A DNA stretch of 39,483 bases from Chloroflexota bacterium (GTDB lineage: Bacteria; Chloroflexota; Anaerolineae; J102). The notes beneath the pieces are model-generated. The model made no database searches and was not told where the DNA came from. It saw only the letters and a list, made by a program, of their open reading frames with translations. This document shows positions 1 to 39,483 of this stretch, piece by piece; the first letter of the stretch is position 1, and each line of letters opens with the position of its first letter. Both the position numbers and the translations under genes were made by a program. The stretch is from contig JAADII010000082.1 of assembly GCA_013151415.1 (NCBI GenBank), positions 1-39,483 on the forward strand, written 5' to 3'.

Positions 1-505
1 CGCCGGTTGCTCCGCCCGCGCGGCCGCCGGCTTGCCGCGCCAGGTGCGTCCAGGCGCGCGTGAGCCGCGGCAAACGATATTCATATTGGGCCAGCTCCAC
101 TTGCAGAGCGCCCTCGCGCGTACGCGCATGTTGGGCGAAAATATCCAGGATCAATCCCGTTCGGTCCAACACTTTGATATTTTCATTGTCAATGGCGCGC
201 TCGATCTCGCGCAGTTGGCGCGGGCTGAGTTCATCATCGAACACGATGGTGTTGATGTCCATATCACGGACCAGGGCCACCAGTTCGTCCAGCTTGCCCT
301 TGCCGATGTAGGTCGCGGGATTGGGGCGCTCGATGCGCTGCGTTAGACGACCCACCACGGTCAGGCCCGCGGTCTCGGCCAAGCGCTCCAACTCGTTGAG
401 CGAGTCTTCCAATCGAAACAGATCGGGGCGGCCTTTCAATTCAACGCCCACCAGCAAGGTGCGCTCTTCGCGAGGTTGAATAGTGATCAGTTCTCTGACG
501 ATAAT
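1..505 (-). CDS. hflX: GTPase HflX, N-terminal part (runs off left edge)
   Basis: The minus-strand translation gives the HflX N-terminal domain, including LVGVELKGR, RIERPNPATYIGKGKLDEL, FDDELSPRQLREIE, DRTGLILDIFAQHARTREG and LQVELAQYEYRLPRLT. HflX is a ribosome-associated GTPase that splits or rescues stalled 70S ribosomes. The GTPase domain would lie left of the window. The gene is last in a minus-strand run after the M28 peptidase gene, whose stop codon is 516-518. An AGGAGG Shine-Dalgarno sequence sits at 508-513, but no ATG, GTG or TTG lies at normal spacing in frame. The in-frame codons there are ATT (503-505), ATC (500-502) and GTC (497-499). Translation may therefore begin at a non-standard codon, or at an internal TTG/GTG further in, so the end coordinate given is provisional. 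The family call is firm. Confidence 0.88.
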   Translation of the reverse strand, partial: MIVRELITIQPREERTLLVGVELKGRPDLFRLEDSLNELERLAETAGLTVVGRLTQRIERPNPATYIGKGKLDELVALVRDMDINTIVFDDELSPRQLREIERAIDNENIKVLDRTGLILDIFAQHARTREGALQVELAQYEYRLPRLTRAWTHLARQAGGRAGGATG

Positions 506-515
506 GACCTCCTGT

Positions 516-1508
516 TCAGCTCCCAGTAGCGGTCGCGGTGGGCGTGGGCGCGGGCGTGGGTGGAATATAGCCCTCTTCGATGTAAACCTCAATCAAGCGA
601 CCTACGCGGCCCAGGCTTTCGCGGTTCAGTTTATCGCATTTGTCTGCGGTCGTGTGCCAATAGGGATAATCGAAATCAATAATATCCACGGCCGGCACCC
701 CGCGCCTGATAAAGGGGATGTGATCATCGATGATGGCCGGGCCGGGCTCTCGAACGAAAACATCGCCATAGCCCAACGATGCAGCCAGATCCCAAAGTTG
801 CCCTTGCAAGGCTGCGTTGGAATTGGCCTCGAGAGGGAATCGCTGGTCTGCGTCACCCACCATATCGAGCAAAATCATGGCTTCGGGCAAAGGGTTCATA
901 TCTTGCGCCAGGCGAGTGGAGCCCACCGCCCACTCCCAGCCTTCGATGTCGCCGTTGTCTTCCGCATCGAAGAAGGTGAGCCAGATTTCGTATTGAAAAC
1001 GAGTTTTATCGAGTGTGCGCGCCAACTCCAAGAGCACGGCCGCGCCCGAAGCCCCATCGTTTCCGCCGGGAACGGGATCGGTGCGGCGCGCCGGATCTGG
1101 ATCGCGATCTGCCAACAAGCGGGTGTCGTAGTGAGCGGCCACCATAAGGCGCGGGCCTTGGCCCGCGCGGCCGATGATGTTGCGCACATTGACGCCGTTC
1201 CATAGGAATTCATGGGTTTCAACAATCCAGCCCTCGGCCTCCAGTTGCTCGATTATCCAATCGCCCGTGCGCTGAAGCGCGGCCGAGCCAGTGGGGCGCG
1301 GGCCAAAATCACACTGTCTCTGCGCAAAGGAAAGGGCGCGGGCCTGGTCGAAGGGAACAACCGGGGTTGGGGTGGGGGTGGGCGCTGGTGTGGGCGTGGG
1401 CGCAGGCGCAGGCAGCGCGCCATATCCCAGCCAACCAAGATAAGCCAGCGAGAGCGCAAACACCAGAAGAGTCAGACCTTGCGTGAAATTGAGGCGAAAA
1501 CGATGCAT
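516..1508 (-). CDS. secreted M28-family zinc peptidase / glutaminyl-cyclase-like protein
   Basis: The 330-residue protein has an N-terminal hydrophobic anchor (about residues 11-31) and a Pro-Thr linker (33-50). An M28 fold follows, with AAHYDTR (His126), GGNDGASG (Asp151), FFDAEDNGD (Glu183), LLDMVGDAD and DDHIPFIRRGVP, ending with YWHTTAD (His285). The last two motifs resemble glutaminyl cyclases more than ordinary aminopeptidases, because the DDHIPF..RG block and the Asp/Glu/His zinc triad are conserved in that branch. A second Pro-Thr tail ends the protein. It probably acts outside the membrane, either trimming peptides or forming N-terminal pyroglutamate. It lies between der and hflX with short gaps, so it is likely co-transcribed. 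The precise substrate cannot be told from sequence. Confidence 0.85.
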   Translation of the reverse strand: MHRFRLNFTQGLTLLVFALSLAYLGWLGYGALPAPAPTPTPAPTPTPTPVVPFDQARALSFAQRQCDFGPRPTGSAALQRTGDWIIEQLEAEGWIVETHEFLWNGVNVRNIIGRAGQGPRLMVAAHYDTRLLADRDPDPARRTDPVPGGNDGASGAAVLLELARTLDKTRFQYEIWLTFFDAEDNGDIEGWEWAVGSTRLAQDMNPLPEAMILLDMVGDADQRFPLEANSNAALQGQLWDLAASLGYGDVFVREPGPAIIDDHIPFIRRGVPAVDIIDFDYPYWHTTADKCDKLNRESLGRVGRLIEVYIEEGYIPPTPAPTPTATATGS

Positions 1509-1517
1509 GAATCGGAC

Positions 1518-2891
1518 CTAATCTTTCTCTTTTCCGCGCAGCACAAGCCGAAGAGGCGCGCCTTCAAAGGGATAACGTTCGCGAATGCGATTCTCGAGAT
1601 AGCGCAGATAAGTGAAATGCACGGCCTTAGGATCATTGACAAAGAAGATGAAAGTGGGTGGATCGGCCTCGGCCTGGGTGACGTAATAGAAACGCGCCTT
1701 GCGGCCGCGCACGGCCTTGGGCGGGTTTTTGGCCACGGCCTCTTGCAAAAGACGGTTGAGCTCGGAAGTGGGAATGCGGACATGACGCTCCGCGCGCACT
1801 CGCAGCGCGGTGGGGATGATCTGATCGATGCGTTGGCGGGTGAGGGCCGAGACATAAAGCACGGGCACGTAATCGAGAAACTTCATTTCCTGACGCAAAC
1901 GTCGCGAATATTCGGCCATGGTGTGACTATCTTTTTCGATCGCGTCCCACTTGTTGACCACGATAATAAGACTGCGATGCTCCTCTAAGATATAACCGCC
2001 AATGTGCGCGTCTTGAGCGGTCACGCCTTCGGTTGCGTCCAACACCAGCAGCACGACTTCGGCGCGACCGATCGCGCGCAATGCGCGCATGACGCTGTAT
2101 CTCTCGATGCCGCGCTCGATGCGGCCGCGGCGCCGGATGCCGGCTGTGTCCACCACCATAATGGGTTCGCCATCCCAGGTCAGGTGGGTGTCGATGGCGT
2201 CGCGCGTGGTGCCGGCGATGTCGCTAACAATGGCGCGCTCCTGCCCCAACAATGCGTTGAGAATGGAAGACTTGCCCACATTGGGCCGCCCCACAATGGC
2301 GATGCGAAGCGTGGCTTCGTCCTCCTCTTCCGGTTCGACCGGCGGCAACAACTTGACAATCTCGTCCAGTAGATCGCCGGTGCCTGTGCCATGATAGGCT
2401 GAAATAGGGAAAGGGTCTCCCAAGCCCAACGCGTAAAACTCCACCGCGTTCATGCGTCGCTCTGCATTATCGGCTTTGTTGGCCGCGACGATCACCGGTT
2501 TATCTGCGGTGCGAAGAAGATTGGCCACCTCTTCATCGGCCGCGGTCAAGCCTTCTCGCGCATCCACCAGCATGACAATCACGTCAGCCTCTTTCATGGC
2601 CAGTTCGGCTTGCTCGCGAATTTCGCTGACGAAGCCGATGGAAGCCGTGGCCAGAGGATCGGCCATGGGCTGCGGCTTGCCCTCACGCGTGTGCAGGGCC
2701 TCGATGCCGCCCGTATCTACAACCACGAATTCGACGCCTGTCCATTCCACATCGCCGTAGATGCGATCGCGCGTGGTGCCGGGCAGGTCTTCTACAATGG
2801 CTTTGCGCTGTCCGACCAGTCGATTGAACAGGGTGGATTTGCCTACATTCGGCCGCCCAACCAGGGCGACGATGGGTTTTTGTTTGGACAT
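1518..2891 (-). CDS. der: ribosome biogenesis GTPase Der (EngA)
   Basis: The protein has tandem GTPase domains and a C-terminal KH-like domain, 457 residues from the chosen start, as usual for Der. GRPNVGKS P-loops lie at about residues 12-19 and 201-208. DTGGI and DTAGI are the G3 motifs, and NKAD and NKWD the G4 motifs. Der acts in maturation of the 50S subunit. The open frame extends upstream to 2957, but those codons cover a heptamer repeat and give a non-homologous peptide. The ATG at 2889-2891 starts MSKQKPIVALVGRPN, the normal Der N-terminus. No good Shine-Dalgarno precedes it. It follows the YbbR gene by 66 bases and is followed closely by the M28 peptidase gene. Confidence 0.96.
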   Translation of the reverse strand: MSKQKPIVALVGRPNVGKSTLFNRLVGQRKAIVEDLPGTTRDRIYGDVEWTGVEFVVVDTGGIEALHTREGKPQPMADPLATASIGFVSEIREQAELAMKEADVIVMLVDAREGLTAADEEVANLLRTADKPVIVAANKADNAERRMNAVEFYALGLGDPFPISAYHGTGTGDLLDEIVKLLPPVEPEEEDEATLRIAIVGRPNVGKSSILNALLGQERAIVSDIAGTTRDAIDTHLTWDGEPIMVVDTAGIRRRGRIERGIERYSVMRALRAIGRAEVVLLVLDATEGVTAQDAHIGGYILEEHRSLIIVVNKWDAIEKDSHTMAEYSRRLRQEMKFLDYVPVLYVSALTRQRIDQIIPTALRVRAERHVRIPTSELNRLLQEAVAKNPPKAVRGRKARFYYVTQAEADPPTFIFFVNDPKAVHFTYLRYLENRIRERYPFEGAPLRLVLRGKEKD

Positions 2892-2929
2892 AAGCGGGTT
2901 AGTGGGGTATTCTGGCCGCTCATCACGAC

Positions 2930-2957
2930 GGACTTCGGACCTTGGACGTTGGACCAC
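2930..2957. repeat. degenerate heptamer tandem repeat (GGACNTT type)
   Basis: Four in-phase 7-base units lie on the plus strand: GGACTTC, GGACCTT, GGACGTT, GGACCAC. They abut the YbbR stop codon (2958-2960) and fill much of the 66-base gap before der. The pattern resembles the short heptanucleotide repeats known from cyanobacterial intergenic regions. Confidence 0.7.
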
Positions 2958-4262
2958 TTACAAAGCCGAGGTGGGGGTGATGGTGGGCGTGGGGGTCAGG
3001 CCCTCTGATTCGAGCGGGCCAGGCGTGGGCGTGGATGTGGCCGTGGGGGTTGGGGTGGGCGTGGGAGACAAAACAATGGTGACCTGCACAGTGGGAGGCA
3101 GGATGGTCTGCACGGTGATGCCCTCGGGCGCGACGATTATAGGCGCGATCTCATGCGAACCCACATCCATGCCCGAAAGATCGAGCACCGCCCGCAGGCT
3201 CTCGTCGGTCAGGCTCTGCAAGCGGGGCAAGGGCCCGAGCAATATGACGTCGATGGTCTCCGGCGAGATGGAATCCACTTTGAGATCCGGCGAAAGGCCC
3301 TGGATCACGGGCCTCAATGTCAGGGTGAGACTACCCTCGATGGGTTGGATGCCAATGCGAACCAACACCGATTGCGCGCCAATGACCGAAACAGTCTCCG
3401 GGATGACCAACGGCACGCGCTCCTCAACGTCGTCTGTGGCGCCGGTGATGTCGATGGGCACGGTTTCGACAAAGGGGGGCATTTCGCTCAATGCGTCAGG
3501 ATCGCCAAATAGCGTCACTGTGGCGGGAATGGTGGTCACTCCTGTAATGCGATAGTTGCGCGCGGGGCGTCCTTCGACGCGCGGCAACACCGATTTCTCG
3601 CTAAAGCCCTGTTTTTGCTCGATCGGCACAGTGACGCGCACGCGACGAGGCGACACTTCGACTCCAGATACGACAAAGCCATTGGCATCGCGTAGGGTTA
3701 CGGTTTCGGTGCTCTCGACATCGGTGCGCGCGTTGATGACATTCACCGTGACGGTGGCCTGCGCCACGCGAGCCACGACGCTTTCCGGCCCGCTAATCTG
3801 CACCAGGGGCGGCTCAACCGTGGGCGCGCCCACCGCGTAACCAAAGGGGGGATCGTCAGGAATATTTACATCAACGCGAATGGGTTGGGTGATCCGCCTT
3901 TCCAGCTCGATGACCAGAGCGGCCGGGATAACTTCGCGCACATCCACATTGGAGACGCGCACATCCACTTGAACCGGAACCTCTTGACGCCCGGCCGTAG
4001 CCTCGCTGAGGTCTACGTAAGCAGTGACGTCGTTGGGCGTGAGGATATCCAGCACACTACGAGGGGCTCGCAAACGCACATCCACAGCCGGCAGAGGTTC
4101 GGTGTTTTGCGTCATGACCAACGAATCGGGCAGATTGCGCACCTCAACCGGGGCATCGCCAATGGTGCGAACTTCGATGGGGTCTTCTTGCTGCTTGGCC
4201 ACAACCCAGACGATAATGGCCAGCATGAAGGCCAGGAAAAAGGTGCCAATAGACTGCCTCAT
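2958..4262 (-). CDS. cdaR: YbbR-domain protein, CdaA regulator (CdaR)
   Basis: The 434-residue protein has an N-terminal membrane anchor (FFLAFMLAIIVWVVAKQ, about residues 8-24). Repeated YbbR-type beta domains of 80-90 residues follow, with motifs such as DVRLRAPRSVLDILTPNDVTAYVDLS and VQISGPESVVARV. The Pro-Thr tail near the C terminus (PTPTPTPTATSTPTPG) is not part of the usual family architecture. YbbR/CdaR binds the membrane diadenylate cyclase CdaA and modulates its activity from outside the membrane. Here its start overlaps the end of cdaA by four bases (4259-4262), the usual cdaA-cdaR coupling. The gene symbol rests on this pairing and the domain type. Confidence 0.9.
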   Translation of the reverse strand: MRQSIGTFFLAFMLAIIVWVVAKQQEDPIEVRTIGDAPVEVRNLPDSLVMTQNTEPLPAVDVRLRAPRSVLDILTPNDVTAYVDLSEATAGRQEVPVQVDVRVSNVDVREVIPAALVIELERRITQPIRVDVNIPDDPPFGYAVGAPTVEPPLVQISGPESVVARVAQATVTVNVINARTDVESTETVTLRDANGFVVSGVEVSPRRVRVTVPIEQKQGFSEKSVLPRVEGRPARNYRITGVTTIPATVTLFGDPDALSEMPPFVETVPIDITGATDDVEERVPLVIPETVSVIGAQSVLVRIGIQPIEGSLTLTLRPVIQGLSPDLKVDSISPETIDVILLGPLPRLQSLTDESLRAVLDLSGMDVGSHEIAPIIVAPEGITVQTILPPTVQVTIVLSPTPTPTPTATSTPTPGPLESEGLTPTPTITPTSAL

Positions 4263-5107
4263 GCTTCACCCCCCTCGGTCGCCATCGCGGTCTCGCCCTC
4301 ATCGCGCGCCTCTTCGAGCTCGGGAAGACGGCCCCGGTGCTCGTAAAAACGCTCCAGGATGCGACGCAGTTTTCGTTCGTCCAAACGTCGCGCCAGACGT
4401 CCGTTGCGAGCCGCGGAGATGGTTCCCGTCTCCTCACTGATGATGATGGCCAGCGCGTCGGTGTCTTCGGTGATGCCAATGCCGGCGCGATGTCGGGTTC
4501 CCAATGTGGTGTCGACCAGGGGACGCTGCGTAAGGGGAAGCACGCAGGCCGCGGCCTCGATGCGCTCATCCCGAATGACCACCGCGCCATCGTGGAGGGG
4601 GGTGCCAGGATAAAAAATGGTCACCAAAAGGTCGGGATTGACAAGACTTTGCAGACGGACCCCGGTTTCCACGGTTTCCTCCAACCCGATTTGGTCTTCC
4701 AGCACAATAATGGCGCCAAATCGCAATCGCGCCAATCGGGTGCACGCGCCCACCAAATCGGCGATGAGTTTGGAGGCGCCGGTTGTGCGATTGGGTCGCA
4801 TGAAGAGATACCCGGTTCGTCCCAAGCGTTCCAACAAACGACGCAACTCGGGTTGAAAAATGACGGGAATGGCGATGAGCAGGGCCAAAGCGCTGGTGCG
4901 GATCAGCCAGGAAAAGGCCGTCAGCCCCGTCACCGAGCCGGCCAACACGCCCAACAGAGCCACTACAAGGAACCCGCGCAACAGGGGCACGCCTTGAGTG
5001 CCGGCAAAAAAACGCAACACCACATAGAACACGGCCGTCACCAATAAGATGTCGATGGCGTCGCGCAGGGTGAACTGGGCGAAAAGAGCAAGAAGGGTTT
5101 CGATCAT
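4259..5107 (-). CDS. cdaA: membrane diadenylate cyclase CdaA
   Basis: CdaA condenses two ATP into c-di-AMP, a second messenger for osmolyte transport and wall homeostasis. The 282-residue protein has three N-terminal hydrophobic segments (about residues 18-35, 43-62 and 66-84). The DAC domain follows, with LHDGAVVIRD (DGA at 173-175) and GTRHRAGIGITEDTDA (RHR at 205-207), both catalytic motifs, and SEETGTIS. Length and layout match the CdaA class. A GAAGG sequence eight bases or so before the ATG serves as ribosome binding site. It is followed by cdaR with a 4-base overlap and preceded by a methyltransferase gene with a 12-base gap, so all are likely one operon. Confidence 0.96.
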   Translation of the reverse strand: MIETLLALFAQFTLRDAIDILLVTAVFYVVLRFFAGTQGVPLLRGFLVVALLGVLAGSVTGLTAFSWLIRTSALALLIAIPVIFQPELRRLLERLGRTGYLFMRPNRTTGASKLIADLVGACTRLARLRFGAIIVLEDQIGLEETVETGVRLQSLVNPDLLVTIFYPGTPLHDGAVVIRDERIEAAACVLPLTQRPLVDTTLGTRHRAGIGITEDTDALAIIISEETGTISAARNGRLARRLDERKLRRILERFYEHRGRLPELEEARDEGETAMATEGGEA

Positions 5108-5119
5108 AGCGCCTTCATT

Positions 5120-5866
5120 TTAGACCTCGGCGTCAAGAGATGCAAAGATTTGGGAACCCATCGCAGCGCGACCGGGCGGTTGATACGCGCCCGCCTTGAT
5201 GCTACTCACCCATTCATAGTCCACCAAAAAGGGGCGAATGATGATCTGACGCTGATCAAGGGCTTTTAGCAAGCGATACACTTGCTCTCGGCTCCAGGTG
5301 CGACCGGGCATAAATCGGGCGATAGGCCCGGTGCGATTGGTGATGACCAACAAGCCGCCTGGTCGCAACACGCGCACCAGCTCTTTCAGGACTGCGTCGG
5401 GGTGGGGCATGAATTCGAGCGCTTCGAGACACGCGACCACATCGAATGTGTTGTCTTCAAAAGGTAAGACTTGCGCGGTGTGGCAGAGGAAACGGCCTCG
5501 CTCGCCCAAATTCAGCGCGGCGCGGGCGCGCGCCAACATGCGCGGCGAGGCGTCCAGCAGCACCCAATAAGCGTCGGGCAAAAGGCCGGCCGCCTCGACC
5601 GCGCGCGTAAGCCGCCCTGTGCCCGCGGCCACGTCGAGAATAAGGGGCGGCCGCCGCGGACCCACAGCCCGCACAAAGGGGATGGCCAGATAATCGATTT
5701 CGTCCTCCATATTCCAATCTTTGATGCGGTCGTATCGACCTGCATACAGGTCATAGAGCCACACCACCACCCGTTCGCCCAAATACGCGCCCTCGGTGAG
5801 AAAAAGGAGCCAGTAGAGGAAGAGCCCCACGAACAATAACGCGAAGCCGATGAAAAGCCATGCCAT
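5120..5866 (-). CDS. membrane-anchored class I SAM-dependent methyltransferase
   Basis: The 248-residue protein opens with a strong hydrophobic segment (WLFIGFALLFVGLFLYWLLFL, about residues 3-23). A Rossmann methyltransferase domain of the Methyltransf_11 type follows, with motif I LILDVAAGTGRLTRA, VLLDASPRML, and FDVVACLEALEFMPHPDAVLKELVRVLRPGG. The substrate is unknown; the membrane anchor suggests a lipid, quinone or envelope molecule. The gene is first in the run leading to cdaA. A possible promoter lies so close that the transcript might be nearly leaderless. ROK-kinase coding sequence ends 104 bases upstream; that gap holds only this promoter candidate. Confidence 0.85.
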   Translation of the reverse strand: MAWLFIGFALLFVGLFLYWLLFLTEGAYLGERVVVWLYDLYAGRYDRIKDWNMEDEIDYLAIPFVRAVGPRRPPLILDVAAGTGRLTRAVEAAGLLPDAYWVLLDASPRMLARARAALNLGERGRFLCHTAQVLPFEDNTFDVVACLEALEFMPHPDAVLKELVRVLRPGGLLVITNRTGPIARFMPGRTWSREQVYRLLKALDQRQIIIRPFLVDYEWVSSIKAGAYQPPGRAAMGSQIFASLDAEV

Positions 5867-5873
5867 GCAAAAT

Positions 5874-5903
5874 ATTGTATGCGGTTACACCCCAAGCAGC
5901 CAA
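5874..5903 (-). promoter_or_regulatory. candidate promoter of the methyltransferase-cda-der run
   Basis: Read on the minus strand: TTGGCT, 18-base spacer, TACAAT. The predicted start of transcription falls next to the ATG at 5866, which would make the message nearly leaderless. This is pattern evidence only. Confidence 0.35.
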
Positions 5904-5970
5904 AAAGCCAAAGCGAGCGGGGGGTTGAAAACCGTCCGGCCACCCATTGGTTTCATCCCACCCTTCGCTC

Positions 5971-6945
5971 TCATTTCCCCAACGCCAGCGCGGCCGCGCC
6001 CAACGCGACCGCGTCGTCGCCCAGGGCCGCGGCCAGAATTCGCACTTGGTCCGCGGCCTCTTGCATGAGGAAATCGGCATAAGCCATGCGACGAATCGGC
6101 TCCAAAAACGTCTCGCCCAGGCTTTCCACCAGGCCGCCGCCCATGACGATGCATTCAGGATCGAGGAGGTTGACCACCGAGCCGATGAGTGCGGCCAGAA
6201 CCTCTTGCGCTTCGGCAATGAGGCGTTGGGTGAAAGGATCACCGGCCTCGAGCGCGCGGCGAATATCGCTGCTGGTGATGCGCGGGCCCATTTCCGCGGG
6301 CGAAATGATGGATTCTCCGCTTTGGACGCCCTCCCATAGTCGACGGCTGATGGCCCCGCGACTGGCCAGCGCCTCTGCATGGCCGGGCCGGCCGCATCCG
6401 CAGCGCGGGCCATGCATGGCCACACTCATATGCCCCACTTCGCCGGCCGCGCCGCGAAACCCGCGGCGCAACTTGCCGCCCAACACCACCCCGCCGCCAA
6501 TGCCCGTGCCCACGAAAATGCCGATCACATCCGCATATCCTTTGGCCGCGCCATAAGTCACCTCGCCCAAAGTTCCCAGGTTCACATCATTTTCCACCAA
6601 CACGGGCAGGCCCAACCGCTTTTCCAGCTTGGGGCCCAAGTCGTAGCCATGTTCCCATCCGGGCAAATTGGGTGCGCGTAAGACGCGCCCTTGCTCTACA
6701 TTCACCACGCCCGGCGCGGCCACAGCCACAGTTTGCACGCGGCCAGGCGATAGGTTCGCTTTTTCCACCACTTCCCACACAGTGCGAACGATGCGCTCCA
6801 ACACCGCGTCCGGCCCGGTCAAAGGCTTTTTCTTGGGCAACGTTTTTCGCTTGCGACGTGCGATAATCGTCCCGCTTTCATCTACACACGCAGCCAGAAT
6901 CTTGGTTCCACCCAGATCGACTCCGATGACATGGTCGCCTTTCAT
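5971..6945 (-). CDS. ROK-family sugar kinase (glucokinase-like)
   Basis: The 324-residue protein carries the ROK signature set: VIGVDLGGTKI for phosphate binding (about residues 7-17), VAAPGVVNVEQG, LVENDVNLGTLGE, FVGTGIGGGVV and the zinc site HGPRCGCGRPGHAE. The last cysteine of the usual CGCGxxGCxE pattern is His here, a modest departure. Members phosphorylate glucose, N-acetylglucosamine or related sugars, or act as repressors; no N-terminal helix-turn-helix is present, so a kinase is more likely. AAGG lies before the ATG. It stands alone on the minus strand between the deoxynucleoside kinases (97-base gap upstream) and the methyltransferase gene. Confidence 0.88.
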   Translation of the reverse strand: MKGDHVIGVDLGGTKILAACVDESGTIIARRKRKTLPKKKPLTGPDAVLERIVRTVWEVVEKANLSPGRVQTVAVAAPGVVNVEQGRVLRAPNLPGWEHGYDLGPKLEKRLGLPVLVENDVNLGTLGEVTYGAAKGYADVIGIFVGTGIGGGVVLGGKLRRGFRGAAGEVGHMSVAMHGPRCGCGRPGHAEALASRGAISRRLWEGVQSGESIISPAEMGPRITSSDIRRALEAGDPFTQRLIAEAQEVLAALIGSVVNLLDPECIVMGGGLVESLGETFLEPIRRMAYADFLMQEAADQVRILAAALGDDAVALGAAALALGK

Positions 6946-7042
6946 AGAAAAACCTTCGTAGGAGAGCGCGCAAGCCGCGAAAGGACAAGAACATGGAGGC
7001 GACGAGAATCGACCATGGTCTCATCGCTTCATGGCCCGATGA

Positions 7043-7678
7043 TTATAAGACCATGATCGCTTTCCCGGCCAGTTTCTCGTTCATGGCCTGAATAATACGA
7101 TCGAGATCATGAGATTGATGCACGAAATCAAGCGTGTCTGACTGAATGGTGAGCACAGGGCAGAGGTGAAAATCTTCGATCCAGGCGTCGTAGAGACGAT
7201 TCAGCCGCTGCAAATAGGCGGGGTCAATGTCTTGCTCATACTCGCGCCCGCGCAGACGAATGCGATGCAGCAGGGTTTCCACATCCGCCCGCAAATAGAT
7301 GACCAAATCGGGCGGGGGAACCAGCGCGCAGAGCACTTCATAAAGCTCGCGATAGCTGCGATAGTCTCGCTCGTCCATGGAGCCTTGCTCGTAGAGATTG
7401 CGAGCGAAAACCTCGGCATCCTCATATACGCTGCGGTCTTGCACCACGGAATGGGGCCGCATGAGTAGATCATGATGATGTCGCAAGCGTCGCGAGAGAA
7501 AAAACACTTGCGAATGAAACGACCACGCGCGCATATCGCGATAAAAGTCGGGCAAATAGGGGTTATCGTCCACGGCCTCGAAAAAAGGCTCCCACCCCAT
7601 GCGCTCGGCCAGCAACCTGGTGAGTGTAGATTTGCCCACGCCCACATTGCCGGCAATGGCGACAAAACGCTTGATCAT
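7043..7678 (-). CDS. deoxynucleoside kinase (second of a tandem pair)
   Basis: The 211-residue protein has the dNK fold: P-loop GNVGVGKST (about residues 10-18), EAVDDNPYLPDFY, QDRSVYEDAEVF (the DRS motif), DLVIYLRAD and the LID-region RIRLRGREYEQDI. It phosphorylates deoxynucleosides in the salvage pathway. The ATG at 7676-7678 overlaps the stop of the upstream kinase-MazG gene (ATGA overlap). It starts MIKRFVAIAGNVG, so the longer open frame up to 7711 is not used. The close pairing with a divergent paralogue recalls the heterodimeric dGK/dAK pairs known in some Gram-positive bacteria. Base specificity cannot be read off. Confidence 0.9.
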   Translation of the reverse strand: MIKRFVAIAGNVGVGKSTLTRLLAERMGWEPFFEAVDDNPYLPDFYRDMRAWSFHSQVFFLSRRLRHHHDLLMRPHSVVQDRSVYEDAEVFARNLYEQGSMDERDYRSYRELYEVLCALVPPPDLVIYLRADVETLLHRIRLRGREYEQDIDPAYLQRLNRLYDAWIEDFHLCPVLTIQSDTLDFVHQSHDLDRIIQAMNEKLAGKAIMVL

Positions 7679-8727
7679 GCCGGGCGATCCGGCAGTGAAT
7701 CCGCGTCCCATTGTCTCCTCCAGTTGACGCCCATTTTTTCGATGTATGCAGCCTCGAGATCGATGCCCGCGTAGTTGGCCAGCTTGAGCAAATAAGCGAG
7801 CACGTCGGCCATCTCCGCCGCCAGATTCGCTCGCTGCTCGCTCAAGGCTCGATCCAGCGCTTCCTCGCGATTTCCAACCACGGGCTGCAACTTTTCGGCC
7901 CGCCGCAACACCTGCTTGAGCTCTCGGCCCACCTCGCCCACTTCCTCGGTGAGGCCCACAAAGTTGAGGGAAAGATCGGAACCAAACCCTTTTTCGCGAT
8001 CCAAAGCGCGGTGAAAACGCTGAAAATCACCCAACCGTCGCCGACCGCCGCTGAGAATGCGTATGCCGGTGGGCGGCGCGTCGCTACGCAATTGCGGCAG
8101 GCTTTGCTGAATCGCCCCCTCCTCCAATGCCGCTCGCACCAAACCAATGACATAGTTACGATCCTCTTCCGAACGCACGAAATCGATCTCATTGGTGTCG
8201 ATGGCCAGCACGGGCGCTTTGCGGTATTCGGCCATAAACTGTTCATACGTCTGACGCAACGCATCGATATAGTCCGGATCCATGTTGCGCTCGAAAGGCC
8301 GATCGCGTAGCGCGATGCGTTGCATCAGCACATTCGTGTCCGCGCGTAAATAGACCACCAAATCAGGGACGGGGATTTGTTCGCCCAGGATAGACTGAAT
8401 GCGCGAATACATGGCCAGCTCGTCATTGGCCAGGTTCAGACCCGCAAAAAGCCGATCCTTATCGAAAAAATAGTCGCTCACCAAACGGTTCTTTTGCAGC
8501 GTGCTCGGAACCACGCGATGCTGCTGGTGATAGCGACTAAGGAGAAAAAAAATCTGTGTTTGAAAGGCGTAACGTTGACGATCGGCGTAAAAGTCGCTGA
8601 GAAACGGATTCTCCTCGAACACCTCGAGCAGCAACTCGGCCGAGAAAGTGGAGGCCAACAAGCGGGCGAGAGTGGTCTTGCCTACGCCGATCGCGCCTTC
8701 GACCGCGATATATTCGTGATAACTCAT
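7675..8727 (-). CDS. deoxynucleoside kinase fused to MazG-like pyrophosphohydrolase domain
   Basis: The 350-residue protein has two parts. Residues 1 to about 205 form a deoxynucleoside kinase: P-loop GAIGVGKTT at 11-19, FEENPFLSDFY, DYFFDKDRLFAG, DLVVYLRAD and ALRDRPFERNMD. Residues 232-340 look like an all-alpha MazG-type domain, with LTEEVGEVGREL (Glu261, Glu262, Glu265) and AEMADVLAYLLKLAN (Glu305, Asp308) as metal-binding helices. A charged insertion of about 25 residues lies between them. Canonical relatives of the second half hydrolyse NTPs or dNTPs to monophosphates. Joining synthesis and breakdown activities suggests nucleotide-pool cleaning. It is the first gene of the pair and faces the ECF sigma gene across 282 bases. 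Confidence 0.86.
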   Translation of the reverse strand: MSYHEYIAVEGAIGVGKTTLARLLASTFSAELLLEVFEENPFLSDFYADRQRYAFQTQIFFLLSRYHQQHRVVPSTLQKNRLVSDYFFDKDRLFAGLNLANDELAMYSRIQSILGEQIPVPDLVVYLRADTNVLMQRIALRDRPFERNMDPDYIDALRQTYEQFMAEYRKAPVLAIDTNEIDFVRSEEDRNYVIGLVRAALEEGAIQQSLPQLRSDAPPTGIRILSGGRRRLGDFQRFHRALDREKGFGSDLSLNFVGLTEEVGEVGRELKQVLRRAEKLQPVVGNREEALDRALSEQRANLAAEMADVLAYLLKLANYAGIDLEAAYIEKMGVNWRRQWDADSLPDRPA

Positions 8728-8920
8728 GGGGGATGACGCGTGGTCAGAGGCCAGAAAGCCAAAACTGTGAATGATGAAACCATGAACCGCGAGCAGGCCA
8801 GACCACCTGAAACCGCCATCAGACGTTGGGCGCTGGCCCTGAAAGCATTCAAAAGCTTACCGCAGCTAAAGATAAAAGTCAACGCAAGCAGCCCCTTTCA
8901 TCCCCCGCGGCGAAACCCAA

Positions 8921-8950
8921 TTGGCCGCTCATGCGTATCGGAGTTAGAAT
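8921..8950 (+). promoter_or_regulatory. candidate promoter for the ECF sigma gene
   Basis: TTGGCC, 18-base spacer, TAGAAT. It lies 60 bases before the GTG start of the sigma gene in the 282-base divergent gap 8728-9009. The rest of that gap shows nothing clear. Confidence 0.4.
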
Positions 8951-9009
8951 CGGAGCTGATTCCCCATGTTCAATCTGATCATCGGTCCCCAAACGCTAGA
9001 GGATTCACC

Positions 9010-9606
9010 GTGGCCGTTCGTCACAATCGAGAGGAAGAGCAAGACTGGATCGAAAGGGCGCGCGCGGGCGACGCGCACGCATTCGCTCAGGTCGTGCAGG
9101 CCTATCAAGGGCCGGTTTACAACTTATGTTATCGCACCTTGGGCGACCCCGACGAAGCCGAAGACGCGACCCAAGAAACCTTTTTACGCGTCTACACCCG
9201 ATTGGAGCAATACAACCCCGATCGCCTCTTTCGCAACTGGATCCTCACCATCGCCTCCAACCACTGCATCGATCGCTTGCGCCGACGTCGTAAGCAGACG
9301 GTCTCGCTGGAAGATGCGCCCCCCATCGAACGCACCACATCGGAGAACGAATCGCCTGAAACGCATTTGGAGCAAACCGAACGATCACGCGAGATACAAG
9401 CACTGCTCAACCAACTGGCGCCCAATTATCGTCTACCCCTCGTCCTTCTTTACTGGTATGAATTTTCCTATGAGGAAATCGCTCAGGCGTTGGACCTTTC
9501 GGTGCCTGCGGTGAAATCGCGCTTGCACCGCGGCCGCAAGCAACTGGCCCAATTGCTTGTTCAGATGGAGGACGAAAAACCAACCGCCGGGACGATGCAA
9601 TCATGA
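9010..9606 (+). CDS. ECF-type RNA polymerase sigma factor
   Basis: From the GTG at 9010 the protein is 198 residues and starts VAVRHNREEEQDWIERARAGD. AGAGGA lies six bases before this GTG, which favours it over the open frame reaching back to 8740, whose extra codons give no recognisable sequence. Region 2 contains FAQVVQAYQGPVYNLCYRTLGDPDEAEDATQETFLRVY and NWILTIASNHCIDRLRRR. Region 4 contains LPLVLLYWYEFSYEEIAQALD and VPAVKSRLHRGRKQL. It directs RNA polymerase to a small regulon. Its stop overlaps the next gene (ATGA at 9603-9606), so it is likely controlled by the membrane protein encoded there. Confidence 0.93.
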   Translation: MAVRHNREEEQDWIERARAGDAHAFAQVVQAYQGPVYNLCYRTLGDPDEAEDATQETFLRVYTRLEQYNPDRLFRNWILTIASNHCIDRLRRRRKQTVSLEDAPPIERTTSENESPETHLEQTERSREIQALLNQLAPNYRLPLVLLYWYEFSYEEIAQALDLSVPAVKSRLHRGRKQLAQLLVQMEDEKPTAGTMQS

Positions 9607-10184
9607 CCTCCAAAACCGATTACAACCATATTCTCGACCGCATTTCCCTTCGCCTCGATGGACGATTGTCGCGCATAGAGGCCGAACGTTTGGAAGCCGA
9701 ACTGAAAGCATGTCCGGAAATCGCGCCATTGCACCAGGCCATGCTGCGATTGGATGATATGCTGCGCCAGGCGCCCCAGATCACGCCGCCGCGCGACCTG
9801 GCGCCTCATGTCCTGGCCCGCATCCAACGCCAGACTCAACGCGATCGCGGCTTTATCGGCGGGGCGTTGGTGCTCAGCGGCGCGCTGGCTCTTTGGCCCA
9901 CGCTTCTCCTTCTTGCGCTGATTTCAGCTTTTGCCTTCGGCGGTTGGCAACCCGACGCCTGGGCCGCGCTTTCGACACTATTGATCAGCATCATAAAGGG
10001 CGCGCTGATCGGGCTAACCGCTCTCCAACACACCGCGCTGGCCTGGGTTTGGGCGCTCCTGGCCACGCTCTTTGGCTTCGCGTTTTTGGCCTTGACCTTG
10101 TTATGGGCGCAACAGCTATCGCACGCGCCCGCGTATGCCAACACGGGCAACGATATGGCCTCATTTGCCCGCGAATCTTCTTAA
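9603..10184 (+). CDS. putative anti-sigma factor, membrane protein without zinc motif
   Basis: The 193-residue protein starts inside the sigma factor stop codon. The N-terminal part (DRISLRLDGRLSRIEAERLEAELKACPEIAPLH) matches the layout of zf-HC2 anti-sigma domains, but the His-x3-Cys-x2-Cys zinc site is absent; only one Cys remains. Two to three hydrophobic segments follow (about residues 84-110, 120-142 and 145-168). The likely role is to hold the sigma factor at the membrane. Position and overlap carry most of the weight in this call. Confidence 0.7.
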   Translation: MTSKTDYNHILDRISLRLDGRLSRIEAERLEAELKACPEIAPLHQAMLRLDDMLRQAPQITPPRDLAPHVLARIQRQTQRDRGFIGGALVLSGALALWPTLLLLALISAFAFGGWQPDAWAALSTLLISIIKGALIGLTALQHTALAWVWALLATLFGFAFLALTLLWAQQLSHAPAYANTGNDMASFARESS

Positions 10185-10209
10185 ACCAACAAGCGATTCA
10201 GGAGGCATA

Positions 10210-11376
10210 ATGAAACGTTTGACCTGGAAACAAGCCTTGCTCATCCTGGTTCTAATTGGGCTTCTCGCGCCTTTTGCCGTGGCGCAAGCGCAAGGCCCCG
10301 CCCCCGGCGACAAGGTCATCTTTGCCGGCGGCTTCGTCTTGCGCAGCGGCGAAACCATCGACGGCGATCTGGCCGTATTCGGCGGCAGTGTGCGCACGGA
10401 AGCCAATAGCATCGTGGATGGGGATGTGGCCATCTTTGGCGGAACCGGTGAAATCGACGGCCGCGTGAATGGCGACATCGCGGTCTTTGGCGGCATTGTC
10501 AACATCGGGCCAAACGCGGTCGTGCGCGGAGACATAGTGAGCCTTGGCGGCAAGGTGTATCGCGATCCCAATGCCGAGGTGCGCGGAGATGTGTTCGATG
10601 GCTTGCAGATTGGCCATGCCCCAGCGCCCAATATCCAAATCCCGGGGCTGCCTCCTGTCACCCCCAACAACATCTCCCAACCTGAATCAGGGGAAGGGCC
10701 AAAGGAACTTCTCGGCATCATCACCGCCTATCTCTTGAGAACCGCGCGCGCGGTGATGCTGACGGCCATCCTCGCCGCGCTGGGCGTGCTCTTGATCGCG
10801 CTCTTCCCGGAACCGACCCAGCGCGTAGGACGCACGGCGGGCGACAATGCATTCCTCTCACTCGGTGCAGGATGTTTGACCATTGTCTTGGGCGTTCCCA
10901 CTTTGATCGTGTTGGCCATCACCATTTGCTTGTTGCCGCTGGCCGCGGTGTTTGGCGCGATGCTGGCCGTGGCCAGTATTTTTGGGTGGCTGGCGCTCGG
11001 CTGGTGGCTTGGCAAACGCCTGTTGACCACATTGAACGCCAAGAATCCGACGCTCATCACCGAAACCGTGGTCGGCGTTGCCGCGCTCACATTGGTGTGG
11101 CAACTGCCGTCGGCGATTCCCTTCGTGGGCGGCCTGGTCAGCTGGTTCATCGGGTTGGTGGTTGGCAGCATTGGCCTGGGAGCCGTATTGCTCACCCGCT
11201 TTGGCGCGCGAGATTACAACCATCGCCAATCCGGCCCGCGCTCACCCATATCGCCGCCCTCTTCTCAACCCGAGCTGGAGACTCCACCAACCACCCCGCC
11301 CGCGCTGGAAGCAGAGGACCCGCCGCTTATTACTCCGCCCCCCAAAGAAAACGATGAGGGCGAGGCCACAGCATAG
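10210..11376 (+). CDS. secreted/membrane bactofilin-like (polymer-forming) protein
   Basis: The 388-residue protein starts at the ATG at 10210, preceded by AGGAGG; the open frame further upstream is not coding. A signal peptide (LLILVLIGLLAPFAVAQAQ) is followed by a beta-helix-like stretch of short repeats around DGDLAVFGGSV, DGDVAIFGGTG, NGDIAVFGGIV and RGDIVSLGGKV (about residues 35-125). Several transmembrane segments follow (about 180-345), then a Pro-rich cytoplasmic or periplasmic tail. Bactofilins are normally cytosolic polymers; here the repeats sit behind a signal peptide, so they likely lie outside the membrane. Linked to the ECF sigma pair, it may be an envelope-stress effector or sensor. 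Function is inferred. Confidence 0.75.
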   Translation: MKRLTWKQALLILVLIGLLAPFAVAQAQGPAPGDKVIFAGGFVLRSGETIDGDLAVFGGSVRTEANSIVDGDVAIFGGTGEIDGRVNGDIAVFGGIVNIGPNAVVRGDIVSLGGKVYRDPNAEVRGDVFDGLQIGHAPAPNIQIPGLPPVTPNNISQPESGEGPKELLGIITAYLLRTARAVMLTAILAALGVLLIALFPEPTQRVGRTAGDNAFLSLGAGCLTIVLGVPTLIVLAITICLLPLAAVFGAMLAVASIFGWLALGWWLGKRLLTTLNAKNPTLITETVVGVAALTLVWQLPSAIPFVGGLVSWFIGLVVGSIGLGAVLLTRFGARDYNHRQSGPRSPISPPSSQPELETPPTTPPALEAEDPPLITPPPKENDEGEATA

Positions 11377-11430
11377 ATCATCCTTGGACGACGTTCGTCT
11401 TGACTAAATCAGCATAACGATCTAAACTGA

Positions 11431-11476
11431 CGCCTGGTCGGGATATGCGAAATGATGGTCGCGACCAGGCGTTTTT
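11431..11476 (+). terminator. rho-independent terminator
   Basis: The perfect 10-bp stem CGCCTGGTCG (11431-11440) pairs with 11462-11471 across a 21-base loop, followed by five T. It ends the sigma/anti-sigma/bactofilin transcript. The remaining 133 bases before sodA show a Shine-Dalgarno (AAGGAG) and little else. Confidence 0.85.
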
Positions 11477-11609
11477 GTGCGTCTAATCGCCTTTCACCGT
11501 TTTCATCGCCAAGCGCCATGAGCAATCCCGCCAGTAGCAACATGCACCACAAATCGGCTTTCTTCTCTCATCTCACCACACACACATTCCACACAAGGAG
11601 CGCTATATC

Positions 11610-12311
11610 ATGACCTATCCCTTCAAACTCCCCGATCTTCCTTATGCGACCAACGCGCTCGAGCCGCATATCGGCACGCGCATCATGGCTTTACACCATG
11701 ACAAGCATCACGCGGGTTATGTCAATAAGCTGAACGCCGCACTCGAAAACCACCCCGAACTACACCATAAATCGGTCGTCGAACTCTTGCAAGACCTCGA
11801 CGCGCTGCCCGATGATATTCGCACCGCGGTGCGCAACAACGGCGGCGGCCATCTCAATCACTCCATCTTTTGGCCCATCATGAGCCCTAAAGGCGGCGGC
11901 GAACCCTCGGGCAAGCTGGCTGACGCCATCAATGCCGCGTTCGGCTCCTTCGCTGATTTCAAGAGCCAGTTTAGCCAGTCCGCGGCCACGCTTTTTGGCT
12001 CTGGCTGGACCTGGTTGGCCATGACGCCTGAGAATTCATTGGTCATCCTCAATCTGCCCAATCAAGACACCCCGGTGTCTCAAGGCCTGATCCCCATAAT
12101 GGGCATTGACGTGTGGGAGCACGCTTACTATCTCACCTATGAGAATCGTCGCGGCGATTACATCGCGGCCTGGTGGAACATCGTCAACTGGGACAGGGTC
12201 GCGCAAAATTATCTAACGGCTCTGGCCAGACACTCGGTCGATGATTTCTTGAGCCGCGTCAGCGATTTTTGGTCTAAGTTGGAATCCACTTTCAAATTCA
12301 CTTCCGACTGA
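11610..12311 (+). CDS. sodA: Fe/Mn superoxide dismutase
   Basis: It converts superoxide to oxygen and hydrogen peroxide. Metal ligands are visible as His29 (ALHHDKHHAGYV), His84 (GGHLNHSIFW), and Asp167 and His171 (GIDVWEHAYYL). The active-site Gln in PNQDTPV and the Gly at the Fe-type Gln position point to a manganese or cambialistic enzyme. The 233 residues are about 25 longer than usual because of a C-terminal tail (after NYLTALARHS) with no clear motif. AAGGAG precedes the ATG. The gene is flanked by a terminator upstream and a new promoter 20 bases downstream, so it is probably monocistronic. Confidence 0.95.
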   Translation: MTYPFKLPDLPYATNALEPHIGTRIMALHHDKHHAGYVNKLNAALENHPELHHKSVVELLQDLDALPDDIRTAVRNNGGGHLNHSIFWPIMSPKGGGEPSGKLADAINAAFGSFADFKSQFSQSAATLFGSGWTWLAMTPENSLVILNLPNQDTPVSQGLIPIMGIDVWEHAYYLTYENRRGDYIAAWWNIVNWDRVAQNYLTALARHSVDDFLSRVSDFWSKLESTFKFTSD

Positions 12312-12330
12312 GAAACGTAGGCGGCCTTTC

Positions 12331-12359
12331 TTGACAAAAAGCTCATCTGGGTTTACACT
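12331..12359 (+). promoter_or_regulatory. strong sigma70-type promoter
   Basis: TTGACA (12331-12336), exact 17-base spacer, TACACT (12354-12359). It has no open reading frame close downstream; it drives the structured RNA at about 12366-12596. Confidence 0.8.
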
Positions 12360-12365
12360 GACCCT

Positions 12366-12596
12366 ACTATGAGTTCTTACGCGACAAGCATTATTGCGTT
12401 CACCTGCTCCTGTATCGGGCGGGCGTAGCCGGTCCGCAATTCCGGCTGCCCCGCAAGATGGAGCATTGCGGTGAGTCGCGTGAGAACCTATAACTCGATA
12501 TCGGTTTGGCAGGTTGATGGCAGGCATGAAAACCTGTCATTCACCCATAAGTTTGACCCGTTCGGCTCACCGCACTTTTCGGTGAGCCGTTTCTTT
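12366..12596 (+). ncRNA. candidate structured RNA (riboswitch-like leader or small RNA)
   Basis: It lies between a near-consensus promoter and an intrinsic terminator. I can pair 12373-12385 with 12475-12487 (13 bp, one G-U), 12400-12404 with 12470-12474, 12406-12410 with 12460-12464, 12419-12423 with 12450-12454, and 12427-12432 with 12442-12447. These nest into one long irregular hairpin. Downstream, two copies of TGGCAGG (12507-12513 and 12518-12524) compete for AACCTGTCA at 12531-12539, which gives mutually exclusive stems. The hairpin tip with GCTGCCCCGCAA faintly recalls the cobalamin riboswitch core, but the B12 box is not clear; a 6S-like RNA is another option. The family is not identified. 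Confidence 0.55.
12563..12596 (+). terminator. rho-independent terminator of the structured RNA
   Basis: The perfect 10-bp stem CGGCTCACCG (12563-12572) pairs with 12580-12589, with a 7-base loop and TTTCTTT after it. It ends transcription before the sulfur-carrier gene unless read-through is regulated. Confidence 0.85.
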
Positions 12597-12605
12597 ATGC
12601 TGGAT

Positions 12606-12759
12606 ATCGGTCATTGGTTAGTGGATACTGGATATTGGATATTCAAAGCCACAAAAACACATCTCAATCACCTAACACCCAATATCCAATAACTTGATAT
12701 CCAATAACCAATAACCTAATATCCAATATCGAATATCCAATATCGAACATCCAATATCC
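12606..12759. repeat. AT-rich heptamer repeat tract in inverted arrangement
   Basis: This fills the rest of the 475-base non-coding stretch 12312-12786. The left part has GGATACT-GGATATT-GGATATT; the right part has six in-phase heptamers from 12718 to 12759 (AATATCC or AATATCG, one AACATCC), with looser copies before. The two sides are complementary: 12631-12644 pairs perfectly with 12731-12744. The tract separates the RNA terminator from the carrier gene. Confidence 0.75.
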
Positions 12760-12786
12760 ACCCCCCAACCACACAGAGAAGAACTC

Positions 12787-13071
12787 ATGAGCACTATCTA
12801 CATCCCCACCCCTCTCCGTCGTCTGACCAATAAGCAATCGCGAGTCCAGGTCGAGGCCGCGACCGTGCGCGAAGCGTTGCAGGCGCTGGATGAAGCGTTT
12901 CCGGGCATCGGCGAGCGTCTGCTCGATGCAAACGGTGAAGTCAAACGTTTTATCAATGTATTCGTCAACGACGACAACATCCACACCCTGCAAGGTCTCG
13001 ACACGCCCCTAAACCCAAACGACAAGATATCCATTGTCCCGGCCATGGCCGGGGGAACGGTCAAGGCATAG
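12787..13071 (+). CDS. MoaD/ThiS-type sulfur carrier protein with C-terminal extension
   Basis: The 94-residue beta-grasp protein has REALQALDEAFPGIGERLLDANGEVKRFINVFVNDDNI and ends KISIVPAMAGGTVKA. The Gly-Gly normally forms the exact C terminus, where an E1 enzyme makes an adenylate and then a thiocarboxylate. Here four residues (TVKA) follow it, so trimming would be needed first, as in carriers processed by JAMM/Mec-type proteases. Adjacent rhodanese-E1, sulfurtransferase and cysteine synthase genes point to a CysO-like sulfur donor for cysteine rather than molybdopterin or thiamine synthesis. No protease gene is in the window. The gap to the next gene is 16 bases. Confidence 0.85.
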   Translation: MSTIYIPTPLRRLTNKQSRVQVEAATVREALQALDEAFPGIGERLLDANGEVKRFINVFVNDDNIHTLQGLDTPLNPNDKISIVPAMAGGTVKA

Positions 13072-13087
13072 GGAGAAATGAGGCATC

Positions 13088-14284
13088 ATGACACGAATCA
13101 CGCGTGACCAACTCCTGGCTCGCCTGCGCCAAGAAATTCCGGAAACGACGCCATGGGAAGTGGCCGACTGGCTACGCGACGGCAAGGAGATCACCCTTAT
13201 CGACATCCGCGAGCACGAAGAATGGGTGCAAGGCCATGTGCCGGGCGCGCGGCACGTGAGTCGCGGCTTTCTGGAGCTGCAAATCGAGATGGTGCAGCCC
13301 GACCGCGAAGCGCCCATTGTGCTCTATTGCGCCGGCGGCGTGCGCAGCCTGCTGGCCGCTCACAACTTGCAGGAGCTGGGCTACACCAATGTCTATTCCA
13401 TGGCCGGCGGATTCAGCGCCTGGATCAACGCCGGTTTCGAGTTCGAAGAGCCGCGCTTCCTCACACCCGCTCAACGCGAACGGTATGCCCGTCATTTGAT
13501 CATGCCCGACATTGGCGAAGCAGGACAGATAAAACTACTGGACAGCAAAGTCTTGTTGATCGGCGCGGGCGGTTTGGGCTCGCCGGCCGCGCTCTATTTA
13601 GCCGCAGCCGGCGTGGGAACCCTGGGCATCGTGGATTTCGACCGCGTGGATCGCACCAACTTGCAACGCCAGATTCTGCACAGCGAAAGCGAAATCGGCG
13701 AGCTCAAGGTCGAATCGGCCATTCGCCGCCTCCACGATCTCAATTCCGACATCGAGATCAAAGGCCATCCTGTGGCGCTGAGCAGCGAAAACGCGCTGGA
13801 CATCCTGCGCGAATACGACATCGTGCTCAACGGCTCGGACAATTTCCCCACCCGCTATCTGGTCAACGACGCCTGTCACATGCTGGGCATTCCCCTGGTG
13901 GATGCGTCCATTTTCATGTTCGAAGGCCAGGTCACGGTTTACCAGCCCGCGAATCCGGCCAAGGGCATCGAGGGCGGCCCTTGCTACCGCTGCCTTTACC
14001 CCGACCCGCCTCCGCCCGGCGAGGTGCCCAGTTGTGCGGAGGCCGGCGTGTTCGGCGTGCTGCCCGGCATCATCGGCGCGATTCAGGCCGTGGAAGCCAT
14101 CAAGCTCATCGTGGGCATCGGCGAGCCTCTGGTGGGTCGCTTGCTCATGTATGACGCGCTCGACCAGAGTTTCCGCACCCTGAACGTGCAGCGCGACCCC
14201 AACTGCCCTCTGTGCGGCGACAACCCCACCGTCACCGAACTTATCGATTATGAACAATTTTGCGGATTACCGCCGCGATCTTGA
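13088..14284 (+). CDS. rhodanese-ThiF/MoeB E1-like sulfur-carrier adenylyltransferase fusion
   Basis: The 398-residue protein has an N-terminal rhodanese domain (about residues 15-118; active-site loop YCAGGVRS with Cys81). A ThiF/MoeB domain (about 125-395) follows, with nucleotide loop IGAGGLGSP (159-166), NLQRQILH, NGSDNFPTRYLVND, zinc pairs CYRC (299, 302) and CPLC (373, 376), and the catalytic-cysteine region PSCAEAGVFGVLPG (Cys316). It activates the Gly-Gly tail of the carrier with ATP and can load sulfur from its own rhodanese domain. In the familiar MoeZ/MOCS3 proteins the rhodanese domain is at the C terminus; here the order is reversed. Confidence 0.92.
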   Translation: MTRITRDQLLARLRQEIPETTPWEVADWLRDGKEITLIDIREHEEWVQGHVPGARHVSRGFLELQIEMVQPDREAPIVLYCAGGVRSLLAAHNLQELGYTNVYSMAGGFSAWINAGFEFEEPRFLTPAQRERYARHLIMPDIGEAGQIKLLDSKVLLIGAGGLGSPAALYLAAAGVGTLGIVDFDRVDRTNLQRQILHSESEIGELKVESAIRRLHDLNSDIEIKGHPVALSSENALDILREYDIVLNGSDNFPTRYLVNDACHMLGIPLVDASIFMFEGQVTVYQPANPAKGIEGGPCYRCLYPDPPPPGEVPSCAEAGVFGVLPGIIGAIQAVEAIKLIVGIGEPLVGRLLMYDALDQSFRTLNVQRDPNCPLCGDNPTVTELIDYEQFCGLPPRS

Positions 14285-14407
14285 CGCGAACCAACACGAA
14301 TTTCACGCATAAAGGAGGCTGCTCCGCGAAATCCGTGTTATCCGTGGTCTATATCCGGTGACGCAGCAAGATCATTCCACACACATTCCAATGGAGGTTC
14401 ATTCGCC

Positions 14408-15268
14408 ATGAGTGATAAATTCAGCGAGTATGCTCATCCCGAAGTTCTGGTCACCACCGACTGGGTGGCCGAGCATCTCAACGACCCAAACGTGCGCATC
14501 GTGGAAAGCGACGAGGATGTGCTGCTCTACGACACAGGCCACATTCCCAACGCCATCAAGATCGATTGGATTTCCGATCTGAACGACCCGGTGACGCGCG
14601 ATTACATCGGCCCCCGAGAGTTCGAGGCCCTGTGCAGCAAGCACGGCATCAGCAACGACACGTTCGTCGTGTTCTACGGCGACAAGAACAACTGGTGGGC
14701 CTGCTATGCGTTCTGGGTCTTCCAGCTTTTCGGCCACACCAAAGCCGCGGTCATGGATGGCGGCCGGCAAAAATGGGTCGAGGAGGGACGGGAGATGACG
14801 CGCGAGGTTCCCAGCTTCCCGCCGGCCGAATATCACGCGCCGGATCGCCAGGATTACAAGATTCGCGCGTTCCGCGACCAGGTGTTGGCGCATCAGGCGG
14901 CCGGTTTGCCGCTCATCGATGTGCGTTCGCCGCAGGAATATTCGGGCGAGTTGCTGCACATGCCCGATTATCCGCAGGAAGGCACGCTGCGCGGCGGTCA
15001 CATCAAGGGCGCGCGCAATGTGCCCTGGGCGCGGGCCGCGAACCCGGACGGCACGTTCAAATCGGTGGAGGAGCTCAAAGCCATCTACGAAGAAGAAGCC
15101 GGTCTCAGCCCCGACCAAAACATCATCGCCTATTGCCGCATTGGCGAGCGCAGCAGCCACACCTGGTTCGTGCTCACCTACCTGCTCGGTTATCCCACCG
15201 TGCGCAATTACGACGGTTCGTGGACCGAGTGGGGCAATCTCGTTGGCATGCCTATTGAGAAAGGATAA
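14408..15268 (+). CDS. thiosulfate sulfurtransferase, tandem rhodanese
   Basis: The 286-residue protein has two rhodanese domains. The N-terminal one is inactive, because the loop reads [10 protein letters not shown] with Gly in place of Cys. The C-terminal one has the active loop [10 protein letters not shown] with Cys243. It transfers sulfane sulfur from thiosulfate or 3-mercaptopyruvate to acceptors. It probably supplies sulfur to the adjacent rhodanese-E1 fusion or to cysteine synthesis, like the CysA-type sulfurtransferases of actinobacteria. TGGAGG lies 10 bases before the ATG. The 123-base gap upstream holds imperfect ATCCGTG repeats (14331-14346) and a 13-base element also found before sodA. 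Confidence 0.93.
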
Positions 15269-15270
15269 TC

Positions 15271-16227
15271 ATGGCCACCTCAAGCGCGCGCATTTACAAA
15301 CCCGACCCCATGCGTTGGCGACGGCCTCATCGGCCGCCCATTTTGCAGCAAATCGGCAACACGCCCTTGCTGAAGTTGGAACGCGTCACCGAAGGGTTGC
15401 CTGCGGGCGTCGAGGTCTACGCGAAAGCGGAATGGTTCAATCCGGGCGGTTCGGTTAAGGACCGCCCGGCCCTTCGCATGATCGAGCAGGCCGAGCTGCG
15501 CGGCGACCTGACGCCGGACAAGATCATCATCGACGCGACCAGCGGCAATACGGGCATCGGCTACGCGCTGGTGGGCGCGGCCAAGGGCTATCGCGTCATG
15601 TTGGTCATGCCCGAAAACGTGACCGAAGAGCGCAAACAACTGGCCCGAGCCTACGGCGCCGAGCTGGTGTTCAGCGACCCGCTGGACGCGGCCGATGGCG
15701 CCATCCGCCTGGTGCGCGAGATGGTGGCCGAGCATCCCGACCGCTATTTCTATCCCGACCAGTACAACAATCCCGACAACTGGCTGGCCCATTATTATGG
15801 AACCGGGCCGGAGATATGGAAACAAACCCAAGGCCGCATCACCCACTTCGTCACCGGCATCGGCACCAGCGGCACATTCATGGGCGTAAGCCGACGCCTG
15901 AAAGAACTCAAACCCGATATCCACGTCATCACCGTGGAGCCGGCCGACGAGCTGCAAATCATCGAGGGCCTCAAGCACATGGAGACCTCCATCGTGCCCG
16001 GCATCTATGATCCTGCGGTGAAAGAGGCCGATGTGCGGGTGGAGGCCGAAGCCGCATGGGACATGGCGCGGCGATTGGTGCGAGAAGAGGGGCTGTTCGT
16101 GGGTTTCAGCGCGGCCGCGAATGTGCACGCGGCCCTGGAAGTGGCCAAGACTTTGGACAAGGGCGTCATCGTCACGGTGCTTCCCGACAGCGGCGCGAAA
16201 TATGTGAGCCTGGGGTTATACGATTGA
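15271..16227 (+). CDS. cysM: PLP-dependent cysteine synthase (CysK/CysM family)
   Basis: The 318-residue protein is fold-type II: IGNTPLLKLERV, NPGGSVKDRPA with PLP lysine Lys63, the substrate loop TSGNTGIGYALVGAA, the phosphate loop GIGTSGTFMG, and VLPDSGAKYVS. It replaces the acetyl or phosphoryl group of activated serine with sulfur. It sits two bases after the sulfurtransferase gene and in a cluster with the sulfur carrier and E1 enzyme. The likely sulfur source is therefore carrier thiocarboxylate, as with CysM/CysO in Mycobacterium, though free sulfide cannot be excluded. AAGGAT precedes the ATG. The symbol rests on context as well as family. Confidence 0.87.
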   Translation: MATSSARIYKPDPMRWRRPHRPPILQQIGNTPLLKLERVTEGLPAGVEVYAKAEWFNPGGSVKDRPALRMIEQAELRGDLTPDKIIIDATSGNTGIGYALVGAAKGYRVMLVMPENVTEERKQLARAYGAELVFSDPLDAADGAIRLVREMVAEHPDRYFYPDQYNNPDNWLAHYYGTGPEIWKQTQGRITHFVTGIGTSGTFMGVSRRLKELKPDIHVITVEPADELQIIEGLKHMETSIVPGIYDPAVKEADVRVEAEAAWDMARRLVREEGLFVGFSAAANVHAALEVAKTLDKGVIVTVLPDSGAKYVSLGLYD

Positions 16228-16411
16228 GCAAGCGCGCCCCGGCTCACCAAACGGCCTGGGCGTAATGATCGAGAATGGTTTGGTCTTTGACAACACCAGC
16301 CCGGCTGGCTGAGGGGCTTGGTTGCGGGGTTCGGGCGCGTTTTCCATAGTGCATGACTACGCGAAGCCACGCACGGAAGAACCTCTGACTTCCTCGCCCG
16401 CTCCCGCTTGT

Positions 16412-16440
16412 TTGCTTTTTTTTGCGGAGTCGGGTATAAA
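16412..16440 (+). promoter_or_regulatory. candidate smc promoter
   Basis: TTGCTT, 17-base spacer, TATAAA. Transcription would start about 60 bases before the smc ATG. The rest of the 279-base gap 16228-16506 shows no other clear feature. Confidence 0.55.
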
Positions 16441-16506
16441 TCGTCATGGCGTTCATTCCTCCGACTCGAACGCCGATCTTCCCCCATCACTACACGAAGC
16501 ACCCGC

Positions 16507-19500
16507 ATGATACGCCTCAAAAAACTGACCCTTCACGGCTATAAAACCTTCGCCAACAAAACCGAACTTCGTTTCGGAGAGGGTATCACCGCGATCGTGG
16601 GGCCAAATGGCAGTGGCAAAAGCAACATCGCCGACGCCATCCGTTGGGTCATGGGCGAACAGGCATACAGCACCCTTCGCGGCCGGAAGACCGAAGACAT
16701 GATCTTCAGCGGCTCCAATGGCCGCGCCCGCATGGGCATGGCCGAGGTCACGCTCACCCTCGACAACAGCGATAACTGGCTGCCCATTGATTTCGAAGAG
16801 GTGGTGATCGGCCGTCGAGCGTATCGCTCCGGCGAAAACGAATACTATCTCAATGGCAATCGCGTGCGCTTACGCGACGTTCAGGAGCTGTTGGACCGAT
16901 CCGGTCTGGGACGCCGCACCCACACCGTCATTGGCCAAGGCATGGTGGATCAGGCCCTGGCCCAACGACCTGAAGACCGCCGCGAGCTCTTTGAAGAGGC
17001 CGCAGGCATCACGGTTTATCGTCATAAACGCCGGCAAACCATGGACCGGCTGCAAAAGACGCGCGACAACCTCACGCGAGTGCGCGACATTCTCACCGAG
17101 ATCGAACCGCGATTAAGACAACTGGAGCGTCAGGCCCGTCGCGTGCAGCAATATGAAACCCTGAGCCATGAATTGCGAGAACTGCTGCTCATCTGGTATG
17201 GGCACAACTGGCATGTGGCCTTAAACGAACTCGTCGACGCCCGAAATGCCGTGGCTCATTGGGAAAAAGTCATTGCCGAAACCGAAAAACGCATCCAAGA
17301 ACACGCGGCCGACACCGCCGCCTTACGCGAGCGACAAACGCAGTTGCGAGCGCAGTTGGCCGCCTGGCGACAAGAACTGAGCGAACTGGAAAGCCAGCGA
17401 GCGAACCTGTCTCGAGAAAAAGCCGTGAGCCAGGAGCGACTGCGAAGCGTGCGCGCGGATATCGAACGGGTGCACCACGAACGCGACCTTCTCACGCAGC
17501 GCCGCGATGCCGAACGCGAACGCCTGAGCGAGGCCGAAGCCATGTTGGCGACTTTGCTCGAACAGCGTCGCGAGCTAGAGGCGCATGTGCAGCAGGCGCA
17601 AAAGGCTTTGGGCGCGCAAGAGCAGGAGCGCCGCCAAACAGAAACCGAGTTGACAGAAGCGCGACGAGAGCTTTTAGCCCTGGATGCGCGCATCGCGGAC
17701 CGCGAAAATCGCATTGCCCAAGCCAAAGAACGACGAGCAGCCATCGTGAAGGAGCGCGAGGCCGACGTGCTCGCGGCCGAGGAGGCCGAAACCGAAGCCA
17801 AAAAACTGGAGACCCGCTTTCAACAAGCCGGACAAGCGCTGCAAGAGCTTGGTCGCAAGATATCGGACCTGCGATCCGAGCACCAAACTCTGGAGAAACG
17901 TCGTCGCGATTTCATTACAAAGCGGGCGCGCTTGGAGCAACGACGCAACGAACAACAGGCGCAATTGCGCGCGTTGCGAGCCCGGCTAGAATTGTTGGAC
18001 CGGCTGCGAGCGGAAGGCGAAGGGCTTTTTGCCGGCGTGCGCAAGGTGATAGTGGCCGGAAAAGAAGGACGTCTGCCCGGCGTGCTTGGCCCAATCGCCA
18101 CCTTGATCGAGGTCCCCGATCATTTGGAGCAAGCTATCGAGGTGGCCCTGGGCGCGCGCATCCAGGATGTTGTGGTCCGTTCCTGGAATGATGCCGAAAA
18201 AGCCATCGAATTTCTCAAAAAGACGCGTGGAGGGCGCGCGACATTTTTGCCGCTAGACAATCTACAACCCCTGAAAAGACGGTCCGCCCCCTCCGACTCG
18301 GGCGCGCTGGGCTGGGCTGTGGACTTGGTGAGTTTCAGCGCCGAGGTGGCCCCAGCCGTGGAGTTGCTCTTGGGGCAAATCTTGGTGGTGACCGACCTGG
18401 CCGCGGCGCGACGGGTGACGCGCGGAGGCTTTCGCCCCCGCATCGTGACTTTGGAAGGAGACTATGTGCATCCTGGAGGCAGCGTTAGCGGAGGCAGCCG
18501 CGACCAACGCCAGCGCGGGGGCATGCTCGCCCGCGAACGCGAATGGCGGGCGCTTCCGGGCCAAATCGCGAAGCTCGAGGAACAGGCCCGAAACCTGCAA
18601 CTGGAAATCGAAGAACTGAATCAGACCATTGGCGCCATAGACGAACAATTGACGCGACTGGTGGAGCAGGTGTCAGCTCTTGGTGAACGCGAACGCGAGG
18701 GCGCGGCCGCATTGGCTCGGGTGCAGAGCGCGCTGGATCGCGCCCGGCAGAAAGAATCCTGGCATCGCGAACGATCACACAAACAAGCCGCCGAATTGGA
18801 AGCTCTGGGAAGAAAACTGGCCGCGCTGCGCGAGGAGAAGACGCGTCTCATCCAGGAACGAGCCGCCAAAGAAAAACGCATCGAGATATTGGAAGAAAAA
18901 CTGGCCGCGTTAAGCGTCGAAGGGCTCATGCAGGCCGCGGCCCAGGCTCAAGCGCGATTGGACGCGGCCGAAGAAACGCGACGCAGCCAGATCACCCTGG
19001 TGCAAGCGCATCGCACCACATTACGCCAGATCGAAGCCGAGATCGAGCAACGAAATCTTTCAGAGCAGAAACTGGCGCGGGAGATCGAGTCGCTGAAGGC
19101 GAAAATGATCGAACTCGAAACGCGCGAGCAAGCCATTGAAGCGGAGCTAAAAGCGCTGCATTCGCGTATGATCCCCGCCCAAACCGAGTTGGAAAGCCTG
19201 GAAAGCGGCTGGGATGCGCAAGAACAGCAAGCCGAAATCCTGCGCAAGCGATTGCATCAAGAGGAATTGCAACGAAACCAGGCGCAGTTGGCGCGACAAC
19301 GAGCGGAAGACCACCTGGTTCATCTGCGTGGACAGATCGAGCACGATTTTGGTTTAGTTTCGCTGGACAGCCGCGGAGGGTTTCCGGCTCAAGAGCCCTT
19401 GCCATTTGATCGCATTGTCACCAGCCTCCCCCATGTTGAGCATCTCCCGCCCGAAACCGAGAACGAAATTCGCCGGCTGAAGGGCCTGATCAACCGTTTG

Positions 19501-20115
19501 GGAGCCATCAACCCCGAAGCGCAAAGCGAATATGAAGCCACCAAGGAACGCTATGACTTCCTCAGCCAACAAGCGGCAGATCTGGAAGACGCCGAAGGGC
19601 AGCTGCGACAGGTGATCCGCGAGCTGGACCAGCTCATGGATCAGGAGTTCCGACGCACCTTCGAGGCCGTCGCCAAGGCGTTCACGGCCTATTTTACACG
19701 GCTATTTGGCGGCGGCGCGGCCAAATTGGTGCTAACCAACGTCGAAGACATCACGGCCACGGGCGTCGAGATCATCGCCCGACCGCCCGGCAAACGAGCC
19801 GAAAACCTGTCCATGCTTTCGGGCGGCGAACGCGCGCTCACGGCTGTCGCCCTGATCTTCGCCATTCTCAGCGTCAGCCCCCTGCCTTTTGTGGTCATGG
19901 ACGAAGTGGATGCAGCCTTGGACGAATCGAACATTGGTCGGGTGCGCGAGGCGCTGCTCGAACTCACCAAAGACGCCCAGGTGATCATCATCACCCATAA
20001 TCGCGGCACCATCGAAGTTGCAAACACGATCTACGGCGTCAGTATGGGATCGGACAGCGTTTCGCAGGTGCTTTCCCTCAAGTTGGATGGCTCCAGGCTG
20101 GCTGCGGCGGCGTAA
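16507..20115 (+). CDS. smc: chromosome segregation protein SMC
   Basis: The 1202-residue protein is of normal SMC length. The N-terminal ATPase half begins MIRLKKLTLHGYKTFANKT and has Walker A GPNGSGKSN (about residues 32-40) and the Q-loop region VMGEQAYSTLRG. Long coiled coils flank a hinge (about residues 500-660: GVRKVIVAGKEGRLPGVLG, VEVALGARIQ, VSGGSRDQRQRGGM). The C-terminal half has signature LSGGERALTAVAL and Walker B PLPFVVMDEVDAALDE. It compacts and aligns the chromosome with ScpA and ScpB, which are not in the window. The open frame continues upstream to 16408, but the ATG at 16507 starts the conserved N-terminus; no strong Shine-Dalgarno precedes it. Confidence 0.97.
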   Translation: MIRLKKLTLHGYKTFANKTELRFGEGITAIVGPNGSGKSNIADAIRWVMGEQAYSTLRGRKTEDMIFSGSNGRARMGMAEVTLTLDNSDNWLPIDFEEVVIGRRAYRSGENEYYLNGNRVRLRDVQELLDRSGLGRRTHTVIGQGMVDQALAQRPEDRRELFEEAAGITVYRHKRRQTMDRLQKTRDNLTRVRDILTEIEPRLRQLERQARRVQQYETLSHELRELLLIWYGHNWHVALNELVDARNAVAHWEKVIAETEKRIQEHAADTAALRERQTQLRAQLAAWRQELSELESQRANLSREKAVSQERLRSVRADIERVHHERDLLTQRRDAERERLSEAEAMLATLLEQRRELEAHVQQAQKALGAQEQERRQTETELTEARRELLALDARIADRENRIAQAKERRAAIVKEREADVLAAEEAETEAKKLETRFQQAGQALQELGRKISDLRSEHQTLEKRRRDFITKRARLEQRRNEQQAQLRALRARLELLDRLRAEGEGLFAGVRKVIVAGKEGRLPGVLGPIATLIEVPDHLEQAIEVALGARIQDVVVRSWNDAEKAIEFLKKTRGGRATFLPLDNLQPLKRRSAPSDSGALGWAVDLVSFSAEVAPAVELLLGQILVVTDLAAARRVTRGGFRPRIVTLEGDYVHPGGSVSGGSRDQRQRGGMLAREREWRALPGQIAKLEEQARNLQLEIEELNQTIGAIDEQLTRLVEQVSALGEREREGAAALARVQSALDRARQKESWHRERSHKQAAELEALGRKLAALREEKTRLIQERAAKEKRIEILEEKLAALSVEGLMQAAAQAQARLDAAEETRRSQITLVQAHRTTLRQIEAEIEQRNLSEQKLAREIESLKAKMIELETREQAIEAELKALHSRMIPAQTELESLESGWDAQEQQAEILRKRLHQEELQRNQAQLARQRAEDHLVHLRGQIEHDFGLVSLDSRGGFPAQEPLPFDRIVTSLPHVEHLPPETENEIRRLKGLINRLGAINPEAQSEYEATKERYDFLSQQAADLEDAEGQLRQVIRELDQLMDQEFRRTFEAVAKAFTAYFTRLFGGGAAKLVLTNVEDITATGVEIIARPPGKRAENLSMLSGGERALTAVALIFAILSVSPLPFVVMDEVDAALDESNIGRVREALLELTKDAQVIIITHNRGTIEVANTIYGVSMGSDSVSQVLSLKLDGSRLAAAA

Positions 20116-20145
20116 TCCCTTGGCACCAGGAAACCGCAGACGAAC

Positions 20146-20180
20146 ACAAAAAAGCCCGACGCGAGGGATGCGTCGGGCTT
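20146..20180. terminator. bidirectional terminator between smc and the SWIM gene
   Basis: The 11-bp perfect stem AAGCCCGACGC (20152-20162) pairs with 20170-20180 across a 7-base loop. On the minus strand a run of T follows, ending the SWIM transcript; on the plus strand TTGCTTTCC follows, ending smc less ideally. Confidence 0.85.
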
Positions 20181-20211
20181 GCTTTCCAATGCGCTATGTC
20201 GTTGTGTGGGC

Positions 20212-20487
20212 TTAGGCGAATACGGGTTCCATGTAGTGGTTGGCCGCGGGCGCCCAGTCTGGCAACATACCATTGAGAACCCGCTCCATGGTCATGGTGT
20301 GACTACACACACCCCGCTGTTTGAAGAAATCACAGGTGCACGACCAATCCCCTTCGTCATATTGTATCAGGTGATCGCGGTGGTCACCCTTGAAAATCAC
20401 CTCAAAGCGTCGGAACTGTAGCCGTTCGTAGCGCTCATCAGCATACCGTTTGGCCTTCATGATTTTGCCGATCATCGCCGAATCCAT
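20212..20487 (-). CDS. small SWIM zinc-finger protein
   Basis: The protein is 91 residues from the ATG at 20485-20487, which has GGAGG five bases upstream. A GTG two codons earlier would put the ribosome binding site too close. The SWIM motif reads CTCDFFKQRGVCSHTM (CxCx8CxH), a zinc site used for DNA or protein contacts. Around it are RRFEVIFKGDHRDHLIQYDEGDWS and MERVLNGMLPD. It is a stand-alone SWIM domain without the SWI2/SNF2 helicase or transposase part often linked to it. It is expressed as its own unit, bounded by a terminator below and a promoter plus internal hairpin above. Its role is unknown. Confidence 0.8.
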   Translation of the reverse strand: MDSAMIGKIMKAKRYADERYERLQFRRFEVIFKGDHRDHLIQYDEGDWSCTCDFFKQRGVCSHTMTMERVLNGMLPDWAPAANHYMEPVFA

Positions 20488-20547
20488 AAACACCTCCAGC
20501 AGATGGGTGAGAGAGGAAGCCGACCGAAGTGCGGCGTAGGCAAAGTG

Positions 20548-20579
20548 AAAAAAGAAACGCCCGCGCGGGGCGCGGGCGT
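20548..20579 (-). terminator. hairpin terminator between promoter and SWIM gene
   Basis: Read on the minus strand: 10-bp stem ACGCCCGCGC pairing with its mirror across a 3-base loop (20557-20579), then TTCTTTTTT. It may end rsmI transcription, and also lies inside the leader made from the promoter at 20626-20654. Confidence 0.85.
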
Positions 20580-20619
20580 GGAGTCATGGCAAAAGAATTG
20601 TGGGGGCATAAACCTTCAT
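20548..20619 (-). ncRNA. candidate short terminated leader RNA upstream of the SWIM gene
   Basis: The promoter at 20626-20654 should start RNA near 20619, and the hairpin plus T-run ends it near 20548, giving about 72 nt. A possible 11-codon peptide (MKVYAPTILLP then stop) lies before the hairpin. It could be an attenuator or a small RNA; there is no comparative support here. Confidence 0.4.
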
Positions 20620-20625
20620 ATGCAT

Positions 20626-20654
20626 AGTATAACGCCAATTCTCTTTCATGTCAA
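20626..20654 (-). promoter_or_regulatory. near-consensus sigma70 promoter
   Basis: On the minus strand: TTGACA, 17-base spacer, TATACT. It is one of the best promoter matches in the window and lies just after the end of rsmI. Confidence 0.8.
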
Positions 20655-20675
20655 ACGATTTTTTCGACGTCAGAC

Positions 20676-21518
20676 CTACGATTTCCCTACGAAAGACTGC
20701 TCGGAAAGCAGCCACCGATATATCTCGCGACGCCGACATCCGGTAAGTTGGGCCAAAAGACGAGCGATTTCTGAAGTTTTGAGACCGCCTTCTTTCATGG
20801 CGAGAGCAGCTTCGGTCATTTCGGGCGGAAATTCCCTTTTCTCATCGGCTTTCGCACCCCCCACCATCACCACCACCTCGCCTGGAGGCGGGTCTGCAAA
20901 GGCGCGCGCGGCCTCTTTGGCCTGACCTCGCCAAAACGTTTCGTGCATTTTCGTTAATTCGCGGGCAATGACCACAGGCCGCTCCGGCCCCAACGTCGCG
21001 ACGACATCATGTAGAAGAGCGGCCAAACGCCGCGGAGACTCAAACAAGATAAGCGTCGCCGATTCGGACGCCAGCTTGCGCAGCCACTCCACCCGCGCCG
21101 CAGCCTTGCGCGGAGGAAAACCGAGGAAGAGAAAACGATCGGTGGGAAGACCGGACGCAACGAGCGCAGCCAAAATTGACGAAGGCCCAGGCACAGGCAC
21201 AATCTCATGACCGGCGTTGATAGCCGCTCGCACCAGTTTATAGCCGGGGTCAGAGAGGAGCGGCGTGCCCGCGTCGCTGATAAGCGCGACGGTTCGCCCC
21301 TGGTCCAAAGCGTGCAAAATAGCCCCGATCTTGCGCGTCTCATTATGCTCGTGCAAGCTAACGATTTTTTTCGATATGTCGTAATGGCGCAGCAACCGCG
21401 CGCTGTAGCGAGTGTCTTCCGCGGCAATAAGATCGACCTCTCGCAACACGCGCAATGCACGCAAGGTGATGTCTTCGAGGTTGCCGATAGGCGTGGAAAC
21501 AAGATAAAGCGCGGTCAC
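20676..21518 (-). CDS. rsmI: 16S rRNA (cytidine-1402-2'-O)-methyltransferase RsmI
   Basis: The 280-residue protein of the tetrapyrrole-methylase fold methylates the ribose of C1402 in the 16S rRNA decoding centre. Motifs are LYLVSTPIGNLEDITLRA (residues 4-21), AAEDTRYSARLLRHY, LHEHNE, ALISDAGTPLLSDPGY, VPVPGPSSILAALVASGLPTDRF, FLGFPP and ARELTKMHETFWRG. The C-terminal helices (EIARLLAQLTGCRRREIYRWLL) look complete. The start overlaps the end of the upstream glycosyltransferase gene by four bases, so the two are translated together. Confidence 0.96.
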   Translation of the reverse strand: MTALYLVSTPIGNLEDITLRALRVLREVDLIAAEDTRYSARLLRHYDISKKIVSLHEHNETRKIGAILHALDQGRTVALISDAGTPLLSDPGYKLVRAAINAGHEIVPVPGPSSILAALVASGLPTDRFLFLGFPPRKAAARVEWLRKLASESATLILFESPRRLAALLHDVVATLGPERPVVIARELTKMHETFWRGQAKEAARAFADPPPGEVVVMVGGAKADEKREFPPEMTEAALAMKEGGLKTSEIARLLAQLTGCRRREIYRWLLSEQSFVGKS

Positions 21519-22603
21519 CGAAGCACCTCATCCACCGCGGCCATGACCTGATCCACATCGAGCAGTGCCAGGCAGGTGCGCGCGGCGCAACCATTGCGCT
21601 GGCCAACGTCGTGTCCTACATAAGCGCAAGGCGAACAGTCGATGCCGGTTCGCACCACGCGACTGGGACTGTATGGCGTCCAGGGCGCCCAAGCGCGATG
21701 GTTGGTGGGGCCAAAGATGGCCACGATGGGCGCGCGCATGGCCGCGGCCACGTGCATCACGCCGCTATCCGCGCCCACAAAAAGCGAGGCGCGGCTTAAC
21801 AACGCGGCCAATTGCTTGATGCTCAGTCGCTGGCTGAAGTCGATGATGGGGGTTTTGGCGTGGGCCAGCACAGCGGGGACATCGTCGCCGGCCGTGCCCA
21901 CAAGGATGCTGCGCAAACGATAACGGCGCTCCAGCGCGACCGCAAGCGCAGCAAACTTGGGCGGGTCCCATCGCCGGGCCAAAGAAAACCCCCCCGAACC
22001 GGGGTGCAACACCGCAAAGCCGCGCGCGGCCAATCCTTGTTGGGCCAACATGGCCTCAACCAGCTTGTGGTCGTTCTCGCCCACCGGCAAATCCAGGCTG
22101 ACATCGGGATGCGTCGCGCCCAAGCGCGCAGCCAGATCCAACCAATAGACCACCTCCGGCCGCGCGCCAAAACCTTTATCCTCCACCGAATGCGTGAGCC
22201 AACCCCCATGACCATTGTCCAAACCCACGCGCGCGCTCGCGCCAGTGGCCGCGATGAGAAAACGCTGCTTCACTCGCCCCAACGGCGTGGTTAAATGATG
22301 AAAATTGACCACCGTATCGTAGCCGCGCGCACGCAACACGCGCACGCTGCGCCAGAGAATGGGCCAGGAGGCCGGTGAAAACACGCGTAATCCCTCCATT
22401 TGCACCTTGGGCAAGATAATCACCTCATCCACCAGGGTCGAGCCCTCGAGCAAACTCGCGGTGTGAGGATTGACCAAAATATCGAGCTGGGCGTTGGGAA
22501 AGGTGCGTCGCAGCGCGCGCAACGCCGGAGTGACATTGAGCACGTCACCCAAATCGGCCAACTTGATGGCCAAAATGCGCTGCGGAAATGAAGTGGAGGG
22601 CAT
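21515..22603 (-). CDS. family 9 glycosyltransferase (heptosyltransferase-like)
   Basis: From the ATG at 22603 the protein has 362 residues. It has RILAIKLADLGDVLNVTPALRALRRTFP at the N terminus, the donor-site region AVLHPGSGGFSLARRWDPPKFAALA, and SRASLFVGADSGVMHVAAAMRAPIVAIFGPTNHRAWAPW near the end, all typical of GT9. A cysteine-rich segment follows (DCSPCAYVGHDVGQRNGCAARTCL). It adds a sugar, probably a heptose-like residue, to a surface glycan. Longer open frames reach 22666, but the predicted transcription start is near 22631, which favours 22603. It heads a two-gene unit with rsmI. Confidence 0.88.
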   Translation of the reverse strand: MPSTSFPQRILAIKLADLGDVLNVTPALRALRRTFPNAQLDILVNPHTASLLEGSTLVDEVIILPKVQMEGLRVFSPASWPILWRSVRVLRARGYDTVVNFHHLTTPLGRVKQRFLIAATGASARVGLDNGHGGWLTHSVEDKGFGARPEVVYWLDLAARLGATHPDVSLDLPVGENDHKLVEAMLAQQGLAARGFAVLHPGSGGFSLARRWDPPKFAALAVALERRYRLRSILVGTAGDDVPAVLAHAKTPIIDFSQRLSIKQLAALLSRASLFVGADSGVMHVAAAMRAPIVAIFGPTNHRAWAPWTPYSPSRVVRTGIDCSPCAYVGHDVGQRNGCAARTCLALLDVDQVMAAVDEVLR

Positions 22604-22637
22604 CGAAAAGGGCCAAGAAACGCCATCTATCCTTTCC

Positions 22638-22666
22638 ATTGTAAAGCGTGCGAGAGGCGGAGGCAA
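22638..22666 (-). promoter_or_regulatory. candidate promoter of the GT9-rsmI unit
   Basis: On the minus strand: TTGCCT, 17-base spacer, TACAAT. It puts transcription start near 22631, upstream of the ATG at 22603. It is divergent from the promoter of the LuxR-Kelch gene. Confidence 0.55.
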
Positions 22667-22726
22667 GGCTCAAGGTGGTGGAGGCGATTGGTCGCCCCTA
22701 TTCATCTCTCCATCTCATCGCGCCTG

Positions 22727-22735
22727 TGCTATAAT
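22727..22735 (+). promoter_or_regulatory. extended -10 promoter for the LuxR-Kelch gene
   Basis: TGC-TATAAT matches the extended -10 element exactly; no convincing -35 is present. Transcription would start near 22742, 47 bases before the ATG. Confidence 0.6.
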
Positions 22736-22788
22736 GAACGGTTGATACCGCCTACAAGCGTTTGCGTCACTGCATCATTTATCTATCC

Positions 22789-24108
22789 ATGTCGAACGAA
22801 AACCCCCTCACCCGCCGCGAAACCGAGGTGCTCGGCCTGCTGGCCGAAGGGCTAAGCAACGATGAAATCGCGACGCGATTGGTCATCAGCCCCAATACGG
22901 TCAAGGTGCATGTGCGCAACATCTTCGAGAAGATGGGCGTGCAATCGCGCACCGAAGCCACCATGGAGGCCGTGCGCCGCGGCTGGATCAGCGTGCCGGG
23001 ATTGGCCGCCGGAGCCGCTGAAACAAAGCCCGCACCGCCCAAGTGGGAGCCGGTGCGAGACCAATGGCGGCCATGGCGCACTGTGGTTTTGCTGGCCGCC
23101 ATCGCGCTGGCCCTCCTTATGGCGCTTTGGCCCAACCGTAGCATGACCATGACCCCCGCGCGTGGCGCAGCGTTCACCACAGACATGGGAGCGCCCGCAG
23201 TCGCCATCTTGCCGCGTAAAGATGCGCCTCGTTGGGCCTCGATGCCGCCTATGTTCACCCCGCGTAGCCGAGCCGCAGGGGGCGTGGTGGATGGACGACT
23301 CTATGTGGTGGGCGGCGAAAATGAATCGGGCGACGTGGCGGTGATGGAAGTGTATGATCCGCTGGTAGAGGCCTGGCAAAGCCTGGCTCCGCGCGCGGTC
23401 GCGGCTCGCAATGCGGCCGCAGCCGGCCTGGAGAACTATCTCTACGTTGTTGGCGGTTGCGCTGGGGAGCAAGCGTTGGCGCGCGTCGATCGCTATGATC
23501 CTGAACGCTCGCTTTGGGAATCGGTCGCCGCGCTGCCCGAACCCCGTTGTGGACTGGCCCTAGTGGCGATGGAAGGCCGATTGTATGCCATGGGAGGATG
23601 GGATGGCGCGAGCATGACCGACACCTTGTTCATCTATGATGCGGCCGCGAATCGCTGGGAGGAAGGCCGGCGTCTGCCCGAACCGCGCGGGTTTGGCGCG
23701 GCCGTGGCGCTGCGCGACCGCATTTACCTCGCCGGAGGCCGCGACGACGCGACCACGCGCGCGGAGATGTGGACTTATGATCCCGTCACAGACAGTTGGC
23801 TCGCCAGCACTGCGTTGCCCGAGCCGCGAGCAGGATTAGCATTGGCCGCGGAGGGGAGTTCGGTCTATGCCATTGGCGGAGGCAATGGCGCCGCGCCCCA
23901 TCTGCACGAACGCTTCGATCTCAACACTCAGGCCTGGTCCACGTTTGATTCGCCTCGCTCTGGCCCCTGGCGCTTTCCGGTCGCGACCATTATCGGCCCC
24001 AACCTGCATGTGGTGGGCGGTTGGGCCGGCGATTACCTGGCCGTGCATGAGGTTTATCAGGCGTCGCACTTGCTTTTCCTGCCCCTGGGCGCGCAAGGCG
24101 CAAAGTAA
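22789..24108 (+). CDS. transmembrane LuxR-type regulator with C-terminal Kelch propeller
   Basis: The 439-residue protein starts at the ATG at 22789. Residues 6-66 are a LuxR/GerE helix-turn-helix (PLTRRETEVLGLLAEGLSN, VISPNTVKVHVRNIFEKMGV). Residues 97-115 form one membrane helix (RTVVLLAAIALALLMALWP). From about residue 135 there are six Kelch blades, marked by VVGG, VVGG, AMGG, LAGG, AIGG and VVGG plus paired Tyr/Trp. The layout puts the DNA-binding domain in the cytoplasm and the propeller outside, as in one-component membrane sensors such as ToxR or CadC. The ligand is unknown. The last residues (SHLLFLPLGAQGAK) resemble the end of the protease at 30591-31643. Confidence 0.86.
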   Translation: MSNENPLTRRETEVLGLLAEGLSNDEIATRLVISPNTVKVHVRNIFEKMGVQSRTEATMEAVRRGWISVPGLAAGAAETKPAPPKWEPVRDQWRPWRTVVLLAAIALALLMALWPNRSMTMTPARGAAFTTDMGAPAVAILPRKDAPRWASMPPMFTPRSRAAGGVVDGRLYVVGGENESGDVAVMEVYDPLVEAWQSLAPRAVAARNAAAAGLENYLYVVGGCAGEQALARVDRYDPERSLWESVAALPEPRCGLALVAMEGRLYAMGGWDGASMTDTLFIYDAAANRWEEGRRLPEPRGFGAAVALRDRIYLAGGRDDATTRAEMWTYDPVTDSWLASTALPEPRAGLALAAEGSSVYAIGGGNGAAPHLHERFDLNTQAWSTFDSPRSGPWRFPVATIIGPNLHVVGGWAGDYLAVHEVYQASHLLFLPLGAQGAK

Positions 24109-24167
24109 TCTGGATAACACCCACGTTATGGTCAGCGCGCGCGTGTTTCTTCTTCATAGGGGGTTTG

Positions 24168-24176
24168 TGTTAGAAT
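24168..24176 (+). promoter_or_regulatory. extended -10 promoter for the Crp-like gene
   Basis: TGT-TAGAAT; there is no good -35. It lies about 75 bases before the ATG at 24253. Confidence 0.5.
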
Positions 24177-24252
24177 ACGCAAAGGGGAAATTCATCCTCT
24201 CATCACCCAGCAATTCGCCAACGGCCTCTCAATGCACGGCGCCTTTTAAGTC

Positions 24253-24999
24253 ATGGTAAACACGAAGACGCGAACCGGCCCTCGACTGGACAAACTTCAA
24301 TGGAATATGGTGCAGGTCGCGCGCACTGCGCCCCTCTTTCGCGGCCTCTCCGAAGAAGAGTGGGTCGAAATCGCGCCCATGTTGCACGGCCACTGTTATC
24401 CTAAAGACGCCTATCTCTTTTTTCAAGGCGATCCACCCGATGCGCTCTATATCATTTGGATCGGTCGGGTGAAGCTGGTGCGACACACAGACCACGGTCG
24501 CGATGTGGTGTTGGAGGTGCTGGGGCCGGGGCAGCTTATTGGGGAAATGGCCGTGTTGGATGGCAGGCCTTATTCCGCCACTGCGCAAACCCTTGAGGAA
24601 GTCGCTGTCGTGACCATCGCCCGCCGAGACTTTTTCACCATTCTCGAGCGTTATCCGCGGGTGGCTATGGGCGTTATCTCAGAGCTCACGCGGCGTTTGC
24701 GCCTGACCAACGAGCTCGTGCGCAGTTTGGCTGTAGACCGGGTGGAACAGCGCATTGCGCGCACGCTCTTGCGCCTTGCCGATCTGGCCGGCCGACCCTA
24801 CGAACAGCAAGATGAGGCCATTCTCATCGACATGCCTCTCACGCGGCAAGACATCGCCGAAATGACGGGCACTACGGTGGAAACGGCGATCCGGGTTATG
24901 AGTCGTCTGCGCCGACAAGGGCTTGTCACCAATGCGCGTAGCCGCATCATTGTGTTGAACCCGCAAGAGCTCAAGGTGGTGGCGCGGGGCGGAAAATAA
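24253..24999 (+). CDS. Crp/Fnr-family transcription regulator
   Basis: The 248-residue protein has an N-terminal cyclic-nucleotide-binding beta roll (about residues 25-145: LFRGLSEEEWVEIAPML, YIIWIGRVKLVRHTDHGRDVVLEVLGPGQLIGEMAVLDGRPYSATAQTLE). A dimer helix follows, then a winged helix (MPLTRQDIAEMTGTTVETAIRVMSRLRRQGLV, about 195-235). In the phosphate-binding cassette Tyr stands where the cAMP-binding Arg of Crp would be, and no cysteine cluster for an FeS centre is seen. The signal is therefore uncertain. It is followed after nine bases by the PyrK-like gene, which it may control. Confidence 0.92.
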   Translation: MVNTKTRTGPRLDKLQWNMVQVARTAPLFRGLSEEEWVEIAPMLHGHCYPKDAYLFFQGDPPDALYIIWIGRVKLVRHTDHGRDVVLEVLGPGQLIGEMAVLDGRPYSATAQTLEEVAVVTIARRDFFTILERYPRVAMGVISELTRRLRLTNELVRSLAVDRVEQRIARTLLRLADLAGRPYEQQDEAILIDMPLTRQDIAEMTGTTVETAIRVMSRLRRQGLVTNARSRIIVLNPQELKVVARGGK

Positions 25000-25008
25000 G
25001 CAGCAACC

Positions 25009-25776
25009 ATGATCCAGACCAAAGCGCATGTTGTCAAACGAGAGTCTGAACGCGGGCATGTGATTTTGACACTGAAAGCGGCCGCGCTGGCCATGCGCCT
25101 GGGCCCGGGCCAGCCCATACTCGTCCGGCCCGGTCCCGGCTTAGACCCATATCTGCCGCGCACCTTCCACCCGCTATCGATTCAGGATGATTTGCTAAGC
25201 ATTCGCATCCCGCCCGATGCGGATCGCGGTCACGCCTGGTTGCGCGCGCGCTCGGTCGGCGAAACGCTAGACTGCCTGGGGCCGGTTGGTCGGGGCTTTC
25301 GCATCGCAGCCCAAGCGCGGCGCCTGCTTTGCCTGGGCGAAGGCGAATGGGCCTGGACCCTGCTTTCTCTGGTGGAGAAAGCGGTCGCCCAAGGCGTGGC
25401 CGTGACTTTGGCCGTTGAAGCGACATCGGCCACGCGCGCGATTCCCGCGCAGCGATTGCCGTTGGCGGTCGAGTACCGCCTGGCCACCGTGGATGGCAGC
25501 CGCGGTCGCCGAGGCCGCATATCAACGCTGTTGCCCGAGCTGCTGTCCTGGGCCGACGCGGTTGCGGCTGCAGGCACGATGGCATTCTATCAAACTCTGG
25601 CCGCGGCCATCGAAGAACAGCGCCTGCTGTTGCGCCATGGATATGCGCAGGCGCTTTATCCCTCCACCTTTTTCTGCGGCGTGGGCGCGTGTCAAACCTG
25701 CGCTCGCGACGTGGCGGGGGGCCGTCGTCGCGTCTGTCTGCGCGGGCCTGTCTTCGATCTCGCAGACATTGTGTGA
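25009..25776 (+). CDS. PyrK-like electron-transfer subunit, divergent
   Basis: The 255-residue protein resembles the electron-transfer subunit of type 1B dihydroorotate dehydrogenase. It has a ferredoxin-reductase-like front with RTFHPLSIQ (flavin site, about residues 51-59). A C-terminal 2Fe-2S cluster site has Cys223, Cys228, Cys231 and Cys243 (FCGVGACQTCARDVAGG, CLRGPVF) in the usual spacing. The glycine-rich nucleotide loop normally reading GGGxGxxP is degenerate here (LCLGEGEWAWTLL). The partner gene lies 60 bases on. It could feed electrons to that partner or to another enzyme. Confidence 0.75.
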   Translation: MIQTKAHVVKRESERGHVILTLKAAALAMRLGPGQPILVRPGPGLDPYLPRTFHPLSIQDDLLSIRIPPDADRGHAWLRARSVGETLDCLGPVGRGFRIAAQARRLLCLGEGEWAWTLLSLVEKAVAQGVAVTLAVEATSATRAIPAQRLPLAVEYRLATVDGSRGRRGRISTLLPELLSWADAVAAAGTMAFYQTLAAAIEEQRLLLRHGYAQALYPSTFFCGVGACQTCARDVAGGRRRVCLRGPVFDLADIV

Positions 25777-25836
25777 TAATGCGGTCGTTTGGCTCGCGAC
25801 CGGTTCAACATTCCTTGATTGCACGCCCTTTCACTC

Positions 25837-26655
25837 ATGCTCGATCTCGCCCCAAATAACAAACGCGGACTCGTATTGCACTCTCCCATCATGGTGGGCA
25901 GCGGCGGCGCGGGCAACGGCGATTGTTGGCCAAGCGGGCTCACGCCCGACATGTTCGCCGCGGTGGTCACCCATCCGGTGACGCTTCGACCGCGGCGCGG
26001 CAGCGAGCCGCCGCGCCTGGCCGAATTGCCGGCCGGGTTTCTGCTAAACACCGGTGACCACAATCCCGGTTTTCGCCGGCTGTTGGATCAACACCGAACG
26101 CAATGGCGGCGGTTGGGCGTTCCATTGATCATCAGCCTGGCCGAAGGCGCTCCCGGCGATCGCGCCTGGATGGCGGAGCGTCTGGAGGAGGAGCCGGTGG
26201 TTGCGGGCATCGAGTTGCCGGTGAGAGAGGATGTCAATCTGGGTGAGTTGAGCGCGGCCATCGCCGCAGTGCGCCGCGTGACAACCCTGCCCTTGCTGGT
26301 GAAGCTGCCCTCAACGCGGGCGGCTCATCTGGCCAAAGCCTGCGTGGTTGCTGGCGCTGACGCCCTGGTTATTGGCGGGCCGCCCCCGGCCGTCTATCCT
26401 GCATCTGGCCAGGCGCTGTTGGAGGGCGTTTTGGGCGGGCCTATCGCCCTGCCTTTCACCTTACGCGCGTTGGAAAAAGTGGCGGCGTTGGCTCTCGATG
26501 CCGCGCTGATCGCGTCCGGCGGGATTCAGCGCCGGCAAGATGTCGCGCTTTGCCTGAACATGGGCGCGACCGCGGTTCAGGTGCGCAGCCTCTTGTGGAC
26601 CGACCCCGCGGCCGCGCGCGCGTTGGCGCAATGGGGCCAAGACCCGATAGAATAA
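25837..26655 (+). CDS. dihydroorotate-dehydrogenase-like FMN barrel protein, divergent
   Basis: The 272-residue protein starts at the ATG at 25837; a TTG six codons earlier is also possible. It has the TIM-barrel layout of PyrD 1B: HSPIMVGSGGAGNGD, LPLLVKLPS (Lys156), ADALVIGGPPP and the FMN-phosphate region ALIASGGIQRRQDVALCLNMGATAVQVRS. The strand that normally reads NxSCPN or NLSCPN and carries the catalytic Cys/Ser is IELPVREDVNLGEL here (about residues 125-138). The usual active-site base is thus missing. With its PyrK-like neighbour it may be a pyrimidine enzyme with altered chemistry or a different flavin oxidoreductase. Confidence 0.7.
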   Translation: MLDLAPNNKRGLVLHSPIMVGSGGAGNGDCWPSGLTPDMFAAVVTHPVTLRPRRGSEPPRLAELPAGFLLNTGDHNPGFRRLLDQHRTQWRRLGVPLIISLAEGAPGDRAWMAERLEEEPVVAGIELPVREDVNLGELSAAIAAVRRVTTLPLLVKLPSTRAAHLAKACVVAGADALVIGGPPPAVYPASGQALLEGVLGGPIALPFTLRALEKVAALALDAALIASGGIQRRQDVALCLNMGATAVQVRSLLWTDPAAARALAQWGQDPIE

Positions 26656-26715
26656 CATGCAGCACTTCAAACGGCCGCTTTCCTTTTCCCACATCCTTTT
26701 TCCCCTCTCCTATCC

Positions 26716-28170
26716 ATGACCGCGGAAGTCAAGGCGATGGGTCGCAACCTATCGCTTATCAGCATCAACAAAGGCATCCAGTTGATGGGCGGCGCGCTAT
26801 GGGCGCTTATCGTGCCCCGGTGGCTTGGGCCGCAAGCCTATGGCCAGTTCGCGTTGGCCATGTCGCTCTCGTTGCTCTTGTGGTGGGTGGGCGATTTTGG
26901 CGGACTGGAAGTGTTTGGCCGTCATATGCCCCAGCTCATCGAGCGAAAGCCCAAGGCCGCAAGCAAGCTTTTTGGCCAGGCCTTTCTCTTGCGACTGTTG
27001 GTGGGGTTGAGCCTTCCATTCATGATGTTGCTGCTCGGGCCGCTGATCGCCCCCTGGTTGGCGGGATGGCCCGCGTTTCTCATTGGTCTATCCGCAGGAC
27101 TGCATATCATATCGTGGACCAGTTATCATCTACTTTATGCGACCAAACAAATGGGCAAGTGGTCGGTGGAAACCTCGTGGCGACTGACCACACAACTGCC
27201 TCTGGTGCTGATGGCGGGCGCGCGCGGGGTGAGCGCGCAAATGGCCGCGTATACAATCAACGAACTCATTTATCTGGGATTGGCCTTTCACTGGACAAAG
27301 CGTTGGTTCACACGCGAGGCGCTGCGTCCTGATCTTCGCTTTCTCCGGCCCTATTTGCGAATGGGATTGGGGTTTTGGGCCACGAACATCGGTCTCATCG
27401 TGCTCTTTCGTTCAGGCACCCTTTTGGTGCAATTGATCACGGGCAATTCGGTTCAGGTGTCGTATTTCGACCTCTCTCTCACCGTGTTTTTCCTGGTCTT
27501 CACCATCATCGACCAATTGTTGCGAGCCTTTTTGCCCACGGTGAGCGAATTCAAAGCAGGGGGCCAACACCAACGGGCAGGGCATTGGCTGCAAACGGTG
27601 ACGCAATGGGGCGCGGCCCTGGCCGTGGTGGCCGTGGTGGCCGTGCAATACACGGCCGACTGGATCATGCCCTTTATTTTGGGTTCGGCTTATGAAGAAT
27701 CGGCCCTGGTGCTCAAGGTCATGCTGCTTTCATTGCCCGCCATCGTGGTGGTGGGCATGGGCACGGTGGCCACGGCCGTGCAAGAAAGCCCGCGTCACAA
27801 GCTCATTGCCCTGGTGGCGGGCATTCTCACCTTTTGGTTGTCTAGCGCTCATCTGGCCGCGCAAATGGGCGCGGTGGGCGCTGCCTGGGCCATGACCTTA
27901 GGGCTGACAGTCTACGCGCTGGTGTTCTTTGCCTTTGTGCGAGATGCACTGCACCTCAAATGGCCCATGTTGCTCGGCCTCATCGCGCTGGGCCTGCCCT
28001 TCTTGACGGCCCAGACCCTTGTGAAGGATAATTTTCTGGTTGCGACGGCTGCATCGGTCGCCGTGGCCTTTCTTTACTTCGCGGCCGCTCTAGGGCTGCG
28101 CCTTCTTTCCCCTGCTCCTCTGCAATTGCTTCTACGAGCCGGAAAGCCGCGCGGCCCTCACCCCTCGTGA
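26716..28170 (+). CDS. polysaccharide flippase (Wzx/MATE-like membrane protein)
   Basis: The 484-residue protein has about 12-14 hydrophobic segments throughout and begins MGRNLSLISINKGIQLMGGALWALIVPRWLGPQAYGQFALAMSLS. This is the typical first helix pair of the polysaccharide-biosynthesis flippase family (GxxQYG-like turn). It likely moves lipid-linked glycans or other amphipathic molecules across the membrane. It stands 60 bases after the PyrD-like gene and leads into the PqqD-like and AsnB genes. No Shine-Dalgarno is visible before the ATG at 26716. A second ATG seven codons on (26737) is also possible. Confidence 0.85.
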   Translation: MTAEVKAMGRNLSLISINKGIQLMGGALWALIVPRWLGPQAYGQFALAMSLSLLLWWVGDFGGLEVFGRHMPQLIERKPKAASKLFGQAFLLRLLVGLSLPFMMLLLGPLIAPWLAGWPAFLIGLSAGLHIISWTSYHLLYATKQMGKWSVETSWRLTTQLPLVLMAGARGVSAQMAAYTINELIYLGLAFHWTKRWFTREALRPDLRFLRPYLRMGLGFWATNIGLIVLFRSGTLLVQLITGNSVQVSYFDLSLTVFFLVFTIIDQLLRAFLPTVSEFKAGGQHQRAGHWLQTVTQWGAALAVVAVVAVQYTADWIMPFILGSAYEESALVLKVMLLSLPAIVVVGMGTVATAVQESPRHKLIALVAGILTFWLSSAHLAAQMGAVGAAWAMTLGLTVYALVFFAFVRDALHLKWPMLLGLIALGLPFLTAQTLVKDNFLVATAASVAVAFLYFAAALGLRLLSPAPLQLLLRAGKPRGPHPS

Positions 28171-28333
28171 GCGCGTTTGCGCCGCCATCTTGTTCTCAGA
28201 CCCCACAGACAATGCGGCTTTTGGCCGCGACGCACAACGCCTTTTTTCGACCACGACCATCTCACCATCACAACATGCCATGCCGCCCCAACATGCGGCC
28301 ACTTGATCTTCAGAGAATATTCTTCAACAAGAA

Positions 28334-28633
28334 ATGCAAGAACAAACCCACCGTCACATGATCACCCTTTACGATTGCCTCATACCCTCTCCTCACACGG
28401 CTTCTGACACATTGGAAGACCAGGTGATTATTATCGATGTCATTACCGGGTCCTACTTTTCTCTGAACTCCACCGGCGCGTTCTTGTGGGAGCGGCTCGA
28501 TGGCCGCACCAGTTTGGGCGTTATCGCCGAGGCGTTGGCCGACGCGTTTGGAGTTGACCCCAAACAAACCCGTTCGGACGTGTTGGAATTGGCCGTACAC
28601 CTGATGGAAGAAGGCCTGGTCGAAAAGGTCTGA
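28334..28633 (+). CDS. PqqD-like peptide-recognition protein
   Basis: The 99-residue protein has the PqqD/RRE winged-helix pattern: LEDQVIIIDVITGSYFSLNSTGAFLWERLDG, LGVIAEALADAFGVDPKQTRSDVLELAVHLMEEGLV. Such proteins bind the leader of a ribosomal peptide and present it to modifying enzymes; many also occur as free helpers in glycan clusters. An alternative start is ATG at 28358. It is followed six bases later by AsnB, a pairing known from lasso-peptide loci (B1 and C proteins), but no B2 protease or sure precursor is seen. The 163-base gap before it holds a possible small ORF at 28167-28361. Confidence 0.82.
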   Translation: MQEQTHRHMITLYDCLIPSPHTASDTLEDQVIIIDVITGSYFSLNSTGAFLWERLDGRTSLGVIAEALADAFGVDPKQTRSDVLELAVHLMEEGLVEKV

Positions 28634-28638
28634 GCGCG

Positions 28639-30492
28639 GTGTGCGGCATCGTTGGCGTCTATGCTCCAGAGGGAGCGCCCGATCTCCGGCCCGCGTTGCG
28701 CCGGCTTGTTCATCGCGGGCCGGACGACGAAGGACATTGGGAAGACGAGACCGTCCGGCTTGGAGTGCGACGCCTGGCCATTATCGATCTGGAACGGGGG
28801 CGTCAGCCCCTGAGTAACGAGAATGGCCGCGTGGTGGCTGTGCAGAATGGAGAGATATACAATTACATCGAGTTGATGCGAGAATTGGAGACGCGAGGTC
28901 ATCGTTTCCGCACGCGCTGCGACACCGAAGTGCTGGTGCATGCATGGGAGGAATGGGGCCCAGCCTGCGTGCAATATTTTCGGGGCATGTTCGCCATCGC
29001 CATTTACGATCGTTCGGAAAAGAGCCTCTTTTTGGCGCGAGATCGTTTTGGCATCAAACCGCTCTATCTTCATCGCCAAGGCGAACGGCTGACGTTTGCA
29101 TCCGAACTGCCCGCGCTGTTGACATTGCTTCCCGAACAACCCCGGCTCAATCCCCGACCTTTGGCTCATCTGCTCAGCTTTGGTTGGATTCCCGGCCCCG
29201 AAACCCTCTACGCCAATGTGCATCATCTCCCGCCGGGCCATAGCCTGCTCATTACGCCTTCGGGTGAACGGCGCACGCATTATTGGCGTCCTTTGCCCGC
29301 GTCTCGCAATGATCTGGTGCGGCCCAAGGATGCAGCCGAACAGCTCATCGCCCTGTTGCAAGAAAGCGTCACCATGCGTCTGCGCAGCGATGTTCCAGTG
29401 GGCGCTTTGCTTAGCGGCGGCGTCGATTCGAGCCTAGTGGCCGCCTTGATGCGTCGCTCCGCTCATCCCGATTTGCACACGTTTAATATTGGCTTCGACG
29501 ATCCCGCTTACGATGAAACCCCCTTCGCCGAATTGGCGGCCTCGCATCTGCATGTGACGCATCACACCGTGCGTTTTGACAAAAACGCATTCGATCTACT
29601 GCCTCGCCTGGTCGCGGATTATGGGCAGCCTGTGGGCAGCGCCACACACATCGCGATTTGGCTGCTCTACCGGGCCTGCGCCGAAGCGGGTTTGAAAGTG
29701 ATCCTCACAGGCGAGGGCGCCGATGAGTTGTTTGGTGGTTATCAATGGTATTTGGGAGAGGCCAAGCTGGCCAAAGCCAGACGATGGCCGAGATGGGTGA
29801 GACGAATCGTGGCGCGCATGGGGCCGCGTTGGGGCGCATCGGCCGCCGCCTCCGATCTGCTGCGCCGGCCAGACGCGCCCCTCGCTGTCCGCTACTTGCG
29901 CTGGCTAACCCCGCACTCACCCCGCGAAACCCGCCAGATACTTCATCCCGACCTGCGCGAACAGGCCGACGCGTCAGCGCCCTGGCCTCATCTCCCACCC
30001 GATATTCACCTTCTCCATGCGCTCACGCTGCTCGATGCGCAGAGCCGGCTGCCCGATTTCATCAACCTGGAGGTGGATCGAATGAGCATGGCCCACAGCG
30101 TTGAAGCGCGCACCCCATTTCTAGACCACAAGCTTTGGGAGGTGGCGCTCCGTTGGGACCCGCGACTCAATCTCGCTGGAGGGCGCGAAAAAGCGTTGTT
30201 GCGCGCCGCGGCCGCGCCATTTCTCCCCAAGGCCATTGTGCAGCGGCGAAAAAAGGGCCTGGCTTCGCCTCATGCAACCTGGTGGCGACAAACGCGTCTG
30301 CCCGAGTGGGCGGAAACGGCCATGAGCCGACGCGCGCTGGAGCAAACCGGCTTATTTCATCATCCTGCTGTAACGCACTTACGCGAAACTCATCGCGCAG
30401 GGCTTGCCAATCATGCCACCGCGCTCACAGCCATATTGACCACACAACTGCTGTTAAACAGCTCATCGCATAAAAATGAGCCAACGGTTTGA
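28639..30492 (+). CDS. asnB: asparagine synthetase-type glutamine amidotransferase (AsnB-like)
   Basis: The 617-residue protein starts with GTG-TGC-GGC, so Cys2 becomes the N-terminal nucleophile of the class II glutaminase domain (CGIVGVYAPEG, HRGPDDEG, QNGEIYNY, CDTEVLVHAWEEWG, FGIKPLYL). The synthetase domain has the PP-loop LLSGGVDSS (259-265), TGEGADELFGGY, and the C-terminal EVDRMSMAHSVEARTPFLDH. It transfers ammonia to a carboxylate through an acyl-adenylate. Both free asparagine synthesis and amidation or ring closure on a peptide or glycan are possible, given the adjacent PqqD-like protein. The stop codon lies in the loop of a terminator. Confidence 0.88.
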   Translation: MCGIVGVYAPEGAPDLRPALRRLVHRGPDDEGHWEDETVRLGVRRLAIIDLERGRQPLSNENGRVVAVQNGEIYNYIELMRELETRGHRFRTRCDTEVLVHAWEEWGPACVQYFRGMFAIAIYDRSEKSLFLARDRFGIKPLYLHRQGERLTFASELPALLTLLPEQPRLNPRPLAHLLSFGWIPGPETLYANVHHLPPGHSLLITPSGERRTHYWRPLPASRNDLVRPKDAAEQLIALLQESVTMRLRSDVPVGALLSGGVDSSLVAALMRRSAHPDLHTFNIGFDDPAYDETPFAELAASHLHVTHHTVRFDKNAFDLLPRLVADYGQPVGSATHIAIWLLYRACAEAGLKVILTGEGADELFGGYQWYLGEAKLAKARRWPRWVRRIVARMGPRWGASAAASDLLRRPDAPLAVRYLRWLTPHSPRETRQILHPDLREQADASAPWPHLPPDIHLLHALTLLDAQSRLPDFINLEVDRMSMAHSVEARTPFLDHKLWEVALRWDPRLNLAGGREKALLRAAAAPFLPKAIVQRRKKGLASPHATWWRQTRLPEWAETAMSRRALEQTGLFHHPAVTHLRETHRAGLANHATALTAILTTQLLLNSSSHKNEPTV

Positions 30493-30510
30493 ACTTGCGG
30501 CTCATTTTTA
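30471..30510. terminator. terminator hairpin spanning the asnB stop codon
   Basis: The 12-bp stem TAAAAATGAGCC (30471-30482) pairs with 30499-30510; T-runs are part of both arms. The stop codon 30490-30492 lies in its loop. Confidence 0.7.
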
Positions 30511-30534
30511 CGAGACAGTGGAAAGAGAATCGTT

Positions 30535-30543
30535 TGATATAGT
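30535..30543 (+). promoter_or_regulatory. extended -10 promoter for the protease gene
   Basis: TGA-TATAGT; the -35 region is weak. It lies about 48 bases before the ATG at 30591. Confidence 0.5.
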
Positions 30544-30590
30544 GAACTGAAAAGAACATAACCATCCTCTCTCATCACGCGAGGAACACC

Positions 30591-31643
30591 ATGAAAACCA
30601 CCACGCGTCTCTCCATTGTCTTGTTCTCTCTACTTTTGCTGCTCTTGAGCGCGGTGGGCGTCGCGGCCCAAAACGGGTCTCAAGCCAGTCAACGCGCGTT
30701 CGCGCTGTCCTCCACCCCGCGAGCGCCGACGCGCCCGCCCGCAGCCGCGCCCGATATCATCGGCGGCGAGGACGCGCCGCCAGATGCATGGCCCTGGATG
30801 ACAGCGTTGGTTTTCTCAGACGCCGCCAACGACTTCGAGGCCCAATTTTGCGGCGGCTCGCTCATCGCCCCCAACTGGGTGTTAACGGCCGCCCACTGCG
30901 TCGAGGAGCTCCTATCGCCCAGCGAAGTTCAGGTCATTGTGGGCGCGTATGATCTAACCAACGCGCCCCCGCGAATCAATGTCAAGCGCTTTATCATTCA
31001 CCAAGATTATAATCCATCCACCGTCGATTCAGACATTGCCTTACTCGAACTGGAAAAGCCGTCCAACCAGCCGCTGGCGCCTGTCATCGGCCCCGACAAC
31101 AGCACATTGGCCGCGCCTGGCGTGATGGCCACCGTGATCGGCTGGGGAACCACCAATGCTGTGAAACCGGTCTTTCCAACCATTTTGCAACAGGTCTCGG
31201 TTCCCATCGTCTCCAACGAAACATGCAACGAATCGCAATCTTACGATGGCGCAGTGACGCCAAACATGTTGTGCGCCGGTTATGCTGAAGGCGGCAAAGA
31301 CTCGTGCCAGGGCGATAGCGGCGGCCCGCTGATGGTTCCCAATGGAGATAGTTGGGTTCAGGCGGGGATTGTGAGCTGGGGCTATGAATGCGCCGCGCCC
31401 AATCTTTACGGGGTTTATACGCGCGTCAGCAATTTCAAGGCCTGGATCGAAACGCGCACCGGGCCGCTCGACGCGCCAACCCCAACGCCCACCTCAACGC
31501 CCACAGCCAGCCCCACACCCACGGCCACAGTCACCTCCACACCCACACCCACCCTCACACCCACCTCAACCTCAACGCCAACCTCAACGCCAACCAGCGC
31601 GCCGTCCCATCGGTTGTATCTTAGCCTGATGTGGCATGATTGA
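30591..31643 (+). CDS. secreted trypsin-like serine protease with Pro-Thr tail
   Basis: The 350-residue protein has a signal peptide (LFSLLLLLLSAVGVAAQ) and a propeptide ending near IIGGEDAPPDAWPW (Ile56, the trypsin-type activation site). The catalytic triad is His102 (LTAAHCV), Asp148 (SDIALLEL) and Ser243 (GDSGGP). Asp237 before the active-site loop predicts cleavage after Lys or Arg. Cysteines 87/103 and others form the usual disulfides. A Pro-Thr-Ser tail of about 45 residues leads to the final SHRLYLSLMWHD, like the end of the LuxR-Kelch protein, and may be an anchoring or export signal. An upstream extended -10 and flanking hairpins suggest a single-gene unit. Confidence 0.93.
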   Translation: MKTTTRLSIVLFSLLLLLLSAVGVAAQNGSQASQRAFALSSTPRAPTRPPAAAPDIIGGEDAPPDAWPWMTALVFSDAANDFEAQFCGGSLIAPNWVLTAAHCVEELLSPSEVQVIVGAYDLTNAPPRINVKRFIIHQDYNPSTVDSDIALLELEKPSNQPLAPVIGPDNSTLAAPGVMATVIGWGTTNAVKPVFPTILQQVSVPIVSNETCNESQSYDGAVTPNMLCAGYAEGGKDSCQGDSGGPLMVPNGDSWVQAGIVSWGYECAAPNLYGVYTRVSNFKAWIETRTGPLDAPTPTPTSTPTASPTPTATVTSTPTPTLTPTSTSTPTSTPTSAPSHRLYLSLMWHD

Positions 31644-31699
31644 ACTCGATGAGATAGGCGGCTAACCGCATTGTGAACCAAGCCTAACTCAGTGCAAAG

Positions 31700-31732
31700 G
31701 GCGCGGCCGCGCAACGACATGCGCGCCGCGCC
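31700..31732. other. GC-rich hairpin between the protease and BMP genes
   Basis: GGCGCGG (31700-31706) pairs with 31726-31732, and CGCGC (31708-31712) with 31721-31725, around an 8-base loop. There is no T-run, so it may be a weak terminator or an RNA end. It sits in the 206-base gap 31644-31849. Confidence 0.5.
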
Positions 31733-31767
31733 TTCCCTAGTGAAAGGCTCCTGTGGGCAAGAGAAAA

Positions 31768-31796
31768 TTGACCTGGGCCAACTTCAATGTTATAGT
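31768..31796 (+). promoter_or_regulatory. promoter for the BMP-type lipoprotein gene
   Basis: TTGACC, 17-base spacer, TATAGT, with TGT just before the -10 (extended element). The ATG follows at 31850. Confidence 0.7.
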
Positions 31797-31849
31797 GGTC
31801 ACATTCTCCGACCCTCGACGCCCTTCTCGCCTCACAGGAGCACAACCTC

Positions 31850-32857
31850 ATGCGCGTGCGCGTACTGTCCGTGGTAGTTGCGCTGCCGCTTCTCGCGCTC
31901 GTCCTCTTGCATTGTGCGGAGCCCAAGCCGGCGCCCCGTTTGCAGGCAACCGAAGAATACAAGCTGGCGGCTATCTTCCCCGGCGTCATCACCGACGGGG
32001 ATTACAACGCGCTGGGATATATCGCCGTCACCACGGTGCAAAGTCGTCTCGACATCGAAACCGCGTTTTCGCAACAAACGAGAGAGGACGAACTCGAAGA
32101 CCTCGTTCAGGAATACATCGCGACCGGATACAATATCATCTTTGTGCATGGCGCTCAATTTTTGGATGCGACTCAAAAACTGGCCTGGCGTCATCCCAAT
32201 GTCGCGTTCATCGGCGAAGGCGAGGAGACCATCGAAAACCCGCCGCCCAACCTATGGATCATCGACCGAAATTTTCACCTGGGCTTTTACGTATTGGGCG
32301 CTTTGGGAGCATGGCAGAGCCGGACAGGTCGAGTCGCGTATGTTGGCGGCATGCCTCTGCCCGGAGGTTTTAGCGAAGTCCACGCCATCGAACAAGCCAT
32401 CGAAGACCAGGAGACCAACGTCGCACTAGACGTGATTTGGTTGAATGACTTCAACGATCCGGTCAAAGCGCATCGACTCGGCCGCGTCCTTATGGCCGAA
32501 GGCGTCGATGTGCTTTTCGGCAGTCTCAATCTGGGCATGTTAGGTCTGTTCGAAGCGGCCAAGACCTCTCCCACGCCGGTGTGGATCACCGCGAAATACA
32601 CCGACAAATCGGCTTTCGCGCCCAATAACTACCTAACCTCGGTGGAATATGATTTTGCGACGCCGCTCACCGATATTGTAACCCGCATCATGGCCGGAGA
32701 AAGGGGCGGGCGCTATCCGCTCGAACTTGGCGAACACATCTCCATTCCGCAACCGCGGCGCGTCTCCCCGCAAGTGTGGCGGCAGGTTGAGGCAATTATC
32801 GAGGGGATTCGCAGCGGCGCTATTGTGGTGCGTGAAAACACCACGCCCATACGATAA
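31850..32857 (+). CDS. BMP-family (PnrA/BmpA-like) substrate-binding protein
   Basis: The 335-residue protein begins with a hydrophobic segment and Cys22 (LVLLHCAEPKP), which suggests a lipoprotein, though His just before the Cys is unusual for the lipobox. The mature part has AAIFPGVITDGDYNALGYIAV, IFVHGAQFLDATQKLAWRHPNVAFIGEG, GALGAWQSRTGRVAYVGGMPLPG, LFGSLNLGMLGLFEAAK and ITAKYTDKSAFAPNNYLTSVEYDF, matching BMP-family purine-nucleoside or sugar-binding proteins. No ABC transporter genes lie beside it, so it is an orphan or a sensor component. It is flanked by its own promoter and a DinB-family gene. Confidence 0.82.
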   Translation: MRVRVLSVVVALPLLALVLLHCAEPKPAPRLQATEEYKLAAIFPGVITDGDYNALGYIAVTTVQSRLDIETAFSQQTREDELEDLVQEYIATGYNIIFVHGAQFLDATQKLAWRHPNVAFIGEGEETIENPPPNLWIIDRNFHLGFYVLGALGAWQSRTGRVAYVGGMPLPGGFSEVHAIEQAIEDQETNVALDVIWLNDFNDPVKAHRLGRVLMAEGVDVLFGSLNLGMLGLFEAAKTSPTPVWITAKYTDKSAFAPNNYLTSVEYDFATPLTDIVTRIMAGERGGRYPLELGEHISIPQPRRVSPQVWRQVEAIIEGIRSGAIVVRENTTPIR

Positions 32858-32971
32858 AAATCGAGACCGACGTCACTCATGGCAAGCGTGAATCATCCAC
32901 GCGAATTCGAACCCATGATTTCGGCGTCACCGCCATATTGTCCCATCGTTCAATTTTGAAAGGAGCGCGTC

Positions 32972-33514
32972 ATGGACCATCAGCCCCAAAATTACGATGA
33001 ACTGGATAATTACCTGACGATGATCAATGATCTGCGCGGCCAGGTGATCCGCCTCATCGAGGACCTATCCGCTGAGGCGCTCAACTGGCGCCCCATCGAC
33101 AACGCAGAAGATGACCATGCAACCAATTCGCTTGCCGTGCTTGCGGCGCATATCGCGGGCGCCGAGCATTATTGGATCGCCGAATTATTGGGCGGGCGTC
33201 CTCGCACGCGACGCCGGCCAGAGGAATTCGAAACCGTGGTCCAAGGGCCTCAGCCGTTGGTGGAGCGGCTGAGGGAGGTGGGGCGAGAAACCGAAGCCGT
33301 ATTCGCCCAGCTCACGCCCGACCGGCTGAACGCGATGTTGGAAGGCTCGGTGGATGGCGTGATCCGGCCATTGCCCGCGCGCTGGGCGATTCTTCATGTC
33401 ATCGATCATACAGCCCTTCATTTGGGACATATGCAGATCACGTATCAATTGTGGATGGGCGGCAAGAGCGGCCCTTCTCCTCGGTGGTACGAACGCGTTC
33501 CCCGTCCTTCATAA
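32972..33514 (+). CDS. DinB-family putative metal-dependent hydrolase/thiol-transferase
   Basis: The 180-residue four-helix-bundle protein of the DinB/YfiT group starts after AAAGGAG at good spacing. Metal ligands are suggested by HIAGAEHYWIAELLGG (first His) and HVIDHTALHLGHMQIT (two further His). Members bind nickel, zinc or manganese and include bacillithiol- and mycothiol-dependent transferases, but many are uncharacterised. The 114-base gap before it has no clear promoter, so it may be read with the BMP gene. Confidence 0.85.
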   Translation: MDHQPQNYDELDNYLTMINDLRGQVIRLIEDLSAEALNWRPIDNAEDDHATNSLAVLAAHIAGAEHYWIAELLGGRPRTRRRPEEFETVVQGPQPLVERLREVGRETEAVFAQLTPDRLNAMLEGSVDGVIRPLPARWAILHVIDHTALHLGHMQITYQLWMGGKSGPSPRWYERVPRPS

Positions 33515-33541
33515 TTCCTAAACCATCTCCGAAACGTTGGG

Positions 33542-33550
33542 TGCTATGCT
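33542..33550 (+). promoter_or_regulatory. extended -10 promoter for the repeat-protein gene
   Basis: TGC-TATGCT with no clear -35. A 13-bp inverted repeat (33560-33599) begins just past the predicted transcription start. Confidence 0.4.
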
Positions 33551-33559
33551 AAGAGCGCA

Positions 33560-33599
33560 TCCAGGATGAGCGCTCATCTTATGCCACGCTCATCCTGGA
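33560..33599 (+). other. inverted repeat in the 5' leader of the repeat-protein gene
   Basis: TCCAGGATGAGCG (33560-33572) and its complement (33587-33599) are separated by 14 bases; there is no T-run. It could stabilise the 5' end of the message or bind a regulator. Confidence 0.55.
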
Positions 33600-33657
33600 C
33601 GCCTCTCGAGTTTGGTCTCACCAAACCGCATCCCAACTTCCATAAGGAGATGGACCT

Positions 33658-34440
33658 ATGACGATCATCAAAAAGTATCGCATTCCCTTTCTCGCTGTTC
33701 TCGGCCTTCTAACATTGGCGCTGGTGTTGGCCGCCATGTCACCGCAAAGCGCGGAGGCCGCTGGCCCAGAGGGTCACGGTCGCGCCGACAAGCGCGGGGC
33801 GCAACATGACCAATACCTGGCCGAGGCGCTAGGCATTACGGTGGAGGAGCTGCAAGCCGCGCGCGAGCAAGCTTTCGAAGCGGCGTTGCAGCAAGCCGTA
33901 GACCAGGGGCTGATCACGGAAAAACAGGCTGAATGGCTAAAAGAGCACAAACGCGCGGCCCAAGGTCTGCGCCGATTTGCGCCCTTTGGCGCGGAAAACA
34001 TCGACATGAATGCACTGTTGGCCGACGCGCTGGGGATCAGCGTAGATGAATTGCAGGCCGCGCGCAGAGCCGCCGCGGACGCCGCGCTCGACCAAGCCGT
34101 GGCTGAAGGACGCATCACCCAGGAGCGAGCCGACCGCATCAAAGCCATGCGCGCCTTGAAAGCATATTTTCAAGAGCAGGGCGTGCGCGACCAGCTTCGA
34201 GCCGTCATCGAAAATGCGGTGCAACAGGCCGTGGCGGATGGCGTCATCACCCAGGAGCAGGCCGACGAATTCCTCAGCCGACCGGGGATCATCTTTCCGG
34301 GCATGAAACGCCCGCAGCCTAAGAATCCCGGCATGAACCCGTTTCGCGGTCGCTCTTGCCCGCAAGAGCGGGGCTTTCAGGGCCAAAGCTTTCCTGGATT
34401 TAGCCCCTCGACCTCGCCTTTTTCCAACTCAGGGCTTTAG
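33658..34440 (+). CDS. secreted helical-repeat protein of unknown function
   Basis: The 260-residue protein has a signal peptide (IPFLAVLGLLTLALVLAAMSPQSAEA). Helical repeats of about 45 residues follow: LAEALGITVEELQAAREQAFE...GLITEKQAEWL, LADALGISVDELQAARRAAAD...GRITQERADRI, and a shorter AVQQAVADGVITQEQADEF. The C-terminal 50 residues are Gly/Pro/Ser/Phe-rich. The repeats resemble the DUF2680-like modules common in secreted proteins of this phylum and of Firmicutes. The function is unknown. The gene stands just before the response regulator/histidine kinase pair and is separated from it by a 14-bp hairpin and a new promoter, so it could be a target or sensor partner. Confidence 0.8.
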   Translation: MTIIKKYRIPFLAVLGLLTLALVLAAMSPQSAEAAGPEGHGRADKRGAQHDQYLAEALGITVEELQAAREQAFEAALQQAVDQGLITEKQAEWLKEHKRAAQGLRRFAPFGAENIDMNALLADALGISVDELQAARRAAADAALDQAVAEGRITQERADRIKAMRALKAYFQEQGVRDQLRAVIENAVQQAVADGVITQEQADEFLSRPGIIFPGMKRPQPKNPGMNPFRGRSCPQERGFQGQSFPGFSPSTSPFSNSGL

Positions 34441-34465
34441 GCCCGCCTCATCCGCCCAATGCAAC

Positions 34466-34500
34466 GCGCCTGGCGCTTTGTCGAAAGCGCCAGGCGCTTC
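34466..34500 (+). terminator. hairpin after the repeat-protein gene
   Basis: The perfect 14-bp stem GCGCCTGGCGCTTT (34466-34479) pairs with 34484-34497 across a GTCG loop, then TTC. The T-run is short, so termination may be partial. Confidence 0.65.
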
Positions 34501-34506
34501 TGCACG

Positions 34507-34515
34507 TGGTATAAT
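34507..34515 (+). promoter_or_regulatory. extended -10 promoter for the two-component pair
   Basis: TGG-TATAAT is an exact extended -10; no good -35 is visible. Transcription would start near 34522, 40 bases before the ATG. Confidence 0.6.
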
Positions 34516-34561
34516 ACAATGCATCCACACACTCACGATATGACTCAGTTCTGTGCATCTC

Positions 34562-35248
34562 ATGTCCAAAACCATTTTGATTGTAGACGACGCCAAGAAT
34601 CTGCGGTTGATGGTGGCCGGATATCTCGAACAAGAGGGTTTTCGCACCATCACGGCGGCAAATGGACGCGAAGCGCTGCAAATCATCGAATCCGAAGAGC
34701 CGGACCTGATCATCCTTGACTTGATGATGCCGCAAATGGGGGGGTACGATTTTTTGCGCGAGTACGCGCCGCATCATAGCACGCCCATCATCGTGCTCAC
34801 CGCGCGGTTGGAGGAAAAAGACAAAGTGAAAGGGCTGGAACTGGGCGCCGATGATTATGTGACCAAACCCTTCAGCATGCGCGAGCTCACCGCGCGCGTG
34901 CGCGCGGTGTTGCGCCGCCTGGAGAAGGCGCAGGCTTCCTCCTCGGTGCTGCAAGTGGGCGGCCTAAGCCTCGACCGCAAATCGCGTTTGGTGTGGCGGG
35001 AAGGTTGCCGCGTCGATCTCACGCCGTCGGAATTCACACTGCTGGAAACGCTCATGGCCGCGCCGGGCAAGGTCTTTTCCCGACTCGACCTGCTGGAGCG
35101 ATTACAGGGCGGCGCGTATCAGGGGTATGAACGCACCATCGATGTGCATATCCGCAATCTGCGAAGCAAAATCGAGCCAGAACCTCATAAGCCGCGTTAT
35201 ATCGAAACCGTGTATGGCGCGGGGTATCGTTTCAGGGCGGATATGTGA
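34562..35248 (+). CDS. OmpR-family response regulator
   Basis: The protein has 228 residues from the ATG at 34562; a GTG three codons earlier is possible. The receiver domain has Asp9-Asp10 (ILIVDDAKN), phosphorylated Asp53 (LIILDLMMPQMGGYD), Thr80 (VLTAR) and Lys102 (YVTKPFSMREL). The winged-helix output domain ends VHIRNLRSKIEPEPHKPRYIETVYGAGYRF. It is followed three bases later by the histidine kinase that should phosphorylate it. Confidence 0.95.
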   Translation: MSKTILIVDDAKNLRLMVAGYLEQEGFRTITAANGREALQIIESEEPDLIILDLMMPQMGGYDFLREYAPHHSTPIIVLTARLEEKDKVKGLELGADDYVTKPFSMRELTARVRAVLRRLEKAQASSSVLQVGGLSLDRKSRLVWREGCRVDLTPSEFTLLETLMAAPGKVFSRLDLLERLQGGAYQGYERTIDVHIRNLRSKIEPEPHKPRYIETVYGAGYRFRADM

Positions 35249-35251
35249 ACC

Positions 35252-36619
35252 ATGCGCTCGCTTAGTCTGAAACTCACGCTGGCCTTCATTATCGTGGGGC
35301 TTACGGGCGCGCTGCTGGTGTCGGCGTTCGTGGGCGTGCGCACCCAGCGAGAGTTGAACCGGCTGGCCATGGACCGCTTTCGGGTGACCTTGCTCAATCG
35401 CCTGAGCAACTTCTATCGGGAGAGAGGAGGATGGGACGAGCTGCCGCGACTGTTTCTCACCCGGCCCGGCGCGGGTGGGCGGCCGGAATTTCTGGCCGCG
35501 CCCATTGTCGTGGCCGATGAACGGGGCGTCATACGTTACGCCACCAATCCGCAACGCGTGGGGCGGCGTTTGGGGCCGCGCGAACAGGCGCGCGCACACC
35601 CCATCCTGGTGGATGGCCATACCGTGGGCTGGGTCTTGCTGCCCAGCGCCAGAGAAATTCGCGCCCTCACTTCGCCAACCCTGGAAGTGGAAAGGGAATT
35701 TCAGGCGCGAGTAAACCGCGCGATTCTTTTAGGCGCATTGGGCGCCTCGCTCATCGCGCTTCTCCTGGGCGTTGTTCTGGCGCGCACCATTTCACGCCCG
35801 ATCAAAGAATTGACGAAGGCTACGCAACAGGTGGCTCGCGGCAAGTTGGGACTCAAGGTGGAGGTGCGCTCGCAAGATGAAATCGGCGAATTGGCCCAAT
35901 CGTTCAACCGCATGAGCGAAGACCTGGCCCGCGCCCAAAAGTTGCGTCGTCAAATGACAGCCGACATCGCGCACGACTTGCGCACGCCTCTGAGCGTATT
36001 GTTCGGATACACCGAAGCCCTGGCCGATGGCAAAATCGCGGGTTCGCCGGAGATCTATCGAGTCATGCATGAAGAAACGCGACATCTTCAGCATCTGGTG
36101 GATGATCTGCGCACACTCTCATTGGTCGATGCGGGCGAACTTACATTGAACTTGCAGACCATTTCGCCATCCTCGCTTTTGGGACGGACCGCCGCGGCTT
36201 ACGCCACTCAGGCGCAAGAAAAGGGCGTGAGCCTGCGCTTGCTGGCGAGAAAAAACCTCCCCGATATATTGGTGGACCCCGATCGCATGGCCCAGGTGTT
36301 GGGCAACCTGGTGAGCAACGCGCTGCGTTTCACGCCGGAAGGGGGTGAAATCCGTCTGGGCGCCAAAGAAGAAGGGGGCGCGGTGCGGCTCGAGGTGCAA
36401 GACACCGGTCCGGGCATCCCGCCAGATAAACTGCCCCACATCTTCGAGCGTTTCTACCGGGGAGACGCCGCGCGCACAGTGGGCGAGGGACAATCGGGCC
36501 TGGGTCTGGCCATTGCCAAATCCTTGGTCGAGGCGCACGGCGGCGACATTGGGGTGAAAAGTGAATTGGGCAAAGGAACGACATTTACGATCACGCTTCC
36601 CGCGGTGAAACAGGGTTGA
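35252..36619 (+). CDS. membrane sensor histidine kinase
   Basis: The 455-residue protein has membrane helices at about residues 8-28 and 156-178. The extracytoplasmic loop of about 125 residues contains [18 protein letters not shown], like a Cache/PAS-type sensor. HAMP (about 179-230), HisKA with His241 ([13 protein letters not shown]) and HATPase follow, the last with N box [31 protein letters not shown] and [17 protein letters not shown]. It phosphorylates the response regulator just upstream. The signal is unknown; the secreted repeat protein next door is a possible ligand or target. Confidence 0.95.
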
Positions 36620-36641
36620 GGCGGAAACGCGTCTGGCGCCT

Positions 36642-37628
36642 TCATACGCGCCTCAACCCCGCGCAAACGCCCAGCAAGGGGTCGGGCGTGCGTTGCTTTA
36701 GGGAAACGAGGGCTGCAACCAACACGCGGCCCAAAACCGACCACCACCAAGCCAACCGATAAGGCCACGATTGCGGCATGAGTTTGCCATGAAGATAGCG
36801 CTCATTGCGCGTGCGCGAATAGAAGCGCCGACGCAACGCGGCGCGCGCCGCGCGCGAACGATGATGCGCGAGTTGGGCGGCAGGGGTCTGCCATAGAGCA
36901 TGACGACGACTCACGCGCCACGAAACATCCACATCCTCCCCATCGGCATAGCCCTGCAACGATTCGTCGAACCGAATTTTGGCCAAAACCGAACGACGGT
37001 AGCTCATGCAAAAACCGGGCATGGCCTCGACCGGGATTTCACGCCGGGGTAGCGCCACCCATGTCACGCCCAACGAGGCTGTGACGCGCACCCGCTCGCC
37101 TTGCGGCCGCACGTGGGTGAGGCCAAACGCGCGCTTGAGCCAATGCACCGCGCGAGAAGACTGCCGCCATCCTGGATCGCTGCCCATAACGCCGCCCACA
37201 TCCTCCGGCCAACGACGCTCATATACGGCCATGAGTTGCTGAAGATAATCCTCGGCCAGCTCCACATCATCATCGAAAAACGCGACCACGTCGCTCTGCG
37301 CGTGGTCCAGCGCCAAATTGCGCTGCGCGGGTAGGCCCGGTTTTGTGTGCAAAAGCGTGACCCGAAGCCGGGGGCCGGGGGTCTGATGGCCGGGTATGGC
37401 CTCATCCGCCCCCTCGCTCAGGGTTTCAGCCCAATGCACCCGCGCCCGCTCGCCCCACAACGCCTTCACCCATTCTGCATATTGAGAAATCGAATCCGCA
37501 TCATCGGATGCATCTACAACGATGAGCTCATCCGGCTGACGCGTTTGCGCGGCCAACGAACGCAAACAGCGCTCGAGATCATGGGCTCGATTACGCGTGC
37601 AGAGAATGACGGCCAGCGTATGGGGCAT
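36642..37628 (-). CDS. family 2 glycosyltransferase
   Basis: From the ATG at 37628 the protein has 328 residues: MPHTLAVILCTRNRAHDLERCLRSLAAQTRQPDELIVVDAS is the GT2 N-terminus. The donor/metal region is PAQRNLALDHAQSDVVAFFDDDVELAEDYLQQL, and later MPGFCMSYRRSVLAKIRFDESLQGYADGEDVDVSWRV gives the acceptor-site ED motif. It adds a sugar from a nucleotide donor to a surface or lipid-linked glycan. The longer open frame (to 37787) runs into the gltX 3' end and is not used. It follows gltX on the same strand by 55 bases. Confidence 0.9.
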   Translation of the reverse strand: MPHTLAVILCTRNRAHDLERCLRSLAAQTRQPDELIVVDASDDADSISQYAEWVKALWGERARVHWAETLSEGADEAIPGHQTPGPRLRVTLLHTKPGLPAQRNLALDHAQSDVVAFFDDDVELAEDYLQQLMAVYERRWPEDVGGVMGSDPGWRQSSRAVHWLKRAFGLTHVRPQGERVRVTASLGVTWVALPRREIPVEAMPGFCMSYRRSVLAKIRFDESLQGYADGEDVDVSWRVSRRHALWQTPAAQLAHHRSRAARAALRRRFYSRTRNERYLHGKLMPQSWPYRLAWWWSVLGRVLVAALVSLKQRTPDPLLGVCAGLRRV

Positions 37629-37683
37629 TGACTTGAAGACGAAGGCGACGAAAACCGCGGCAAAAAGCGGGTTCGGCCCCCAT

Positions 37684-39201
37684 TTACAAGGAGGCCTGCT
37701 CGGTGTGAACCGAATTGTCGAGCCGCGCCAAAGCCGCGCGCAGCCGACGGCAGGTGGCTTCCCGGCCCACGGCGCGCAAGGTGACAAAGAGGGGCGGAGC
37801 CACGCGCTTGCCGGTGACGGCCACGCGAATGGGGTTGAACAGTTGGCCGGCCTTCATACCCAGGTCCGCAGCCAACTCGCGCAGGGTCTTTTCGATGGCC
37901 GCCTCGCTCCAGTCATCCAGGCTTTCCAACGCCTGGATGGCGCGACTCAGCCCCTCGCGCACCTGCTCGGGCGTGGTCTTACGCGGGATCAGGGCCTTGA
38001 GGTCATCGATAACCGGCTCGATGTAGAGATAATCCAACAAATCCGCGGCCTCGGTCAGAAGCTTGATGCGCTCTTGCACATGGGGCAAGAGCAAGCGCAA
38101 ACGTTCATCCTCCAGCAGGCGAGCTTCGGGCAGGCTCAACGCCTGGCTCAAGTAAGGCGTCAGGCGCTGGAGCAAATCATCGGGCTCGAGCTCGCGAATA
38201 TAGACGCCGTTCATCCACAACAACTTATCGGCCGGCAAGGCCGCGGGCGAAGGATGAACGCCCGAAATATCGAATGCCCGGATAGCTGTCTCCCGGTCGT
38301 AAATCTCGGTCTCGCCGTCCAGCGACCAGCCGATGCCGCTGAGAAAATTGAATATGGCCTCGGGCAAATAACCCATCTCGCGATATTGACGCACATAGAC
38401 CGGAATCACGGCGCCGTCAGGTCGCCGGATCTCGCGTTTCGACATCTTGCCCTTGCCGCTGGGATTGAGAATAACCGGCAAATGGGCCCACACCGGCGGC
38501 TCCCAACCAAAGGCCCGATACAAGTGCCAGTGCAGGGGCACGGACGCGATCCATTCGTCCCCGCGCATGATGTGGGTGATGCGCATGAGATGATCGTCCA
38601 CCACATTGGCCAGATGATAAGTGGGCCAGCCGTCGCTTTTCAGCAACACGGCATCTTGCAAGAGCGCGTTTTCATAGGTGATGTCGCCTCGAATCGCGTC
38701 ATGGAATGTGACCGATCCCTCCAGCGGCACGGCCAGGCGCACCACCCATGCGCGCCCCTCGGCCTCTCTTGCGGCCCGCTCTTCGGGCGTGAGCCAGCGA
38801 CAGCGGCGGTCGTAACCGATCTTTTGCTTGGCCGCGCGCTGCTGCTCGCGCATCTCGGCCAATTCTTCGGCCGTGCAATAGCACCGATAGGCATGACCAT
38901 GCTCCACCAGCCAATCGGCCCAATGCTGATAGATTTCCAATCGCTCCGATTGGAAATAGGGGCCATAGTCGCCGCCCACTTCGGGGCCTTCGTCCCAATC
39001 CAGGCCCAGCCAGCGCAGGCTGTCGAGAATATCTTGCAATGAATCGGCCTGAAAGCGTTTGCGGTCGGTGTCTTCGATGCGAAGAATAAACTGGCCGCCG
39101 GTGTGACGCGCATAAAGCCAGTTGAACAGCGCGGTGCGCGCGCCGCCGATGTGGAGATAACCGGTGGGACTGGGTGCGAAACGTACTCGAGTTTGGGCCA
39201 T
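37684..39201 (-). CDS. gltX: glutamyl-tRNA synthetase
   Basis: The 505-residue class I synthetase has RVRFAPSPTGYLHIGGARTALFNWLYAR (HIGH motif as HIGG at 17-20), RIEDTDRKRF, the KMSKRE loop, HGHAYRCYCTAEELAEMRE, HIMRGDEWIASVPLHWHLYRAFG and a normal C-terminal anticodon-binding part. It loads glutamate on tRNA-Glu and, in organisms without glutaminyl-tRNA synthetase, also on tRNA-Gln for later amidation by GatCAB. The likely gatB end just upstream on the same strand fits that. A hexamer repeat occupies the bases directly before the ATG, where no Shine-Dalgarno is seen. Confidence 0.97.
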   Translation of the reverse strand: MAQTRVRFAPSPTGYLHIGGARTALFNWLYARHTGGQFILRIEDTDRKRFQADSLQDILDSLRWLGLDWDEGPEVGGDYGPYFQSERLEIYQHWADWLVEHGHAYRCYCTAEELAEMREQQRAAKQKIGYDRRCRWLTPEERAAREAEGRAWVVRLAVPLEGSVTFHDAIRGDITYENALLQDAVLLKSDGWPTYHLANVVDDHLMRITHIMRGDEWIASVPLHWHLYRAFGWEPPVWAHLPVILNPSGKGKMSKREIRRPDGAVIPVYVRQYREMGYLPEAIFNFLSGIGWSLDGETEIYDRETAIRAFDISGVHPSPAALPADKLLWMNGVYIRELEPDDLLQRLTPYLSQALSLPEARLLEDERLRLLLPHVQERIKLLTEAADLLDYLYIEPVIDDLKALIPRKTTPEQVREGLSRAIQALESLDDWSEAAIEKTLRELAADLGMKAGQLFNPIRVAVTGKRVAPPLFVTLRAVGREATCRRLRAALARLDNSVHTEQASL

Positions 39202-39205
39202 GAGA

Positions 39206-39265
39206 TGTTGAGGTTGAGGTTAAGGTTAAGGGTGAGGTTAAGGTTAAGGGTGAGGGTGAGGGTGA
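39206..39265. repeat. hexamer tandem repeat directly before gltX
   Basis: Ten in-phase 6-base units on the plus strand: TGTTGA, GGTTGA, then GGTTAA and GGGTGA mixed, with the 18-base block GGTTAA-GGTTAA-GGGTGA repeated twice. It begins five bases upstream of the gltX ATG, on its leader side. Confidence 0.85.
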
Positions 39266-39432
39266 GAGAGGGGCGAGTGGAAACCCAAATCAGCAAATAA
39301 CGGACAAAATGACAAGCTTTCGCAATGGCCAAAACTTACATGTTACGCATATAAAGCGCGGGATATATCACGCCTTTTGTGGCTAAAACATGTAGAACAT
39401 AAAATCTATGCTATATGCAGTACGGGGTGCAT
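39266..39432. other. AT-rich non-coding stretch upstream of gltX
   Basis: There is no gene here. It has two imperfect direct copies near 39330 and 39383 (GGCCAAAACTTACATGT and GGCTAAAACATGT), each with the palindrome ACATGT. No convincing promoter for gltX is visible. At 39423-39440 a 7-bp hairpin covers the gatB stop codon. Confidence 0.5.
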
Positions 39433-39483
39433 TCACCCCGCCAAGGCTTCTTTCAGCAAATCGTTGACCAGCCGCGGGTTGGC
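39433..39483 (-). CDS. gatB: probable 3' end of aspartyl/glutamyl-tRNA amidotransferase subunit B
   Basis: Only 16 codons and a stop (39433-39435) are inside the window: ANPRLVNDLLKEALAG. This matches the conserved GatB C terminus (usually GKANPxxVNELLxxKL). GatB is the subunit that binds and amidates misacylated tRNA. It is cut by the right edge, so the call rests on a short segment plus the adjacent gltX. Confidence 0.6.
   Translation of the reverse strand, partial: ANPRLVNDLLKEALAG

Follow-up and report, generated by a model that had tools for sequence, protein, structure and literature searches.

An element in the 5' leader of a moaD-thiF-TST-cysM operon of a Chloroflexota bacterium (Anaerolineae; J102) is very probably a ribosome-mediated, cysteine-responsive transcription attenuator. 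The window analyzed here is a stretch of 39,483 nt from contig JAADII010000082.1 of assembly GCA_013151415.1, and the element occupies a few hundred nucleotides of it (Table 1). Computation revealed a conserved ORF with cysteine codons, alternative pairings with compensatory change, a terminator, and the target genes. Judged by these sequence features, the family is new, its mechanism a known one. From them we infer translation of the leader, ribosome stalling, and the direction of control, the last from the design of the element and its biosynthetic targets. A preliminary description had taken the region for an unassigned structured RNA. Its view of a switch-like, structured cis leader that has its own promoter and terminator and is tied to cysteine genes holds, but a free-standing RNA does not, since a leader-peptide attenuator fits better.

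Table 1. Positions of the attenuator features and of the downstream genes in the window
Feature	Position	Strand	Basis or remark
Sigma-70-type promoter, TTGACA-17-TACACT	12331-12359	+	Pattern; recurs in relatives
Leader ORF, MSSYATSIIAFTCSCIGRA, 19 codons, predicted leaderless	12369-12428	+	Conserved in relatives
Segment 1, 5' strand (ACGCGAC, TTCACC, GCTCCTGT) pairing with segment 2, anti-antiterminator	12379-12413	+
Regulatory codons UGC UCC UGU (Cys-Ser-Cys)	12405-12413	+	Part of segment 1
Hairpin H, 12419-12432 with 12442-12454	12419-12454	+	Spans leader stop codon
Segment 2 (TGCGGTGAGTCGCGT; core GCGGTGAGTCGC, 12468-12479)	12467-12481	+	Pairs with segment 1 or 3
Variable linker between segments 2 and 3	12482-12562	+	Contains TGGCAGG repeats
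Segment 3, terminator 5' arm (CGGCTCACCG) and adjoining loop bases	12563-12574	+	Segment 2 complement
Segment 4, terminator 3' arm CGGTGAGCCG and T-rich tail	12580-12599	+
moaD/ThiS-family sulfur carrier, first controlled gene	12787-13071	+	PF02597 1.3e-15; SAMP1 NF041918
Rhodanese-ThiF/MoeB adenylyltransferase/sulfurtransferase	13088-14284	+	PF00899, PF00581
Two-domain rhodanese, TST/3-mercaptopyruvate sulfurtransferase-like	14408-15268	+	PF00581, two stretches
cysM/cysK-type cysteine synthase	15271-16227	+	PF00291; TIGR01136 above cut-off

A short leader ORF with two constant cysteine codons

The region had been described as lacking a sensible ORF. This was wrong: an ATG located 9 nt downstream of the -10 box opens a leader ORF whose ATG position and length of exactly 19 codons are kept in 17/17 members of the window's family, with TAG or TAA as the stop (TAG, TAA, or TGA across the class). 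In each of the aligned relatives, the ATG is followed by an in-frame stop, e.g., MKHYATPAFSFTCSCTKRA, MYQQATPQFAFTCSCIGRA, and MKFDASPRFAFSCSCIGRA (TAA). The leader is conserved as a peptide, and third codon positions are more variable than first and second positions in the 17 family members (0.33 versus 0.23). Three leader peptides of 20 to 26 amino acids from relatives matched 0 Pfam/NCBIfam families.

All true elements specify Cys-X-Cys. Among 51 non-redundant elements, the first cysteine codon is UGC or UGU, and the codon between the two cysteines alternates among UCC, UCG, UUG, AUC, and GUC, i.e., Ser, Leu, Ile, or Val. The second is UGU in all elements examined, so something besides the encoded amino acid may limit which codon is used. 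The model and motif searches favored cysteine codons, so their frequency and constancy are partly selected for, but the searches did not favor the changing middle codon, the extra cysteine codons, or the stop positions. Additional cysteine codons upstream amount to 25/408 in frame versus 13 and 12 in the other frames, and the eight codons preceding Cys-X-Cys contain 0/408 in-frame stops versus 21 and 2 in the other frames (51 elements in both cases). The leader stop falls at +12 (22 elements), +21 (20), or +9 (1) in 43/51 non-redundant elements; the other 8 have no stop at any of these positions. In the late-stop leaders (L252, L253, L254, L255, L257, and a few others), the frame crosses hairpin H and segment 2 and ends at +93 to +138.

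In all 18 promoters that match at least 9/12, 17 of which belong to the window's family, the distance from the -10 end to the ATG is 6 to 9 nt. This spacing leaves no room for a Shine-Dalgarno site, and the predicted mRNA is therefore leaderless or almost so; judged from the promoter position, transcription presumably starts on the leader ATG or a few bases away from it. Promoters of other families are mostly unrecognizable by consensus, so leaderlessness is supported for the window's family only.

The end of the leader peptide bears on a different reading, i.e., nascent-peptide arrest, in which a TCSCxxRA peptide would sense a signal (e.g., redox or sulfide) in the ribosome tunnel instead of the Cys-tRNA level. 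An RA or RV ending directly before the stop is conserved in many members, and the Arg codon is constant. However, many members end in CSC plus L, R, or P without RA, the residues ahead of the cysteine codons vary, and the letters specifying RA and the stop are explained by the overlapping hairpin H. We regard peptide arrest as unlikely.

Mutually exclusive pairings and their covariation

The leader RNA folds at -108.9 kcal/mol, compared with -72.2 +/- 5.0 kcal/mol in shuffles (z -7.3; 0/200 shuffles as good), and the irregular hairpin of about 115 nt noted in the preliminary description indeed emerged as the MFE structure. RNAalifold paired the cysteine codons themselves with segment 2, and TTCACC, just 5' of these codons, can pair with the same segment 2 letters in a form close to the window's MFE structure. 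The 1:2 helix together with hairpin H accumulated 27 cells changed on both sides versus 8.3 in shuffles (0/500) and a covariation score of 0.216 versus 0.111 (0/500). Both sides changed in 5/6 outer 1:2 pairs, and the inner pairs over the cysteine codons barely vary in the window's family; hence, the outer 1:2 pairs and H account for the covariation.

The antiterminator helix 2:3 is paired in 92.5% of cells across 36 sequences, falling to 30 to 45% when slid, and shows 26 both-sides changes versus 10.1 in shuffles (0/500; sequences within a family are related, so this and the above shuffle counts overstate independence). Compensatory examples are GGTGAG:CTCACC, GATGAA:TTCATC, and GTGAGTTG:CAACTCAC. 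Segment 2 pairs more strongly with its own partner than with that of another lineage in 710/890 comparisons, a cross-family contrast that guards in part against the effect of kinship. The helix can form in 36/36 elements, as a rule 57 to 65 nt past the cysteine codons. The duplex energy is -23.0 kcal/mol for the window's element; among the elements outside the derivation set, 36/37 fall below -14 kcal/mol. Thus, the conserved, covarying stems in relatives that had been proposed as a check on the structure were found. The mutually exclusive 1:2, 2:3, and 3:4 pairings are all present, as documented by covariation for the first two and by the terminator for the third.

Hairpin H begins 5 nt past the second cysteine codon and lies at the leading edge of a ribosome sitting on the cysteine codons and over the stop codon. 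It is the most letter-conserved element class-wide, with a nearly invariant GCGGG/CCCGC and a covarying upper stem, and was the only structure recovered by RNAalifold on the class-wide alignment A3, where the 1:2 helix was probably lost through a register change between families. The linker that follows segment 2 is conserved in neither sequence nor length. Two TGGCAGG copies (12507-12513 and 12518-12524) and their partner CCTGTCA (12533-12539) do exist within it, as reported earlier, but their role as a switch competing for strand 12531-12539 finds no support in this non-conserved stretch. The strand that switches is segment 2, with the leader ORF and the terminator 5' arm as its alternative partners.

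The strong, conserved structure of this 5' leader and the nearly invariant letters of H and segment 2 would also suit a metabolite-binding riboswitch (for cysteine, O-acetylserine, or a sulfur or cobalamin compound) with a terminator platform and an incidental ORF. This reading is very unlikely, given a conserved ORF of fixed length whose start and stop are in frame and in which the codon flanked by the two constant cysteine codons changes. Moreover, the outer stem and the linker vary freely, and outside H there is no conserved aptamer-like junction. A search of the window against Rfam 15 at the gathering threshold returned 0 matches; the faint cobalamin-riboswitch likeness described before was thus not upheld, since no family, cobalamin included, reached the threshold. 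A permissive Rfam scan yielded weak chance matches only, to eukaryotic or archaeal families, and the miRNA-like ones turned out to be a heptamer repeat array downstream of the terminator, at 12600-12730.

Promoter, terminator, and operon

On their own, neither the promoter nor the terminator pattern exceeds chance in 2.4 kb (3 versus 1.7 and 3 versus 2.6 expected, respectively). Both, as previously described for the window, were nonetheless found again at the same place in relatives: TTGACA or TTGACG with 16 to 17 nt spacing in nearly all members of the window's own family, and a terminator with a U-tract in nearly all elements. In the window, the pattern search placed a 10-bp intrinsic terminator at 12563-12589, followed by TTTCTTTATG, about 188 nt ahead of moaD. 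The Pfam/NCBIfam matches of the four genes bear out the sulfur-carrier/cysteine cluster suspected downstream of the element.

The stretch between the terminator and moaD (12601-12760) is occupied by a degenerate array of heptamer period (TGGATAT/ATATCCA) in two inverted halves; 67 matches across its own genome identify it as a genome-wide intergenic repeat family. Similar-looking short-word repeats built from different words (GAAGCTGGAAGCTA, CCAGTATCCAGC, TACGCAGTACGCA) occur in other genomes (L077, L081, L088, and L059), either within the same leader, sometimes between segments 2 and 3, or next to it.

Distribution and downstream genes

Matches at an E value of 1e-5 or better, mainly over 12394-12454, were obtained in 14/19 same-family genomes. 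A covariance model built from 14 family members (R1) reached other families of the class, and a broader model (R2), used for the class and phylum samples, matched 76/396 sampled Anaerolineae genomes. By named records, the element occurs in Caldilineales, Caldilineaceae, and other Anaerolineae. The phylum sample of 400 genomes provided no credible match beyond Anaerolineae; five matches outside the class (L213, L215, L216, L217, and L219) lack the Cys-X-Cys motif and were rejected. L078, L080, L083, L090, L258, and L260, without a real leader or an adjoining cysteine gene, were likewise discarded as chance matches or coding sequence.

True elements are located about 140 to 600 nt upstream of moaD-thiF-(TST)-cysM, cysM/cysK, TST, or metA. 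In a first set, the next gene specifies MoaD, CysM/CysK, or TST in 34/36 loci with a Cys-X-Cys leader, the remaining two being a contig end and a locus ahead of metA (PF04204), whereas a cysteine/sulfur gene comes next in 0/4 model matches without such a leader. A later set placed 35/40 matches ahead of cysteine/sulfur genes, with two contig ends, one unclear, and two false. A DNA motif scan of 84,980 species genomes gave the same contrast: among the matches listed, cysteine/sulfur genes lie 220 to 370 nt downstream in 20/23 loci with a leader ORF, i.e., a stop at +12 or +21, versus 2/57 of the listed loci without one, and these two are Chloroflexota elements whose leader stop is further downstream. 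One genome carries the attenuator a second time, in L069, ahead of metA (homoserine O-succinyltransferase, PF04204; 2997-4097). Therefore, entry to methionine synthesis may likewise be under the control of this sensor.

This arrangement also makes it extremely unlikely that the element, although bracketed by a promoter and a terminator, is a trans-acting small RNA of about 230 nt, since it nearly always lies just ahead of cysteine/sulfur genes and in their orientation, is present as a single copy in the window's own genome, and recurs in relatives as extra copies ahead of other sulfur genes. Side roles of a stable terminated leader are nevertheless conceivable.

Proposed mechanism and ribosome-block folding

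In the attenuator that we propose, a ribosome would translate the 19-codon ORF, which ends in FTCSCIGRA and a stop. When Cys-tRNA is scarce, the ribosome would stall at UGC/UGU and cover segment 1, leaving segment 2 free to pair with segment 3; with this antiterminator formed, no terminator would arise and the cysteine genes would be transcribed. When Cys-tRNA is ample, the ribosome would reach the stop and depart, the 1:2 helix would re-form, and segment 3 would pair with segment 4, so that transcription would end at about 12595. In the eight late-stop leaders, the translating ribosome would run over segment 2, with the same sign of control.

Folding with a ribosome-sized block is in part consistent with this scheme. 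For RNA folded up to segment 3, as in an early transcript, the mean probability of 2:3 is 0.34 unblocked versus 0.56 with the A site on the first cysteine codon, and it is about 0.8 when the block lies 2 to 5 codons upstream of that codon. The window itself flips in this early-transcript model only with the block 2 to 5 codons before the first cysteine codon. At equilibrium, with the whole terminator included, the terminator continues to prevail when a ribosome occupies the cysteine codons (mean probability from 0.88 to 0.78), and in the window its probability stays at 0.96 with or without the block, i.e., the switch is not reproduced. The switch must thus act during transcription, as in known attenuators. 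As a more tentative refinement, it is possible that, throughout the class, the mRNA is leaderless and starts with the sensing ORF, that the cysteine codons are themselves a strand of the switching helix, and that H is a built-in brake or pause site giving a sensor of just two cysteine codons sufficient sensitivity.

Relation to known attenuators

The trp, his, and ilv leaders are the classical ribosome-mediated transcription attenuators. The Anaerolineae element shares with them a leader ORF containing codons for the amino acid that the operon makes, four segments that can pair alternatively as 1:2, 2:3, or 3:4, and an intrinsic terminator before biosynthetic genes. It differs in that cysteine replaces Trp, His, or Ile-Val and in an apparently leaderless ORF without a Shine-Dalgarno site. 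Unlike trp, it nests a further conserved hairpin, H, between segments 1 and 2 and separates segments 2 and 3 by a linker of about 85 nt.

Two cysteine systems come closer. The uORFC-8-2 motif, i.e., the Rhodobacterales cysS leader, is a computational candidate that likewise combines conserved cysteine codons in the first stem of a uORF, an intrinsic terminator, and presumed Cys-tRNA sensing (PMC8632094). Its tandem Cys-Cys usually falls at codons 14-15, and it occurs only upstream of cysS in Alphaproteobacteria (PMC8632094). In contrast, the Anaerolineae element carries Cys-X-Cys at codons 13/15 rather than tandem cysteine codons upstream of cysS, precedes moaD, cysM, TST, or metA in Chloroflexota, and possesses the extra hairpin H. 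Mycobacteria, in turn, have leaderless polycysteine uORFs (Shell et al. 2015, PMC4633059), whose action is described as translation attenuation (Canestrari et al. 2020, as cited in PMC13236596); their cys operons were found to lack conserved terminator hairpins in the upstream region (PMC1262725). Both the mycobacterial and the Anaerolineae systems feature a short leaderless ORF with cysteine codons near the stop, ahead of cysteine/sulfur genes; in our case, leaderlessness follows from the -10 to ATG spacing, i.e., from predicted 5' ends. The lack of an intrinsic terminator and the translation-level control of the mycobacterial type are not what we found here, where a U-tract intrinsic terminator is conserved along with a covarying antiterminator.

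Translation attenuation as in mycobacteria, with the ribosome governing access to the first structural gene and the hairpin not acting as a terminator, would account for this shared design of a leaderless Cys-rich uORF ahead of cysteine genes (PMC4633059). We nonetheless deem it highly improbable, because the hairpin is followed by a U-tract, has a 5' arm complementary to and covarying with segment 2, and is located well before the structural gene.

According to a survey from 2010, Proteobacteria and Actinobacteria were at that time the only groups known to have leader-peptide systems; the survey itself added Firmicutes (PMC2965389). Our data indicate leader-peptide attenuation in Chloroflexota, for which the literature searched contains no report. 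They also describe a transcription attenuator that is specific for cysteine and well supported; the earlier cysteine cases that we found are translation-level (mycobacteria) or a computational candidate (Rhodobacterales cysS). The covariance model of the element can be used for annotation. The predicted regulon comprises moaD-thiF-cysM, cysK, TST, and metA in the mostly uncultured Anaerolineae and would tie the sulfur-carrier route to cysteine supply.
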